This document shows, in pieces, positions 1 through 64,000 of a DNA stretch of 64,000 nucleotides (positions are counted from its first letter, which is position 1; each line of letters opens with the position of its first letter). A program made the translations under genes and the position numbers. The stretch is taken from NCBI GenBank assembly GCA_020436935.1, contig JAGQWX010000012.1:1-64000 (forward strand), in the 5' to 3' direction. The notes beneath the pieces are model-generated. The model ran no database searches, was not told the DNA's origin, and worked only from the letters and a program-made list of their open reading frames with translations. The stretch comes from Saprospiraceae bacterium. GTDB lineage: Bacteria > Bacteroidota > Bacteroidia > Chitinophagales > Saprospiraceae.

Positions 1-68
1 AATGGTTCCCGTTGGCCGGCCCATTGAGGACTTCCACCTCTTAGGTATTGAACATGCATGGCACACAA

Positions 69-102
69 TAAAAACGGCTCAACCAGATTTGGTCAAGCCG
101 TT
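69..102 (-). terminator. Intrinsic terminator of the SMP-30-like lipoprotein gene
   Basis: Read on the minus strand, AACGGCT (96-102) pairs with AGCCGTT (73-79), and an inner ACCA/TGGT pair extends the stem. A T-rich tract (the plus-strand A run just before 75) follows. It lies 20 bases past the stop of the gene ending at 122, so it most likely ends that transcript. Confidence 0.8.
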
Positions 103-121
103 CTTAAAAAGTGTTTCTTTA

Positions 122-997
122 TTATTTACTCAATTCATAGGCTGCTACAGTATTCCTGAAAAACGTTGGAATCAGGACCAACTTCTTTTCCGGGACATAG
201 TCTATATCTGCCGCGCTGATCGTATCGCTGGTGGTATCAAGAATCAACTCAGTAGTTCCATCCGGATGTAAATAATGGATCATACCCTTCCAGGCAGAAA
301 CCAGATAACCACCATCTCCAACTGCTTCAATGCCGTCTGGTTGTGGTAAAGAATCTGCAATGGCGGTAAAGCTACCGTCTGACATTTTGAATTCATTGAG
401 GCTCTCATTGCTCCAGGTAGCCACCAGTAGCCTTTCCGGCTCATACAAAATACCATTGGAGCCTTTAAGACTGTCCAATAAAGTTGAAACTGTGTTTTCT
501 TTCAACATATGAATCGAACCCTTTTGAGAATCTGTAAAATAAACAACTCCATCCGGGGAAGTCGTGACGTCGTTGAGACCTACGGCGCCCTCCACTGCAT
601 ATTTATTCAATATTTTACCATCAGCAAGGTCTATTTCCAGCAATTCAGTAATGTCAGCAACGTAAAGTTTACCATTGACAATACCAAGGCCCTTCGGTGC
701 ATTCAATCCTGTAACCCACTTTGCGTCAATGGTTGTACCATCAGCATTGAGTTTGCCTATAGAGCCCTTGCCATCAGCTTCCCAGGGTTGCCCGTCAATG
801 TTGGAAGCATAAATGATTCCGGTTACCGGGTCATAAATGACCGATTCAACGGTAGTAAAAAGTGTATCAGACTCCCAAATTTTGGTCATCTTGTAAGGTT
901 CAACAGGTGCTTCTACAACAGGGCTTGCTTCTTCCTTATTTTTACATGAAAAAATAAAACCCAGTGCCATAAATGATAGTAAAAGCTTTGTCGTCAT
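122..997 (-). CDS. SMP-30/gluconolactonase-like lipoprotein
   Basis: A 291-residue exported protein. A short hydrophobic leader ends in FIFSCKNKEE, a lipobox-like site with Cys18 as the likely lipidated residue, so it should be anchored to a membrane facing the periplasm or surface. The rest has repeated motifs of the YVADI, VYFTDS and LLVATW type, as in six-bladed beta-propellers of the SMP-30/gluconolactonase/strictosidine-synthase group. Those enzymes hydrolyse lactones or bind metal, but no substrate can be read here. The gene is divergent from the M1 peptidase gene, with 247 bases between them, and ends in a clear terminator. The ATG at 997 puts the signal peptide at the N-terminus. Fold assignment is fairly secure; function is unknown. 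Confidence 0.75.
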   Translation of the reverse strand: MTTKLLLSFMALGFIFSCKNKEEASPVVEAPVEPYKMTKIWESDTLFTTVESVIYDPVTGIIYASNIDGQPWEADGKGSIGKLNADGTTIDAKWVTGLNAPKGLGIVNGKLYVADITELLEIDLADGKILNKYAVEGAVGLNDVTTSPDGVVYFTDSQKGSIHMLKENTVSTLLDSLKGSNGILYEPERLLVATWSNESLNEFKMSDGSFTAIADSLPQPDGIEAVGDGGYLVSAWKGMIHYLHPDGTTELILDTTSDTISAADIDYVPEKKLVLIPTFFRNTVAAYELSK

Positions 998-1096
998 GAT
1001 GTGAATATTTTGGTGATATTTTGAATGATCAATATTAAGAAAAAGGCCTTCATCCCGAAAATATTTTACTGTTTGAATTTTAGAATGCCCAAAAAT

Positions 1097-1120
1097 GTCG
1101 GGATTTTAGTCGGGATTTAG
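1097..1120. repeat. Tandem 12-base repeat in divergent intergenic region
   Basis: GTCGGGATTTTA is followed at once by GTCGGGATTTAG, 11 of 12 bases matching with the last two swapped in order. The pair is flanked by an inverted AGAATG (1082-1087) and CATTCT (1123-1128). It sits between two divergent genes, where an operator would be expected, but no regulator is known. Confidence 0.4.
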
Positions 1121-1163
1121 CACATTCTGGTCGGTTGCCGAAATCTTAAGAACATTTTAGCTT

Positions 1164-1171
1164 TATCTTTA
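1164..1171 (+). promoter_or_regulatory. Possible -7 element upstream of M1 peptidase
   Basis: TATCTTTA matches the Bacteroidota -7 consensus TAnnTTTG at 7 of 8 positions and lies 73 bases before the ATG at 1245. No well-spaced TTG element was found, so this is tentative. Confidence 0.3.
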
Positions 1172-1244
1172 CATTTCTAACCAAAACCAGGACATCGCAT
1201 GGCTTTGTTCCTTCGTTAATGAATTACCAAATTAGTTTTAAAAT

Positions 1245-3626
1245 ATGAGTAGATTCTTTCTTACCCTTTGTTGTATTGCGTTTGCCGTTTCTTTTACATC
1301 GGCCCAAAACTTTCAAAATAATCCAGGCTCTAATCACGGTAATAAGTTTGAGCAACTCGGACCAATGCTTCCGACACCCAATGAATACCGTACAGCCAGT
1401 GGAGCTCCTGGTAATAAATACTGGCAGCAGCAAGTAGATTATGACATCAAATGTGAGCTGGATGAAAAAAAGCTTATGCTCACAGGAGAAGAAAATATTA
1501 CCTACATCAATAACAGCCCGGATGAACTTTCATACCTGTGGTTGCAGCTGGATGAAAATCAGCATTCAACCGTAAACAATGCAGGTTATGAAAATGGCAG
1601 CTCTTTGCCGAGACAAATGACTGATGCCATGTTGGACGCTTCTGACGAAAAGAAAAAGGACAATGGTTATGGTTTCAATTTATTGTCAGTAAAAGATGCC
1701 TCAGGAAAGAATCTGAAATATGTGGTCAATAAAACCATGATGCGCATCGATCTTGATAAACCCATCAAGCCGGGTAAAAAGTTTTCATTCAACATCAAGT
1801 GGAATTACAAGATTGTTGACAGGATGGACTTTATGCGTTTTTCTGACGCAAGAGGCGGATATGAGTTTTTCGAGGAAGATGGAAATTATTTGTTCACCAT
1901 GGCACAATGGTACCCAAGGTTGTGTGTATACAATGACGCTATGGGTTGGCAAAACCATCAATTTACCGGCAGGGGCGAATTTGCTCTCTGCTTTGGCAAT
2001 TTTAAAGTAGAAATGACCGTGCCTGCAGACCATATTGTAGGTGCAACAGGTAAGTGTGTGAATTACAAACAAGTACTGACTCCTACAGAATATTCAAGGA
2101 TGAAAAAAGCACAGACTTCATCAGAGCCTGTGGACATCACAACGCTTGAAGAGTCAAATGAGAAAATCAAAACAAAGTCATCTGCAAAAAAGACATGGAT
2201 CTTTGAAGCAGAAAACGTGAGGGATTTTGCCTGGACCGCTTCCAGAAGATTTGCGTGGGATGCCATGGCGGTAAAAGTAGGCGACAATAACGTGATGTGT
2301 TTGTCTTACTACTGTAAGGAGGCTTATCCGATATACCATAAGTTTTCAACTAAAGCCGTTGCACATACCATCAAAACCTATTCTGACTTTTCTGTGCCTT
2401 ACCCTTACCCGGTTGCGCAGAGCGTTGAAGCTGCCAATGGTATGGAGTATCCAATGATTTGTTTCAATCCGGGCAGAGCTCTACCTGATGGGTCATATAC
2501 CGAAGGATCAAAAAACTCAGCTTTGCTGGTAATTATCCACGAAGTGGGTCACAACTTTTTCCCAATGATTGTCAACAGTGACGAGCGCCAATGGACCTGG
2601 ATGGATGAAGGATTGAATTCGTACCTGCAGTACCTTACACAGGAACTTTGGGACAATACCTACCCTTCTGATGAAGGTCCGGCATATACGATCACTGATT
2701 ATATGAAACTTGACAAAGATCAGTTGGAGCCCATCATGACCAATTCTGAAAACATCGTAAGATTTGGTCCGAATGCCTACTCTAAGGTGGCAACAGGTTT
2801 GAATATTTTGAGGGAAACGATCGTGGGTAGAGAGCTTTTTGACAATGCTTTCAGAGAATATGCAAAAAGGTGGGCGTTCAAGCACCCAACTCCAGCAGAC
2901 TTTTTCAGAACCATAGAAGATGCCACAGGTGAAGACCTCGATTGGTTCTGGAGGGGATGGTTTTATTCTACCGATGCATGCGATATCTCCATTGACACCA
3001 TCAAACACGCCGTTCCTGACATCAATGCAGAGCCTGCAAGAAAGGAAGACTTTGTGATGAAGACTCCGCTTGCAAAACCGCAGGTCAATGAATACGATGA
3101 CATTTCCAAGATCAGAAACCGTGAGGACAAAAACATCAAGTTCGTAGTAGATCAGGATACTTCTCTTCAGGATTTTTATTATAAATACGACAGAGGTCTT
3201 GTGGAATATGATACGACGAAATATGACAGAGTTATAAGTCCCACCACTGAAAAGCTGGGTGAAGAAGGCAAAAAATACGAGCAAAAGCATGTGTATGAAA
3301 TCACGTTCTCCAACAAAGGAGGTTTGGTAATGCCGATCATTCTGAAATGGGAATACGCCGACGGTACATCCGAGATACAAAGGATTCCAGCTCAAGTTTG
3401 GCGCAAAAATGAAGCAAAACTTACGAAGGCTTTCTTGAAGGATAAGGAGGTAACTTCAGTGACTTTGGATCCTTTCAGAGAGACTGCAGATATTGATGAA
3501 TCTAATAATGTCTGGGGTAAGGAAATGCCAGCTTCTAAGTTTGACCTGTTCAAGCAAAAGAATGGAGTGAAAAGAGATCCGGGGCCTAACCCTATGCAAA
3601 AAGCCATGAGCAAGGGTGGCGTATAA
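1245..3626 (+). CDS. Secreted M1-family zinc metallopeptidase (copy 1)
   Basis: A 793-residue protein with a cleavable signal peptide (MSRFFLTLCCIAFAVSFTSA). It has the M1 gluzincin zinc site HEVGH at residues 432-436 and the third ligand Glu455, the spacing HExxH-(18)-E typical of M1. The usual GAMEN exopeptidase motif is replaced by GMEYP around residues 400-404. The N-terminal half is the beta-rich saddle domain; the C-terminal third is an all-beta extension ending near DPFRETADIDESNN. M1 enzymes usually remove N-terminal residues from peptides; here it would act outside the cytoplasm on imported or surface peptides. No T9SS sorting domain is seen. A clear paralogue lies at 34979-37243. 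A strong terminator follows. Confidence 0.9.
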   Translation: MSRFFLTLCCIAFAVSFTSAQNFQNNPGSNHGNKFEQLGPMLPTPNEYRTASGAPGNKYWQQQVDYDIKCELDEKKLMLTGEENITYINNSPDELSYLWLQLDENQHSTVNNAGYENGSSLPRQMTDAMLDASDEKKKDNGYGFNLLSVKDASGKNLKYVVNKTMMRIDLDKPIKPGKKFSFNIKWNYKIVDRMDFMRFSDARGGYEFFEEDGNYLFTMAQWYPRLCVYNDAMGWQNHQFTGRGEFALCFGNFKVEMTVPADHIVGATGKCVNYKQVLTPTEYSRMKKAQTSSEPVDITTLEESNEKIKTKSSAKKTWIFEAENVRDFAWTASRRFAWDAMAVKVGDNNVMCLSYYCKEAYPIYHKFSTKAVAHTIKTYSDFSVPYPYPVAQSVEAANGMEYPMICFNPGRALPDGSYTEGSKNSALLVIIHEVGHNFFPMIVNSDERQWTWMDEGLNSYLQYLTQELWDNTYPSDEGPAYTITDYMKLDKDQLEPIMTNSENIVRFGPNAYSKVATGLNILRETIVGRELFDNAFREYAKRWAFKHPTPADFFRTIEDATGEDLDWFWRGWFYSTDACDISIDTIKHAVPDINAEPARKEDFVMKTPLAKPQVNEYDDISKIRNREDKNIKFVVDQDTSLQDFYYKYDRGLVEYDTTKYDRVISPTTEKLGEEGKKYEQKHVYEITFSNKGGLVMPIILKWEYADGTSEIQRIPAQVWRKNEAKLTKAFLKDKEVTSVTLDPFRETADIDESNNVWGKEMPASKFDLFKQKNGVKRDPGPNPMQKAMSKGGV

Positions 3627-3680
3627 GTTTATGTGTTTTTATGCATTCATAAAAATTTAAAAAACATTCGTCGAAAATTA

Positions 3681-3706
3681 AGAAAGGGAATTATTTCCCT
3701 TTTTTA
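3681..3706 (+). terminator. Intrinsic terminator after M1 peptidase copy 1
   Basis: AAAGGGAA (3683-3690), a TTAT loop and TTCCCTTT (3695-3702) form a perfect stem that runs into a T tract. It lies 55 bases after the stop at 3626. Confidence 0.85.
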
Positions 3707-3766
3707 ATTTTGGACATGTTCACACCAAAGCTGTGTGCGATATTTATGAATAAAAACATATTTTGA

Positions 3767-4561
3767 ATGAGATCACATGAAATAGATTATTGGATTCACG
3801 GAGAGGAAATGCAATTTGTTGAAATCGAGCTTGATCCGAGAGAGACAGTCGTTGCGGAACCTGGTTCATTTCTCATGATGGATGAAGACATATTGATGGA
3901 AACCATTTTTGGTGACGGAAGCGGAAATGAAGGTCAGGGTTTGATGGGAAAGTTGCTCGGTGCCGGTAAACGTATCCTTACAGGGGAAAAACTTTTTATG
4001 ACCAGTTACACCAATCAGGGCTCTGATAAGGCAAGAGTATCGTTTGCTTCCCCTTATCCGGGAAAAATTATACCTCTGGACTTAGCAAAATATGGAGAAA
4101 AAATCATTTGCCAGAAAGATGCCTTTTTGTGTGCGGCAAAAGGTGTTTCTGTCGGTATAGAATTCAGTAAAAAACTCGGACGTGGCTTTTTTGGTGGAGA
4201 GGGATTTATCATGCAGAAACTTGAAGGAGACGGTTTGGCATTCATGCATGCCGGCGGTTTTATTTATGAGAAGGAACTCAAAGCGGGTGAACATCTCCGT
4301 GTTGACACGGGCTGTCTGGTTGCCTTTACCAAAAATGTTGACTACGATATCACCTTCGTTGGCGGCATCAAAAATACCGTTTTCGGTGGAGAGGGTGTAT
4401 TTTTTGCAAGTTTGATTGGCCCGGGCAAAGTATGGATACAATCCTTGCCTTTGTCTCGTCTTGCTGACAGAATCATTACCCATTCCGGTGGCTACAATAG
4501 AAAGGGAGAAGGATCTGTCCTTGGTCAGCTCGGCAATATACTGGACGGAGACGGATGGTAA
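3767..4561 (+). CDS. AIM24 / TIGR00266 family protein
   Basis: A 264-residue cytosolic protein without signal peptide. It shows the family's N-terminal stretch ([19 protein letters not shown], residues about 20-40) and glycine-rich beta repeats such as [14 protein letters not shown] near residue 200. The family forms a double-stranded beta-helix; the yeast member AIM24 is mitochondrial and affects inner-membrane organisation, but bacterial members have no established reaction. The gene stands alone after a terminator and converges on the glycosyltransferase gene with a gap of 7 bases. Length and end ([18 protein letters not shown]) look complete. Family call is confident; role is unknown. Confidence 0.85.
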
Positions 4562-4568
4562 ACTGCGG

Positions 4569-5672
4569 CTAGTCTTTTTTTACCTCTTCGATTTGTTGGT
4601 AAATACGGGCACTGCTTTGCTCCCAGCTGAAGTCATCTAATCGTTCCCTACCCAACGCTATCAATCGGTCACGGACATCAGGCTCATGAACGATTTTCTC
4701 CATGGCTGCCGTCATTGATTGTATAGATTGGGGGTTGATGAGCAGCGCGGCTTCACCTGCAACTTCAGGCATTGAGGTTACATCAGAAGTAATTACAGGT
4801 ATCTCTGCCGCAAATCCTTCTAAAATGGGTATTCCAAATCCTTCAGAAAATGATGGATATATGAGGGCCGTGGCCTTTTTCAGATAGGCCATCAAGTGTT
4901 TGTCTTCTACATTTTGTAGCTTGACAATGTCAGGATCATCGAGGATTAAACGAATTTCCTCCGTTTTCCATGCAAGTCTCCCAATGAGGAGGAGTTTATA
5001 CCCTTTGATTTTATCTCTGAAATCAAAAAAAGCTTGTATTAAACCGCTAATGTTTTTTCTTGGATGTATACTCCCAATGTACACAAAGTATTTTCCAGGC
5101 TTAAGTTGATCATTTTCTATATCAAGTTCCGACTCCATTCTTACGGGCAACGCGTTGCCTGCTACTGTGATTTTATCTTCTTTGATGTGGTGATTCCTGA
5201 TTATATCCTGTTTTACAAAATTGGATACGGTAATGATTTTTTCTGCTCTTTTGAGATAGAGTGGCATGAATTTTCTATAAAACCAAAGATGATCCCATCT
5301 CAAACCCTGAGGGTATGTGAGATAGGCCAGGTCGTGACACACCAATACCGTTGGTATTTGCGAGCTTAGGCTCAAAAAATTATCGGCTGAATAAAAGACA
5401 TCTATTTGAGCTTTGATGAGCGCCTTACGCAACAAAGACTCAAACCAGATGAGCATCAAAACAGGGTGCCTGGTAGGCAAGTAAACAATCTCTGATGAGA
5501 TGTTGGTACAATCCTTAAACCAGCTGGTATCCTGAGGAGTTCTGTCAAAAAACAGTATGAAAATATCCTTGGGGTTTGCCAATGCCATGGCTCTGGTTGT
5601 TTCCACGGTATATCTTGCCAAACCTTCAAAAGGTCCGACACCCAAAAGCCTGGCATTGATACCAATTCGCAT
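4569..5672 (-). CDS. Glycosyltransferase family 4 (GT-B fold)
   Basis: A 367-residue GT-B glycosyltransferase. The N-terminal domain begins MRIGINARLLGVGPFEG, a typical glycine-rich acceptor loop. The donor-binding half shows YIGSIHPRKN at 198-207 and the family E-x7-E signature in PSFSEGFGIPILEG (Glu277, Glu285). Such enzymes move a sugar from a nucleotide-sugar to a glycan or lipid at the inner face of the cytoplasmic membrane. The start overlaps the HIT gene's stop by one base (TAATG), so the two are translationally coupled in the greA operon. There is no polysaccharide cluster nearby, so acceptor and sugar are unknown. Confidence 0.88.
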   Translation of the reverse strand: MRIGINARLLGVGPFEGLARYTVETTRAMALANPKDIFILFFDRTPQDTSWFKDCTNISSEIVYLPTRHPVLMLIWFESLLRKALIKAQIDVFYSADNFLSLSSQIPTVLVCHDLAYLTYPQGLRWDHLWFYRKFMPLYLKRAEKIITVSNFVKQDIIRNHHIKEDKITVAGNALPVRMESELDIENDQLKPGKYFVYIGSIHPRKNISGLIQAFFDFRDKIKGYKLLLIGRLAWKTEEIRLILDDPDIVKLQNVEDKHLMAYLKKATALIYPSFSEGFGIPILEGFAAEIPVITSDVTSMPEVAGEAALLINPQSIQSMTAAMEKIVHEPDVRDRLIALGRERLDDFSWEQSSARIYQQIEEVKKD

Positions 5673-6070
5673 TAAACTTCTAGCTTTTGGCAGATGTCTT
5701 TTTGTATCTGCAGAAATTTTTCAGCACTGATGATTGGTCTTTCTTTTGAAAAATTGGTGTCTGATAAAGAATTCAGTGGTATCAGATGGACATGCGCATG
5801 AGGCACTTCCAAGCCTATCACTGATATACCAACCCTCAGGCAAGGAACCGCCTGTCGAATCGCTTTTGCAACCATTTTTGCGAATACCATCATCTCTGCC
5901 AACACTTCATCTTCCAAATCAAATATATAGTCAGTCTCTTCTTTGGGAATAACCAGAGTATGGCCCGCAACTAAAGGGTTGATGTCAAGAAAAGCAAAAA
6001 ATCTTTCGTTTTCTGCTATTTTATAACAAGGAATTTCACCTTTAACTATTCGTGTGAAAATACTTGCCAT
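5672..6070 (-). CDS. HIT-family nucleotide hydrolase
   Basis: A 132-residue histidine-triad protein. The catalytic motif HAHVHLIPL has His91, His93 and His95, followed by the expected hydrophobics. The N-terminal IFTRIVKGEIPCYKI is typical of Hint/HinT-like bacterial HIT proteins. These hydrolyse nucleoside phosphoramidates such as AMP-lysine. It lies 9 bases after greA and one base overlaps the glycosyltransferase start, so all three are probably one transcript. The greA-HIT pairing is frequent in Bacteroidota to my knowledge, and suggests a housekeeping role. Confidence 0.93.
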   Translation of the reverse strand: MASIFTRIVKGEIPCYKIAENERFFAFLDINPLVAGHTLVIPKEETDYIFDLEDEVLAEMMVFAKMVAKAIRQAVPCLRVGISVIGLEVPHAHVHLIPLNSLSDTNFSKERPIISAEKFLQIQKDICQKLEV

Positions 6071-6079
6071 ACCCTTAAA

Positions 6080-6553
6080 TTAAAATGAAATTTCTAAAAC
6101 CTCAAACTTGATTTCTCCGGCTGGAGTCTTCACCTCCGCAACTTCACCTACAGCCTTACCCAGGAGGCCCTGACCAATGGGTGAATTCACTGAAATCCTT
6201 TGCGTCTTCAGATCGGCTTCTGTTTCAGATACCAACTTGTAGGTAACATTTTTGTTGGTCTTTAAATTTTTGATGGTCACAGATGACAGGATGGTGACTT
6301 TAGAGTTGTCAAGCTGGTCTTCGCTGATGACCCGTGCACTGGCAAGCGCTTTCTCCATTTCATTTATTTTCAACTCCAGCATGCCTTGTGCATCCTTGGC
6401 AGCATCATATTCTGCATTTTCAGATAGGTCACCCTTCTCTCTTGCTTCTGCAATAGCTTTTGCTGCATCATCCCTTCCCTTTGTTTTTAACAAATCCAAC
6501 TCTGCTCGGAGTTTTTCATAACCCTGTTGAGTCATGTATGAAATACCTGACAT
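6080..6553 (-). CDS. greA: Transcription elongation factor GreA
   Basis: A 157-residue Gre factor of normal length. The N-terminal coiled coil (residues about 8-78) carries the tip motif GDLSENAEYDAAK with the acidic pair Asp42 and Glu45, which coordinates the second magnesium for RNA cleavage in backtracked RNA polymerase. The C-terminal globular domain contains SPIGQGLLGKAVGEV. It is the first gene of a greA, HIT, glycosyltransferase operon. Between the nearest upstream -7 element (6694-6701) and this gene sits an intrinsic terminator, so greA may be expressed by read-through; see the findings. Confidence 0.97.
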   Translation of the reverse strand: MSGISYMTQQGYEKLRAELDLLKTKGRDDAAKAIAEAREKGDLSENAEYDAAKDAQGMLELKINEMEKALASARVISEDQLDNSKVTILSSVTIKNLKTNKNVTYKLVSETEADLKTQRISVNSPIGQGLLGKAVGEVAEVKTPAGEIKFEVLEISF

Positions 6554-6639
6554 TCCTATAAATTTTTACTTTTTTAAAACTTGTTTTTTTATTTGTTCAC
6601 CATGTGGCCGGGCTTCCAATTTTCCATCATTGGTGTAAC

Positions 6640-6679
6640 AAAAAAAGAACGTTCCTGTCACGTGTGATAGAAACGTTCT
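6640..6679 (-). terminator. Strong intrinsic terminator upstream of greA
   Basis: On the minus strand AGAACGTT (6679-6672) pairs with AACGTTCT (6653-6646). An inner CTATCAC/GTGACAG stem has one mismatch, and seven T follow (plus-strand A at 6640-6646). It ends the surface cassette transcript whose last gene stops at 6749. It also lies within the probable greA leader. Confidence 0.85.
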
Positions 6680-6693
6680 CATTAATTACGTTG

Positions 6694-6701
6694 CAAATAT
6701 A
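6694..6701 (-). promoter_or_regulatory. -7 promoter element facing greA
   Basis: Minus-strand TATATTTG is a perfect match to TAnnTTTG. Transcription would start near 6687, about 8 bases before the terminator hairpin. No other -7 match was seen between here and greA. No correctly spaced TTG was found, so this rests on the -7 box alone. Confidence 0.45.
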
Positions 6702-6748
6702 AAAAATATTATTGATATGCACCTTCTTGATGCATAATGCTCTTCACT

Positions 6749-7804
6749 TTAAAACTCAAACCGGAGACTCAAATTGTGCGTTCCTTTAAATGGATTGGTA
6801 GCTCTGTAGGCATAATCTATACCAACTTTCTGGTCAGAACCTTTTGCTATGGGCAATAAAACAGATCCGCCGGCTGCAAAACCAGTATAAACATCGTTCT
6901 TAAATGCTGATCCATCCTGTGTAAGTGTATGCTTATAGGCTGCACGCAACATTAAGATGTTTCTGAATGAGAACTCAAGACCACCCCCGATTTCATCTCT
7001 TGCAAATGTGTTGGATGTAAAGTTACCGAGTACCCTAAGAAAATCTTTCTGCCCTACATAAAAATCATAAGACAGACCAATGTTCAACAATGAAGGCAGC
7101 TGAAAGCCCTCTGCGCGTTGATAATAGGTCAGATTGTATTCTGATCCCCCAACTGATGGATCGATGTTAGGTCCCTGAAAGGCCAGACCCTGTCCACCAA
7201 ATTTCATAGGAGATCCAATATTCCTTAAAGCTATGCCTAATCTGAAATTATCTTTTTCGCCAGAAACGTACTGGACACCTGCATCAACAGAAAACCCAAA
7301 TGCCGTAAGGTCTGGCATCGACTCCGTAATACCTCTGACCAATAAACCTACACTGATCTTATTGGCATACATATAAGAATACCCTAAAGCAATATTGAAA
7401 AAATTGGGCGAAAAGGTACCTCCTGTGCCTTCGGGCTGGTCTACTGTTGTAATCTCAATGTCTCCAAATTGAAGAGACGAAATACTGATGCCCAAAGTGC
7501 CGTTTTCTCCCATTTTTGAAGCATACCCGCCGGCATTCATTTGCAGGCCTGTACCTTCAAAAATTCTATTGTTGGACAAGACAATTTCTCCCTTCAAAAC
7601 CCGGCTTAGTCCTGCGATATTGAGATTCATTGCTTCCACGCCCATGACAGAGGACACATTCAAGCCATGCAATCCACTGCTTCTGGCCCATGGGTTAAAA
7701 AGCAATTCACCTGCGCCTGATTCACCTTGTCTGTCCGGATTTCCTGCAACAAGTAAACTTGGCATCAACAAAGCAATAAAAACTCCTTTTATAAATCTTT
7801 TCAT
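6749..7804 (-). CDS. PorV/PorQ-family outer-membrane beta-barrel
   Basis: A 351-residue barrel with a signal peptide (MKRFIKGVFIALLMPSLLVAG). It contains the family hallmark near residues 30-62: ARSSGLHGLNVSSVMGVEA followed by MNLNIAGLSRV. The remainder alternates in strands and ends in LSLRFEF, with the terminal Phe of outer-membrane barrels. The best-studied member, PorV, carries T9SS cargo from the translocon to the attachment complex. Here the gene is third in a cassette after a TonB receptor and a giant secreted protein (18-base gap), so it may serve that protein specifically; this is inference. A terminator follows. Confidence 0.85.
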   Translation of the reverse strand: MKRFIKGVFIALLMPSLLVAGNPDRQGESGAGELLFNPWARSSGLHGLNVSSVMGVEAMNLNIAGLSRVLKGEIVLSNNRIFEGTGLQMNAGGYASKMGENGTLGISISSLQFGDIEITTVDQPEGTGGTFSPNFFNIALGYSYMYANKISVGLLVRGITESMPDLTAFGFSVDAGVQYVSGEKDNFRLGIALRNIGSPMKFGGQGLAFQGPNIDPSVGGSEYNLTYYQRAEGFQLPSLLNIGLSYDFYVGQKDFLRVLGNFTSNTFARDEIGGGLEFSFRNILMLRAAYKHTLTQDGSAFKNDVYTGFAAGGSVLLPIAKGSDQKVGIDYAYRATNPFKGTHNLSLRFEF

Positions 7805-7822
7805 AAATTACTTTTTAGATAA

Positions 7823-10800
7823 TTATAGGCCTGTTGGATCAAATTTCCTGTTGACTCCAAACCACTTAATGGTTCTTTCTTCTCCCAATTCTGGTGCTGA
7901 TATATGGATGAGGTAAACTCCACTACTTACGGGAATACCTACTGCATTTTTCATGTCCCATTCCAGTGATGGCCTGATCTGTGAAAGTCCATTTGCCGGG
8001 TTGGTACCTGACTTGACTCCCGGTCTTTCCTCTCTGTTGAAGCTTCTTATAAATTTACCATCCAAACTATAAATGGTTACAATGGCCCGTTCAGGAAGGT
8101 TGGTAATCTTTATGGTATTGGAGAATTGGTTGGTCTCGTATGCACTGTATGCGTAATAAGGATTAGGTACGGCCCTTACGTTTGCGAGCGCTCCTTCGTA
8201 TTCCTCCTGACCAAGGTCAGCAACTGCTTTACCTGTGAATTCAAACTCATAGGACGGCAACTCAGCTCCAACTTCACACCTTTTGATTTGGGCTACATCT
8301 TCAATGATTCTTCTTTTGGAAAATGGATTATTGACCCTAAGACTAATGGTGAGGTCAGATGGAACCAGTCCGTCTTGCATAGACAACATTGGTACTGAGG
8401 TTGAACCAACAGCAACACTGGTCCAGGTGACCAAAGAAAGAGGGTCAATTTTTCTGGTCAGCAAGGTGCCTTTTGCAAGTGCTGTTCTCAATTTTTCACA
8501 GCCATCATACTTCTGCCTTGTAACATAAATATAATGTTGTCCTCCTAAAGGAATTTGCATCGGCAAAAGACCATTTACTGTTGCAAAAATCTGACCTGTA
8601 GGGTTGAAAATCATATCACTTGCTGCTGCAGGATTGTCCAAATAAACAGAATTTGCCCCGCTAAAAGAGGAGTTCTCGCCAAAGAAAATATTCAACCTTT
8701 CTCCTGTCTCTACGTCGATGGCATATCCTGGGAACCAACTCAGTCCCGGAGGCGCCGAAGGGTCAGGATTTCCATTCTTATCGACACTTACAGCTGGCCT
8801 TACTTCGAGCATCTTCGATCCTTCCTTTGTCGCTGCCCCAATCGTCGTATAATAATCCGGACTTGAAGTTTCAACAACAATACATCTACTCCACAAATCC
8901 TTATTGGATGTGAATACAATGTCCACGTTGTTTAGATCTTTAATGTATAAGCTGCCCAGCCTGTTGTTGAGTAAAAGACCCTGTCCTCCTCCATCTCTCC
9001 ATGCCGGAGAAAGATAAAAAGGAAACTGGTCTGCAGGTGGTGTCAAATATCTTGCAGTAGCAAACGGGAAGAAAAATCCTGGTCCCATTTTTGACAAGTC
9101 TTTATTTGGGTCAAGTGAAGATACCAATTCGACGGGTTCGAATACGGTTTGTGGCAACAACGGCGCACCCAAGTTGGATCCACTTACCATGGCATTATAC
9201 CATTGCTTTGTGTTGTCCTTGTATTCAAATCGCTGACCTATGGCTCCATTGCCATTTTTAGGGTCAACACCTGGTTCTTTAGTTTGTGCCAGTTCTATTG
9301 AAAACCCTTTTTTATAAATGACTTGTTCATTGATTTTCTCGATAGTTGTTTCTGAAGCAACAACCTCTCCGGTGTTTACCTCCGTCAATTGCCATTTTGC
9401 ACCAGGTCTCAGCCCGCAATTGGCAAGACTATTGTCAAATTCACCTATGACTTCCAGCTTATATTTTCCATCTACTATTTCAAATGGATTAAATACTTTG
9501 ACAGTAATAGGTCCCGCTCCGTTTTTGTATTTGACTTTACCATCATTGTTTTGAATCAATCTTGCAGACTCTCCTTCTTCAAGTTCCAGGAACTGAGTTC
9601 CACTTCCCTGACCTGAAAGCCTAACGACCTGGGCACCATCTCCATACGTGGAGTTGAGTTTGGTATACACAATAGGACGAGGGGTAAAACTGTAAACTTT
9701 TACATTCCTACGTCCTTCGAGATATGGTGTTCTTTGGCCGAGGACGGTTTTAGGGTCAAAATTTTCAAAATTATTATAGGCATAAGCCAGGACCATGAAA
9801 TGGTAAGGCTTTTGATTGATCAAAGACCTGTCGCCCGTTGCAAATTGGTCTTCCAGCACTCTGAATGTATTTTGAATGCCTTTGTTATTGCCCTGTACCA
9901 TTCTGGTAAAGCTCCATACAGGCTCATTGTTACTGCCAGGTAGCGGGTTTGGTTCTGATTTCCAGTTGAAAATCTCAGCGACACCATTGGAAATATCAGT
10001 CTGATAAATCAATCTAGCCTTAGAGATATCTCCCAATTCTTGTGGAGTCACACCTGCATCGGCCAATTGGAAAATTTTATATCCCTCAAATCTGTAGAGG
10101 TTGTCCTCAACAGTTTCGGGTGCCTTTAAATCCACTTCTTCGTAAGCAAGCAATGCATTGTTGGAACTGGCCCTGTCATTGGATAATGCAAGAATAATTT
10201 CTTGATCTAATTCTACACCACATATATCTGGTGCGTCAGGTCCGTCAGTAATATCAAAACAGTTATTGAATAGGGACTGAGCAATGTCGTCGGCGTTTTC
10301 AAGCCTGGAAATGTCAGGACATGGATAATCCATGTCTGGAACAAACACAACTCCGATGATCAATTCATTGGTTGCGGATGGCTGGAGCAATAGCGGTCCC
10401 GTTGATTGAAGTGTTCTCCTGTCACCATTGGGCAAACTTGCAGTACACATTGACCAACCATTGTTTTTATCAGGGGCATCAGGAAATACGTATCTGATGG
10501 TATCTCTACTTCCTGGATTGTATCCCGAACCACCAAAAGTAATGGCTTCTCCTGTCTTCCATAAACCTCTTATATTGTTGTAAAACTGAATGTCCTGACC
10601 GGCAGGGTCAGTAGTTGCTGCCGGTGGAGAGTTGACCCCTGCGTTATTGGTATAGATAAACGAAGTCATACCCAACTCAACCAGCGTATCAATTTCACCT
10701 GACTGAGGTATTGGGTCCCTCAACAAAGTATTCCCGTTTTGATCCTTGAGAATTGCGCCAGTTCTTTCATCGCGAACAAAAACTTTCGGACCTCTCGGGC

Positions 10801-11902
10801 CCCTAAAGTAATCCACTCCCAGCGCAGGAATTCTTGTTCCATAGGTGTTGACACCTCCCGGACAAGTGGTTCCATTTTGACCATCCTGGGCATCTTCATT
10901 GTATACATACGCCAAACTTCTTCCGACATCACAACCTATGTAGTCGTCTGTATAACATCCCAAATCTGGGTCGACCCACATCGCAAAGTAGCAGTCAACC
11001 AAATCTTCGTTGGCTTTATTGATAAGTTTATACCTTTGAAAGGTCATGTCATTGATTTCATCATTCGTGGAGTACGCAAAAGCCTGCACTTGTACTTCCA
11101 TCTGAATGGCAGATCCTGATGTCAGACGGTGTGGACCACCATTGTCATTGTATATCCAGAAGACCATTTCATCCGGGACCAATTCTTTGGCCTTGTTTCT
11201 GTTTTCAGGACCACAGTCTCGGATTTCTATACTGGGGAAATCACCATCACACGGATCGTAAATACCATCTTCGTTTTCATCCCAGAAAGCACCTAGAGTC
11301 TGGTTTGGAAGGTCAAAATTGTATTTTTCGCGCCAGTAAGGATTACCCTTGCCTGGCCAATATTTGACATTTTCAGGAATTGAATCACAATCATATGCCA
11401 CATTATTGGACCTACTCAGTTCGAATGCATTGTTATGTGCTGCTACTTCTGTTGCCAAAACTGTGAAGAACCTGTCCCAGTTTCTGCAGTCATCGGCTTC
11501 CGTTGCACCCGCTTCATCGAGGGGACCGGGGTACCAGTCAAATGAGCTTGTCAGGGATCTGTACGTTACACCAGCAAGTTTTACATTGCCCGACCTGTCA
11601 ACACCACCGACCCAAACGCCTCCCGCAAAAATCGCAGAAACCGGCAATTGTCCTTCGGCAGGTTTTGGCACGATATATAATCCGTCGTCTTTGTTCCACC
11701 ACACATCTCCCCCGGTAGTTAACCTGGCACGAACGTTATTGATCTGCTGGTCTATTTCTGAAACGCCCGGTTGGCAATTTGCCCTTAAGTATGTGGATGT
11801 TTCTTTGGATGTAGTATTTCTTTCAGCTTCTGGTCCCTTGCGGGCAAAAACCATGTTCATACAAAATCCAAAAAATGCAAGCAATAAGTATATTTTCCTC
11901 AT
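7823..11902 (-). CDS. Giant secreted protein of the TonB/PorV cassette
   Basis: A 1359-residue exported protein, signal peptide MRKIYLLLAFFGFCMNMVFA. I do not recognise a catalytic domain. Residues about 45-120 contain WWNKDDGLYIVPKP and AIFAGGVWVGGVDRSGN; the middle is rich in Asp, Asn and Gly with Cys scattered, as in extracellular proteins. The last 130 residues start RAVPNPYYAYSAYETN and contain VTIYSLDGKFIRSF and SSGVYLIHI, which resembles a T9SS type A / FlgD-like Ig domain. Unlike a standard sorting domain it has a further tail, KWFGVNRKFDPTGL. It lies 21 bases after the TonB receptor and 18 before the PorV-like barrel, in one operon. Surface exposure is likely; ligand or activity is unknown. 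Confidence 0.8.
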   Translation of the reverse strand: MRKIYLLLAFFGFCMNMVFARKGPEAERNTTSKETSTYLRANCQPGVSEIDQQINNVRARLTTGGDVWWNKDDGLYIVPKPAEGQLPVSAIFAGGVWVGGVDRSGNVKLAGVTYRSLTSSFDWYPGPLDEAGATEADDCRNWDRFFTVLATEVAAHNNAFELSRSNNVAYDCDSIPENVKYWPGKGNPYWREKYNFDLPNQTLGAFWDENEDGIYDPCDGDFPSIEIRDCGPENRNKAKELVPDEMVFWIYNDNGGPHRLTSGSAIQMEVQVQAFAYSTNDEINDMTFQRYKLINKANEDLVDCYFAMWVDPDLGCYTDDYIGCDVGRSLAYVYNEDAQDGQNGTTCPGGVNTYGTRIPALGVDYFRGPRGPKVFVRDERTGAILKDQNGNTLLRDPIPQSGEIDTLVELGMTSFIYTNNAGVNSPPAATTDPAGQDIQFYNNIRGLWKTGEAITFGGSGYNPGSRDTIRYVFPDAPDKNNGWSMCTASLPNGDRRTLQSTGPLLLQPSATNELIIGVVFVPDMDYPCPDISRLENADDIAQSLFNNCFDITDGPDAPDICGVELDQEIILALSNDRASSNNALLAYEEVDLKAPETVEDNLYRFEGYKIFQLADAGVTPQELGDISKARLIYQTDISNGVAEIFNWKSEPNPLPGSNNEPVWSFTRMVQGNNKGIQNTFRVLEDQFATGDRSLINQKPYHFMVLAYAYNNFENFDPKTVLGQRTPYLEGRRNVKVYSFTPRPIVYTKLNSTYGDGAQVVRLSGQGSGTQFLELEEGESARLIQNNDGKVKYKNGAGPITVKVFNPFEIVDGKYKLEVIGEFDNSLANCGLRPGAKWQLTEVNTGEVVASETTIEKINEQVIYKKGFSIELAQTKEPGVDPKNGNGAIGQRFEYKDNTKQWYNAMVSGSNLGAPLLPQTVFEPVELVSSLDPNKDLSKMGPGFFFPFATARYLTPPADQFPFYLSPAWRDGGGQGLLLNNRLGSLYIKDLNNVDIVFTSNKDLWSRCIVVETSSPDYYTTIGAATKEGSKMLEVRPAVSVDKNGNPDPSAPPGLSWFPGYAIDVETGERLNIFFGENSSFSGANSVYLDNPAAASDMIFNPTGQIFATVNGLLPMQIPLGGQHYIYVTRQKYDGCEKLRTALAKGTLLTRKIDPLSLVTWTSVAVGSTSVPMLSMQDGLVPSDLTISLRVNNPFSKRRIIEDVAQIKRCEVGAELPSYEFEFTGKAVADLGQEEYEGALANVRAVPNPYYAYSAYETNQFSNTIKITNLPERAIVTIYSLDGKFIRSFNREERPGVKSGTNPANGLSQIRPSLEWDMKNAVGIPVSSGVYLIHISAPELGEERTIKWFGVNRKFDPTGL

Positions 11903-11923
11903 CTCTAACTTTTCCTGTTCTTC

Positions 11924-14900
11924 TTAAAAATCAAATGTTAATCCCAAATACATCCTTCTTGGCAAAAAGTAATTGCCCGGAGAAAGAAGTGCCCAGTTAT
12001 ACGCATCCAAAAATGCTTCGACGCCTCTACCTGTGTTGGCTACGTCATTTACTCTATCCTGTCCTAGTTCAGACAGCAGATAACCATCATTATTTGGTGA
12101 ACCCGTGGCTCCGTAAACCCCTCTGATGTTTTTGGTATTTAAAAGGTTTTGAACCCTAAAGTACAAGTTCGCATGTAGTGGTCTTGCTTCTTTTGTTGGT
12201 CTAAAAGAAAACCTCTTGTCAGCTCTCAAATCTATGTTAAAGTTCCATGGCAAGCGAGCTCCGTTGATTTCTCCCAAAAATCCAGATCCCCCATATTGCG
12301 CAGGAATTTGGTTGCGTGTGTAAGGTCTTCCTGAAACAGCAATGGTAGTAAAAGTCACACCTGCATCCTGAAAGATTTTTAATCCTCCGACAACCGGGCC
12401 ATTGTACTGTTTTCCTGAGCCGTAACGGTAATCAAAAACTCCGGTTACCCTGTGTCTTTCGTCAAATGAAAGTGGAATAAGGTTTCTGATAGGCCCTCTT
12501 GTATTGATGTTTCTTGATGAGTTGGCATCAGAGCCGGATCCATTGGCAAATTGTAAGGTGTAAGTAAGGTTTAGCTCCAGATTGGAAGTCCTTCTCCTGT
12601 CAAACTGGAATGTGAAACCAGTTACGTTTCCAAAGTCAAGGTTACCATACGCTTCATAATTATTGATTGGCGCAGGTATAAATGCATAAACCCTGTTCTG
12701 AATGAGGTCCTTCATTTCCTTCTGATATCCAGAAAGTTTCAAGGAGGCATTTTCAGATATTTTTTGTTGGAAACCCACTTCATAATCTATTGTCCTTACC
12801 GGCTTAAGATCCGGATTGTTTGCAGGACCTGTGCTTCCAATGTTCTCAAAATAGAAATAATCCAACGGCGTCATAATGACATTGGATTGAGGTCTTTGAT
12901 AAAGCACATCGTAGTGCGCAAAGAAACCAGCGTCTTCTGAGATAGGGAATGAAAATGCCAATCTTGGCATTACATTGAATTGCGGTTTATAATCTGTAAA
13001 TGAGGTATTGATGTCAAAATCCGGATCCTGAATACTCAATACTCTTGCAGGAGTGTTTCCTGAAGCAGTTCTGCCTACATAAGCCGGATAAACGATACCT
13101 CCGTTGAAAATAGAACTTCCACTGGTTACAGATGTACCATTTGGACTGAACCACTGATCTCCTTGTCTGAAACCAATCACTTCGTCTGATTCCTCGCCGG
13201 TTACATATACTGCATAGTCCTCGCCTACCGATTCCGGCCTTGTTCTTCCTGTTCTTTCGTAGAATTGTTTCGCGGTTTCAATTTCATACAAAGAATACGG
13301 GTCTTTCAAGACTTTTGTATTGGCATCATAATAGTCTACCCTTACACCCAATCTGAATATGATATCCTTGTATGAAAATTTATCTTGTAAGAATCCTGCC
13401 ATATAAATGGGAGTAAAGGGGGCTACGTCAAATGTTCTGGTTCCGTCAGCATTTCTTTTCCTGAAAAAATCATCGAAGCTTGAAGTACCTGTCAGCTTGT
13501 TGCCCAAATAATCGTATCCGTAATATGAAATAAGGCTTTCATCTGCCAGTTCCTTTGGAGAGAACATATCCAAAGAAAGAAATGAAGGATCTATTCCATC
13601 TATGTTTACAAATTCATTGATTCCGACGCCGAGTTTCTCTCTGATGGTTCGATAGAATTTATCTTCAGGACTGGTTTGAATCAGTGTCTGATAAATAGGA
13701 AGGTCTACATTTGCCTGTATAAGGGGATTAAATACAGAGGTATCCCTCAAAACATTGGTCGGGTCTATACCTTTGATGTGATTGTTGACAAGTAGATCGG
13801 CGACACGCCACAGACGTCGTGGTGCGATACTGTATGCCCTGTTAACTCGTTGTTCGTACGTAAAGCCCAGCTGAATATTGTGTCTTCCTTTTTCGAATCC
13901 GCCCGGTAAAAAGTCAAATCCTGATGTAATATTTAATGTTACCAGGTCGGATTCTCCTTTGTTGAAAGAATTATATACCTGTCCTGGATTTTGGAATAAG
14001 TTGTTCCAGACATTGTTGAAGTCCGGGTTAAGCAAACCATTCTCGTCATTGAATTGGGCTAGTGTGGGGTTGTAATTTCCGGGTACAAACTCTCCTTCGA
14101 CTTGTGTGTAACCCAAATGTCTGAAGTCTACCGTTTGACTTACAGGGTCAATGTCAAATCCAAAAAATGGACTCCAATTTACGTTTCTTGAACCAAAATA
14201 TCCATAATTGAAGATGTTGTCCCCGTGTATGAGATCTTCTGCGCTGTTCCTGCCTTTCTCATAACCACCCTGGAGGGTATATGAAAAATTCTGCAACGGC
14301 GACTTTTTGACGTTACCCTGGGATTTGGTAGGATCGAAAGTTTGTGTTCCTAGCTTATGTCTCAATCGGAAATTGACTCTGTATCTGTCTGTCAACTGGA
14401 AAGGGTTGTGGGTCCAGTTGAGATAATCCCAACCTCCTCCGGGTGAAAATCGGTTTTTACTGCTTTGATAATTGCCTGAAAGTGACAAATCCAAACCTTT
14501 GCCCAATTGAGCATCGATTTTTGCAACAAGGTTTACATCTTTATCTCCTGTGTTTGGCCTTACTCTCAAAGGAGATCCCAAATCAGAGGTTCTTAATCTT
14601 TCCGCTGCTGGTAGTCTTACATTACCGAGTGTGTAGAGCGGGTTGGCTTCCAGTTCGTTGATGATGTTTTCAGGAACTCTGTATACACCAACCGCACTTG
14701 GACTTCCTTCTGCAATATCTCTGTACTGGCCAGACAAACGATATCCTAAAATGGTTTGTCCCTTTTTATTTTTTAAAATTGGTCCTGTGAGATAGCCCAT
14801 TCCCAGATTATAACCATAGCCATCCAAAAATTCAGATGTTTCTACATCAAACCCTCCGGAAATTTTGTCTGAGGGCCCTTTGGTCGTAATGGAAATGATC

Positions 14901-15538
14901 CCCCCGGTTACGTCGCCATATTTGGCCTCAATTCCCCCGGTCACAATTTGGAGTTGGTCAATTTCAGATTGAGGCACATTACCAAAGGTTCTGATACCAT
15001 CTATGATGTAAATGGTTTCATTACTTCTCGAACCTCTAATAGATGGTGTAGATCCATCTTGTGTCGCTACACCTGCTGCTGTTGCAATAATGCTATTTAG
15101 GCCCTTTACCGGTAATGTGTTGATCTTATCGGAAGATATAACAGTACCCGTTGTTGTATTGTCCACATTGACAAGAGGGTTCCTGTAGGCTGTAACTATC
15201 GCTTCTTCCAGAATTACTCCCGATACAACCATATCAAAATTGAGTCTGATGGTTTGTCCGGCCTTGAGCAAGACTCCAGTGGTTTTCATATCGGCATATC
15301 CCAAATATTTGGCCTCCACATCGTATGTGCCCGGCTCGATGTCAGATACGTAATAGTTTCCTTCAATGTCGGATTCTGCCCCGGTAATAAGGATTCCATT
15401 TTTGTACAATGCCACTGTTCCAAACAGAATAGGTTCTCCTGTTTCCTTGTCCCGCATCTTACCTTCAAGACTGGTTTGTGCGGAGACAGATACCATAGCA
15501 ATAAAAACGATTAAAATTACGGTGTAGAATCGTTTCAT
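11924..15538 (-). CDS. TonB-dependent outer-membrane receptor
   Basis: A 1204-residue receptor. After the signal peptide (cleaved near VSVSAQ) comes a carboxypeptidase-regulatory-like Ig domain (about 22-105: KMRDKETGEPILFGTVAL through YLGYADM). A plug follows (about 120-225, with SIRGSRSNETIYIIDG and ITTKGP), and then a barrel of about 950 residues ending MYLGLTFDF. Such receptors bring large ligands across the outer membrane using TonB energy. SusC-type receptors normally pair with a SusD lipoprotein; none is present, and the next gene is instead the 1359-residue secreted protein. It is first in the cassette 15538 to 6749. Two inverted repeats lie upstream. Substrate is unknown. Confidence 0.93.
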   Translation of the reverse strand: MKRFYTVILIVFIAMVSVSAQTSLEGKMRDKETGEPILFGTVALYKNGILITGAESDIEGNYYVSDIEPGTYDVEAKYLGYADMKTTGVLLKAGQTIRLNFDMVVSGVILEEAIVTAYRNPLVNVDNTTTGTVISSDKINTLPVKGLNSIIATAAGVATQDGSTPSIRGSRSNETIYIIDGIRTFGNVPQSEIDQLQIVTGGIEAKYGDVTGGIISITTKGPSDKISGGFDVETSEFLDGYGYNLGMGYLTGPILKNKKGQTILGYRLSGQYRDIAEGSPSAVGVYRVPENIINELEANPLYTLGNVRLPAAERLRTSDLGSPLRVRPNTGDKDVNLVAKIDAQLGKGLDLSLSGNYQSSKNRFSPGGGWDYLNWTHNPFQLTDRYRVNFRLRHKLGTQTFDPTKSQGNVKKSPLQNFSYTLQGGYEKGRNSAEDLIHGDNIFNYGYFGSRNVNWSPFFGFDIDPVSQTVDFRHLGYTQVEGEFVPGNYNPTLAQFNDENGLLNPDFNNVWNNLFQNPGQVYNSFNKGESDLVTLNITSGFDFLPGGFEKGRHNIQLGFTYEQRVNRAYSIAPRRLWRVADLLVNNHIKGIDPTNVLRDTSVFNPLIQANVDLPIYQTLIQTSPEDKFYRTIREKLGVGINEFVNIDGIDPSFLSLDMFSPKELADESLISYYGYDYLGNKLTGTSSFDDFFRKRNADGTRTFDVAPFTPIYMAGFLQDKFSYKDIIFRLGVRVDYYDANTKVLKDPYSLYEIETAKQFYERTGRTRPESVGEDYAVYVTGEESDEVIGFRQGDQWFSPNGTSVTSGSSIFNGGIVYPAYVGRTASGNTPARVLSIQDPDFDINTSFTDYKPQFNVMPRLAFSFPISEDAGFFAHYDVLYQRPQSNVIMTPLDYFYFENIGSTGPANNPDLKPVRTIDYEVGFQQKISENASLKLSGYQKEMKDLIQNRVYAFIPAPINNYEAYGNLDFGNVTGFTFQFDRRRTSNLELNLTYTLQFANGSGSDANSSRNINTRGPIRNLIPLSFDERHRVTGVFDYRYGSGKQYNGPVVGGLKIFQDAGVTFTTIAVSGRPYTRNQIPAQYGGSGFLGEINGARLPWNFNIDLRADKRFSFRPTKEARPLHANLYFRVQNLLNTKNIRGVYGATGSPNNDGYLLSELGQDRVNDVANTGRGVEAFLDAYNWALLSPGNYFLPRRMYLGLTFDF

Positions 15539-15572
15539 TCACATTGTTTTAAATTCAATAAATAATCTGCAA

Positions 15573-15595
15573 TCTGATGTATAATCACAATCAGA
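15573..15595. repeat. Inverted repeat upstream of TonB receptor gene
   Basis: TCTGAT and ATCAGA are separated by 11 bases, 35 bases upstream of the TonB receptor ATG. It could be an operator or a leader hairpin. Confidence 0.35.
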
Positions 15596-15647
15596 TCTAA
15601 AGTCTCATTCAGTATAGTCAGCGCAAATTTTTGGGTTTAAATGCGCC

Positions 15648-15666
15648 CTCAAATGCATATTTTGAG
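15648..15666. repeat. Second inverted repeat upstream of TonB receptor gene
   Basis: CTCAAA and TTTGAG flank a 7-base centre that itself contains ATGCAT. It lies 110 bases upstream of the ATG in an otherwise gene-free 195-base gap, so a regulator site is plausible. Confidence 0.35.
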
Positions 15667-15733
15667 GTTTCTGGTGCAATTATATAACAAAGGTCTTTAA
15701 AAACCTTAACGTTTTACTAGTCTTTTTATAGAT

Positions 15734-16675
15734 CTATGTTAAAGCTTTTTGAATTCTATTCAAAGTGAGCCTTGCGATTTTCTCCAGTGATTCATGTGTC
15801 CAGCCTGCAATATGAGGGCTTAAAATTGTGTTTTCCAAGGCGTAAAGCTTGCTGTATAAATTTTTTTCCTCTTTTGAAAAACTTTTAGGTTTTTCATTTT
15901 CGAACACATCCAGACAAGCGCCTTTAATGGTTTTTTGTTCCAGGGCTTTTAAAAGTTCTGATGTATGGATTACGTTGCCTCTCGATGTATTGACGATGAG
16001 TGGTTTCTGAAGTGTTTGTGCAAAAAAAGAAGAATCTGCATAATGTTTTGTTTCCCTGGATAATGGAAGATGAAAACTAATGATGTCTGCCTTTTGTAAA
16101 ACTACATCAAGGCTTGATGATACAACATGATCGCATCCCTCAAAATAATCTTCTTTGTTTTTGTACTTGTCTACACCAAGAATATTCATTTCAAAACCAC
16201 GTAATTTTCTGGCCAGTGCACTGCCGGTATGCCCCATTCCAATAATGCCAATGGTTTTTCCTCCGAGCTCAAAGCCCCTGTTCTCTTCCCTTCGCCAGTC
16301 AAAATCTTTTACTTCAGCATTTGCTTTGATCAAATTATTGGCAAAAGCAAGCATCATGCCTATGGCATGTTCTGCAACAGCATCACAATTTCCATCGGGC
16401 GTATTGATCACCTTAATGCCTTTTGATTTTGCATATGGCACATCTATAATTTCCATCCCTGAACCGAGTCTGGCAATAAATCTGAGTTTTCCACCCAGGT
16501 CTATCATTTTTTGATCCATCAATATCTTGCTGTTGATGATGATGCCATCCAGTTTAGCCAGATGATCGGGTAAAGTATCGATAGTAACTGTGGTGTTGTA
16601 CACGACCTCATGACCAAGATGCTGAAGCCCCTCGATCAACAACGGATGTACTTTGTCGGTGATCAGTATTTTCAT
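15734..16675 (-). CDS. D-isomer-specific 2-hydroxyacid dehydrogenase (SerA-like)
   Basis: A 313-residue NAD-dependent dehydrogenase of the phosphoglycerate dehydrogenase group. The Rossmann motif GMGHTG is at 146-151. The catalytic residues are visible: Arg232 in NTSRGN, Glu in DVFENE (259/261) and His288 in SPHIAG. It lacks an ACT or other regulatory tail, so it is the short form. It would oxidise or reduce a 2-hydroxy/2-keto acid in the cytosol; 3-phosphoglycerate is only one possibility. It starts 5 bases after ruvC's stop and is cotranscribed with it, although the two functions are unrelated. Confidence 0.87.
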   Translation of the reverse strand: MKILITDKVHPLLIEGLQHLGHEVVYNTTVTIDTLPDHLAKLDGIIINSKILMDQKMIDLGGKLRFIARLGSGMEIIDVPYAKSKGIKVINTPDGNCDAVAEHAIGMMLAFANNLIKANAEVKDFDWRREENRGFELGGKTIGIIGMGHTGSALARKLRGFEMNILGVDKYKNKEDYFEGCDHVVSSSLDVVLQKADIISFHLPLSRETKHYADSSFFAQTLQKPLIVNTSRGNVIHTSELLKALEQKTIKGACLDVFENEKPKSFSKEEKNLYSKLYALENTILSPHIAGWTHESLEKIARLTLNRIQKALT

Positions 16676-16680
16676 AAGTT

Positions 16681-17256
16681 TTATTTTGTACCGCCTGAAA
16701 CCCGCTCTTTATTTTTGGTAATGAATGAGGACCAGTCATTGTACTTTTTACCTCCCAATGCGACGCCAAGACCCTGGTTGTAATGACAATAAGCCACTGC
16801 CAGTGCGTCTGTTGCATCCAGATATTCTGTGGTAATTTTTACTTTGAGCAGTTGTTCCAGCATGGAAGACACTTGTTCTTTTGAAGCATTGCCATTACCG
16901 GTGACAGACATTTTTATCTTCTTCGGCATATATTCGGTAATGTCTAGTCCCATGGTGATCCCTGCGGCAATGGCTACACCCTGAGCTCTTCCAAGCTTTA
17001 GTAGAGATTGAGGGTTTTTCGCATAGAAAGGAGCTTCAATGGCCAGATGCTTAGGCTGATATGTTTCTACGATTTCCTGCAGTTGAAGAAAAATTTCCTT
17101 GAGCTTGGTTTGGTGATCTTTTTCATTTTTGAGCTTGATTACTCCAAAAGTTACAATCTTAAGTTGAGAGCCATCTACTTCCATGATTGCGTATCCCAAA
17201 ATATTGGTGCCCGGATCAATGCCAAGGATTTTGTACTTCTCTTGAATTTTTGCCAT
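16681..17256 (-). CDS. ruvC: Crossover junction endodeoxyribonuclease RuvC
   Basis: A 191-residue Holliday-junction resolvase, slightly longer than E. coli RuvC (173). The four acidic catalytic residues are in place: Asp14 (ILGIDPGTN), Glu74 (LAIEAPFYAK), Asp147 and Asp150 (YLDATDALAVAYCH). RuvC cuts junctions delivered by RuvAB during recombinational repair. ruvA and ruvB are not in this window. It is divergent from carB across a 203-base region and is followed after 5 bases by a hydroxyacid dehydrogenase. A -7 element lies 30 bases upstream of the ATG. Confidence 0.96.
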   Translation of the reverse strand: MAKIQEKYKILGIDPGTNILGYAIMEVDGSQLKIVTFGVIKLKNEKDHQTKLKEIFLQLQEIVETYQPKHLAIEAPFYAKNPQSLLKLGRAQGVAIAAGITMGLDITEYMPKKIKMSVTGNGNASKEQVSSMLEQLLKVKITTEYLDATDALAVAYCHYNQGLGVALGGKKYNDWSSFITKNKERVSGGTK

Positions 17257-17285
17257 ATATATTTATGAGCTGTTCTACTCTACGA

Positions 17286-17293
17286 CAAAAATA
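17286..17293 (-). promoter_or_regulatory. -7 promoter element of ruvC
   Basis: Minus-strand TATTTTTG matches TAnnTTTG exactly, 30 bases before the ruvC ATG. No well-placed TTG was seen. Confidence 0.5.
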
Positions 17294-17359
17294 GACTATT
17301 ATTTAACAGTTAGTTTCATATTAAACAAACTATATGTCGGCTGTAAAAAGATCAAGACG

Positions 17360-17367
17360 TATATTTG
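17360..17367 (+). promoter_or_regulatory. -7 promoter element of carB
   Basis: TATATTTG matches TAnnTTTG exactly. Predicted transcription start is near 17374, leaving a leader of about 86 bases that contains the nested hairpins at 17380-17425. Confidence 0.55.
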
Positions 17368-17379
17368 CGCGATTTTCAG

Positions 17380-17425
17380 GCGGGCTTTCCTCCATTTTGC
17401 ATCTTGAATGCAAAGATTTTCCCGC
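17380..17425 (+). promoter_or_regulatory. Structured 5' leader of carB
   Basis: The outer stem GCGGG (17380-17384) pairs with CCCGC (17421-17425). The inner stem TTTGCAT (17396-17402) pairs perfectly with ATGCAAA (17408-17414) around a 5-base loop. A run of six T follows at 17433-17438. It may be a regulatory leader for pyrimidine/arginine control, but it matches no riboswitch I know. Confidence 0.4.
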
Positions 17426-17459
17426 ATGATCTGTTTTTTAAAAAAAACTAACAATAAAA

Positions 17460-20279
17460 ATGCCTAGAGACAACTCAATCAAATCTGTTCTTATCATTGG
17501 AAGCGGTCCCATCATCATAGGACAAGCTTGTGAATTTGATTATTCAGGATCACAAGCTGCAAGATCCCTTAGAGAAGAAGGAATTGAAGTTAGCCTTATC
17601 AATTCAAATCCGGCAACCATCATGACGGACAATGTGACCGCAGATCACATTTACCTCATGCCACTTACTGTAGAAAGTCTTGAGAAAATTCTCCAGGAAA
17701 GACAGATCGATGCTGTTTTGCCAACAATGGGTGGACAAACCGCTTTGAACCTCGCAATTGATGCCAATAACGTTGGACTCTGGGAAAAGTATAATGTGCG
17801 CATGATTGGCGTAGATATCGATGCCATCGAACTTGCAGAAAACAGAGAAAAATTCAGACAACACGTCATCTCTCTGGGTCAGCACGTAGCACCATCATAC
17901 ATCGCGAATTCTTTTCTTGAAGGAAAAGAAGCCGCACAGAAGATAGGCTTTCCTTTGGTAATCAGGCCTTCCTACACATTGGGTGGTACTGGTGGTGGTT
18001 TCGTCATGAAGGATGATGAATTCGACGCAGCGCTTCGTCGTGGTCTCGATGCTTCGCCAACACACGAGGTTTTGGTAGAAAAAGCAGTACTCGGATGGAA
18101 GGAATATGAGTTGGAGTTGTTACGTGATGCCAATGACAACGTGGTCATCATTTGTACTGTGGAAAACCTCGACCCAATGGGCATCCATACTGGAGACAGT
18201 ATAACCATTGCGCCTGCGATGACATTGTCTGACACCGCTTTTCAGCGCATGAGGAACGATGCCATCCAGTTGATGCGCTCTATGGGTAATTTTGCAGGTG
18301 GATGTAACGTACAATTTGCCTTAAATCCGGAAAACGAGGACCTCATCTGTATAGAAATCAACCCAAGGGTTTCAAGATCTTCTGCTTTGGCCAGTAAGGC
18401 TACAGGATATCCGATCGCAAAAATCGCAGCAAAGCTGGCAATAGGATATAATCTGGATGAATTAAAAAATCAGATCACCAAAACTACTTCTGCCTATTTC
18501 GAACCATCACTCGATTATGTGATAGTAAAAATGCCCCGATGGAATTTTGAAAAATTCAATGGTGCTGACACTACGCTTGGTCTGCAGATGAAATCCGTTG
18601 GTGAAGTGATGGCCATTGGCAGGAATTTTCTTGAAGCATTGCAAAAAGCCTGTCAGAGTCAGGAAAACAACAGAGCCGGACTTGGTGCGGACATCAAAGA
18701 GTGGATCCGAACCGAAGACATTCTTTCCAGGCTTGAAAAAGCAAGTGACGACAGAATATATCGGGTAAAGGATGCCCTTAGACTTGGCGTTCCTGAAAAA
18801 ACTATTCAGAAACTTACCCAGATCGATAAATGGTACATCAAACAAATCAAGAAGCTTGTTACTGTTGAGGACGAATTGATGAGATACAATGTTGCTGAAG
18901 ATATTCCAGTAGAGTTTTTCAGACAATTGAAAACTTTGGGATATTCTGACGCTCAAATTGCATGGGTATTGAGAATCAATGAGGAGGAAGTAACCAGACA
19001 GAGAAAAAAACTGGGCATAGTCAGAACCTATAAAATGGTGGATACATGCGCAGCTGAGTTTGAAGCAAAAACACCATATTACTATTCTACTTTCGACAGC
19101 GAAAACGAATCGATTCCAACAAAAGACAAGAAAAAAATCATTGTTTTAGGCTCAGGGCCAAACAGGATAGGCCAGGGAATTGAGTTTGACTATTGTTGTG
19201 TACACGGAATTCTTGCCATAAAAGAGGCCGGATATGAAGCCATTATGGTCAATTGCAACCCCGAAACCGTTTCCACAGATTTTGATATAGCCGACAAACT
19301 CTACTTCGAACCCATTTACTGGGAACATATTGAAGAAATTATAGACCTGGAAAAACCAGAAGGCGTCATTGTACAGCTTGGCGGCCAGACAGCTTTGAAA
19401 CTGGCTGAAAAAATCCACCAAAAAGGAGTAAGAATCATCGGTACTTCGTACAATGACATGGACCTTGCTGAAGACCGCGGAAGGTTTTCTGATTTGCTCA
19501 AAGAGCTTGGAATCCCGTATCCAAAATATGGCACTGCAAAAGATGCAGACGAAGCCCTGGTAGTAGCAAATAATGTAACCTACCCTGTGCTGGTAAGACC
19601 TTCCTATGTATTGGGCGGTCAAAGGATGAGGATCGTCATCAATGACGATGAATTGGAAGCTCAGGTATTGAACATCTTCAAGCACATGCCGGACAATAAG
19701 GTATTGATAGATCAATTCCTCGAAAGAGCCAAAGAAGCAGAGATTGACGCCATCTGTGATGGGGATGAAGTGCACATCATGGGCATCATGGAACACATCG
19801 AACCGGCAGGTATCCACTCCGGAGACAGTTCTGCCACCTTACCTACCTATTCGTTGAGCGACAATGTCATTCAACAGATGAAAGATTATACCTTAAAGTT
19901 GGCTAAAGCACTGAATATTCTTGGCCTTATCAACATACAGTTTGCCATCAAAGACGAAAAAGTTTATGTGATCGAAGCCAACCCGAGAGCTTCAAGAACT
20001 ACTCCGTTCATTGCCAAGGCTTACAATGTGCAATACCTCAACATTGCAACACAGGTTATGATCGGAGCCGCCAAACTCAAGGACTTTGAAATAGAAAAGA
20101 AACTCAACGGATACGCCATTAAGGTTCCTGTCTTCTCTTTCAACAAGTTTCCAAATGTTGATAAACAATTGGGGCCAGAAATGAAGTCAACTGGTGAAGC
20201 CATTCAGTTCATCAAAGATCTGAATGATCCTTTCTTTAGAGAACTAGATAGAAACAGAAACGTTTACCTTACCAGATAA
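17460..20279 (+). CDS. carB: Carbamoyl-phosphate synthase large subunit, short form
   Basis: A 939-residue large subunit. It has two homologous ATP-grasp halves: residues 1 to about 400, starting [20 protein letters not shown], and about 550-939, starting [20 protein letters not shown]. An oligomerisation segment lies between them. It combines bicarbonate, ammonia from CarA and two ATP into carbamoyl phosphate for arginine and pyrimidine synthesis. E. coli CarB has about 1073 residues; this one stops at [13 protein letters not shown], where the C-terminal MGS allosteric domain would begin, so that domain is absent. Nothing coding for it follows. carA is not adjacent. An SDR gene starts 13 bases downstream. 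Confidence 0.95.
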
Positions 20280-20292
20280 ACTGGTAAACAGA

Positions 20293-21000
20293 ATGAATAC
20301 ACAAAAAACAAAAACTGCTTTGGTAACGGGCGGTTCAAAAGGAATTGGCCTAAGCACAGCGGCAAAGCTACTTGATGCAGGGTACAACGTCTGTATCACA
20401 GGAAGGTCTTCCAATGACCTTGAAAAAGCCAAAGAGCTCTTGAACAGTGATCGCCTAATGACTTTCATATGTAATGTCAGAAACTACGATGAACAGGAGA
20501 CCTGTGTCAATGCTATTTTAGAAAAATTTGGATCTATTGATGTTTTAATAGCAAATGCTGGTGTCGGTACATTCAAGGACATTACAGAAATGAGCATTGA
20601 AGATTGGAATGACGTCATTGACACCAACCTTACAGGTGTTTTCTACAGTGTTAAAGTGTGCCTTCCTTCTATTATTGAAAGCCAGGGATATATTATCACA
20701 ATTGCTTCGCTCGCCGGAACCAACTTCTTTGAGAAGGGAAGTGCCTATAATGCCAGCAAGTTTGGACTAGTTGGTTTCACGCAGGCTTTGATGTTGGATG
20801 TAAGGAAAAAAGGAGTGAAAGTTTCTACCATTATGCCGGGCAGCGTTTCGACTTATTTCAATGGTCATACTCCGGGTCCTGAAGATGATTGGAAAATTCA
20901 ACCGGAAGACATTGGTCAGATAGTTGTTGATCTTTTAAATATGGCTCCAAGAACTTTGCCATCAAAAATTGAGGTTAGGCCATCTTTTCCGGGGAAATGA
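20293..21000 (+). CDS. Short-chain dehydrogenase/reductase (SDR)
   Basis: A 235-residue classical SDR. The cofactor motif TGGSKGIG is at 12-19, NAG at 88-90, and the catalytic Ser139, Tyr152 and Lys156 lie in IASLAG and AYNASK. Arg38 in TGRSS suggests a preference for NADP(H). It would reduce or oxidise a keto/hydroxy substrate in the cytosol; the substrate cannot be read. It follows carB by 13 bases and probably shares its transcript. Confidence 0.9.
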   Translation: MNTQKTKTALVTGGSKGIGLSTAAKLLDAGYNVCITGRSSNDLEKAKELLNSDRLMTFICNVRNYDEQETCVNAILEKFGSIDVLIANAGVGTFKDITEMSIEDWNDVIDTNLTGVFYSVKVCLPSIIESQGYIITIASLAGTNFFEKGSAYNASKFGLVGFTQALMLDVRKKGVKVSTIMPGSVSTYFNGHTPGPEDDWKIQPEDIGQIVVDLLNMAPRTLPSKIEVRPSFPGK

Positions 21001-21186
21001 TAAAGTACGAAGCTTTTCTTAATTGTTTGTTAATGTGTTTTATTTGAAAACTCATTAGGCCTTGTCAGTCGTTTTCTCGTCATTATGCTTGCTGGAAATG
21101 GATTGACTGTCCCAAACAATGTTGAAAGCCAGATCTGTTTCCATCGGGTGTAGTATCCCATTTAAGTATTACAAAATGCGAAATCA

Positions 21187-22353
21187 ATGAAAAAATTGTT
21201 TCCACTTGTCGGCTCCGGGTTTGTAGGGGGCCTCTTTTGTTATTTATTGTTGGTATTGTTGCATCCTTTAGATCAACCCAAAGTTGAAAACATTTCACCT
21301 GGGGCTCGTTTGGTTTCCGAAAATACTGCACCATCCATTGGTCCGGACTTTGTAGTTGCTGCAAAAACCGCCACACCTGCAGTTGTCCACATTTATGCCG
21401 AAGAAAGCACTGCTTCCGCACAATCCAGAATTGAAAAAGAAAGAAGAAGGAATCCATACGGATATGATCTGTTTGGAGACTTTTTTGGAGGAGGTGACTT
21501 TTTTGGCAGAAACTACTACAGGCAATCTGGTTCGGGTTCAGGTGTCATCATCTCCAAAGATGGTTTTATCGTCACCAATAATCACGTGGTCGGTTTTGCA
21601 GATATCATCAATGTTACCACAGAAACCGGAAAAAAATACAAGGCCAGAAAAATTGGCACTGACCCGGCAACAGATCTGGCAGTTATAAAAATTGAGGGCA
21701 GTTTTACACCCATTCAATACGCCAATTCAGACCAGCTGAATGTAGGTGAATGGGTTTTAGCTGTTGGAAATCCTTTCGATTACCTGACGTCAACTGTAAC
21801 TGCCGGAATAGTAAGTGCTAAAGGCAGATCGCTCAATATCATCCAGGACGAAAAAGCCATAGAAGAATTTATTCAAACAGATGCGGCCATCAACCCAGGT
21901 AACAGTGGCGGGGCTTTGGTGGATGTCAACGGGAAACTGGTGGGCATCAATACTGCAATTGCAACTCCGACAGGTGTTTTTGCAGGTTATTCGTTCGCAA
22001 TACCCTCCAACCTCGTCAAACCAATTGTTGAAAAAATCATGCAATACGGTGATCTCGAAAGAGTAGAACTCGGAATTGGAGGATATGATATCGACGAAGA
22101 TTTAAGAAAAGAATTTAAGCTGAGCACCAAAACAGGATTTTATGTCGATCAAGTACAGCAAAAAAGCCCTGCAAAAAGGTCCGGAATTCTTCCAGGAGAT
22201 GTCATTGTAAAAATTAATGCCACGGACGTAAAAACATATGACGATATAGAAAATATTATGTCTTTGACCAACGTTGGTGATAAAGTAGACATCCTTGTGA
22301 ATAGAGGAGGTAAAGAAGTCAAAATTCCCACTTCTTTGCAGAAAATAAATTAA
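21187..22353 (+). CDS. HtrA/Deg-type serine protease with one PDZ domain
   Basis: A 388-residue periplasmic protease. An N-terminal hydrophobic segment (about 7-25) anchors or exports it. The chymotrypsin-like domain carries the triad His133 (TNNHVVG), Asp163 (ATDLAVI) and Ser240 (NPGNSGGAL). One PDZ domain follows (about 285-385, with SGILPGDVIVKINATDV). The segment FGDFFGGGDFFG near 97-107 resembles loop LA of DegP-type proteases. Such enzymes degrade or chaperone misfolded envelope proteins. One PDZ rather than two makes it DegS-like in architecture. It has its own terminator at 22431. Confidence 0.9.
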   Translation: MKKLFPLVGSGFVGGLFCYLLLVLLHPLDQPKVENISPGARLVSENTAPSIGPDFVVAAKTATPAVVHIYAEESTASAQSRIEKERRRNPYGYDLFGDFFGGGDFFGRNYYRQSGSGSGVIISKDGFIVTNNHVVGFADIINVTTETGKKYKARKIGTDPATDLAVIKIEGSFTPIQYANSDQLNVGEWVLAVGNPFDYLTSTVTAGIVSAKGRSLNIIQDEKAIEEFIQTDAAINPGNSGGALVDVNGKLVGINTAIATPTGVFAGYSFAIPSNLVKPIVEKIMQYGDLERVELGIGGYDIDEDLRKEFKLSTKTGFYVDQVQQKSPAKRSGILPGDVIVKINATDVKTYDDIENIMSLTNVGDKVDILVNRGGKEVKIPTSLQKIN

Positions 22354-22430
22354 TGTATGTCCAAAAGAACTTTTTACCCCATGAATTGTTCTTTTCCAAG
22401 ATAAAGTTGGTTTTTCGTTTTGTTTTGATT

Positions 22431-22470
22431 GGTCTGTTATCATTTTGGTGACAGACCTTTTTATTTTTTT
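22431..22470 (+). terminator. Intrinsic terminator after HtrA-type protease
   Basis: GGTCTGT (22431-22437) pairs with ACAGACC (22451-22457), followed by TTTTTATTTTTTT. It is 78 bases past the stop. Confidence 0.85.
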
Positions 22471-22542
22471 AAATATCTGCTTCGGAATTTGAAAGAATAT
22501 TTAGTATAATTGTTCTTTATTTAACCAAATTGTTTCTACAAT

Positions 22543-24909
22543 ATGAAAGAAATCTACATTAAAAAGTTACTTTTATTTTGCTGTTTTATTGTTTTTGCCA
22601 GTTTTACTGCGCTTGGTCAATATGACCTGGTAATCAGTAAATCGGAATCTGTCAAGGATACTTATGATCTGACAATTGGTGTGGGAGCCTATCCAGAAGC
22701 TGGAAAACCTTATGAGTTGTTTTATCAAACAGGATTGGCTTGTGACACCATGGCTTCTGCTGAAGCTGCCAATAAAATAGCATTAATTGATCGTGGAACT
22801 TGTTCCTTCGTTATCAAAATTGAGGCAGCTAAAAAGGCTGGTGCTGCTGCAGTAATTATTTGTAATAATAGCGCTGCGACCCCTATTAACATCAATGCCA
22901 CATCTTCTTTGAGTGCCGCGGGTACTTTTGTTACAAACCGCCCAACGATTCCCGTCTTCATGGCTTCACAAGCAGATTGTGCCAAAATAAAGGCTGACCT
23001 GTCTGGTGGCACTTTATCAGGTTCCTTTGAAATTACTGGTTGTGATACAGAAGTTGAGTATGAGCCTGAAATATTTTGGGGTCATATTCCTGGACAAGGA
23101 GACTTCTCGAATGGTTTAGGTGAGTGGACCGTAAAGGGCATTTCTGCCCCTGAGGATACTTTTAAAGTTCTTCCATCGGGCATACCAGAAAGTGGCAGGT
23201 TTAATGGTAACAACTATTTATTTGCTTCACCAACTTACTGTAATGGAGTTGCTTCAATAAGTTTTGTTACTAATAACCTTCTAAAAAATCCAACCCTTGC
23301 TCAGCCCTATTACAACACTACTTCTGAATTAATTTCTCCAACAATAGATTGTACAGGAAAGGAAAGCGTTTCAGTAACATTCTATACGCTTGACGCCAGG
23401 CTGAATGGAGAAATATCTATTTCATATTCTATTGATGATGGTGAAACTTGGTCTGAACCTGAAGCATTTGAGACTGTAAATGCAGTAAATGGCGCTTCAA
23501 AAGTTGTTGAACAGCAATTATTCCCTTTGGTAGCATTTGCAAATCAACCAAAGTGTAAAATTAAATTTGTCGCTGATGGAGATTTTTACTATTTTATGGT
23601 CGATGATGTCACATTTACTAATAAAAAAGTGTTTGACATGACCATTAATAAGGACTACTTCAGCGGTGGTTTAAATTATGCAACTCCTTTCAACCAAGTT
23701 GAGGAAATTCCTTTCACTTTGGATATTGAAAACATAGGTAATGTTCCTGCAGAAAACGTAAAAGTTGTTCTTGATATTTACAATAGTACTCCTGATACTG
23801 CATTACTAGTTCACACAGATACATTAAATTATGGAACCGTTAATGTTGGAGTAAGAGATGCTGACCGTATTTTTACAAAAAAATTCACGCCTCCATCTGA
23901 GGAAGCATATTATGTAGGTGTATATACGCTTCTTGCCGACAGTATGCAAGTAAATGATAACAGACAAGTAGCTTTTGATTTTGAGTATACGAACAATTTG
24001 TTTTCCAAAATGCCAGATGACATTGACATTTTGAATGCTTGGGGCTCAACGGATGATACTTATGTCTCTGCGGCTAACCTTTACCAGGTAAAAACTGGTC
24101 AATGGCCTAACGGACAAGGAATTGTGCTTGATAAAGGCAGAGGCGGTGCAACAATCGTAACAAATGGCGTGTCCTCTGCTATTGTTAGTTATGATGTTTA
24201 CAAGTGGGAAGACATGAATCAAGATACTTTTATTGTTCAAGGCAATGAAAGAACTCTTCTTGCTACAGGATCAACAATAATTGATGGCTCTGTTGATTCA
24301 ATTACCATAGACCTTTATGATCCTTTGGACCCATCTAAAAAAGTGGTTCTTCCAAATGAAGACATGAACTTACTTGGTGTATTTTCTGTATCACCACTTG
24401 ATGCTACAGGACTTAGAGTTTATATGAATTCTGTCAATCCTTTCCAAGGTGATAATGATGGACTTTACCATGGTTATGCTTCTGCTCTTGGAAAATTAAA
24501 CTCCGGTGGGACGTCTATATGGACAGGAAGTTTTGAAGGAAATGGAACAGGAGATGACCTTTTGACAAGGGACTTCGTTCAAACTAGTTTAACTTATTAT
24601 GCTCCACTTTACTTCTCTGCTTTCGATCCCGTGAGCAATAAAGAGCTTAATACATCTCTGAAAATCAATGCATATCCAGTTCCTGCTGTTACGAATATGA
24701 ATGTGGATTTATCTTTTGATAAATCACAAGAGTATACCAATGTAGTAATAACTGATATGAGCGGAAGAATCGTTCATTTAGAAAGATTTGTTAACATTCA
24801 GTCTAAAAACCTGAACATTGACGTTTCAAGATTTGCAGCTGGTGTATATAACCTGAGAGTTGTAACCGAAAATGGTTTCAATTCCCAAAACTTCTCTGTT
24901 GTAAAGTAA
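22543..24909 (+). CDS. PA-domain protein with T9SS type A sorting signal
   Basis: A 788-residue exported protein with signal peptide (MKEIYIKKLLLFCCFIVFAS...). Residues about 50-165 form a protease-associated (PA) domain with IALIDRGTCSFVIKI and AAKKAGAAAVIICNN. A beta-sandwich region follows (YSIDDGETWSEP near 295-306), then CARDB-like repeats. The last 80 residues are a canonical T9SS type A sorting domain (NAYPVPAVTNMN, VVITDMSGRIVHLE, FAAGVYNLRVVT), so it is secreted by T9SS and probably fixed to the cell surface. No protease catalytic domain is visible, so it may bind substrates or peptides. It stands alone between two terminators. Confidence 0.88.
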   Translation: MKEIYIKKLLLFCCFIVFASFTALGQYDLVISKSESVKDTYDLTIGVGAYPEAGKPYELFYQTGLACDTMASAEAANKIALIDRGTCSFVIKIEAAKKAGAAAVIICNNSAATPININATSSLSAAGTFVTNRPTIPVFMASQADCAKIKADLSGGTLSGSFEITGCDTEVEYEPEIFWGHIPGQGDFSNGLGEWTVKGISAPEDTFKVLPSGIPESGRFNGNNYLFASPTYCNGVASISFVTNNLLKNPTLAQPYYNTTSELISPTIDCTGKESVSVTFYTLDARLNGEISISYSIDDGETWSEPEAFETVNAVNGASKVVEQQLFPLVAFANQPKCKIKFVADGDFYYFMVDDVTFTNKKVFDMTINKDYFSGGLNYATPFNQVEEIPFTLDIENIGNVPAENVKVVLDIYNSTPDTALLVHTDTLNYGTVNVGVRDADRIFTKKFTPPSEEAYYVGVYTLLADSMQVNDNRQVAFDFEYTNNLFSKMPDDIDILNAWGSTDDTYVSAANLYQVKTGQWPNGQGIVLDKGRGGATIVTNGVSSAIVSYDVYKWEDMNQDTFIVQGNERTLLATGSTIIDGSVDSITIDLYDPLDPSKKVVLPNEDMNLLGVFSVSPLDATGLRVYMNSVNPFQGDNDGLYHGYASALGKLNSGGTSIWTGSFEGNGTGDDLLTRDFVQTSLTYYAPLYFSAFDPVSNKELNTSLKINAYPVPAVTNMNVDLSFDKSQEYTNVVITDMSGRIVHLERFVNIQSKNLNIDVSRFAAGVYNLRVVTENGFNSQNFSVVK

Positions 24910-24931
24910 CTTTTAAGTAGATCGATATTTG

Positions 24932-24968
24932 ATAAGCTCGCAGGCCTCCTGTGAGCTTATTTTTTTTT
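24932..24968 (+). terminator. Intrinsic terminator after PA-domain gene
   Basis: ATAAGCTCGCAGG (24932-24944) pairs with CCTGTGAGCTTAT (24948-24960) with one G-T pair, followed by eight T. Confidence 0.92.
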
Positions 24969-25092
24969 ACCCCCTCAAAATCTGGTTGTTTGCGCTTTGC
25001 AAGCTTCTCATAAGTAGTTATTTTTTACTACATTTCCATAAATTTTTAAACATTTGCTTTTCTGCTTGTTTATATAATAATATTAGCCGAAC

Positions 25093-25620
25093 ATGCCGGA
25101 ACATGCCTTTACTACATCCCTGGATTTTGAGGAAGCCAGAGAAAAGTTTCTGACTTCATGGGGAGACATTTGCACCAATTGGGGTATTAGCAAAACCATG
25201 GGTCAAATTCATGGTCTTCTGCTTGTTTCCTCTTCTCCCATGACGATGGACGAGATCATGGGTGTTTTGGAAATTTCGCGAGGAAATGTACACACGAATA
25301 TCAAGGCACTTATAGACTGGAATCTTGTTTACAAACTGGACGATGACAGTTACAGAAAAGATAGGTTCATCGCTGAGAAAGACATCTGGAAAGTGCTGGT
25401 CAGGATCATTCAGCAACGCAAAGAAAAAGAGCTTAATCCCCTGATGACCATCGTTGATGACTATAAAGAAAAAGACTTTGATTGTGAAAGTGGTCGGGAA
25501 TTTACCCGCATACTCTCAGAAATATCCATGTTTTCGCACAGAACAGATCAGGTACTGCAACACATTACCTCCAATGAATCATCCTGGCTCATCAATTCAT
25601 TCATGAAACTTGTGAGATAA
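25093..25620 (+). CDS. GbsR/MarR-like transcriptional regulator
   Basis: A 175-residue winged-helix regulator. Residues about 45-100 form the DNA-binding domain (MTMDEIMGVLEISRGNVHTN, then IKALIDWNLVYKL), matching the GbsR/MarR type. The C-terminal helical part would support dimerisation. GbsR in Bacillus controls choline and glycine betaine genes; in Bacteroidota this family's targets are mostly unknown. It lies 66 bases before purL in the same direction, but purL has its own -7 box, so cotranscription is not required. Confidence 0.85.
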   Translation: MPEHAFTTSLDFEEAREKFLTSWGDICTNWGISKTMGQIHGLLLVSSSPMTMDEIMGVLEISRGNVHTNIKALIDWNLVYKLDDDSYRKDRFIAEKDIWKVLVRIIQQRKEKELNPLMTIVDDYKEKDFDCESGREFTRILSEISMFSHRTDQVLQHITSNESSWLINSFMKLVR

Positions 25621-25645
25621 GTCAGTGTCTATGCACGAAAAGCTT

Positions 25646-25653
25646 TACTTTTG
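25646..25653 (+). promoter_or_regulatory. -7 promoter element of purL
   Basis: TACTTTTG matches TAnnTTTG exactly, 33 bases before the purL ATG. No clear TTG at 17-23 bases upstream. Confidence 0.55.
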
Positions 25654-25686
25654 CGCTTTCAATTCATAGATAAATAGCAATATCTT

Positions 25687-28600
25687 ATGCTGATTTCCTT
25701 TTTTCAGTCCTCTGACAAACGCATTTACGCTGTACAGAGTAGCGGTCTGATTTCCGATGAAAATATAGAAAAATTAGTGTGGGCTTTTGGAAATGCCACC
25801 CATCTTGGATCAGATAAGGTCACTTCATGGTACAAAGGTCCTCGTGCGGCAATGATCACTCCGTGGAGTACCAATGCCGTAGAAATTTGTCAAAACATGG
25901 GCATAGATGGCATTTTTCGCATCGAGGAGTTTTTTCCTATAGAAAAAGATGATGTGGTAGATCCTATGTTGTTTCAAAAATATCCGGTTTTAAACCAGGA
26001 AATTTTCGACATCAAAATTGAGCCCGAAAACATAAAGCTGATAGATAACATCTCTGCATACAACAAATCTGAAGGCCTTTCCCTCAGCGAAGAAGAAGTC
26101 GCATATCTCGAAGGGCTGGCCAAAAAACTAGGCAGACATCTGACGGACTCTGAAGTATTCGGTTTCAGTCAGGTGAACAGCGAACACTGCCGCCACAAAA
26201 TTTTCAACGGTACTTTTGTGATTGATGGAGAGGAAAAACCATCCTCATTGTTCAAGCTTATCAAAAAAACATCGCAGGTCAATCACAATCACATAGTTTC
26301 AGCCTACAAAGACAACGTAGCTTTTGTTTCAGGGCCTACAATACAAAACTTTGCGCCTACTGCTCCGGATGTACCTGCTGAATATGCACCAAAACCTCTG
26401 GACAGTATCATATCCTTAAAAGCAGAAACACACAATTTCCCTACGACCGTAGAACCGTTTAATGGCGCCGCGACCGGATCAGGTGGGGAAATCAGAGACC
26501 GTCTTGCCGGCGGAACAGGATCAATTCCACTCGCCGGAACTGCTGTATATATGACCGCATATTCACGCCTGGCTGAAGATAGGCCATGGGAAAACCAAAT
26601 GCCTGAAAGACCCTGGTTGTACCAAACCCCAATGGACATTCTCATCAAAGCAAGCAATGGTGCAAGTGATTTTGGTAATAAGTTTGGCCAACCACTCATT
26701 GCCGGATCTTTATTTACCTTCGAACATCAGGAAAACAACCAACGCTGGGGTTTTGACAAGGTAATCATGATGGCCGGTGGTATTGGCATTGGCCGAAAGG
26801 AGATGAGCGAAAAAAACCACCCTCAGCTTGGTGATGCCGTTGTAGTTATGGGTGGCGACAACTACCGCATTGGCATGGGAGGTGCAGCTGTGTCTTCAGC
26901 AGATACGGGCGCTTTTGCCAGTGGCATAGAACTGAATGCGGTACAGCGTTCTAATCCTGAAATGCAAAAAAGAGTGAGCAACGCCATTGTTGCCTTGGTG
27001 GAGCACGGTGATAATCCTATTGTTTCCATCCATGACCATGGAGCCGGTGGCCACCTCAATTGTTTGTCAGAATTGGTAGAAAGCAGTGGCGGTGAAATAC
27101 ATCTTGACAAATTACCTCTTGGAGACCCTACACTTTCTGCAAAAGAAATCATCGGGAACGAGTCACAAGAGAGAATGGGTCTGGTAATCGCCAAAAAAGA
27201 CCTTCCGCTTCTGGAAAAAATTGCAGCCAGAGAACGGGCCCCCATTTATGAAGTTGGACAAATCACCGGAGATCAAAGATTTGTAATTAAAGACAGCGAC
27301 GGTGACAGAAAACCTTTGGACCTTCATGTTTCAGATCTTTTTGGCAGTTCGCCAAAAACCATCATGACAGATCACCATTTAGAACAAAAATTTGAAAGCC
27401 CATCATATACTATTGATAAGCTAAGTGACTATATCAACTCAGTATTAAAGCTGGAAGCCGTTGCATGTAAGGATTGGCTGACCAACAAAGTAGACCGATG
27501 TGTCAGTGGCAAAATTGCCATGCAGCAGTGCGCCGGTCCTTTACAATTACCGCTCAACAATTGCGGTATTGTGGCCTTGGATTATTATCAGACAGACGGT
27601 ATTGCCACCTCAATCGGCCATGCACCTGTAGCTGCTATGCTCAACCCCGCTGCCGGCTCAAGAATAGCCATCACAGAAGCCTTGACCAACATCATCTGGG
27701 CACCTATTGCCAATGGACTCAACGGAATCTCCTTGTCTGCCAATTGGATGTGGCCATGCAGAAATCCGGGAGAAGATGCCCGTTTGTATGATGCAGTAGA
27801 AGCCGCATCAGAGTTTGCCATTGCCCTGGGCATCAATATTCCAACCGGGAAGGACTCGCTTTCAATGTCCCAAAAATATAAAGACGGCAATGTTTTAGCG
27901 CCCGGTACAGTCATCATCTCTACAGTAGGTCACTGCAATGATTTTACCAAAGCTGTTACCCCCGTGTTTAAAGGCACTTCTGGAAAGATATATTACATTA
28001 ACCTGAGTCAAAATGATTTTGGCCTGGGAGGATCATCCTTCGGACAAGTACTTGGCCATATTGGCGGAGATTTACCGGATGTTTCTTCTGCTGAATATAT
28101 CAAGCTGGTATTCAACGCCGTCCAGAAAGCCATCAGCGCTGACCTTGTATTGGCTGGTCACGATGTAAGCTCGGGTGGTTTGATCACAACGATCCTTGAA
28201 ATGTGTTTTGCAGAAACGGCCACAGGAGCTAAAATTGATTTATCGCCTCTCGGTGATGCAGATACTGTAAAAGTGCTCTTTGCAGAAAATTGTGGCCTTG
28301 TACTTCAGGGAAACATTGACCTGGCTCACTTTCTAAATCAGGAAGGAGTTGCCGTGGTCGAAATAGGTTCTGTTCAGCAGCAAGATGTACTTGATATCAG
28401 CAATGGGTCTTTCAACACACAGCTTTCTATTCCTGATTTAAGAAAAACGTGGTTTGAAACCTCTTATTTACTGGACAAACAACAAACGGGTGTTCAACTC
28501 GCCAAAGAACGTTTTGAGCACTTTGATCAACAGCCACTGGTCTATAATTTCCCCATCCATTTCGACGGTAAAAAAGTAGCCCGACCTCAAGGTAAAAGAC

Positions 28601-29343
28601 CAAAGGCAGCGATCATCCGGGAAAAAGGCAGCAATTCTGAGCGGGAAATGGCCAATGCCATGTATCAAATGGGTTTTGATGTCAAAGACATTCACATGAC
28701 AGACCTCATGACGGGTAGAGAAGACTTGTCCGACGTACAGTTCATCGGTGCTGTAGGAGGTTTTTCCAACAGCGATGTACTGGGATCTGCAAAAGGCTGG
28801 GCCGGAGCATTCAAATACAATGAAAAAGCCAACGCGGCGCTTAAAAACTTCTTTAAAAGAGAAGATACCTTATCTGTAGGAATTTGTAATGGTTGTCAAC
28901 TCTTCATGGAGTTGGATCTGATTTATCCGAATCATGAACAGCCCGGCAGAATGCACCACAACAACTCACATAAATACGAAAGCAAATTTACCAACGTCAC
29001 CATCCAGAAAAACAACAGCGTTATGTTGTCAAGTTTGGAAGGAGCTCGTCTTGGCATCTGGGTAGCCCATGGTGAAGGAAAGTTTTACCTCCCATATGCT
29101 GAAGATCAATACAACATTGTTGGCAAGTACAGCTACAGCGAGTATCCTGGTAACCCAAATGGTTCTTTCTATGACGTTGCCATGCTGGCTTCATATGATG
29201 GAAGGCACCTGGTGAGCATGCCTCACTTTGAGCGTTCTTTCTTCCCGTGGAACTGGCCATATTATCCCGTAGATAGGCAAGATGAGGTTTCTCCATGGGC
29301 AGAGGCCTTTTTGAATGCAAGAAAATGGCTCGAAGGAAAGTAG
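25687..29343 (+). CDS. purL: Phosphoribosylformylglycinamidine synthase, single-chain
   Basis: A 1218-residue large-type FGAM synthase, near the length of proteobacterial PurL (about 1295). The N-terminal part resembles the PurS-like domain; the ATPase core includes SQVNSEHCRHKIFNGTF and KAETHNFPTTVEPFNGA. The C-terminal class I glutaminase domain has Cys1067 in SVGICNGCQLF and ends with HFERSFFPWNWPYYP. It converts FGAR, ATP and glutamine to FGAM, the fourth step of purine synthesis. Because the glutaminase is fused, no separate purQ or purS is needed. No purine riboswitch or other pur gene is adjacent. Confidence 0.97.
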   Translation: MLISFFQSSDKRIYAVQSSGLISDENIEKLVWAFGNATHLGSDKVTSWYKGPRAAMITPWSTNAVEICQNMGIDGIFRIEEFFPIEKDDVVDPMLFQKYPVLNQEIFDIKIEPENIKLIDNISAYNKSEGLSLSEEEVAYLEGLAKKLGRHLTDSEVFGFSQVNSEHCRHKIFNGTFVIDGEEKPSSLFKLIKKTSQVNHNHIVSAYKDNVAFVSGPTIQNFAPTAPDVPAEYAPKPLDSIISLKAETHNFPTTVEPFNGAATGSGGEIRDRLAGGTGSIPLAGTAVYMTAYSRLAEDRPWENQMPERPWLYQTPMDILIKASNGASDFGNKFGQPLIAGSLFTFEHQENNQRWGFDKVIMMAGGIGIGRKEMSEKNHPQLGDAVVVMGGDNYRIGMGGAAVSSADTGAFASGIELNAVQRSNPEMQKRVSNAIVALVEHGDNPIVSIHDHGAGGHLNCLSELVESSGGEIHLDKLPLGDPTLSAKEIIGNESQERMGLVIAKKDLPLLEKIAARERAPIYEVGQITGDQRFVIKDSDGDRKPLDLHVSDLFGSSPKTIMTDHHLEQKFESPSYTIDKLSDYINSVLKLEAVACKDWLTNKVDRCVSGKIAMQQCAGPLQLPLNNCGIVALDYYQTDGIATSIGHAPVAAMLNPAAGSRIAITEALTNIIWAPIANGLNGISLSANWMWPCRNPGEDARLYDAVEAASEFAIALGINIPTGKDSLSMSQKYKDGNVLAPGTVIISTVGHCNDFTKAVTPVFKGTSGKIYYINLSQNDFGLGGSSFGQVLGHIGGDLPDVSSAEYIKLVFNAVQKAISADLVLAGHDVSSGGLITTILEMCFAETATGAKIDLSPLGDADTVKVLFAENCGLVLQGNIDLAHFLNQEGVAVVEIGSVQQQDVLDISNGSFNTQLSIPDLRKTWFETSYLLDKQQTGVQLAKERFEHFDQQPLVYNFPIHFDGKKVARPQGKRPKAAIIREKGSNSEREMANAMYQMGFDVKDIHMTDLMTGREDLSDVQFIGAVGGFSNSDVLGSAKGWAGAFKYNEKANAALKNFFKREDTLSVGICNGCQLFMELDLIYPNHEQPGRMHHNNSHKYESKFTNVTIQKNNSVMLSSLEGARLGIWVAHGEGKFYLPYAEDQYNIVGKYSYSEYPGNPNGSFYDVAMLASYDGRHLVSMPHFERSFFPWNWPYYPVDRQDEVSPWAEAFLNARKWLEGK

Positions 29344-29386
29344 CTTTCAAAAACCTTTGTATTTAGCCATTTAATTTTGAGCTTCC

Positions 29387-29405
29387 TTGTGGATTGTCTC
29401 CACAA
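29387..29405. repeat. Hairpin after purL
   Basis: TTGTGGA and TCCACAA pair perfectly around a 5-base loop, 43 bases after the purL stop. No T run follows, so it is a weak terminator at best; it may protect the mRNA 3' end. Confidence 0.35.
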
Positions 29406-29456
29406 ACGGATTTGTTACTACTTGTTTTAAGTACACTTTGTTATTTGTTTTTCTCT

Positions 29457-29464
29457 TAACTTTG
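29457..29464 (+). promoter_or_regulatory. -7 promoter element of TPR membrane protein gene
   Basis: TAACTTTG matches TAnnTTTG exactly, with TTTG at 29437-29440 (16-base gap). The ATG is 20 bases downstream. Confidence 0.6.
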
Positions 29465-29484
29465 CACCCTCAAAAAGAACATAA

Positions 29485-30105
29485 ATGTTTAAGATCAATA
29501 TCTATTTAAAATTTGCCATCATTGCAGTTTGCTTCATTTTAGGTATAGCCCTTACTGCATTGTACGGTTTTTGGTACGCCTTTTTGTTTTTCCTCATAGG
29601 CATCGGATTTGTAGTGAGTTATTTTCTGCTTGGAACTATCCAATCTTCTGCAGAACTCATTCAATTACAACAATATGATGCGGCTGAAGAAAGACTGGGA
29701 CTTACATTTTTTCCAAAATTGTTGTACGTCACCAACAGAGCGATCTATTATGTAATGAAAGGTACCATTCAGGCTGCTAAGCAAAACAATAAGCTTGCAG
29801 AAGAATACTTCAATACGGCGTTGTCTCTCAATCTGCCAACGGACAATGAAAAAGCCATGGTCTTGTTGCAATTGGCCAATATTAATGCCCAGAGAAACAA
29901 TTGGACAGGTGCAAAATCCTATGTTTCACAAATCAAAAAGCTGAAGGTGACAGAAGGCGTCATCAAGGAACAAATTGATTTGTTTGAAAAAGGCCTCAAC
30001 AACAGAGGTCAGATGAACGTAGCCAGGTCCATGGGTAAACAAGGAATGCAAATGCTCCAGCAAGGAGGCATGGGAAGCAAAAGAAGGAGACCAAAAATGC
30101 GTTAA
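29485..30105 (+). CDS. Membrane protein with TPR-like region
   Basis: A 206-residue protein I cannot name. Two hydrophobic helices near residues 7-50 (FAIIAVCFILGIALTALYG; FLFFLIGIGFVVSYFLLGT) anchor it in the inner membrane. Residues about 60-170 are helical with TPR-like pairs (AEEYFNTALSLNLPTDNEKA, QLANINAQRNNWTGAKSYV), which usually bind proteins. The tail is Gly/Met-rich and strongly basic (KRRRPKMR). It has its own promoter and lies between purL and uvrA, so context gives no clue to its job. Confidence 0.7.
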   Translation: MFKINIYLKFAIIAVCFILGIALTALYGFWYAFLFFLIGIGFVVSYFLLGTIQSSAELIQLQQYDAAEERLGLTFFPKLLYVTNRAIYYVMKGTIQAAKQNNKLAEEYFNTALSLNLPTDNEKAMVLLQLANINAQRNNWTGAKSYVSQIKKLKVTEGVIKEQIDLFEKGLNNRGQMNVARSMGKQGMQMLQQGGMGSKRRRPKMR

Positions 30106-30175
30106 TGGTTTTATATGCATTAGTCTTAAACCCTCTCACTCAACTTTTGTTATCTTAGCTGGTTAGCAAAACACA

Positions 30176-33007
30176 ATGGATCAAACAACAACAGCACCCC
30201 CCAGTAATAATTCTTTTCTAAAATACAACATCCACATCAAGGGTGCCAGGTCCAACAACCTCAAAAACATAGACCTGGTCATACCGAAAAACAAACTGGT
30301 AGTAGTGACCGGTTTGTCGGGATCAGGGAAGTCTTCACTCATCATCGATACGCTTTATGCGGAAGGTCAGAGGCGTTATGTGGAAAGTTTGTCTTCATAT
30401 GCAAGACAATTCCTGGACCGGATGAAAAAACCAGAGGTAGATTTCATCAAAGGCATTTGTCCAGCTATCGCTATAGACCAGAAAGTGATTTCTTCCAATG
30501 CACGAAGTACCGTTGGTTCACTTACCGAGATCTACGATTACCTCCGGCTGCTTTACGCCAGGATAGGCCATACATTTAGCCCAATTTCAGGAGAAGAAGT
30601 CAAAAAGAACAGCGTCACAGATGTTGTTGACTACATTTTTGCTCTTCCTGACCAGTCGCGCGTCCTACTTTGTATACCTGTTCAGAAAAACCATTCAAGG
30701 CCCTTGAATCAGGAGCTGGACCTATTGCTCCAAAAAGGCTTTACGCGACTGATTTACAAAGGAGAGACCACCAATATCCAGGACGTTCTCGACAACAATA
30801 AAGAAATAACGGATGCTAAGGTCCTTACCACCAACCACTCCTTCGACCTAAAAATCCTCATTGACAGGTTTGTGGTTTCTGATGACGAAGAAAATAGAAA
30901 AAGAGTTGCCGACTCTGTACTAACTGCTTTCTCGGAAGGCGAGGGTACATGCCTTGTTGTTCCTGTCGGCGGTGAAGAAAAAGAATTCAACAATCGTTTT
31001 GAACTCGATGGAATTACCTTTCTCGAGCCCAATCATCAGTTGTTCAATTACAACAATCCTTATGGTGCCTGCCCAAAGTGCGAAGGTTATGGGAAAATTC
31101 TTGGCATAGACCCGGACAAGGTCATCCCGGATGAAAATCTCAGCGTGTACGAAGGAGCCATTGCATGCTGGAGAGGAGAGGTCAGCAAAGAATGGTTGGA
31201 CAGATTGATAAAATCTGCGTCCCGCTTTGATTTTCCAGTGCACAGACCTGTAAAAGACCTTACCCCACATCAAAAAGACTTGTTATGGACGGGTAATCAA
31301 TTCTTCTGGGGATTGAATGATTTTTTCAAGGAGATAGAAGAAAAGACCTATAAGATTCAAAACCGGGTTTTATTGGCGAGGTTCCGCGGTCGCACCACCT
31401 GCAACGAATGCAAAGGGGGTCGTTTAAGAAAAGAAGCCTCTTACATCAAAATAGACGGCAGGTCAATCAGTGAGCTCATCAATATTTCTATTGAAGATTT
31501 GTATCTCTGGTTTGCTCAATTGAATCTGAGCGAATACGACGCCGCTGTCTCTCAGCGCATCATCCTCGAAATCAACAACCGTCTAAAGACCATGATGGAC
31601 ATTGGTCTCTCATATTTATCATTAGACAGACTATCTTCGACACTCAGTGGAGGAGAATCTCAGCGCATCAACCTCACCAGAACGTTGGGAAGTAACCTGA
31701 CCAATGCCATGTACATCCTGGACGAACCCAGCGTTGGCCTGCATCCGAAGGATACCTCAAAGCTGGTAAAAGTCCTTAAGAATCTGAGAGACCTCGGAAA
31801 TACGGTCATAGTGGTTGAACACGAAGAAGAAATCATCAGAAATGCTGATTTCATTGTTGAAATAGGACCTGAAGCGGGCATTCATGGGGGACACCTGGTG
31901 TATGCCGGCCCCTATTCTGAATTTGAACAAGGTGTACAAACCCTGACTTCGGATTACATCTCAGGAAAAAGATTTATTCCTGTACCTGTCAATGTCCGTA
32001 AGTTTTCCAATAAAATTGTCCTTGAAGGAGCTCGACAGCACAATTTGAAGGACATCAATATCATGATACCACTCAATGCCATCACCTGTGTTTCCGGGGT
32101 GAGTGGCTCGGGTAAAACTACTTTGATCAAAAGCATTTTGTACCCTGCTTTGCTTTCCCACCTGGGAGAACCAATTCCTTCGGCTCCCGGTAAGTTTTCA
32201 AAACTATCGGGTGATCTCAATAGGATATCTTCGGTTGAAATGGTCAATCAATCACCCATCGGCAAATCTTCGAGATCCAATCCGGTTACTTATGTAAAAG
32301 CCTACGATGCGATTAGAAAATTATTTGCCGATCAGCCATTGTCTAAGTTAAGGGGTTATGATCCCAAATACTTCTCCTTCAATGTGGACGCCGGCCGTTG
32401 TGATACGTGTAAGGGAGATGGCAATATCACCGTAGAAATGCAATTCCTGGCCGATGTCAATTTGGTTTGCGATGAATGTGGCGGAAAAAGATTTAAAAAC
32501 GATGTACTGGAAGTAAAATACGATGGTCTTTCGATCCACGACGTCCTAGAGCTTACGGTAGACGAAGCTCTGGTAGCATTTAAGAAGAAAAAAGACATCA
32601 TCAACAAGCTACAGCCTCTACAGGACGTGGGTTTGGGTTACATCCACCTTGGTCAGGCCAGCAATTCTTTATCGGGTGGCGAGGCCCAGCGTGTAAAACT
32701 GGCTTCATTCCTCACCAAAGAATATGCTTCAAAAAATATACTCTTCATATTCGATGAACCTACGACAGGGCTGCATTTTCATGATGTCAATAAGCTCATG
32801 GACGCCTTCAATGCTTTGGTAGAAAACGGTCATTCGGTATTGATCATAGAGCACAACCTGGATGTCATCAAGTCTTCAGACTGGTTGATAGATCTCGGTC
32901 CCGGAGCGGGCAAGTATGGAGGAAGTCTTACTTTTCAGGGTGAGCCCCGCGATGCCATCAAAGAAAAAGACTCTTATACCGGCCAGTTCCTTAAGGAGAA
33001 ATTTTAG
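30176..33007 (+). CDS. uvrA: Excinuclease ABC subunit UvrA
   Basis: A 943-residue UvrA of standard length (E. coli 940). It has two ABC ATPase modules: Walker A motifs GLSGSGKSS (46-54) and GVSGSGKTT, and signatures LSGGESQRINL and LSGGEAQRVKL. Zinc-binding cysteines occur in the insertion (CPKCEGYG, CNECKGG) and in the C-terminal zinc module (CDTCKGDG and CDECGGKRF). UvrA finds bulky DNA lesions and loads UvrB in nucleotide excision repair. Its last 17 bases overlap the convergent GT2 gene's end. The promoter is unclear (TATCTTAG, 7 of 8, near 30155). Confidence 0.97.
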   Translation: MDQTTTAPPSNNSFLKYNIHIKGARSNNLKNIDLVIPKNKLVVVTGLSGSGKSSLIIDTLYAEGQRRYVESLSSYARQFLDRMKKPEVDFIKGICPAIAIDQKVISSNARSTVGSLTEIYDYLRLLYARIGHTFSPISGEEVKKNSVTDVVDYIFALPDQSRVLLCIPVQKNHSRPLNQELDLLLQKGFTRLIYKGETTNIQDVLDNNKEITDAKVLTTNHSFDLKILIDRFVVSDDEENRKRVADSVLTAFSEGEGTCLVVPVGGEEKEFNNRFELDGITFLEPNHQLFNYNNPYGACPKCEGYGKILGIDPDKVIPDENLSVYEGAIACWRGEVSKEWLDRLIKSASRFDFPVHRPVKDLTPHQKDLLWTGNQFFWGLNDFFKEIEEKTYKIQNRVLLARFRGRTTCNECKGGRLRKEASYIKIDGRSISELINISIEDLYLWFAQLNLSEYDAAVSQRIILEINNRLKTMMDIGLSYLSLDRLSSTLSGGESQRINLTRTLGSNLTNAMYILDEPSVGLHPKDTSKLVKVLKNLRDLGNTVIVVEHEEEIIRNADFIVEIGPEAGIHGGHLVYAGPYSEFEQGVQTLTSDYISGKRFIPVPVNVRKFSNKIVLEGARQHNLKDINIMIPLNAITCVSGVSGSGKTTLIKSILYPALLSHLGEPIPSAPGKFSKLSGDLNRISSVEMVNQSPIGKSSRSNPVTYVKAYDAIRKLFADQPLSKLRGYDPKYFSFNVDAGRCDTCKGDGNITVEMQFLADVNLVCDECGGKRFKNDVLEVKYDGLSIHDVLELTVDEALVAFKKKKDIINKLQPLQDVGLGYIHLGQASNSLSGGEAQRVKLASFLTKEYASKNILFIFDEPTTGLHFHDVNKLMDAFNALVENGHSVLIIEHNLDVIKSSDWLIDLGPGAGKYGGSLTFQGEPRDAIKEKDSYTGQFLKEKF

Positions 33008-33701
33008 CAACAAGCAGCTTAAACATCGCTACTGCATTTTTCCTTATCGTTTTCCACGATACAGGTATGATTTCTACGTCTTCCCGCAATTCCACAGGAA
33101 CACCTACAATGACAAGACCATTTTTCTCAGCTTTTGAAATGAATTCAATTTCAAATAAAAAACCATTGGTAGCCACCATACCCAGTATTTCTGAAGCCTT
33201 TCCTTTTTTCATTGCCTTCAAACCTGCTTGTGTATCATAGTGTTTTAAGCCTAAAAAATACTTGTTAAGTCCTTTGATCAAGGCAGAAATGAGCCTTCTC
33301 TGAAATGGTTGTTTGCTAAAGTATTGGCCACTTCTTTGCGAGATAACAAGATCGGGGGATAGTTTTTCGTCCGATATTGCATGAACAACACTGATCAAAC
33401 TTTCAATCGTATAAGGAAAATCAAAATCTGTATATAACACATAATCAGCTTCTTTGATCATTTTCACACCTGATTTTATGGCAGCGCCTTTTCCGGCATT
33501 TTGGGCCAAATGAATTACCGTGGCATGTTCTGATGTGATTTTGACAGCACTCCCATCGTCAATAATTATAAACGATGTATCCAGGAAATGAGACAATCTT
33601 AGTTTAATCTCGCTTGCAATTCTGTCATATTCAAGGCGTTCTTCTTCTGTAGGATTATATCCCGGTGTAAGAATGACCAATCTTTTATTGCTCTCAGTCA
33701 T
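32991..33701 (-). CDS. Glycosyltransferase family 2, polyprenol-phosphate type
   Basis: A 236-residue GT-A enzyme without membrane helices. It starts LVILTPGYNPTEEE, has the nucleotide-binding IIIDDGS near residues 45-51 and the metal motif TDFDFPY near 95. The later QAGLKAMKKGKASEI and TNGFLFEIEFISKAEKNG resemble dolichyl-phosphate mannose/glucose synthases. It likely transfers a sugar from a nucleotide to a lipid phosphate at the membrane. The start overlaps the hemW stop by 8 bases, so it is cotranscribed with hemW; the ends of GT2 and uvrA overlap by 17 bases in convergent orientation. Confidence 0.88.
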   Translation of the reverse strand: MTESNKRLVILTPGYNPTEEERLEYDRIASEIKLRLSHFLDTSFIIIDDGSAVKITSEHATVIHLAQNAGKGAAIKSGVKMIKEADYVLYTDFDFPYTIESLISVVHAISDEKLSPDLVISQRSGQYFSKQPFQRRLISALIKGLNKYFLGLKHYDTQAGLKAMKKGKASEILGMVATNGFLFEIEFISKAEKNGLVIVGVPVELREDVEIIPVSWKTIRKNAVAMFKLLVAKISP

Positions 33702-34824
33702 CCGATTGTATTTTAAAGAAAGAAGATGCTATGGCATCGCTGTAAAACTTACCAGCTGTGAGCACTGTTATTACCCCATCTTTATCCTGAATAAAGTCCC
33801 GGAATCTGTTGTTAAGCAGTTCTTTTTCAAAGAAGTCAAGGTAGTCCTCTCCGAATACCATGCTGATCTCATTTCTACTGACGCCCCATTTGGTTCTTAG
33901 TCCTGTCATGATGTATTCATTATAGCGATCAGCCAGACTCAGTATTTCTTCTTCAAAATAAGGGTCACCATCATTAACAGCCTTATTGTATTTTACATTA
34001 TTCGCAACATTCCAACTTCTGGAAGTACCGTTGAAACTATGAGCAGAAGGGCCAAATCCCATATAGGGTTTGCTTTGCCAATAAGAGGAATTGTGTTTGG
34101 CTGTCTTCCCATTCCTGCAAAAATTAGAAACCTCGTATTGTTCGTAACCATTGAGAATGAGTTTGTTTATCAAGATAGAAAACTGTTCATAACTGTGTTG
34201 GTCATCGAGAGTTACTTTACCCTTTTCAACCTGTTTGTGGAGTGCCGTCTTTTCTTCTACGGTTAGGCAGTAGGCGGATAAATGATCAACATTCAAATGT
34301 AAAAAGGTATCAATGTTTTCCTCCCATTTTTCATGGCTGGCACCAGGAATGCCATAGATCAGGTCAATACTTATTTGTTCAATTCCTGCATCTTTGGCCA
34401 AAGATATTGCTGTTTTGGATTGACTGGCGTTGTGACTCCTGTTCATAAACAGCAAATCCTCATCAAAAAAAGATTGAACACCAATAGATAGTCTGTTGAT
34501 ACCAACATCTCTGATCATGGTGACATACTCCTTTGATATATCGTCTGGATTTACTTCAAAAGTGATTTCTGCCGTCTTGTCCCATGAATAGATTTTTGCC
34601 AGGCTTGCCAGCAAATCATTCAATTCTTCTGCAGTCAATACCGATGGTGTACCTCCACCAAAGTAAATGGATTCGACTTCTTTGAAGTAGGGTGGTCTCG
34701 ATTCTATTTCATTAATCAACGACTTTAAGAATTCAGGACGAGTAGACATCGAAGTAGAAAAGTGGAAATTGCAGTAAGTGCACGCCTTTCTACAATATGG
34801 TATATGTATATAGATTCCGCCCAT
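33694..34824 (-). CDS. hemW: Radical SAM heme chaperone HemW
   Basis: A 376-residue radical SAM protein. The cluster cysteines are Cys11, Cys15 and Cys18 (IPYCRKACTYCNFHF), with the fourth family Cys replaced by Phe as expected for HemW rather than HemN. The motif KHNSSYWQ matches the HNxxYW signature of the heme-binding HemW group, and YFGGGTPS is the SAM-binding stretch. HemW delivers heme to respiratory proteins; older databases call it oxygen-independent coproporphyrinogen oxidase-like. It is divergent from M1 peptidase copy 2 and followed by GT2. Confidence 0.92.
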   Translation of the reverse strand: MGGIYIHIPYCRKACTYCNFHFSTSMSTRPEFLKSLINEIESRPPYFKEVESIYFGGGTPSVLTAEELNDLLASLAKIYSWDKTAEITFEVNPDDISKEYVTMIRDVGINRLSIGVQSFFDEDLLFMNRSHNASQSKTAISLAKDAGIEQISIDLIYGIPGASHEKWEENIDTFLHLNVDHLSAYCLTVEEKTALHKQVEKGKVTLDDQHSYEQFSILINKLILNGYEQYEVSNFCRNGKTAKHNSSYWQSKPYMGFGPSAHSFNGTSRSWNVANNVKYNKAVNDGDPYFEEEILSLADRYNEYIMTGLRTKWGVSRNEISMVFGEDYLDFFEKELLNNRFRDFIQDKDGVITVLTAGKFYSDAIASSFFKIQSDD

Positions 34825-34901
34825 AAATGTTTAAATCATCTGTAATATTAAAGAATATGTTGTAACTGATGTTGTCTATTCAATTGATGGATTTATTAGT
34901 C

Positions 34902-34932
34902 TTGGCTATCTATCCAAATTATTCTAAATTTG
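34902..34932 (+). promoter_or_regulatory. Promoter of M1 peptidase copy 2
   Basis: TTG (34902-34904), a 20-base gap and TAAATTTG (34925-34932) match the Bacteroidota promoter in both elements and spacing. Transcription would start near 34939, 40 bases before the ATG. Confidence 0.75.
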
Positions 34933-34978
34933 AAACTTCCCACCACATTTTACTTTTCAAACAAATTCAATTTTAGAT

Positions 34979-37243
34979 ATGCACAACATGTTTCGTATTT
35001 TATTGCTTGTGATTTTCCCGGCTTTGCTTTTTGCACAGGGAAAGTTTGAACAGTTGGGGTCTCTTCTTCCAACACCAAATACTTATAGATCTGCCAGTGG
35101 TGCACCAGGACATGAATACTGGCAGCAACGCGCCGACTATAACATTAAAGTTACCCTTGATGATCAGAAACAACAAATAACCGGCGAAGAAACCATTACC
35201 TATTTCAACAACAGCCCAGACGTACTTAAATACCTCTGGTTGCAGTTGGATCAAAACAGGAGAGCCAAAGACTCTGACACCTACAAAGTATCACAAAGTG
35301 AGTTTGGTGAAAACACCAGCGAGGCATCCTTACAGAGAATGACACCTGATTTTGAAGGAGGGCACAACATCACTTCAGTCACGGATGTAGCAGGAAAAGA
35401 TCTTTCTTACTTCGTGCAAAAGACCATGATGCGCATTGAGCTTCCACTGCCTTTGGCCAAAGGGCAAAGCTATTCGTTCAAAATCAAATGGTGGTACAAC
35501 ATCAACGATCGATTGAAAATTGGTGGAAGAAGTGGATATGAGTACTTTCCGAAGGACGACAATTACTTATACACGATTGCTCAATTCTTCCCTAGAATGT
35601 GCGTATACGATGATGTAACTGGCTGGCAAAACAAGCAATTCCTAGGTTCCGGTGAATTCACACTCAGCTTTGGAAACTACACTGTTGAAATAACTGTACC
35701 CGAAGACCACCTGGTAGCTGCAACAGGGGAGCTTCAAAACATGACACAAGTTCTGACAAAGAATCAGCTGAGCAGATACAATGAAGCGAAGAAAGCTACC
35801 GAACAGCCTGTTATTATTGCAACCCAGGATGAGGCCATTCAAAGAGAAAAAACAAAAACGTACAAAACCAAAACCTGGAAATTTAAAGCAGACAATGTGA
35901 GAGACTTTGCTTTCGCATCTTCGAGAAAGTTTATTTGGGATGCAATGGCTGTAAACCAGGGAGGCAGAACGATTATGGCCATGTCCATGTACCCCAAGGA
36001 AGGCAATCCATTGTGGGAAAAATACAGCACCAAATCTGTTGCCCATACGCTGAAATGGTATTCGCACTACACTTTTGAATATCCTTACCCGGTTGCTTGG
36101 AGTATCAATTCAGACAGAATCGGAATGGAATATCCTATGATATGTTTCAATGGGGGAAGGTGTGAAGAGGATGGTACCTATACAGAAAGAACCAAGTATG
36201 GTACAATCAGCGTGATTATACACGAAGTTGGACACAATTACTTTCCAATGATCGTCAATTCTGACGAAAGGCAATGGACATGGATGGATGAGGGACTTAA
36301 CTCTTTTCTCCAGTATTTGGCAGAATGTCAATGGCAAAGGGATTATCCTTCCAGAAGGGGACCAGCAGAAAACATTGTCTCCTATATGAGTAGCGCTCAG
36401 GAGGATCTTACACCGATCATGTCAAACTCTGAGAACATCAAGCAGTTTGGAAACAATGCTTATGGAAAGCCTGCAACAGCCTTGAACATTATGAGAGAAA
36501 CTATTCTGGGAAGAGAGCTTTTTGATTACGCTTTTAAAGAGTATGCCAACAGATGGAAATTCAAGTCTCCTACTCCTGCGGATTTTTTCAGAACTATGGA
36601 GGATGCCTCTAGTGTTGATTTAGACTGGTTTTGGAGGGCATGGTTTTTTGGAACCCAACCGGTTGATATGAGTATTGCCAATGTTAAGTACTTCAGCGAA
36701 TTGGCTCCAACACCTGAGGAGACTTATAACAGTGTTCTTAAAGAAAGGGAGGAGAAGGCCCAATACATTTCTGATCTAAGAAATAAGGAGGAAATCAAAC
36801 AAACTTATATAGAAATGGACACCAGCCTTGTGGACTTTTACAATAGATATGATGCCGCTAAAGAAGAGTACATGGTCGCAAATAAGAATGCAACTGAGCC
36901 AAAAAAGGATGCAAAGCACTTTTATGAAATCACTGTCGAAAACATTGGAGGAAATCCAATGCCTGTTATCATAGGATTTGAAATGGAAGATGGCAGTTTT
37001 GAAAAAGATGTTTTGCCGGCTGAAATATGGAGGTTTGATGACAAGAGCATCACCAAGGTATTTGCCAAAACCAAAAAGGTAAAGAGAATTGTACTAGACC
37101 CTAATCTTGAAACAGCTGACATAGACAAGTCGAACAATGCTTTTCCAAGATCTAAGGAAATATCAAGATTTGAAACTTTTAAGAATAACCGTCCGGATGT
37201 ATCTAACCCAATGCAAAGGGCGCAAAGAGAATCGAGGCCATAA
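34979..37243 (+). CDS. Secreted M1-family zinc metallopeptidase (copy 2)
   Basis: A 754-residue paralogue of the peptidase at 1245-3626, collinear over its whole length. The signal peptide is MFRILLLVIFPALLFAQG; the start could be the ATG at 34979 or the in-frame ATG at 34988. The zinc site HEVGH is at 415-419 with Glu438, and GMEYP replaces GAMEN at about residue 383. It is about 39 residues shorter than copy 1, partly from a shorter segment before the final beta domain. Both end with MQ(K/R)A-type tails. Likely an extracytoplasmic aminopeptidase. Two parS sites lie directly downstream. Confidence 0.9.
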   Translation: MHNMFRILLLVIFPALLFAQGKFEQLGSLLPTPNTYRSASGAPGHEYWQQRADYNIKVTLDDQKQQITGEETITYFNNSPDVLKYLWLQLDQNRRAKDSDTYKVSQSEFGENTSEASLQRMTPDFEGGHNITSVTDVAGKDLSYFVQKTMMRIELPLPLAKGQSYSFKIKWWYNINDRLKIGGRSGYEYFPKDDNYLYTIAQFFPRMCVYDDVTGWQNKQFLGSGEFTLSFGNYTVEITVPEDHLVAATGELQNMTQVLTKNQLSRYNEAKKATEQPVIIATQDEAIQREKTKTYKTKTWKFKADNVRDFAFASSRKFIWDAMAVNQGGRTIMAMSMYPKEGNPLWEKYSTKSVAHTLKWYSHYTFEYPYPVAWSINSDRIGMEYPMICFNGGRCEEDGTYTERTKYGTISVIIHEVGHNYFPMIVNSDERQWTWMDEGLNSFLQYLAECQWQRDYPSRRGPAENIVSYMSSAQEDLTPIMSNSENIKQFGNNAYGKPATALNIMRETILGRELFDYAFKEYANRWKFKSPTPADFFRTMEDASSVDLDWFWRAWFFGTQPVDMSIANVKYFSELAPTPEETYNSVLKEREEKAQYISDLRNKEEIKQTYIEMDTSLVDFYNRYDAAKEEYMVANKNATEPKKDAKHFYEITVENIGGNPMPVIIGFEMEDGSFEKDVLPAEIWRFDDKSITKVFAKTKKVKRIVLDPNLETADIDKSNNAFPRSKEISRFETFKNNRPDVSNPMQRAQRESRP

Positions 37244-37254
37244 TTAGAATGTTA

Positions 37255-37270
37255 TGTTTCACGTGGAACA
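37255..37270. other. parS: parS site 1 (ParB-binding centromere)
   Basis: TGTTTCACGTGGAACA; its reverse complement TGTTCCACGTGAAACA fits the bacterial consensus TGTTNCACGTGAAACA exactly. It lies 11 bases after the M1 peptidase stop and outside any gene. Confidence 0.9.
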
Positions 37271-37291
37271 AAGTCGATTGTAGATCAAATT

Positions 37292-37307
37292 TGTTTCACG
37301 TGAAACA
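37292..37307. other. parS: parS site 2 (ParB-binding centromere)
   Basis: TGTTTCACGTGAAACA is the perfect palindromic parS consensus. It begins 37 bases after site 1 begins, between the convergent M1 peptidase and alpha/beta hydrolase genes. ParB loaded here would spread and direct chromosome segregation with ParA and SMC. Confidence 0.95.
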
Positions 37308-37310
37308 TTA

Positions 37311-38093
37311 TTAAGAAACTACTTCGTTGGAAACTCTTTGTAAAAATGAACCCAAAAGCCTGTTGAACTCTTCAGGATGTTCCATCATGGCGACGTGGCC
37401 ACAGTTGTCAAATAAGTGTAGTTCTGAATTCGGAAGCAATTCATGAAACTTTTGCCCAACCCACATTGGAGTCACTTCATCATCTTTACCCCATATCAAA
37501 AGCACAGGTTGTTTGATGTCCTTTAACTTATCTTCAAGGTTATGTCTTACAGCTGATTTAGCTGTCTTAACGATCCTGATACATTTACCAAGGTCATTAA
37601 CAGTAGCAAATACCTCATCGATCAATTCCTGAGTAGCACTTTCAGGGTTGTAAAAAACCATTTCAGTCTTTGCTTTTACATATTCATACGAACCTCTCTT
37701 AGGAAAGGTGTTGCCCATAGCACTTTCAAATAAGCCGCTACTTCCTGTTAATATGATGCTGTGGACAACATCCGGATAAGTCAATGCAAGCAGCTGACAA
37801 ATATGACCGCCAAGAGAGTTACCAAGAACATGTACTTTTTCGTATCCCTTAAACTTGATAAATTGATATACATGCTCAACAAGACCATCAACGCTCAAAG
37901 ATTTAAGCGGCATTTCAAAAATAGGCAGCATAGGCACCACTACGTTCATCTCCTCATAGAAATGATCTATGATGGTTTCGAAATTACTTAATGCTCCCAT
38001 CAATCCATGCAGCAGAACCAAAGGATACTCAGTACTATCAGGCTTGCTTTCAATGAAAGAGAACTCGCCTACGTGTTGAATTTGATGTTTCAC
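37311..38093 (-). CDS. Alpha/beta-fold hydrolase
   Basis: A 260-residue hydrolase. It has the oxyanion-hole segment LLHGLMGALSNFE, the nucleophile elbow GNSLGGH (Ser near residue 92), an Asp in LIWGKDDEVTP and the final His in NCGHVAMMEHP. No signal peptide, so it is cytosolic. The start codon is GTG at 38093; its own -7 element (38113-38120) lies 20 bases upstream. The last codons stop 4 bases from parS site 2. Substrate unknown; esterase or C-C hydrolase are both possible. Confidence 0.88.
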   Translation of the reverse strand: MKHQIQHVGEFSFIESKPDSTEYPLVLLHGLMGALSNFETIIDHFYEEMNVVVPMLPIFEMPLKSLSVDGLVEHVYQFIKFKGYEKVHVLGNSLGGHICQLLALTYPDVVHSIILTGSSGLFESAMGNTFPKRGSYEYVKAKTEMVFYNPESATQELIDEVFATVNDLGKCIRIVKTAKSAVRHNLEDKLKDIKQPVLLIWGKDDEVTPMWVGQKFHELLPNSELHLFDNCGHVAMMEHPEEFNRLLGSFLQRVSNEVVS

Positions 38094-38112
38094 TTTATCC
38101 GTTATTTTAACG

Positions 38113-38120
38113 CAAAGTTA
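38113..38120 (-). promoter_or_regulatory. -7 promoter element of alpha/beta hydrolase gene
   Basis: Minus-strand TAACTTTG matches TAnnTTTG exactly, lying between the heme A synthase stop and the GTG at 38093. This supports separate transcription and the GTG start. Confidence 0.55.
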
Positions 38121-38126
38121 TAAAAA

Positions 38127-39068
38127 TTATATGTTGCCTTTTTTAACACTTACTCTATTTAAATAAATCTTATTGATTAAATCAAAACAAAGACATATCA
38201 ACAACAGAGAAAAGAGCAAGTGCATAGGTTGCATAAATGCTGGAAATCCCATATAAGAAAAACCAATTCCAATGATAAATAACAACACCACCAGAATCAA
38301 AAACCCTACAAGGTGGACTTTATATTCTAACTTTTCCTTCATATGGTACAACATATACACACATATACCAAGGATCAGCCAACTAAAAGAGCGATGGACA
38401 AAAAACAATACACCGGAAGAATCCAACCAGGTCTCTCTGGAAAGATATCCTAGTGTTTTACTCACTTCATCTATATTCTCTCTCAGTTGTATGCCAAGAA
38501 ATAATTGAACCAATAACAAAACCATTAATCCAAAAGCTGCATAGTTCAACTTCTTGTCATTATACACCAGTAATTTGCTATGCTGAATGTTGAGGATAAT
38601 CAATGGTACAAATGCCAACACCAGAGCACTGATCATATGTAAGGATATCTTGGCTACTGCAAGATTGTGATCTACAACCAATTTGCCAAGCCATCCTGAA
38701 AAACCTACTAACACAACCATCAATCCTGAAAGCACAACATACTTAGTACCAAACGCCTTTCTCTTGACCAAAGTCCAAACAAAATGGATTAAAATCAAAA
38801 CACCCAATAAAGCACCAAAAAGTCTGTTGATGTATTCTATCCAGGTATGATATACATTGAAAGTATGGTCAATATCCTGTTTGCTTAGATATTTTTCAAA
38901 ATCTGCAGGCAGATCGTCGGCAGAGGTCGGAGGAATCCAGTTGCCGAAACACTTGGGCCAATCAGGGCATCCCATACCGCTTTGAGTTGTTCTCACAACA
39001 CTTCCGGCAATAACCACCAGAAAAATAAAAACAAAGATCACTTTAGTATAAATCCTATAACTCCTCAT
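38127..39068 (-). CDS. ctaA: Heme A synthase, COX15/CtaA family
   Basis: A 313-residue integral membrane protein with about eight helices, the same size as Bacillus CtaA (306). The N-terminal RTTQSGMGCPDWPKCFG is the family signature with its paired Cys. Conserved heme-ligand His candidates lie in HTWIEYINRLFGAL, HMISALVLAF, HRSFSWLIL and MQPMHLLFSLL. It oxidises heme O to heme A for cytochrome oxidase, so the organism respires with an aa3-type or related oxidase. A -7 element (39086-39093) lies close upstream. Confidence 0.92.
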   Translation of the reverse strand: MRSYRIYTKVIFVFIFLVVIAGSVVRTTQSGMGCPDWPKCFGNWIPPTSADDLPADFEKYLSKQDIDHTFNVYHTWIEYINRLFGALLGVLILIHFVWTLVKRKAFGTKYVVLSGLMVVLVGFSGWLGKLVVDHNLAVAKISLHMISALVLAFVPLIILNIQHSKLLVYNDKKLNYAAFGLMVLLLVQLFLGIQLRENIDEVSKTLGYLSRETWLDSSGVLFFVHRSFSWLILGICVYMLYHMKEKLEYKVHLVGFLILVVLLFIIGIGFSYMGFPAFMQPMHLLFSLLLICLCFDLINKIYLNRVSVKKGNI

Positions 39069-39085
39069 TGCTCGACTGTGGATTG

Positions 39086-39093
39086 CAAATGTA
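39086..39093 (-). promoter_or_regulatory. -7 promoter element of heme A synthase gene
   Basis: Minus-strand TACATTTG matches TAnnTTTG exactly, 18 bases before the ATG at 39068. Confidence 0.45.
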
Positions 39094-39179
39094 TGAAAGC
39101 AAATTCAAAAGAAATTTTGCCATTCGCCGTCTTTATTATTGATTATATTTTTTTTTAAATTTCAAAGAACCCCATCATT

Positions 39180-39470
39180 AGATGTGTGTAAATGTGGATA
39201 TATTATTTTCCCTAAGTGCTTGTGTGTTTCGATACTAAGATTGAGTTTGACAAAAGGAATAAAACAGCCACTAGTTTACAATGAATTAACAATTTTGTCA
39301 ACATTGTTGATAAATATCAACAGAACAAAGAGAAAGAGAAAAGGATCAAATAAGCGTGCTAAAAATCATAATGAAAATTATAATATGATTTTTTTCATTT
39401 ATATGTAATCTTTATCGATGGATCATATTTATTTTTTCTAATATAATCTCCACATTGTTGGTGTTGAAAA
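39180..39470. other. AT-rich intergenic region, candidate replication origin
   Basis: The 468 bases between the divergent ctaA and dtd genes (39069-39536) contain no plausible gene. DnaA-box-like 9-mers (consensus TTATCCACA) are at 39193-39201 (one mismatch, minus), 39295-39303 (two, plus), 39305-39313 (one, minus), 39314-39322 (two, plus), 39446-39454 (two, plus) and 39462-39470 (two, minus). Those at 39305-39322 form the perfect 18-base palindrome TGTTGATAAATATCAACA. A very AT-rich stretch follows (39361-39445), as in an unwinding element. Two parS sites lie 1.9 kb away and dnaN 1.5 kb away. No experimental or skew support is available here. Confidence 0.4.
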
Positions 39471-39536
39471 CGCATTTTTCAAACCATTACAAAAGAGCTA
39501 TTTTCGTATTATAAAAAATCGTACTGTTTGTAAACT

Positions 39537-39995
39537 ATGAGAGCCGTAATACAAAGATCAAAGTCGTGTTCAATAACCATAAATGACACGGATATAAGAC
39601 CGGTAGAGGATGGATTTTTTGTCCTGCTTGGTATTGAGGAAGAAGATACAGAAGAAGACGCAGAATGGTTGGCTCAAAAAGTCATCAACATGCGGGTATT
39701 CTCTGATGAAGAAGGAAAAATGAATTTGTCTTTGGCACAGGTAGAGGGGGGTATACTCATAGTTTCCCAATTCACTCTTTTTGCATCTACCAAAAAAGGT
39801 AATAGACCCTCTTTTATACGATCAGCAAAACCTGATCGGGCAATACCGCTCTATGACTTCTTTGTTGATGAATGCAAAAAACAATATGAATTCGCTGATA
39901 AAATAAAAACCGGCGAGTTTGGTGCAGATATGAAAATACAATTTGTCAATGATGGTCCGGTCACCATCATCATAGATTCAAAAAACAAAGAGTAG
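39537..39995 (+). CDS. dtd: D-aminoacyl-tRNA deacylase
   Basis: A 152-residue protein of the DTD family, typical length about 145-150. It begins MRAVIQRSKSCSITI and carries the two active-site motifs SQFTLFA (about 77-83) and the C-terminal NDGPVT (about 139-144), whose Gly-Pro sits at the dimer active site. DTD hydrolyses D-amino acids wrongly attached to tRNA. The mazG-like gene starts one base after its stop, so they form an operon. Confidence 0.95.
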   Translation: MRAVIQRSKSCSITINDTDIRPVEDGFFVLLGIEEEDTEEDAEWLAQKVINMRVFSDEEGKMNLSLAQVEGGILIVSQFTLFASTKKGNRPSFIRSAKPDRAIPLYDFFVDECKKQYEFADKIKTGEFGADMKIQFVNDGPVTIIIDSKNKE

Positions 39996-39996
39996 T

Positions 39997-40338
39997 ATGG
40001 AAATCAATAGGTATCAGGAGATCGTCGATCAGTGGATAAAGACCGTAGGAGTGAGGTATTTTGATGTAAAGACCAATACATTGATCCTTGCTGAAGAAGT
40101 GGGAGAGTTCGCTAAGATTGTTGCCAGAACGTATGGTGAACAATCTTTTAAGACACCAACAACAGAGGAAGAAGCAAAAGAAATGTTGACAGATGAACTC
40201 TCGGATGTATTCTGGGTATTGACCTGTCTGGCAAATCAGCTGGATATCAAACTTGAAGATGCGCTGGAAAAAAATTTAGCAAAAAAGAACATTAGGGATA
40301 AGGACCGTCACAAACAGAATCCAAAGTTGAATCTCTGA
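39997..40338 (+). CDS. MazG-like nucleotide pyrophosphohydrolase
   Basis: A 113-residue single-domain all-alpha NTP pyrophosphohydrolase. The metal-binding acidic motif is split between LAEEVGEFAKIV (about 33-44) and DELSDVFWVL (about 68-77), followed by the basic KNLAKKNIRDKDRH. Such small enzymes hydrolyse dCTP, dUTP or other NTPs to monophosphates and clean the nucleotide pool. It is coupled to dtd with a one-base gap and converges on nadD. Confidence 0.88.
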   Translation: MEINRYQEIVDQWIKTVGVRYFDVKTNTLILAEEVGEFAKIVARTYGEQSFKTPTTEEEAKEMLTDELSDVFWVLTCLANQLDIKLEDALEKNLAKKNIRDKDRHKQNPKLNL

Positions 40339-40346
40339 CTCCAACA

Positions 40347-40946
40347 TTACTTTTGTTTGTATAAATGATTATCTGTAATGTAGTTGTATACAGCATCGGT
40401 CACCATATATCTGAATTCCTTCTTATCTGCAATACGCTGTCTGATGTATGAGGATGAAATGTCCAGAAGCGGTGCGTCCACAAATCTGATATTGTGTGTA
40501 CCTGCGACAAAATCAGGGAGTTCCGGAGCGTTTCCCGGTCTGTTGTAAACGATGATCTCATAATCTGAAATCAAACTTTCCCAGTTTTTCCACTTGTTGA
40601 TGCTGTGGATATTGTCACCTCCCATCACCAGGACAAATGTTTTATGTGGGTATTTTTCTCTTAAGTAGGTAAGGGTATCTATCGTGTAAGAAGGTTTGGG
40701 CAAGGCAAACTCTATATTAGAAGCTTTTATCGCAATATTTTCTCCTATTGCCATTTCCACCATGCGCAGACGATCGTAATCATTTGCCAAAGACTTTTTG
40801 TCCTTCAAGGGATTCTGCGGACTCACCACCATCCACAACTCTTCAATCTGCGCGTCGGAAATTAAATGCCCTGCAATGATGAGGTGCCCAACATGGATTG
40901 GATTGAAAGATCCAAAAAATAAACCCGTCTTTTTCTGAGCGGACAT
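40347..40946 (-). CDS. nadD: Nicotinate-nucleotide adenylyltransferase
   Basis: About 199 residues. The nucleotidyltransferase motif GSFNPIHVGH lies near the N-terminus and SSYIRQR near the C-terminus matches the ISSTxxR motif. It adenylates nicotinate mononucleotide in NAD synthesis. I place the start at the ATG at 40946; an in-frame TTG at 40955 overlaps the dnaN stop but is less likely. It follows dnaN by 5 bases and is probably cotranscribed with it. Confidence 0.92.
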   Translation of the reverse strand: MSAQKKTGLFFGSFNPIHVGHLIIAGHLISDAQIEELWMVVSPQNPLKDKKSLANDYDRLRMVEMAIGENIAIKASNIEFALPKPSYTIDTLTYLREKYPHKTFVLVMGGDNIHSINKWKNWESLISDYEIIVYNRPGNAPELPDFVAGTHNIRFVDAPLLDISSSYIRQRIADKKEFRYMVTDAVYNYITDNHLYKQK

Positions 40947-40951
40947 CAAGA

Positions 40952-42067
40952 TCAATACGTTGACAATACCGGCATAACCAGCATCATCAGGTGTTCGTTC
41001 TTGGATTGTTCTGCGGGAATCAAAATTCCTGCGCGGCTTGGAACGGATGTATTAAGAATAGCTTCTTCTGTTTCGATATTTCCCAGCATTTCGATGAATA
41101 TTTTGGCATTGAAGCCCATGCTCATCAACTCGCCATTGTATCTGCAAGCCAGCTGCTCTGTAGCCTCATTGGAAAAATCAAGGTCTTGTGCTGATAGAGT
41201 CAGGGCATTTTCACCCATGTTCAAAATGATTTGATTGGTGCTCTTATTGGCGTAAATGCTTATCCTTCTCAATGAGTTTTGTAGATCTTTCTTATTGATT
41301 ATCAGCTCATTAGGATTTTCTATAGGAATAACCGCGTTGTAATCAGGGAATTTTGCATCAATCAGGCGAGTGATTACAGTAGTACCCTCAAACTTAAAGA
41401 AAGCGTTTTTCCTATTGAAGGATACTTCCAGGTTTCCGGATTCCGGCAGAGCTACTTTCAGTAAAGACAATACCTTCTTTGGAAGAATGATGCTGTCAGT
41501 AATTTCTGAACTGATGCCAAAAAAGCTGTGTTTCACCAGTTTATGAGCATCTGTAGCAACAAAAATCAGTTTGTTGAAATCAATCTGCATCAAGACACCG
41601 GTCATGGCAAGTCGAAGTTCGTCATTGCTGGTAGCAAACATTGTTTTTGAAATGGCGCTGGCCATTTTGTTGCATTCAAAGCTAAAGTTTTCTACCGCTT
41701 CTTCTGTAGGTGGAATTGGAAAATCCTCAACACCATCTCCCGATAGGTGATATTTTCCATATGAAGACATGATGTCTATGCCATTGTTATCACCAACTGA
41801 GATGGTAATGGGTTGCTCTGGCAAAGCCTTCAGTGTTTCAAGAAGAATTTTACTTGGTATGGCAATGCTTCCTGCTTCAATCACCGACACATTGATACTG
41901 GTAATGATTGTCGTGTCCACGTTGGTAGCAGTAATGGTCAGTTTACCAGAGGCGTCGAGGTTAAATAAAAAGTCCTCAGTGACAGGAAGCACTGGATTTG
42001 TAACAATCACTGCTCCTACAACCTGCAATTTTTTTACCAGATCCTGAGACGAAACTTCGAATTTCAT
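40952..42067 (-). CDS. dnaN: DNA polymerase III sliding clamp (beta subunit)
   Basis: A 371-residue clamp with three repeated domains of about 120 residues. It begins MKFEVSSQDLVKKLQVVGAV and ends EHLMMLVMPVLST, the usual C-terminal MPM(R/V)L-type motif. The dimer encircles DNA and tethers the replicase. dnaA is not adjacent, which is common in Bacteroidota. A -7 element (42088-42095) precedes it, and nadD follows after 5 bases. It is 1.5 kb from the candidate origin. Confidence 0.96.
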   Translation of the reverse strand: MKFEVSSQDLVKKLQVVGAVIVTNPVLPVTEDFLFNLDASGKLTITATNVDTTIITSINVSVIEAGSIAIPSKILLETLKALPEQPITISVGDNNGIDIMSSYGKYHLSGDGVEDFPIPPTEEAVENFSFECNKMASAISKTMFATSNDELRLAMTGVLMQIDFNKLIFVATDAHKLVKHSFFGISSEITDSIILPKKVLSLLKVALPESGNLEVSFNRKNAFFKFEGTTVITRLIDAKFPDYNAVIPIENPNELIINKKDLQNSLRRISIYANKSTNQIILNMGENALTLSAQDLDFSNEATEQLACRYNGELMSMGFNAKIFIEMLGNIETEEAILNTSVPSRAGILIPAEQSKNEHLMMLVMPVLSTY

Positions 42068-42087
42068 ACTGCTTTTTTTATTTGCGA

Positions 42088-42095
42088 CAAAAATA
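42088..42095 (-). promoter_or_regulatory. -7 promoter element of dnaN
   Basis: Minus-strand TATTTTTG matches TAnnTTTG exactly, 20 bases before the ATG. A TTG lies 24 bases further upstream, one base beyond the usual spacing. Confidence 0.6.
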
Positions 42096-42111
42096 GAAAA
42101 AATGTCAAGAA

Positions 42112-42462
42112 TTATTTGGCAACTGGAAAGTAATTAAATGTAGCTCCCAATTCGCTAAGAATGAAAATACACACAAATTCATCGGGGTTTTTGTATGATT
42201 TCAAAAATTCATCCACTTTATCTGTAAATATGATGTTTTTAGCCACAAATTCCTCCAGTGTTGTAGCATTAATATTCCACTTACCTCCATGTTTGGGTTT
42301 TTCAATAACAGGAATTCCCATCTCCAGGTCACCTTGATGCGCCGCAAAGATGGGATAGTTGGAAATGTTTTCATCCCGTATCACTTCACCAGCCTGCTGT
42401 AATACGGGCAAATACACCTTAAATTCCTGTTCGAGGGCTAAGAATTTTTCTGTTTTAGACAT
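42112..42462 (-). CDS. Small uncharacterised cytosolic protein
   Basis: A 116-residue protein that I do not recognise. It has no signal peptide or membrane helix. It starts MSKTEKFLALEQEFKVYLPV and has an acidic, mixed alpha/beta composition, ending LSELGATFNYFPVAK. It follows the small lipoprotein gene by 6 bases and is the last gene of the lptB transcript, upstream of dnaN with 44 bases between. Coding is supported by its operon position and clean frame; function unknown. Confidence 0.65.
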   Translation of the reverse strand: MSKTEKFLALEQEFKVYLPVLQQAGEVIRDENISNYPIFAAHQGDLEMGIPVIEKPKHGGKWNINATTLEEFVAKNIIFTDKVDEFLKSYKNPDEFVCIFILSELGATFNYFPVAK

Positions 42463-42468
42463 GTGTTA

Positions 42469-42843
42469 TCAATTTATACTATCAGTATCAACTTCGTTTT
42501 TTGTTGGAGCATCTGTACTATCTTCCGGCACAGTAAGAAATGGCCGGGCCTTTAGTGTATCATTGAGTTGTATATAACCGACATAATTGGGTTTGTAAGG
42601 TCTGCCTGGAAACAAAATACCTTCTCCGACAGAAAAATTGATGTTGTTGATCATGATGCTATCTACCATTTTCTCTACATCGATCATCAAACTTTGCCTG
42701 CAGTTGAATAAACGAAGGCGTTTGTAATTCTCTCCTTCTTCATAAAGCTTTTTTTCGATCAGTCCCATGTCTATGCCTGTTTCATCCGGGAGACACGCCA
42801 CCAAGAAGAGGCAAAAACTCAGCAAAGACAATTTATTTTTCAT
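42469..42843 (-). CDS. Small lipoprotein of the lptB operon (second)
   Basis: About 124 residues from the ATG at 42843. The leader [21 protein letters not shown] has a lipobox (LVAC) with Cys17 as the lipidation site. The mature part is charged, with one further Cys, and ends in an Asp/Thr/Ser-rich tail. The first 11 bases overlap the end of the preceding lipoprotein gene, implying translational coupling. I do not recognise a family. Its place after lptB suggests, but does not show, a link with the outer membrane. Confidence 0.7.
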   Translation of the reverse strand: MKNKLSLLSFCLFLVACLPDETGIDMGLIEKKLYEEGENYKRLRLFNCRQSLMIDVEKMVDSIMINNINFSVGEGILFPGRPYKPNYVGYIQLNDTLKARPFLTVPEDSTDAPTKNEVDTDSIN

Positions 42844-43093
42844 CTTCCACCAGATTTTCAATTTCAATCAATCTGATTCTTAATAAGGAGTCGACCATAT
42901 AGTTATACATGGAGTCTCTGTTGAGAAGGCAGACGCTGTCTGTATATCTTCTGATGTCCTCAAACTGCCTGACACTCAGGCTATCAAAAATTACTCTTTC
43001 CTCGGCATTTAGCGTAGTTCTGGTTTCTTCACGGCCGCAAGAAAAATGGACAAGAAGTAATAGAAGTATGTATATGTAATTACTCTTCCTCAA
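42833..43093 (-). CDS. Small lipoprotein of the lptB operon (first)
   Basis: An 86-residue protein beginning at a TTG codon (43093), because no ATG lies before the lipobox. The hydrophobic leader [14 protein letters not shown] gives Cys19. The mature part is helical and Asp/Arg-rich ([20 protein letters not shown]). It overlaps the lptB stop by 14 bases and the next gene by 11, so translation should be coupled. No known family; it may be a lipopolysaccharide transport accessory, which is inference. Confidence 0.65.
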
Positions 43094-43829
43094 AAGTGAT
43101 CACTTTTTTTCTCAGCTCAAAATTTTGTCCCAGGTAAACTTTTCTGACGATAGGGTCTGCTGCAAGATCTTCTGCAACGCCTTGTCGTAAAATTTTACCC
43201 TCAAACATCAGGTAGGCCCTGTCGGTGATTGACAAAGTTTCCTGCACATTGTGGTCTGTAATAAGAATGCCTATATTTTTGGTTTTGAGCTTGGCGACAA
43301 TATATTGTATGTCCTCCACAGCAATGGGGTCAATGCCTGCGAAAGGTTCGTCCAAAAGAATAAATTTTGGTTCTGAAGCCAGCGCCCTGGCTATTTCCGT
43401 CCTCCTTCTTTCACCCCCGGAAAGAGAGTCACCTGAGTTTTTTCTTACTTTATGGAGGTGGAACTCATCAATGAGGGATTCCATCTTCTCAAATCTTTCT
43501 TCTTTTTTCAAAGGCATCATTTCCAAAATGGCCATGATGTTGTCCTCAACGCTCATTTTTCTAAAAACTGAAGCCTCCTGAGGAAGATAGCCTATGCCTT
43601 TTTGAGCGCGCTTATACATTGGAAGATCTGTAATGTCGACATCATCCAGGTACACGATGCCTTCATTGGGTTTGACAAAGCCTACCATCATGTAAAAACT
43701 TGTGGTTTTACCGGCACCATTAGGCCCCAGTAAACCGACAATTTCGCCCTGGTCAACTGAAATAGATACACCATCTACTACTTTGCGCGCTCCGTATTGT
43801 TTTCTGAGATTTTCTGCCCTTAGTTTCAT
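43080..43829 (-). CDS. lptB: LPS export ABC transporter ATPase LptB
   Basis: A 249-residue ABC ATPase. Walker A GPNGAGKT is at 35-42, signature LSGGE at 136-140, Walker [12 protein letters not shown] with Asp160 and Glu161, and the switch His193. Sequence such as [20 protein letters not shown] is specific for LptB. It drives extraction of lipopolysaccharide from the inner membrane with LptF/G. The gene follows the Ig-like lipoprotein by 16 bases and overlaps a tiny lipoprotein gene by 14 bases. lptC, lptF and lptG are not nearby. Confidence 0.94.
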
Positions 43830-43845
43830 TTTGTATTGGGTATAA

Positions 43846-45489
43846 CTATTCTTTAAAATTAATGTCTGCTTCTATCGTCCAATTTTCTCTGAGTTTCTCA
43901 ATTGGGAATGTTTTGACGACTTCTGCCTGCCTGCGCAACCAGAAATCAGCCTGATCCCTTACACCGTTAAGATTTTTATCTTCAACAATCTCCAGGCGGT
44001 ATTCTCCCGGTCTCAATTTGTTAAACGTCTTTTGGGTGCTACTTATGTCTTTTATTGTGAAACTTGACACCGTATTGTTGTTTTCCATTAAATATACGAT
44101 GTACTGGCTTGTACTGTCGAGACCCGAAAGATTGACGACCAGGCCGGAAAGTTTATCCTCGCCGGGTATTTGAAATTTTAAATGGAGACTGTCTGCAAAG
44201 CTTTGACCAAAAATGTCTGTGAAAGTATTGGCAGGAGCAAAGATCCTAAACTCTCCGGCATAAAATTGGGCTGCCGGAATCTTTAAAGACAGGGTGTCAA
44301 AAAAATACTGAACTTCAGATAGCACAACTTTCGACGAATCGGTCACCGACAGTTTTGATGGATCAAATCCGCCCACCGGATGGTTGAATTGAATGCGTAT
44401 CGTATCGTTGCCGTACAAGGTATTGGAAGCCGAGACAAACCTGGGCATAAAAGCAGCAATCTTTTTAGAGGTATCGGGAACGATGACTTTAAGCGTATCG
44501 AAAGGCAAAAATATTTCAAAAGAATCTTTAGGAGCGATATCTCCCTGGTACCAAATGCTCAAACTATCTCCGGCAAAAGATGAATAGTACTTTAATTGGT
44601 TGTCTGTAAAAGAAACAGGAAAAGGCAGATCCACAGCTCTGTTGAATTTGACAACACTCTTACCAAATTGTTTGGACAATACATCAAAAACCCTCAATCT
44701 GGACAGAGGGGTTGTTAGCGTCAGGGCGATTGTTTTTGTAGAATCGAGATCTTCAGGAAAAATAAGGCTGTCTCTGTAGGCCAGCGCCTCGCTACCCTCA
44801 TTGTAAGTATAGCTGATGTTTTCGTCAGTTATGGCAAATATTCTGAAGGTGTCGCTTTTGATGTTTTCTATTTTAAAAACGCCTTCCTTGTCTGTTCTGG
44901 CAAAATAAAAAGGTTTTTCCTTTACAAATGCGCTGTCTTCAAGCTTGTCATAAAGCAAAACAGTTGCATTGGGTGCAGGCTTTAGGGTTGCCGCATCAAT
45001 GACGCTGCCCTTAATGGCGAGAGAATCGATGATTTCACCAGTGGAGAATACAAATCTAAAGTTGACCAGTTTGTTGTTTTCGTGCAGATCCTGGATGGCC
45101 TCACCAAAATTAACGGTGTACGTCGTGTTTTCTCTGATGACTTCTTTTTCATTGAAAGAGAAAAAGAGTGTTTTGCCACGGACGCTTGTTTTGGGGATAT
45201 AAGTGAGGGGCGGGGAGACAACGATCTGTTTGATTGGGTCCTTCAGGACGATAAACTCATCAAAGGTAAGAGAGAAGGCTCTGTCGGAATATAATGTTTG
45301 AAAGTTGTGCGTAGACTTTTCTTCAAGCAGTTTGGGCGGATCAACGTCTCTTGGCCCACCTTCCAGAGAACCGCTGCTGGCACAGGAGGCAAGATGGCAA
45401 ATGGCCCATAAAAAAATTAGAAACCTGATCAATCTTAGAAATTTCAAATGCAATATTAATGAATTCCTCAGTGGTGTGTTATTAAACAC
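43846..45489 (-). CDS. Ig-like domain lipoprotein
   Basis: A 547-residue exported lipoprotein. A long leader (to about residue 38) ends at the lipobox HLASCASS. Then comes [11 protein letters not shown] and a bacterial Ig-like (SbsA-type) domain of about 45-150 ([32 protein letters not shown]). A carboxypeptidase-regulatory-like fold follows (about 155-220), and further beta domains to [12 protein letters not shown]. This architecture is widespread in Bacteroidota; role unknown. The start is GTG at 45489, chosen because no ATG precedes the lipobox. It lies 16 bases upstream of lptB. Confidence 0.8.
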
Positions 45490-45497
45490 AGTACATA

Positions 45498-46376
45498 CTA
45501 CTCCGGAAGTACAACGAGTGCGAGTTCTTTTCTGTACTCCGACGGGCTTTTTCCTGTGATCCGTTTGAAGTATTTGTTGAAATGCGAAAAATTGTTGAAG
45601 CCCGCTTCAAAACAAACATCAGTTATTGACATGGGGTCATCGGCCAACAATTTGCATGCATGGGCGATCCGATATTCATTGAGAAATTCTATAAAAGTTT
45701 TACCGGTTTGCTTTTTGAAAAACCGACAAAAAGAAGGCACCGTCATGCTTGTCATTTCTGCCAGTTGTTCCAGTGCGATCTCTTCCTGAAAGTTTTCCCG
45801 GACAAAAGAAAACACCTCGTCCAACCGATCAGCACCATGGGCAGACGGGCTGACCATAACACCCGACACATTGAGTACTTCCATGTCGCGGCTGGTAGCC
45901 AGAATGTTGAGGATTTTCATCACTTCAATGAGCTTTTCAAAATTGCTCATGTAAAACAGACTCTCCAGGCGTTCACCTACCTCTGATTTTGAATTCCCAA
46001 AAAATGAAATCCCGTTTTTTGAAAGTTCAAGAAATCGGCGAATGGCAATGAACTCCGGTTTCATCAAAATATTTTCGCCCAGAAAGTCTTCCCTGAAGTG
46101 GAGCACTACTTCCTTCCCATTGCCAATGAGGCGATCGCGGAACCCAAAATGTGGCAACTTACCACCAATCACCAGCAAGTCACCATTGTAATAATTAGAG
46201 ATATGATTGCCGATATGTCTTTTACCATTGCCTTCAGGAATATATACCAGTTCTATTTCCTGATGGAAGTGCCAGAAAGGCTTATGGTCTTCCACCCGGG
46301 AATCAAACTTCTTTAAAGTAAAGGAAGAACCAAAGGAGGGATCAATTCTTTCGATAAAAGCCTGTTTCTTTTTCAT
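45498..46376 (-). CDS. AraC-family transcriptional regulator
   Basis: About 292 residues from the ATG at 46376; an in-frame upstream start at 46427 would add 17 residues that do not look conserved. The N-terminal half is a cupin-type sensor (FWHFHQEIELVYIPEGNGKR; NYYNGDLLVIGGKLPH). The last 100 residues contain two helix-turn-helix motifs, with IALEQLAEMTSMTVPSFCRF and MSITDVCFEAGFNNFSHFNK. This layout fits sugar- or carbohydrate-responsive AraC regulators. Its target is unknown; no sugar operon is adjacent. Confidence 0.88.
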   Translation of the reverse strand: MKKKQAFIERIDPSFGSSFTLKKFDSRVEDHKPFWHFHQEIELVYIPEGNGKRHIGNHISNYYNGDLLVIGGKLPHFGFRDRLIGNGKEVVLHFREDFLGENILMKPEFIAIRRFLELSKNGISFFGNSKSEVGERLESLFYMSNFEKLIEVMKILNILATSRDMEVLNVSGVMVSPSAHGADRLDEVFSFVRENFQEEIALEQLAEMTSMTVPSFCRFFKKQTGKTFIEFLNEYRIAHACKLLADDPMSITDVCFEAGFNNFSHFNKYFKRITGKSPSEYRKELALVVLPE

Positions 46377-46511
46377 TGACCAGTATTTTATTCTGCTACG
46401 CAATAGCCCAAACGGACATTTTAACAAGATATTTCATAAATATATCAAAAAAGGGTAAAATAACACATAAATTGGAAAAAATTAATGAAGCACGAGCGCT
46501 CAGAATAGATG

Positions 46512-46628
46512 TATCTTTGTATTGTAATTATTACAATAAGATTATAAGAGTTTGACTCTCAAGATAAATGTGGCTTTAACGATTTGAATTTCAAGAAAAA
46601 CCTCGCTAAAAAGTTAGTGAGGTTTTTT
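46512..46628 (+). ncRNA. Candidate small RNA, about 100 nt
   Basis: A perfect -7 element TATCTTTG (46512-46519) predicts a start near 46526. The transcript would contain the hairpin AGAGT-TTG-ACTCT (46547-46559) and end at a strong terminator (46596-46628), all inside a 216-base gap with no plus-strand gene. A perfect 17-base palindrome, ATTGTAATTATTACAAT (46521-46537), covers the predicted start and could bind a repressor. No -33 element is visible, and no match to a known RNA family can be claimed. Confidence 0.35.
46596..46628. terminator. Bidirectional terminator between small RNA candidate and PLP enzyme gene
   Basis: CCTCGCTAA (46601-46609) pairs with TTAGTGAGG (46614-46622), flanked by A and T runs on both sides. 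It lies 15 bases past the minus-strand gene stop at 46644, so it ends that gene. It would equally end a plus-strand transcript. Confidence 0.88.
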
Positions 46629-46643
46629 CATTTTAAGGAAGTA

Positions 46644-47789
46644 TCAAATGGAATTCAGAGCCTCATTTAAATCCTCCATCAAATCTTCAACGGCTTCAAT
46701 ACCTATGCTCAACCTGATCAGGGAATCAGTCAGACCTACTTTCAGTCTTTCTTCGCGGGGAATAGACGCGTGTGTCATGCTTGCAGGATGGCCAATCAGC
46801 GATTCTACACCACCGAGGGATTCTGCCAGAGAAAAGAGTTTTGTAGAAGACAGTACTTTATTTGCGTTTTCAACAGAATTTTGCTTTAAATCAAACGATA
46901 CCATTGCGCCAAACATTTTCATTTGTTTGGCAGCAACCTCATGACCGGGATGGTATGTGAGTCCTGGGAAATATACTTTTGAAACAGCCGGATGTTTTTC
47001 CAGATAGACTGCAATGGCTGCTGCATTTTCACAAGCACGTTGCACTCTTATATGTAAAGTTTTTATGCCGCGGAGCACAAGGAAACAATCCTGGGGCCCG
47101 GGAACAGCTCCACATGCATTTTGGTAAAAGCGAAGCTTTGCTGCAAGATCTTTGTCCTTAACAATTACCGCTCCATGTATTACATCGGAATGACCACCCA
47201 GATATTTGGTGGCGCTATGTATGACCACATCGGCACCCAGTTCCAGTGGTTGCTGCAGATACGGAGAAGCAAAAGTATTGTCAACCACACAAAGGATATC
47301 ACGACCGGCGATGATGTCACAAATTTCTTTGATATCCACCACATTGAGCATTGGGTTGGTGGGGGTTTCTATCCAAATCATTTTTGTTTTTATGTTGACC
47401 AATTTGGCAACAGTTCCGGCAATGGTCATATCGCAAAATTTAAATATGATGCCGTATTTTTCAAACACTTTGGTCATCAGACGATAACTTCCTCCATAAA
47501 GGTCGTTGGTGCAAATCACCTCATCTCCGGGAGTCAATAATTTCAAAATAGCATCCATTGCCGCCAGGCCGCTGGCAAAGCAGATGCCATCAGTTCCCAT
47601 TTCCAGAGCAGCCAGTTGGCTTTCCAAAACAGAACGAGTGGGGTTCTGCGTGCGTGCGTATTCGTATCCCTTGTGAACACCAGGAGCATCCTGAACATAG
47701 GTAGAGGTTTGGAAAATAGGAGTCATGATGGCTCCTGTCGATGGGTCAGGCTCAATGCCCGCGTGTATAACTTTAGTTTCAAATTTCAT
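46644..47789 (-). CDS. PLP-dependent trans-sulfuration enzyme (cystathionine synthase/lyase type)
   Basis: About 381 residues from the ATG at 47789; an ORF extends upstream to 47930, but the family N-terminus MKFETKVIHAGIEPDPSTGA starts here. The PLP lysine is Lys195 in HSATKYLGGHSD. Other family motifs are YEYARTQNPTR (43-53), ASGLAAMDA and VVDNTFASPYLQQP. It is either cystathionine gamma-synthase or gamma/beta-lyase; sequence alone does not separate these. It acts in methionine/cysteine metabolism. A promoter with perfect elements lies only 4 bases before the ATG, so the mRNA may be leaderless. Confidence 0.9.
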   Translation of the reverse strand: MKFETKVIHAGIEPDPSTGAIMTPIFQTSTYVQDAPGVHKGYEYARTQNPTRSVLESQLAALEMGTDGICFASGLAAMDAILKLLTPGDEVICTNDLYGGSYRLMTKVFEKYGIIFKFCDMTIAGTVAKLVNIKTKMIWIETPTNPMLNVVDIKEICDIIAGRDILCVVDNTFASPYLQQPLELGADVVIHSATKYLGGHSDVIHGAVIVKDKDLAAKLRFYQNACGAVPGPQDCFLVLRGIKTLHIRVQRACENAAAIAVYLEKHPAVSKVYFPGLTYHPGHEVAAKQMKMFGAMVSFDLKQNSVENANKVLSSTKLFSLAESLGGVESLIGHPASMTHASIPREERLKVGLTDSLIRLSIGIEAVEDLMEDLNEALNSI

Positions 47790-47793
47790 CTTG

Positions 47794-47823
47794 CAAAAAT
47801 AAGTTCGAAAGAAAGAAGTCAAA
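47794..47823 (-). promoter_or_regulatory. Promoter of the trans-sulfuration gene, adjacent to ATG
   Basis: On the minus strand TTTG (47823-47820), an 18-base gap and TATTTTTG (47801-47794) match the consensus. The ATG at 47789 begins only 4 bases later, where transcription itself should start. This also decides against the longer ORF start at 47930. Confidence 0.7.
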
Positions 47824-47971
47824 GGTAGCAGTAATATCGTTAGCAAACCAATAAAACATATTGACCCATGAGCGGAAAAAGATGACCTATCAAGTTTTGG
47901 ACAGTCAGCTTTTTGATTCAAAAAAACCAAATGAAATAATGTAAAGTTTAAGAAAACAGTAAGATTAAAAA

Positions 47972-48004
47972 TTGCTCAATAGCCATCAGATTAATATACT
48001 TTTG
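47972..48004 (+). promoter_or_regulatory. Promoter of ABC exporter gene
   Basis: TTG (47972-47974), a 22-base gap and TACTTTTG (47997-48004) match the consensus; the ATG is 22 bases downstream. Confidence 0.7.
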
Positions 48005-48026
48005 TCTATTTGCGAATAAGTACTAC

Positions 48027-49793
48027 ATGGCACAAGAGACCAAACAGAAGGAGAAGTTTGATTTTAATGTTTTAACGAGACTCATCAAAGCCGGATGGAA
48101 GTACAAACGTCTATTTGTCATCTGTGTGATCCTTGCCATTGTTCTGGCACCATTGGGAGCTATTTTGCCTTATTTGGTGAAGAATATTGTGGATGACCAT
48201 ATCCTCAAGTTTGATATACCTGGTATGTATCAAATTTCTATTTTATTTATTTTTCTATTATTGGTCAATGTAGGCTTAAGGTATTACTTCTTATATGCCA
48301 CAGCAGATCTTGGTCAGTCTGTGATTAAGGATATGAGGAATGAGATTTTTGAAAAAATTGTTTCACTCAGGCTGCGATATTATGACCAGACTCCCATAGG
48401 TACGAGTACCACCAGAACCATCAGCGACATACAGGCAATCAATGAAGTATTCACCCAAGGTGTAATTACCATAGTTGCGGATTTGTTGTCGATCGTAGCA
48501 GTGCTGGCGGTCATGTTTTACACCAGCTGGAAACTGACTTTGGTTTGTTTGCTCCTATTCCCATTTCTGATCATAGCCACAAGAATCTTCCAAAAAAACG
48601 TAAAAATTTCATATACTAAAGTAAGAAATCAGGTGGCCAATATGAATGCATTTCTGCAGGAGCAAATCAGCGGAATGCGAATCGTTCAAATTTTTAATGC
48701 GGCGGGCAGACAAAGCAAAAAATTCAAAGAAATCAATCATGCTTACACAGGGGCCAATCTGGATTCAGTGTTTTATTACGCGGTTTTTTTCCCGGTAGTA
48801 GAATTGATTTCAGCCCTATGTCTTGCGCTCCTTGTTTGGTGGGGCGCAGCAGATTATTTAAAAGGCAATGTCTCTTTTGGAGCTCTTGTTGCTTTTCCTT
48901 TGTATCTGGATCTGCTTTTCAGACCAGTACGGATGGCTGCTGATAAGTTTAACACCTTACAAATGGGTATCGTTGCCGGTTCAAGGGTTTTCAAAATTAT
49001 GGACAGTCAGGACTCGATTCCAAACAAGGGTAAAGTGGTGAAAGAAAAGCTGGATGGCAACATTGTATTTGATAAGGTTGGATTTGCATACGACGAAGAA
49101 AATTTTGTTATCAAGGATTTGTCGTTTAAGATAAACCCGGGTGAAACCCTGGCGATCGTCGGAAGTACCGGATCGGGCAAAACTACCATCATCAATATTC
49201 TCAACCGATTTTACGATATCCAGAAGGGTAATATTTTTGTAGATGGCACAGACATAAGAGACTATGAATTATCGGCCTTAAGGAAAAACATTGCCATTGT
49301 ACTACAGGATGTTTTTTTATTTGAAGGAACAGTAATGGAAAATATTTGTCTTCGTGACAAATCCATCGATCCGGAAAAAGTGTTGCGCGCATCAAAGGAT
49401 ATAGGAGCTCATGAATTTCTGGAAAAACTACCTGGAGGTTACGATTTTGTCATCACGGAAAGAGGCAATAATTTATCTGTTGGACAAAGACAGTTGATAT
49501 CATTTGTAAGAGCCCTCGTATTTGATCCAGATATTCTCATTCTGGACGAAGCAACATCGTCCATTGACCCCGAAACAGAATTGGTCATCCAGCACGCCAT
49601 TGAAGAACTCATCGATAAAAGAACCTCCATCATTATTGCTCACCGTCTCACGACCATTAGACATGCAGACAAAATATTAGTGATGGACAATGGCAGAGGT
49701 GTTGAATTTGGCGAGCACGAGCAACTGATGTCCATGGAAAATGGCAGATACCGGGAATTGGTCAGTTTACAACAATCGGCTGAACTAATATGA
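48027..49793 (+). CDS. ABC transporter, fused permease-ATPase (MsbA/MdlB-like)
   Basis: A 588-residue half-transporter. Six membrane helices fill residues about 30-320. The ATPase domain has Walker A GSTGSGKTT starting at Gly379, the signature LSVGQ at 483-487 (Val instead of Gly at the third place), and Walker B ILILDEATSSIDPET. It works as a dimer exporting a lipid, drug or peptide from the inner membrane. Similarity to MsbA suggests lipid flipping, but MdlB-type multidrug export is equally possible. It has its own promoter. Confidence 0.9.
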   Translation: MAQETKQKEKFDFNVLTRLIKAGWKYKRLFVICVILAIVLAPLGAILPYLVKNIVDDHILKFDIPGMYQISILFIFLLLVNVGLRYYFLYATADLGQSVIKDMRNEIFEKIVSLRLRYYDQTPIGTSTTRTISDIQAINEVFTQGVITIVADLLSIVAVLAVMFYTSWKLTLVCLLLFPFLIIATRIFQKNVKISYTKVRNQVANMNAFLQEQISGMRIVQIFNAAGRQSKKFKEINHAYTGANLDSVFYYAVFFPVVELISALCLALLVWWGAADYLKGNVSFGALVAFPLYLDLLFRPVRMAADKFNTLQMGIVAGSRVFKIMDSQDSIPNKGKVVKEKLDGNIVFDKVGFAYDEENFVIKDLSFKINPGETLAIVGSTGSGKTTIINILNRFYDIQKGNIFVDGTDIRDYELSALRKNIAIVLQDVFLFEGTVMENICLRDKSIDPEKVLRASKDIGAHEFLEKLPGGYDFVITERGNNLSVGQRQLISFVRALVFDPDILILDEATSSIDPETELVIQHAIEELIDKRTSIIIAHRLTTIRHADKILVMDNGRGVEFGEHEQLMSMENGRYRELVSLQQSAELI

Positions 49794-49886
49794 TGCTTTG
49801 ATCGATTTAAAGATAAGCTGTATCGAAAAAGCACATTGTTTGGCTAACTAATACAGCCATATTTGTGTTATAAAGAATAAAGAGCG

Positions 49887-50369
49887 ATGATTTATAAAGA
49901 ATTTAGTTTTGGAGGTAAAAAGAATCCGTTTGGAAGTTTTGGCGCAATAATCGCTATGATCGGTGTATTGTTGTTGCTGTTTTTTATTGCCAAAGGCATT
50001 TTTACGATATTATCATGGGCCGCTCCCGTATTGTTGATATTGGCGGCTATTTTTGACTATACCGTTATTACGGACTATCTCAAGTTTATCGGAAAACTGT
50101 TTAAGGAAAATCCATTATTTGGAATCATTGCCAGCATTCTTACTGTATTTGGTTTCCCGGTAGTGGCAGGATTTCTTTTCTTCAGGGCATTTGCCAGAAA
50201 ATCCCTCAAAAATGCTATCAAAAAAGCGGAGGAAAAACAAAAACCCAAGTTTACCGAATACGAAGAAGTTGAAGATGACGACATCATGATTCTACCAAAG
50301 GTAGAACGTCAGCAGAAAACTTCTACTACCACCAACAAATCCAACGACTACGACGAGTTGTTTAAATAA
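49887..50369 (+). CDS. Small membrane protein of unknown function
   Basis: A 160-residue protein I do not recognise. The N-terminus IYKEFSFGGKKNPFGSFG precedes hydrophobic helices at about 20-55 and 72-100. The rest is charged, with an acidic stretch EEVEDDDI and a polar tail ending DYDELFK, likely cytosolic. It lies 93 bases after the ABC exporter in the same direction, with a near-consensus -7 box (CATATTTG) upstream, and converges on the M16-like gene. The clean frame and membrane topology support coding. Confidence 0.7.
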   Translation: MIYKEFSFGGKKNPFGSFGAIIAMIGVLLLLFFIAKGIFTILSWAAPVLLILAAIFDYTVITDYLKFIGKLFKENPLFGIIASILTVFGFPVVAGFLFFRAFARKSLKNAIKKAEEKQKPKFTEYEEVEDDDIMILPKVERQQKTSTTTNKSNDYDELFK

Positions 50370-50375
50370 TTTCCG

Positions 50376-51680
50376 CTAGACCATCGCGGGAGACTGGTGC
50401 GTCACAATAGTAGTAATCAGGTCTTCCTGACCAAGGTATTTTTGGGCCATTTCCTGTACATCTTTTGCAGAAACCGTTTTGAGCTTTTCTAAAAAATCCT
50501 CAAAATAGCCATCCAGAGTAAAGTCCATGGCGAGTGACTTGATCAGAGACCCACTGTTGAGGGGTCCATCAATAAGGTTGAGGAAATTACCGGTAAGATA
50601 ACTGCGCACCATTTCTATTTCTTTTGACGGGGCTTTCCTGGAGCACAACGTTTTGATCTGCTTGTTGATTTCACTCATGGTAGCATCGACATACTCCAGG
50701 GCAACATCTGTCCCAATGTAAAAATACCCATCGTAAATCAAGTGATCGAAAACAGAATATACATTGTAGGTGTAGCCATGTTTTTCGCGGATAGATGACA
50801 TCAGTCGCGAGCCGAAATACCCACCAAAGAGGGTATTCATAAAAAAGAAGGCGGCGTAGTCAGGATGCTGCCTGTTGAACAACTTTCTCCCAATTTTGAT
50901 GGAGGCCTGGTATTCGTTGTTGGTGTAAACGGTCAGGCCTGCAGGTTGCTGGATGCTTACCGGTGGCGAATACACAGGAAGAGTCGATTCAGGCAAAGTA
51001 TTTCCGAAAAGCTTTTCAACAGTTGATGCTACAGCAGGTCCGTCAAACTTGCCACTCACTACAATAAAAGCATTTTTATGTCCGAGGTGATCTTTGTGAA
51101 ACTGTACAAGGTCATCCCGGGTAATTGCAGTTATGGCCTCCTCAGTGCTGTTGTAACCATACGGATGATCCACACCAAATACTGCTTCTGTAAAAACCCG
51201 ATAGCTGATGAGATCGTTTTTTGAAAGATCCTGAAAAAGTTTTTGGATGGTGTTTCTCTTTAGTTTCTCCAACTCTTCTTCACTAAAAAGAGGTTCATAC
51301 AGTACTTCGGCTAAAAGGTGAATGACCTTTTCGAAATGTTTGGACAAACACGACAGAGACATATAAACAAAATCCAAATTGGAGGCGACCCGCAAAACAG
51401 CACCATGGTAGTCAAAATAATTGGCTACTTCCGCCGGTTTTTTCGTCAGTGTACCCTCACGCAACAAGGTTGCAGTAAACTTAGAAACCAGTTTTTTTTC
51501 TTCCAGCAAACGCCCTCCACGGAAAACAAGGTCAAACTTGATGATGTCCTGACTGCCCTGATTGAGCAGGTAGACAGGAAGACCATTGCTCAGTGAGATC
51601 TTATCATACGGCGGAAGTTGTATGGTTTGGACAGAATGGTAGCCGGGGCCTGTTTTCCAATTTTTTTCTGAATGGCTCAT
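50376..51680 (-). CDS. M16-family protein lacking the zinc motif
   Basis: A 434-residue protein with the M16 fold: N-terminal half (residues about 25-190) and the M16C-type half (about 200-370, with FFMNTLFGGYFGSRLMSSIR and EKHGYTYNVYS). The catalytic HxxEH of pitrilysin-type peptidases should occur near residue 65, but the aligned stretch reads KLVSKFTATLLREGT with no His. It is therefore probably the non-catalytic partner of an M16 pair; the active subunit is not adjacent. No signal peptide is seen. A -7 element lies 18 bases upstream. Confidence 0.85.
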   Translation of the reverse strand: MSHSEKNWKTGPGYHSVQTIQLPPYDKISLSNGLPVYLLNQGSQDIIKFDLVFRGGRLLEEKKLVSKFTATLLREGTLTKKPAEVANYFDYHGAVLRVASNLDFVYMSLSCLSKHFEKVIHLLAEVLYEPLFSEEELEKLKRNTIQKLFQDLSKNDLISYRVFTEAVFGVDHPYGYNSTEEAITAITRDDLVQFHKDHLGHKNAFIVVSGKFDGPAVASTVEKLFGNTLPESTLPVYSPPVSIQQPAGLTVYTNNEYQASIKIGRKLFNRQHPDYAAFFFMNTLFGGYFGSRLMSSIREKHGYTYNVYSVFDHLIYDGYFYIGTDVALEYVDATMSEINKQIKTLCSRKAPSKEIEMVRSYLTGNFLNLIDGPLNSGSLIKSLAMDFTLDGYFEDFLEKLKTVSAKDVQEMAQKYLGQEDLITTIVTHQSPAMV

Positions 51681-51697
51681 TTTTAATTTGTAGGCGA

Positions 51698-51705
51698 CAA
51701 AAGTA
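51698..51705 (-). promoter_or_regulatory. -7 promoter element of M16-family gene
   Basis: Minus-strand TACTTTTG matches TAnnTTTG exactly, 17 bases before the ATG at 51680. Confidence 0.55.
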
Positions 51706-51769
51706 CACTTTTCCAGATGAAGAAAAAGACGTCAAAAAAATCAAAGAAGCGTTAAAAAACGGCCAGCTA

Positions 51770-51800
51770 TTGACAAAACGAAAAAATAGACATATTTTTG
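51770..51800 (+). promoter_or_regulatory. Promoter of radical SAM gene
   Basis: TTG (51770-51772), a 20-base gap and TATTTTTG (51793-51800) match in both boxes and spacing. Start near 51807, 10 bases before the ATG. Confidence 0.75.
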
Positions 51801-51816
51801 TCTAAAATGTCGACAA

Positions 51817-52869
51817 ATGAATCTTTTACCTGTAATACAAAATGGAAGAGGAGCACAGATCAACACGCCCAACTCCTTCCAGAAATACAATGTTTATGTT
51901 GAGGAGTTGACGGGAGAAGAGGAAAGTATTCAGACTACCTTTCAGTACGTTTATCCAAAAACCATTGTGAACAAGGTCGAAAGCCCTGACCTTCCTTTGT
52001 ATTATTCGCTCAACCCATATCAGGGATGTGAGCATGGATGTATTTATTGTTACGCAAGAAATACGCACAACTATTGGGGTTACAGTGCAGGTCTGGATTT
52101 TGAATCTAAGATCCTGGTCAAAAAAAATGCGCCTGAGCTTTTGGACAAGCTGCTCTCATCCAAAAAGTGGAAGGCAGCGCCCATCATGTTGTCGGGTAAT
52201 ACTGATTGTTACCAACCTATCGAAAAGGACATGGAAATCACCAGAGAACTGCTCAAAGTTTTTCTGAAACACAGACACCCTGTGGGCATTGTTACTAAAA
52301 ATACGCTTTTGCTTCGCGACCTTGATTTGCTAAAATCGCTCAATGACCTCGGCTTGGTATCCGTTGCGATTAGCATCAATACAGTAGATGATGATTTGCG
52401 CAGAAAAATGGAGCCAAGAACAGCAACCATAAAAAAGAGATTGGAGTTGCTTGAAGTACTCAACAAAGAAAGGATTCCTGTTACTGTATTGGCAGCGCCC
52501 ATTATTCCCGGGCTCAATGACAGTGGCATTCTAAGCCTGGCGAAAAAAGTAGCTGCAACCGGAGTAAAAAGATTCCACCACATGGTGGTCAGATTGAATG
52601 GAGATGTAGGCCCAATTTTTGAAGATTGGCTGTCTAAGACTTATGCAGACAGGAGTGAAAAGGTGCTCAATAAGATCAAAAGCCTTCATGGGGGACAGCT
52701 CAATGATTCTACCTTTGGCAGGAGAATGAAAGGTGAAGGGGTCATTGCCGACATCATCAATCAACAAGTAGCGCTTGCGAAAAAGCTATATCTGCTTCAT
52801 GACGAACCTTTTCAATACAATACTTCCTTATATCGTGCACCGAAAACCATGCAGCTCTCCTTGTTTTAA
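51817..52869 (+). CDS. PA0069-family radical SAM protein
   Basis: A 350-residue radical SAM protein with the iron-sulfur cysteines Cys71, Cys75 and Cys78 in GCEHGCIYCYARN. The segment YSLNPYQGC and the later MEPRTATIKKRLELLEVLN and IIPGLNDSG are typical of the SplB-related PA0069 group. Spore photoproduct lyase repairs UV lesions; PA0069 members have been discussed in DNA repair or RNA modification, but their reaction is not established. It has a strong own promoter with a very short leader and is followed by a long palindrome. Confidence 0.88.
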   Translation: MNLLPVIQNGRGAQINTPNSFQKYNVYVEELTGEEESIQTTFQYVYPKTIVNKVESPDLPLYYSLNPYQGCEHGCIYCYARNTHNYWGYSAGLDFESKILVKKNAPELLDKLLSSKKWKAAPIMLSGNTDCYQPIEKDMEITRELLKVFLKHRHPVGIVTKNTLLLRDLDLLKSLNDLGLVSVAISINTVDDDLRRKMEPRTATIKKRLELLEVLNKERIPVTVLAAPIIPGLNDSGILSLAKKVAATGVKRFHHMVVRLNGDVGPIFEDWLSKTYADRSEKVLNKIKSLHGGQLNDSTFGRRMKGEGVIADIINQQVALAKKLYLLHDEPFQYNTSLYRAPKTMQLSLF

Positions 52870-52924
52870 AAGAGGGATGGCAGCATAAAGATGAATATTT
52901 TTGTAACTACTCAAATATATCCAA

Positions 52925-53058
52925 TTTTGATCAAAAATGGCTCATTTTAAGTGATCCTTCGTCTATTTTCTTAACAATAGTCTCGACACTGTGTAGGGAC
53001 TATTCCTAAGAAAATGAGTCTCGGCTGACTTAAAATGAACTGAATTTTTGATTCAAAA
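52925..53058. repeat. 134-base imperfect palindrome
   Basis: The left arm from 52925 and the reverse complement of the right arm to 53058 share TTTTGA, TCAAAAAT, TCATTTTAAGT, ATTTTCTTA, AATAGTC and ACAC in the same order, with small indels. About two thirds to three quarters of positions match. The centre is near 52991. It occupies the 217-base gap between convergent genes. It could be a long bidirectional terminator or a miniature inverted-repeat element (MITE). No second copy is seen in this window. Confidence 0.75.
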
Positions 53059-53086
53059 GCGAATAGCTGAGTAATTACTTATTTTT

Positions 53087-54262
53087 TTAGACCAATTTCA
53101 GAACTATGGCACTGGCACCCCCCCCACCATTACAGATGGTGGCCAGGCCATGTTCTGCATTTTTTGTTTTCATGGCGTGGACCAGAGTGGTCAATATTCT
53201 CGCTCCGGAAGCTCCGAGGGGGTGCCCCAAAGCAACAGCGCCGCCATGGATATTCACTTTTGCCGGATCAAGATCAAAAGATTTTATAAAAGCAAGTGCC
53301 ACAACAGCAAAGGCTTCATTGACTTCAAACAAATCGATATCTCCCATAGACAGACCGGCTCTTTTTAAAGCCAAAGGCGCCGCTAAAGTTGGAGCGGTTG
53401 TAAACCTCTTCGGGCTATGGGCTGCATCAGAGAAGGCGATGATCTCTGCAAGTGGTGTCAAACCATGAGATTTGACATAGTCTTCGTCTGCCAATATCAG
53501 GGCAGAAGCTCCATCATTGATGGTACTGGCATTTGCTGCCGTGACCGTTCCATCGGGTGTAAAAGCAGGTCTTAACGAAGGAATTTTATCAAAAACCACA
53601 TTGTAACACTCTTCGTCCCTGTCAATAATGAGATCAGGGCCTTTCCGCTGTGCGATGCTAACGGATTCTATTTCCCCGGAAAACAAACCATTTTCAGTAG
53701 CGCTTTGACTTCTCTTGTATGAATTTATGGCAAATTCATCTTGTTCTTCACGACTTATCCCAAACTCGCTGGCCGTTTCGTCTGCAAAGCTGCCCATTGC
53801 GACCTGATCGTAGATATCTGTAAGCCCATCTTTCTGCAGACCGTCGATGATTTGAGAATGACCGTATTTGCGTCCCCACCGCAAGTCGCCGAGGTAAAAA
53901 GGAATATTGGACATAGATTCTGTTCCACCGACCAAAATGGGCCGATCACTCAATTGTAGAGATAAAGCGCCCAGCATGGCCGACTTCATGCCTGAAGCAC
54001 AAACCTTATTCACGGTGGTGCAAGGAACAGATACACTCAAACCACTTTTTATGGCAATTTGACGTGCAGGAGCCTGACCGAGGTTGGCCTGACAGACGTT
54101 ACCAAAAAAAACTTCACCTATATCATTGCCATCAATGTTGGCAGCAGTAACGGCAGCTTTGCTTGCTATTACGCCCAGATCAATAGCAGAAAGACTTGAA
54201 AGTTTTCCACCGAAAGAACCAATTGGTGTTCTTTTGGCAGAAACGATATAGATTTTTTTCAT
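53087..54262 (-). CDS. Acetyl-CoA C-acetyltransferase (thiolase)
   Basis: About 391 residues from the ATG at 54262 (an upstream in-frame start at 54289 adds 9 residues unlike the family). It begins KKIYIVSAKRTPIGSFGGKL. The acyl-accepting Cys88 lies in CTTVNKVCASGMKSA, with GHPLGASGAR (His) and CNGGGGASA (second Cys) near the end, as in ACAT-type biosynthetic thiolases. It interconverts two acetyl-CoA and acetoacetyl-CoA. The GGGGA codons contain a run of eight G (53118-53125). A -7 element lies upstream. Confidence 0.92.
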   Translation of the reverse strand: MKKIYIVSAKRTPIGSFGGKLSSLSAIDLGVIASKAAVTAANIDGNDIGEVFFGNVCQANLGQAPARQIAIKSGLSVSVPCTTVNKVCASGMKSAMLGALSLQLSDRPILVGGTESMSNIPFYLGDLRWGRKYGHSQIIDGLQKDGLTDIYDQVAMGSFADETASEFGISREEQDEFAINSYKRSQSATENGLFSGEIESVSIAQRKGPDLIIDRDEECYNVVFDKIPSLRPAFTPDGTVTAANASTINDGASALILADEDYVKSHGLTPLAEIIAFSDAAHSPKRFTTAPTLAAPLALKRAGLSMGDIDLFEVNEAFAVVALAFIKSFDLDPAKVNIHGGAVALGHPLGASGARILTTLVHAMKTKNAEHGLATICNGGGGASAIVLKLV

Positions 54263-54286
54263 GACAGTCAAATTTGTGATTGGCTG

Positions 54287-54294
54287 CAAAGGTA
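54287..54294 (-). promoter_or_regulatory. -7 promoter element of thiolase gene
   Basis: Minus-strand TACCTTTG matches TAnnTTTG exactly, 24 bases before the ATG at 54262; this supports that start over 54289. Confidence 0.55.
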
Positions 54295-54348
54295 TGTTAT
54301 TTGCTAAACTTTGATTTATTTTGACTGTTACTGCAATTTAACTGAGGA

Positions 54349-54720
54349 TCAGCCAATGATGGACTTGTCTTTTGCCTGGCTGGCGCACAATAGTGCTCCG
54401 CCCATGATTATAAAGTCTTTCAATGCACTTGTTGTTGCCATTTGCTTCATACCCTCGTCTTCGGCGCTCATTCCGGGGATATGGACCAAAACAATGTACA
54501 AGAGCACCTGAACAGCCAGCAAAACACTAGCCAGCTTATCGTATTTCCCAAGGATGATGGCCAGAGATGCAGCTACCATGGTTATACCGGAGAAATATAC
54601 CATCATTTTTCCACCAGGAGCCATGGATGCCATCTGATCAGCAGCCATAAAATGAAAGAGACCGAAAACGAGAAAAGGAACAGCAAAAACGTACTTGCCA
54701 AGGCCCAAAATTGTTTTCAT
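54349..54720 (-). CDS. DoxX-like small membrane protein
   Basis: A 123-residue protein with about four hydrophobic helices (KYVFAVPFLVFGLFHFMA, MMVYFSGITMVAASLAIIL, LASVLLAVQVLLYIVLV, FIIMGGALLCAS). Topology and the opening GLGKYVFAVPFLVFGLFHF resemble DoxX/DoxD-type proteins, which are linked with membrane redox functions in some species. No substrate is known. It is monocistronic or reads toward the thiolase, which has its own -7 element. Confidence 0.7.
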   Translation of the reverse strand: MKTILGLGKYVFAVPFLVFGLFHFMAADQMASMAPGGKMMVYFSGITMVAASLAIILGKYDKLASVLLAVQVLLYIVLVHIPGMSAEDEGMKQMATTSALKDFIIMGGALLCASQAKDKSIIG

Positions 54721-54829
54721 TTTGCAAACGAGTTTAAATTGTTAAGGAAGTGACATAAAAGTAATAATATTCTAAGATTTATATAAAATAACAAAGTATA
54801 TATTAACAAACGACCAAAAAATAAATTAA

Positions 54830-55774
54830 ATGAACGCAGTTTCGGAAAATTACAGAAGATCATTTATGAAAACCGGACTAGCAGGTCTAGGTATGGCGCT
54901 GATATTTCCAGAAGTCCTATTGGGGTGTAAATCAAATCAAATTATGGTATCAGAGATCAATGAAAATGGTAAGGCATTCAAGTTGCTTAGAGGGAGCGTT
55001 GGATATTTTACTGAAAGAGGAGGAACAATAGGATGGAGCATTTCGAAAAAGGGAACAGTAGTGGTTGATACTCAGTTTCCGGAACAAGCGGGCCACCTCA
55101 TTGAAGAAATAAAGAAGTACAAATCACAGCCAATTGACTTACTTATAAATACGCATCACCACGGGGACCATACTGCCGGTAATATTGCATTCAAAGATTT
55201 TGTCTCAAGGCACATCTCGCACGAAAACGCGAAAAAGAATTTGATAGAAACAGCTACCAAAGCGAATAACCTCGACAAGCAACTGATCCCGGGAGAAACC
55301 TTCAGTAATGTCACCAAATTGGTTGCGGGAGATGAGCACATCACCATGCACTATTTTGGACGCGGACATACCAATGGTGATGCCATCACTCATTTTGAGA
55401 AAGCAAATGTCATACACATGGGAGATTTGGTATTCAACAGAAGGTTTCCATATATCGATACTTCAGCTGGTGCAAATATAGAAAGTTGGATAAGTGTACT
55501 GGACAAAACGGTCAATACTTTTGATAAGGACACCATTTACATATTTGGACATTCGGGAGACGGTTATGACATTACAGGCACGGCAGAAGATATCAACGCG
55601 TTTAAAAATTATCTCGAACAACTTTTGGCTTTTGGGAAAAAGTCGCTGGCTTCGGGAATTGATTTGGAAACTTTGAAAAAACAAACGACAGAAATCCCTG
55701 GAGCTCCTGAGTGGAAAGGCGACGGAATAGCCAGAAGCCTGGATGCGGTTTACAAAGAATTGTCAAAAGAATAA
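54830..55774 (+). CDS. Metallo-beta-lactamase-fold hydrolase, Tat-type lipoprotein
   Basis: A 314-residue MBL-fold protein. The N-terminus has paired arginines (YRRSFMKTGLAGLG, Arg9-Arg10) and a lipobox VLLGC with Cys33, suggesting Tat export as a lipoprotein. The metal motif THHHGDH is at 108-114; later HISHENAKK, FGRGHTNGDAI, HMGDLVFN and IFGHSGDG supply the further ligands. It resembles quorum-quenching or subclass B3-like hydrolases, but no substrate can be assigned. A GAF-domain gene starts 3 bases after its stop, in the same operon. Confidence 0.88.
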   Translation: MNAVSENYRRSFMKTGLAGLGMALIFPEVLLGCKSNQIMVSEINENGKAFKLLRGSVGYFTERGGTIGWSISKKGTVVVDTQFPEQAGHLIEEIKKYKSQPIDLLINTHHHGDHTAGNIAFKDFVSRHISHENAKKNLIETATKANNLDKQLIPGETFSNVTKLVAGDEHITMHYFGRGHTNGDAITHFEKANVIHMGDLVFNRRFPYIDTSAGANIESWISVLDKTVNTFDKDTIYIFGHSGDGYDITGTAEDINAFKNYLEQLLAFGKKSLASGIDLETLKKQTTEIPGAPEWKGDGIARSLDAVYKELSKE

Positions 55775-55777
55775 AGC

Positions 55778-56251
55778 ATGGCAGAAGATTTAAGTGTAAT
55801 CAAAGGCACGAAGCAAGAACAGTACCAAAACCTGATTCCACAAATAGAAAACCTGATAACAGGAGAAGGAGACCTTATTGCCAACCTGGCCAATATCAGT
55901 GCAGCTTTGAAAGAACAATTCGGCTGGTTTTGGGTAGGTTTTTATCTTGTAAAAGAAGATGAATTGGTACTCGGGCCATTTCAGGGACCTGTAGCGTGTA
56001 CTAGGATCAAAAAAGGCCGAGGCGTTTGTGGGACGAGCTGGCAGGAAGGAAAGACTATTTTAGTTCCAGATGTAGAACAATTTCCCGGGCACATTGCCTG
56101 CAGTAGCTTGAGTCAATCAGAAGTGGTGGTTCCATTGTTGAAAAATGGTGAAGTAGTCGGAGTGTTGGATGTAGACAGTGAGTACCTCAATTATTTTGAC
56201 CAGGAGGATGTGCTTTACCTGGAAAAGATTGTAGGAATGATCAGTATTTAA
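55778..56251 (+). CDS. Free methionine-(R)-sulfoxide reductase (GAF domain)
   Basis: A 157-residue single GAF-domain enzyme of fRMsr type. The three catalytic cysteines are Cys74 (PVACTRI), Cys84 (RGVCGTSW) and Cys108 (HIACSSLSQ), the same spacing as E. coli YebR/MsrC (84, 94, 118). It reduces free methionine-R-sulfoxide in the cytosol, using thioredoxin for recycling. It is cotranscribed with the exported MBL-fold gene. Its end overlaps the convergent esterase gene by 4 bases. Confidence 0.93.
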   Translation: MAEDLSVIKGTKQEQYQNLIPQIENLITGEGDLIANLANISAALKEQFGWFWVGFYLVKEDELVLGPFQGPVACTRIKKGRGVCGTSWQEGKTILVPDVEQFPGHIACSSLSQSEVVVPLLKNGEVVGVLDVDSEYLNYFDQEDVLYLEKIVGMISI

Positions 56252-57762
56252 GGTTTCAACTGCAAGGTCGCTCCAGAGGAAATGATTACCTCATAGTTTT
56301 CCGGAAGGCTGAGAGATTTTATGACTACTTGTTGATTTTCACCAATGGTTACAGACTGAGGAATTGTAATGTTCGCATCAAAACTTACCTCGTCGCAGCC
56401 CAGGGGAATTCGTCCTTTTGACCATCGACCAGCTTCGTCCCAAGAGCCTGACGTCATCGACGCCCATGTGTTGGAGAAAGAGTTGGCGACATTAATGTCC
56501 AAGGCCAGGCTGTCTCCTGCGGCATGATTGTAAGTGATGGGCGTATAGCTAAGGCTGTGATTTGTGGCAAGTGTATCCCAGTTGATTTCAACAAGAGGAC
56601 TGCCCTGGCCTGAGATGATGGTCCCGCCAATCACCGACCAATGGTGACTATACATCCCGGAATTTTGTGCCTGATAAAATGCAGTTGGCGAAGACGAACA
56701 AACTTCAAAGCCTCCTTCGAAGGGAATTGTGGTTGGTTTGAGGTGATTGACCATCAACCAGGATGAAATTTTCGGAAGGATGTCTGCATGCAAAGCCGTC
56801 GTTCCATTTTCGTGGACATCGTGTCCTCTGTTGGTGTAGCGATCGTACTGGTAGGGAATATTTAAGCTTTGGAAGCGGTCTTCAATGAGATCTGATCCGT
56901 GTGTCTTTGGCAACTCTAAACCAAAATTTTCATATTCTTTAAAGGGCACTTCGTAGCCGATGTTGACCGTAGGGTCGTCTGTGCTGTGGAAAAGTGCAAT
57001 CCCTATATCGCCGGAATTGATGTAAGAGGGATTGCCTATCGCCCCTGCAAGAGCAAATCCGCCATTTGCCCGTCCATTAAAGCCGGGATGTTCACTTGTA
57101 GCCAATAGACCTCCCTGGTTAAGAGCATCATCATAGGTATATGTACCAAGTGGCCTTTCTGTCGGGTCGTCGTCCATGTACAGATTGTGAATGGCAATAA
57201 AGGCGCCGGCGCTGTGTCCCCCAATGAAGACCCGGTCAGGGTCTATGCGCAGGTTGGTAGCATTTGCCCTAAGGTGGCTGATGGCAGCGTATGAATCCTG
57301 AACGCCTCTGTAAACCGCTCTTGCAGAATAAATACTGTCAGATATAAACATGCCCAAACGATAATCAATGGCCGCCACAACGAAACCTCTTTTAGCAAGC
57401 CCTTCTGCGAGAAGATTCATGCTCCAATATTCTTTTTCTCCGGCAACGAAGCCTCCGCCAAAACAAAGGACAATTGCCGGCCTTTTTTGGATGGTGTCTC
57501 CAGCAGGTTGATAGAGATTGTATCTAAGACTTGTAGTGGTTAGATTGGACGGTGCTTCGTCATCAACAATTTTATACTTGTTGCCTGAAAACCAATACAA
57601 CAAAATGTTATATCGAGGTACAGGATCATTAGAACTATACAACACATTGGTGGTCTTGGTAAAAGAGGGAAAAACTTCCTCTTTGTATCGGAGCAAATCA
57701 TTCTGGCCCCACAATAGTGAAGGAAGAAAAACCACAAGAAGTGCGAAAAACCTGAAGTGCAT
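56248..57762 (-). CDS. Secreted alpha/beta hydrolase (esterase) with C-terminal beta domain
   Basis: About 504 residues from the ATG at 57762 (the ORF extends to a TTG at 57783). The signal peptide is MHFRFFALLVVFLPSLLWGQ. The hydrolase domain (about 50-310) has an oxyanion segment CFGGGFVAGEKEYW and the nucleophile elbow GGHSAGAF (Ser184 from this start); NRGHDVHENGT supplies the likely His. Residues about 320-504 form a beta-rich extension (HHWSVIGGTIISGQG; WSKGRIPLGCDEVSF) of the kind found in secreted Bacteroidota enzymes, without a clear T9SS sorting domain. Probably a carboxylesterase acting outside the cell. Confidence 0.85.
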   Translation of the reverse strand: MHFRFFALLVVFLPSLLWGQNDLLRYKEEVFPSFTKTTNVLYSSNDPVPRYNILLYWFSGNKYKIVDDEAPSNLTTTSLRYNLYQPAGDTIQKRPAIVLCFGGGFVAGEKEYWSMNLLAEGLAKRGFVVAAIDYRLGMFISDSIYSARAVYRGVQDSYAAISHLRANATNLRIDPDRVFIGGHSAGAFIAIHNLYMDDDPTERPLGTYTYDDALNQGGLLATSEHPGFNGRANGGFALAGAIGNPSYINSGDIGIALFHSTDDPTVNIGYEVPFKEYENFGLELPKTHGSDLIEDRFQSLNIPYQYDRYTNRGHDVHENGTTALHADILPKISSWLMVNHLKPTTIPFEGGFEVCSSSPTAFYQAQNSGMYSHHWSVIGGTIISGQGSPLVEINWDTLATNHSLSYTPITYNHAAGDSLALDINVANSFSNTWASMTSGSWDEAGRWSKGRIPLGCDEVSFDANITIPQSVTIGENQQVVIKSLSLPENYEVIISSGATLQLKP

Positions 57763-57886
57763 TGGATGGGAAAAATAAGACAAATTTTGATAAATGTCAG
57801 GATATAGAAAATACTTTAACCTCTGTCAACGATGCAAAGAAATTAAAAGAGCGTGGCGAAAAAACAAAAACAGCTAGACGACAGCC

Positions 57887-58933
57887 CTAATTTTCAAGAG
57901 AAAATAGTGCAGCTACCGGGTAGTGGTCTGAGAAGTTCTCTTTGAGGACCTGGAACTTTTTGGCCTTAATGTCTGGGCTTGAAAAAAGGTAGTCTATCCT
58001 CAGGAAAGGAATTTTTCCGGAGTAGGTCGTCCCGATTCCGGTCCCTTTTTCATAAAAGGCATCGGATAAGCCTCTGCTCAGGTGGCCATAGGTGAAGGAC
58101 AAAGGTGTGTCATTGAGATCACCACCAAGAATGACCGGATAGGGCGATATGTTCAGATGGGTCTTGATCAACTTGGCCTGAGCGCTTCTTTTGATGTGAA
58201 ATTGTTTGTATTTACTCAGCATTGACTTGATACCGAGCCATGTTTTTTTATCGTTGAGATGACCATTTTCTATCATTTCGTCTGCGTCTCTGGAAATTTT
58301 ATTGCTCTGCAGGTGGAAGCTGTACACGCGGATGGTATCGAAATTGACCACAATGTCTGCCCAAAGACAAGAATTGGTGATGGTACCAAAATCGATTTGT
58401 CCGGATTTGATGATTTTGTGTCTCGTGAGAATGATGCTACCCTTTTTGAGGTAATGCATGTTCCAGCCGTGGAAGCTTTTTTTCAGAAGTTCGGAGGCAA
58501 AAGGACCTACCTCCTGAAAGCACAAGATGTCTTCGTCTTTAAATCTGTTGAAAAAGCCTTCCATATTTTTGGTTTTCACCTTTCTGGCGTCGGCCACTTT
58601 ATCATAGGCACTCAGGGCATTGCTGATATTGAAGGAAACGACAGAAAAATCTTTTGGTCCTGCATTGAGTCTTTCTGAATTGAATGCAAAAAACCCTTTG
58701 ATAAACACCCAGCCACAAGCCAGCGTAAGCAAGGATATAAACACATATTTTAATTCAATAAAAAGCCATATCAAAATGAATATCAGATTGCCAATCAGCA
58801 GGAGGGGAAAAGAAAGTCCAAAAAAAGACAAAATCCAAAACTGTTCCGGGTCGATCTGAGGGGATAGATAGCTCAAAACACTCGCTATTGCAAGAAGTAT
58901 ATTCGATAGCAAAAGGAGTTTTTTTATGAACAT
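57887..58933 (-). CDS. Endonuclease/exonuclease/phosphatase-family protein, membrane-anchored
   Basis: A 348-residue protein. Three hydrophobic helices (about 4-85) anchor it. The EEP domain follows with FSVVSFNISNAL, CFQEVGPF (catalytic Glu), ILGGDLNDTP (Asp/Asn) and the final SDHYPVAAL (catalytic Asp-His). EEP enzymes cleave phosphodiesters in DNA, lipids or cyclic nucleotides; the domain here should face the periplasm, if the helices are as predicted. It starts 2 bases after the rhomboid gene and ends the mutL operon. Confidence 0.9.
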   Translation of the reverse strand: MFIKKLLLLSNILLAIASVLSYLSPQIDPEQFWILSFFGLSFPLLLIGNLIFILIWLFIELKYVFISLLTLACGWVFIKGFFAFNSERLNAGPKDFSVVSFNISNALSAYDKVADARKVKTKNMEGFFNRFKDEDILCFQEVGPFASELLKKSFHGWNMHYLKKGSIILTRHKIIKSGQIDFGTITNSCLWADIVVNFDTIRVYSFHLQSNKISRDADEMIENGHLNDKKTWLGIKSMLSKYKQFHIKRSAQAKLIKTHLNISPYPVILGGDLNDTPLSFTYGHLSRGLSDAFYEKGTGIGTTYSGKIPFLRIDYLFSSPDIKAKKFQVLKENFSDHYPVAALFSLEN

Positions 58934-58935
58934 AT

Positions 58936-59835
58936 TTACCGTTTACTGGCGTTGGTCAGGAAGTCCTTCTCTTCGCGCGTAAGTTTATCATAGCCGGAGG
59001 CTTTTATTTTATCCAAAATACGGTTGAGCTCTTCTTCAAAATCATTGGTGTCTTCCTGATTATCAGGAAGGGACTGTCTCCCGGATAAAGTGGGTGACTT
59101 GTATTCTACCTTTAGTTTTCTTGCCACTTTAGAAGTTGACCGTGGTTTTCTGGTTTGGAAGCCTTTTGAGAAAACCGAAGACCATGAAGTGAGATCAACG
59201 CCATTTCTCAATTGTAAAGCAATAATCAGGCCCATTAAAGTACCTCCGAGGTGTGCATAGTGACCGCCTGCATTGGAATATCCCTGCGTACCGACCAGAT
59301 CCATAATGATGAATGCCAGCACAATGTATTTGAGTTTGACATTGCCAATCAAAAGAAGCCGGATTTCATAGTCCGGGGCAATGATACCAGCCACCGCTGC
59401 CAAAGCACAGACAGCAGCAGAAGCGCCGTGTGCAGTGACGTCATAATCTGGGTGGGTTATTACTGCAAACAATACAAAAATGATGGCACCGGCCAGACCG
59501 CCCATCAAATAAGTAGGTAAAACGCGCTGATCACCAAGGAGGTCTCCAACAATCCTGCCAAACAGGTGCAATCCAACCATGTTCCATACCAGGTGCCAAA
59601 AGCCCAAGTGAACAAACATATGGGAGAAAATGGTCCATGGTTTAAACATGAGTTTGTTCGGAAGTCCATGCAAAGCTACATTCTGAAAAATAGGGTCAAA
59701 GAATCCCAAATACTTCAGGAAAGCTTCGAGCAAAATCAGCACTGCAAAAATGACAATATTAATCACCAGCAATCGTGAGACCATATTGCCGTTGGAAAAA
59801 ATTTGTCTTATGTCATTTCTGATAGAATCTATCAT
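58936..59835 (-). CDS. Rhomboid-family intramembrane protease (first of pair, C-terminal extension)
   Basis: A 299-residue protein with six or more membrane helices. The catalytic dyad is Ser139 (HGASAAVCA) and His195 (HYAHLGGTLMG); His76, His81 and Asn85 form the usual HxxxxHxxxN motif. The residue after the catalytic Ser is Ala, where the consensus is GxSG. After about residue 215 a polar, cytosolic tail follows (RKPRSTSKVARKLK; EEELNRILDKIKASGYDKLT) similar to tails of many Bacteroidota rhomboids. It sits 4 bases from the second rhomboid and 2 from the EEP gene. Confidence 0.9.
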   Translation of the reverse strand: MIDSIRNDIRQIFSNGNMVSRLLVINIVIFAVLILLEAFLKYLGFFDPIFQNVALHGLPNKLMFKPWTIFSHMFVHLGFWHLVWNMVGLHLFGRIVGDLLGDQRVLPTYLMGGLAGAIIFVLFAVITHPDYDVTAHGASAAVCALAAVAGIIAPDYEIRLLLIGNVKLKYIVLAFIIMDLVGTQGYSNAGGHYAHLGGTLMGLIIALQLRNGVDLTSWSSVFSKGFQTRKPRSTSKVARKLKVEYKSPTLSGRQSLPDNQEDTNDFEEELNRILDKIKASGYDKLTREEKDFLTNASKR

Positions 59836-59839
59836 GATA

Positions 59840-60418
59840 TTACTGCAGTTTGACCATGTTCCAGAAATAAATTAATGCAAATCCAGCAATGGCTCCACCT
59901 ATGTGTGCAAAGTGGGCTATTCCGGTTGATGCACCGCTAACACCACTGTAAAGGTCGTAAAGAACGTATGCGCCCACAAGATATTTTGCTTTGATTTCAA
60001 AAGGAAGTGGAAAAATCATCATTTTCATATTGGGGAACATGGTTGCAAAAGCCACCAGAACACCGTATAAAGCACCTGATGCACCAACCACGTTGCCTGA
60101 GCTGATGAACAAATGTAAAAAGGCACTCGATAATCCGGCAACCATATATAGGATCAAAAATCGCTTGGGACCGAGTATTTGCTCGACTGCAGGACCAATG
60201 AAAAAAAGCATCAGCATATTGAACAACAAATGTGATTCGTTGCCATGCATAAACATATGTGTCACCAACTGATAGGGCTGGAAACCGTCACCAAATGGCT
60301 GAAGTACAAAGTATCGCAGAAGATCAGGAATAAAAGGGATGAGGTTGTACTGGACAATAAAGAAAGCCAGTACATTGATGATCAAAAGGTTTTTCACCAC
60401 CTCGGTAAGTCTTAACAT
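59840..60418 (-). CDS. Rhomboid-family intramembrane serine protease (second of pair)
   Basis: A 192-residue minimal rhomboid. The dyad is Ser114 in VVGASGALYG and His172 in AHFAHIGGAIAG; His54, His58 (THMFMHGNESH) and Asn67 make up the helix 2 motif. It cleaves transmembrane segments of other proteins within the membrane; natural targets are unknown. It starts 3 bases after mutL and 4 bases before its longer paralogue, so the pair is cotranscribed. Confidence 0.93.
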   Translation of the reverse strand: MLRLTEVVKNLLIINVLAFFIVQYNLIPFIPDLLRYFVLQPFGDGFQPYQLVTHMFMHGNESHLLFNMLMLFFIGPAVEQILGPKRFLILYMVAGLSSAFLHLFISSGNVVGASGALYGVLVAFATMFPNMKMMIFPLPFEIKAKYLVGAYVLYDLYSGVSGASTGIAHFAHIGGAIAGFALIYFWNMVKLQ

Positions 60419-60421
60419 TTT

Positions 60422-62263
60422 CTAGACAAATTTATTCTTGAGTTCGTCAAGTGTGTAATTAATAAAACATTTGTGTCCTGTGGGGCTAATATAAGGTGCC
60501 TGACAGGCAAATAACTTATCGATGATCAAAAGCATCTCTTCGACACTCAATGGTGTACCTCTCTTGACACAGGAAGAAACGGCATATGACCTTGAAATGT
60601 TTTCAGGAATACCCAGCTGTAGTTCAAGGTTTTCGGAATATTGTGAAATCAGCTTCTCTATCAATTTGCCCGCATTGGTGCCACCCTGCAAGCCTAGAGG
60701 TAGTCCATGAACAATAAAGGTTTCGTTTCCGAAGTGTTCTATTTCGAAACCCATTTTCCTGAGATATGGCAGAAGCTCAGCAACGATGTGCGCACTTTTT
60801 ACATCAAAATTGATCGTTTCAGGAAAAAGCTCTTTTTGTACCGGCCGGGGAACGTCATTTATAGCCTGGAGGTTTTCTTCATACAAGATGCGTTCGTGGG
60901 CATTTTGTTGATCTATGATGGCAAAGCCAGATTTGATCTGCGTGATGATGTATCTGTTGTGGACCTGATAAGGTTCTTTGATATTGGTGCTGGTATCTAC
61001 CAAGCCAAGCGGGTTGTGACCTTCTGAAGGGTCGATGGTACTTTTTAGCGTAAGGACTTCAGAGCCGGCTTCCTGCTGGTCGACAGATGCTTTTGCCGGC
61101 GATAAACCGTCGTAAATGGCCCTCCAGTTTTTTAAGTTTTCTTTTTCAAGCTGAGAGGCTTCATTAAAACCTGCGGAGGAGAAAGTTTGTTTTTGTGTGT
61201 GGTCTCTTTCCATGCCTGAAGAGCGAGAGCTGATAAAGTTGGTATCAGCAGTAAAGTCTATGGTTGGGGCGACAATAAAGACACCAAGTGCGTGTTTGAC
61301 CGCAACACGCAGGTAATTGTATATCAGCCGTTCGTCGTCAAATTTGATTTCCGTTTTTGTGGGACTGACGTTGATGTCAATGGTTTCCGGGTCAACGGTA
61401 AGGTTGATGAAAAAGCCGGGGTACTGGTCTTTTTGCAGCAAGCTCTCAAAAGCACCTTTTACGGCATGGTTGAGATAATTGCTTTTCACAAAACGGTTGT
61501 TGACAAACAAGTACTGCTCACCCGGAGACTTTTTAGCGACCTCGGCTTTGCATACAAAACCTTCTATATTGACGAGTTCCGTTTTTTCAGAAACCTGGAG
61601 GAGGCGTTCGTTGTAGGCTTTGCCAAAGATGGCTACCAGGCGCTGTTTTAATCCTCCTTTGGGTAAAAAGTAAACGTCATTGTTGTTGTGGTGGAGCGTG
61701 AAAGCAATTTCGTGATGGATGATGGCCACCCGGTAGAATTCTTCGATGATGTGTTTGAGCTCTACGGGGTCTGATTTGAGAAATTTCCTTCTCGCCGGAA
61801 TATTGTAAAACAGATTTTTAACACAAAAGCTAGTGCCCACAGGAGCTTGTATCATTTCTGTTTTTTCCACTTTTGAGCCGGAAATTACTACCCTGTAACC
61901 CAATTCGGATTGTTCTTGTCGGGTAATGAGTTCAACATGGGCAATCGCCGCAATAGAAGCAAGGGCTTCTCCTCGGAAACCTTTGGTAGAAATTTTGAAT
62001 AAGTCATCTGCCTTTCTGATCTTGGAGGTGGCGTGGCGCTCAAAACAAAGTCGTGCATCGGTATCGGACATGCCAATGCCGTCATCGATGACCTGAATGA
62101 GGGTTTTGCCGGAATCTTTGAGAATGAGTTTGATGTTGGATGCACCAGCGTCAATCGCATTTTCCATCAATTCTTTCACTACTGAAGCCGGGCGTTGTAT
62201 TACTTCACCTGCTGCAATCTGATTGGCAATATTATCCGGTAAAAGCTGAATAACATCAGCCAT
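60422..62263 (-). CDS. mutL: DNA mismatch repair protein MutL
   Basis: A 613-residue MutL. The GHKL ATPase domain (about 1-330) has IAAGEVIQRPASVVKELMEN with catalytic Glu34, DGIGM at 61-65 and KGFRGEALASI at 94-104. The C-terminal dimerisation domain (about 425-613) contains DQQNAHERILYEE at 451-463. The endonuclease consensus is DQHA(x)2E(x)4E, so His-Ala is replaced by Gln-Asn, and no CPHGRP motif is present near the end (SPTGHK at 593-598). It couples MutS to downstream repair. It heads an operon with two rhomboids and an EEP-family gene. Confidence 0.95.
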   Translation of the reverse strand: MADVIQLLPDNIANQIAAGEVIQRPASVVKELMENAIDAGASNIKLILKDSGKTLIQVIDDGIGMSDTDARLCFERHATSKIRKADDLFKISTKGFRGEALASIAAIAHVELITRQEQSELGYRVVISGSKVEKTEMIQAPVGTSFCVKNLFYNIPARRKFLKSDPVELKHIIEEFYRVAIIHHEIAFTLHHNNNDVYFLPKGGLKQRLVAIFGKAYNERLLQVSEKTELVNIEGFVCKAEVAKKSPGEQYLFVNNRFVKSNYLNHAVKGAFESLLQKDQYPGFFINLTVDPETIDINVSPTKTEIKFDDERLIYNYLRVAVKHALGVFIVAPTIDFTADTNFISSRSSGMERDHTQKQTFSSAGFNEASQLEKENLKNWRAIYDGLSPAKASVDQQEAGSEVLTLKSTIDPSEGHNPLGLVDTSTNIKEPYQVHNRYIITQIKSGFAIIDQQNAHERILYEENLQAINDVPRPVQKELFPETINFDVKSAHIVAELLPYLRKMGFEIEHFGNETFIVHGLPLGLQGGTNAGKLIEKLISQYSENLELQLGIPENISRSYAVSSCVKRGTPLSVEEMLLIIDKLFACQAPYISPTGHKCFINYTLDELKNKFV

Positions 62264-62306
62264 ACATTTCTAGTTTTTATTCAAATGATTAACGTCGTAA
62301 ACAGGA

Positions 62307-62642
62307 CTATCCTCCTGACATGGACTCGACAAAAGTAAGAATCTTATCAGAACGAAGCATCATATACGCCAGCAGAAAAAGACAAGCCATTATAATAATC
62401 AGACGAAATGAAGATTTTCTATCCTCCATTTTAGTGGAATAGTAGGTAGTTCTGTTTCTGTTTGCAAAACCAGAACGAATGCGCTCTTTGGTTAACTCAA
62501 CGTCCAGGTCTGGCTCACTGCCTTCTTCCGATTTTTTATATTTGGCCAAGCGGTTTTGCAACTCCTCTTTGGCCTGATCATAGTATCTTGGCTGATAATT
62601 GAAGCCCCGGGCTTTAGGTCTTTTGAAAATGCTATTGAACAT
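62307..62642 (-). CDS. Small single-pass membrane protein
   Basis: A 111-residue protein of unknown function. The N-terminal 80 residues are strongly charged and basic (FNYQPRYYDQAKEELQNRL; AKYKKSEEG), and one helix follows near residues 76-95 (FRLIIIMACLFLLAYMML). The charged part is therefore probably cytosolic. It lies 43 bases upstream of mutL in the same direction and may be the operon's first gene. It resembles small conserved proteins next to mutL in Bacteroidota, but I cannot name a family. Confidence 0.7.
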   Translation of the reverse strand: MFNSIFKRPKARGFNYQPRYYDQAKEELQNRLAKYKKSEEGSEPDLDVELTKERIRSGFANRNRTTYYSTKMEDRKSSFRLIIIMACLFLLAYMMLRSDKILTFVESMSGG

Positions 62643-62878
62643 GAAAAATCACTCTTATTAAAAAATAAAGATACGGCTTTTTGAAAATACGTGTCCAAAA
62701 TACATGTTGGGAGTCAGTTGAGCGTGTTGAATAGATATAGAACTGTCAAATACTAAAGACTATAACCAAAGACGTCAATACATCTATTTTAAAGCTTCAT
62801 TATTCACTTCAGAAAGCACCATGAAATTAAGGACAGCCGAAAAAAGCCAATGCAGCAATAAACAAAACTTTTTACAAA

Positions 62879-64000
62879 TCAGTTCAGTGGCCGGCACTTC
62901 AATTCAAACCAGGTCTTTACAGGTTCCTCCAAATGTGGTAGGATGAGCGACTTGACCTTGTGGTGATAATTGTTGAACCAGGCTTTTTCCTTTTTATCCA
63001 TTAGAGATTCGTCGATCATAGGAATATCGATGGGATAGAGGGTAAGGGTTTCGAAATGTCTGAAGCCTTCATAATCTTTATGGTCCTGACAAAGCAACAG
63101 GTTTTCAACCCTGATGCCAAACTGATCCGGCAAGTAATATCCGGGTTCATTGGAGGTGATCATACCCACTTCCATAGGGGTTTTTGAACGAGGATTGATA
63201 ACGGGGCTGATGCTTTGCGGGCCTTCGTGGACATTGAGAAAAAAGCCAACCCCATGACCAGTGCCATGTCCATAATTCAGACCGTTTTCCCAAAGAAATT
63301 GTCGGGCAAGCACGTCCAACTGTGCACCATTGATGCCTGCGGGGAAGATGATTCTGCTCAAGGCAATGACTCCTTTCAGGACGAGAGTAAAAGCTTTCCG
63401 GGCTTCTTTAGACACTGCGCCGAGCGCAATTGTGCGCGTAATATCCGTAGTCCCTTCTGTATACTGACCACCGGAATCGACCAGCAAGACACCATTGGAT
63501 AAAATGGATGCGTGATTGTTCTCAGTTGGTCGGTAATGCACAATAGCTCCATTGCCATTGAAACCAACAATAGGGGGAAAACTTTCTCCGACAAAACCGG
63601 CTTGTTCGCTCCGATATCTGGTAAGCACCTGTGCGAATTCATATTCTGATGATGATCGCGTTTTGAGGGTTTCGTGCAACCAATAAAATGCCTTGGCCAA
63701 AGCAATACCGTCTTTGACCATGGTATTTCGCGTAAGCACAATCTCGGTGAGGTTTTTTTTGCTTTTCCATAAAGGAATCGGAGAATCCAATTCGCTTTTC
63801 CTGCAATTGATGGCCTGATAAATGCTTGTTGAGGTCGTAGCAGCATCCAGGCCTAGCCTTTGCTCAGTAGCCAGCCAATTGAGGTGAGGAATAATATTTT
63901 CATATGCCTGGATATGAATACCGTTTTCTTCCAGCGCGGTGAGCGATGTCTCTTCTATTCTGGAAATGTTACAAAACAGCTGAGCTCCGTCTTTGTCCAC
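62879..64000 (-). CDS. Aminopeptidase P family (Xaa-Pro aminopeptidase), 5' end outside window
   Basis: A 373-residue C-terminal part; the gene enters from the right edge, so the start is not visible. The pita-bread metallopeptidase motifs are present: DSGGQYTEGTTDITRT (two Asp), GHGTGHGVGFFLNVHEGP (His), SNEPGYY (Glu) and FETLTLYP (Glu), which bind two metal ions. Full-length Bacteroidota members have about 590 residues with an N-terminal creatinase-like domain, of which about one third is cut off here. It removes the N-terminal residue before proline in the cytosol. The preceding 236 bases (62643-62878) show no gene. Confidence 0.9.
   Translation of the reverse strand: MDKDGAQLFCNISRIEETSLTALEENGIHIQAYENIIPHLNWLATEQRLGLDAATTSTSIYQAINCRKSELDSPIPLWKSKKNLTEIVLTRNTMVKDGIALAKAFYWLHETLKTRSSSEYEFAQVLTRYRSEQAGFVGESFPPIVGFNGNGAIVHYRPTENNHASILSNGVLLVDSGGQYTEGTTDITRTIALGAVSKEARKAFTLVLKGVIALSRIIFPAGINGAQLDVLARQFLWENGLNYGHGTGHGVGFFLNVHEGPQSISPVINPRSKTPMEVGMITSNEPGYYLPDQFGIRVENLLLCQDHKDYEGFRHFETLTLYPIDIPMIDESLMDKKEKAWFNNYHHKVKSLILPHLEEPVKTWFELKCRPLN

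Follow-up and report, generated by a model that had tools for sequence, protein, structure and literature searches.

The DNA analysed here, in the following called the window, comprises bases 1–64000 of contig C33 (106345 bases), which belongs to a draft genome of 5.8 Mb in 181 contigs. The genome is that of an uncultured bacterium, placed in the Saprospiraceae by the labels of its closest named relatives (Saprospiraceae or Bacteroidota MAGs). Within it, 468 bp at 39069–39536 are devoid of convincing genes. As claimed in the preliminary description, no gene-free stretch of the window is longer, the runner-up being 247 bp; in the rest of the 106-kb contig, comparable gaps of 473 and 464 bp exist. 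The gap is flanked by ctaA and dtd, and the dnaN gene and the parS sites reported nearby are indeed present:

37255–37270, no strand assigned: parS core with one mismatch
37292–37307, no strand assigned: parS TGTTTCACGTGAAACA, exact, the sole exact parS core in the genome
38127–39068, minus strand: ctaA (COX15/CtaA haem A synthase; PF02628), left flank
39069–39536, no strand assigned: intergenic gap, proposed oriC; longest gene-free stretch in the window, orthologous gaps box-rich as a set
39537–39995, plus strand: dtd, D-aminoacyl-tRNA deacylase (PF02580), right flank
40952–42067, minus strand: dnaN, beta clamp (PF00712/PF02767/PF02768)

Rfam RNAs were not found in 36500–42500. It had been stated that gene orientation does not switch here. 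Locally this is wrong, as ctaA (minus) and dtd (plus) diverge from the gap, but it is right over 20 kb on each side, where the genes mostly face the gap; this is the reverse of the expected bias and counts against an oriC. So does the position of dnaA, whose single copy in the genome is on a contig other than C33. Inspection by eye revealed −7 elements of the Bacteroidota type at the extreme ends of the gap, the one for ctaA at 39086–39093. At the opposite end, TGTTTGTAA (39525–39536) is found directly 5′ of the dtd ATG; it is identical in three genomes and resembles a −7 promoter element. The dtd mRNA may therefore be leaderless.

DnaA boxes were searched for by allowing up to one mismatch to TTATCCACA and, in addition, by a weight matrix trained solely on boxes of other species. 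Together with the AT-rich block, the sites in the gap are:

39077–39085, minus strand: weak DnaA box CAATCCACA, near the ctaA start (weight-matrix scan)
39193–39201, minus strand: DnaA box ATATCCACA, one mismatch
39295–39303, plus strand: weak DnaA box TTGTCAACA (weight-matrix scan)
39305–39313, minus strand: DnaA box TTATCAACA, the best box (mismatch scan and weight matrix), kept in the relative L027
39314–39322, plus strand: weak DnaA box ATATCAACA, abutting the 39305 box and forming an 8+2+8 inverted repeat with it
39340–39440, no strand assigned: AT-rich block, candidate unwinding element (60-bp windows starting at 39340–39380 are 80–87% AT)
39446–39454, plus strand: weak DnaA box ATCTCCACA, aligning with an exact TTATCCACA in L027
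39462–39470, minus strand: DnaA box TTTTCAACA (weight-matrix scan)

The near matches described before are thus real: the gap has two one-mismatch boxes (39193 and 39305), where 0.21 are expected (shuffle P 0.025). The accompanying warning that such boxes arise by chance was justified as well, since the whole 64 kb contain 19 boxes with up to one mismatch and 20.4 are expected by chance. An exact TTATCCACA box is absent from the window's own gap, which counts against an oriC. At threshold 5 the gap, with its seven weight-matrix sites, comes out on top of all 468-bp windows in the 106-kb contig, and at threshold 7 it takes second place. Another box-rich window, at 73.0–73.5 kb of the contig, was rejected as origin because it straddles two coding sequences with a tiny intergenic piece between them. 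Elsewhere in the window, at 19927–20164, two TTATCAACA boxes on opposite strands are 229 bp apart.

The inverted repeat TTGATAAATATCAA had been described as a perfect 18-base palindrome made of two overlapping boxes. Neither is correct: it reads TGTTGATA-AA-TATCAACA, with arms of 8 around an unpaired AA centre, and the boxes abut. It is also an exact match to the FNR-type motif TTGATN4ATCAA. The repeat is not retained in L027 or L026, the two closest relatives compared, where the 39314 half is not conserved. The AT-rich block was found as described, with a core of 80–87% AT, and its word AAAATTATAATATGATTTTTT is identical in L027 at 20 of 21 bases. A search for a DnaA-trio gave one TAGAAAAAATAA run (minus strand, 39429–39440) beside the weak box at 39446; it is mostly poly-A and could easily be a chance occurrence. 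An AT-rich element next to boxes is what an oriC should have; judged from its composition, the block is a candidate for the site of melting.

Stronger evidence comes from the relatives. In the family the order peptidase M1, parS, alpha-beta hydrolase, ctaA (COX15), gap, dtd, mazG is common, although the elements detected vary by genome, the order of parS and peptidase differs, and in many loci the left flank is known just as a minus-strand frame of 335–385 codons at the place of ctaA. Moreover, in four of five complete or near-complete relatives dtd is no longer in such a neighbourhood. We compared 18 gaps, from the window and 17 family genomes (relatives' gaps 261–913 bp), not all of which are independent because L106 and L107 are closely related. 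They contain 61 boxes with up to one mismatch, 11 of them exact, whereas dinucleotide shuffles give 4.2 (sd 2.1, maximum 11 in 200 rounds). Permuted consensus motifs gave a mean of 4.0, and the top one (31) is a copy of the box shifted by one base. Box density is 6.26 per kb in the gaps. The remaining intergenic sequence of these loci, 25.6 kb in 89 stretches, has 0.39 boxes per kb, a 16-fold difference, and 0.40 per kb if AT-rich stretches alone are counted. An unsupervised count of 9-mers returned TTATCAACA (9 gaps) and TTATCCACA (8 gaps) as the most widespread words that contain G or C.

In most gap-bearing loci the gap is also the densest box window. The exceptions are L106, L107 and L110, in which the densest window is outside the gap, and L075, which has the same synteny and no box with up to one mismatch in its gap; all of these count against an oriC. 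The L027 and L026 gaps each hold a TTATCAACA box, and a 15-base run identical between the window and L027, CAACATTGTTGATAA, encloses the one at 39305. In the conservation check proposed in the preliminary description, gap and box cluster thus persist in the family, although individual boxes shift and the inverted repeat is lost in the two closest relatives compared. Overall, there is a DnaA-box cluster in non-coding DNA across the family, less clearly so in the window's gap alone. In L110, L111 and L112 an additional plus-strand gene (~217–248 aa) ends just 5′ of dtd, and the boxes remain on the ctaA side.

Both parS sites are 1.8 kb from the gap, and no other core with up to one mismatch is present in the 5.8-Mb genome. 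ParB is encoded by a single gene, on contig C103. Among the matches listed, parS lies within 7 kb 5′ of dtd in 19 of the 22 family genomes that have an exact parS and dtd on one contig; this set is a sample, as an exact parS core was found in just 63 of 398 family genomes. Closeness to parS is usual, not universal, for an oriC, and it is found here. In two loci of Prevotella-type Bacteroidales (L037 and L081), an exact parS is located 2–2.7 kb upstream of dtd and the upstream genes differ; a box cluster was not found at these two loci.

The GC skew points in the same direction. It is negative to the left and positive to the right of the gap in all seven contigs tested, our own and six relatives, a two-sided pattern that by itself is common (56–100% of positions along these contigs). 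The mean (G−C) per base of our own contig is −0.0053 to the left and +0.0159 to the right. From 17 to 50 kb its cumulative curve is noisy and runs flat, which counts against an oriC; the minimum is at 17.7 kb, and the gap is in the lowest 8%. The G091 minimum is located in the 261-bp gap itself, within 91 bp of its centre, and in G247, G046, G273 and G126 it is within 6–14 kb of the gap. In G046, with a contig of 1.26 Mb, every stretch sampled before the dtd region is negative and every one after it positive. G177 counts against an oriC, its minimum lying at a distance of 97 kb, where the curve is flat over a broad zone; 20 stretches sampled from this single contig were too patchy for conclusions at the level of chromosome arms. 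Over the seven contigs the gap is in the lowest 0.1–20% of cumulative values (Fisher P 1.8e-4; 3.2e-4 without our own contig), the P values being approximate because neighbouring positions are correlated and the contigs were picked for length. The skew check suggested beforehand thus gave the negative-to-positive change expected of an oriC, on a noisy background in our own contig.

Boxes occur elsewhere in the genome, too. The tightest exact pairs are TTATCCACAgTTATCCACA, ~100 bp 5′ of dnaB, and TTATCCACAcagTGTTGATAA, ~290 bp 5′ of nrdB, which encodes the small subunit of ribonucleotide reductase; both genes were named from reading their translations. The dnaB site (L227:1501–1519; G000 C123:10193–10211) consists of two exact TTATCCACA boxes with one base between them, the nrdB site (L226:1501–1521; G000 C126:45679–45699) of a TTATCCACA facing a TTATCAACA. 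Both were rejected as rival origins on the grounds of these positions. Control of nrdAB by DnaA is known. The pair in front of dnaB probably serves control of the helicase gene by DnaA, as far as its sequence and position tell. The two sites suggest that the box words are DnaA boxes of this organism. That DnaA also acts on promoters of other genes has been reviewed (PMC8203912).

Taken together, a conserved, box-enriched intergenic gap is linked to parS and coincides with a change in GC skew. We consider it very probable that 39069–39536 is the chromosomal, DnaA-dependent oriC, located away from dnaA. The origin proposed in the preliminary description is therefore supported by the family box cluster, the parS linkage and the skew change, and better by the relatives than by the window. 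That the boxes are mere chance matches in AT-rich DNA would agree with their chance-level number in the whole window and with the P of 0.025 that alone backs the window's gap; the excess across the gaps and over other intergenic DNA, which holds in the comparison with AT-rich stretches only, refutes it at the family level, and practically nothing is left of this explanation.

The gap could also be a DnaA-binding regulatory or titration site near the origin and not the origin itself, of the DARS or datA type or a DnaA-controlled promoter. Because box pairs are also found before dnaB and nrdB, boxes alone are no proof of an origin, and in some relatives boxes lie just outside the gap. Against this, ctaA and dtd are not replication genes, and the cluster stays with parS and the skew switch, with the G091 minimum right in the gap; we regard such a site as improbable. 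Even less probable is an ordinary divergent promoter in which TTGATAAATATCAA would be an FNR/CRP-type operator for oxygen control of ctaA. The motif match is exact, ctaA is a respiratory gene and a similar site exists in L115, but TTGATN4ATCAA is present in just 2 of 18 gaps and missing from L027 and L026, which nevertheless have a TTATCAACA box. The operator was rejected for this reason. A divergent promoter would, in addition, leave the middle of the gap unexplained, as the −7 elements are at its far ends.

If the gap is the oriC, initiation may proceed as follows. DnaA would occupy the strong TTATCAACA box at 39305 together with weaker boxes flanking the AT-rich block, oligomerise and melt the block at 39340–39440. 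The DnaB helicase would then be loaded and replication would be bidirectional, and ParB would segregate the newly copied origins via the two parS sites 1.8 kb off. DnaA binding, the site of melting, helicase loading and initiation at the gap are all deduced here from the features described above.

The element resembles the oriC of the gidA-mioC type from E. coli, with its TTATCCACA boxes and unwinding element: both are intergenic and AT-rich, have 9-mer boxes in both orientations and lie at a GC-skew switch. In contrast, the neighbours of the gap are ctaA and dtd and neither dnaA nor gidA, TTATCAACA is found as often as TTATCCACA, and strong boxes are few in this species. The origins of Bacteroides caecimuris and Muribaculum intestinale were likewise placed by a parS cluster and skew, in a study which also noted that origin and dnaA do not coincide in every case (PMC10197239). 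There, in another family, only the position was given, whereas here an intergenic element with its boxes was found by comparison. From the same phylum, the chromosomal oriC of Cytophaga hutchinsonii is used in replicative oriC plasmids (PMC5891637, PMC5288383). An experimentally mapped origin from the Saprospiraceae was not found in the open-access literature searched, which is weak evidence of absence. Novelty is confined to where the element lies and to its conservation across the family; elements of this kind are well known. One could speculate, though we think it rather doubtful, that the dtd neighbourhood is the ancestral origin locus of the Bacteroidota, that the origin kept its place by parS and dtd when dnaA, among other genes, moved, and that boxes of the TTATCAACA type are a principal class.

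In the Bacteroidota, dnaA is an unsafe guide to the origin. The conserved ctaA-gap-dtd arrangement with parS would serve as a marker for locating the origin, also in metagenome assemblies that are fragmented, and such a placement is needed for growth-rate estimates from read depth. The gap itself is a small fragment that may be tried for the construction of replicating plasmids.
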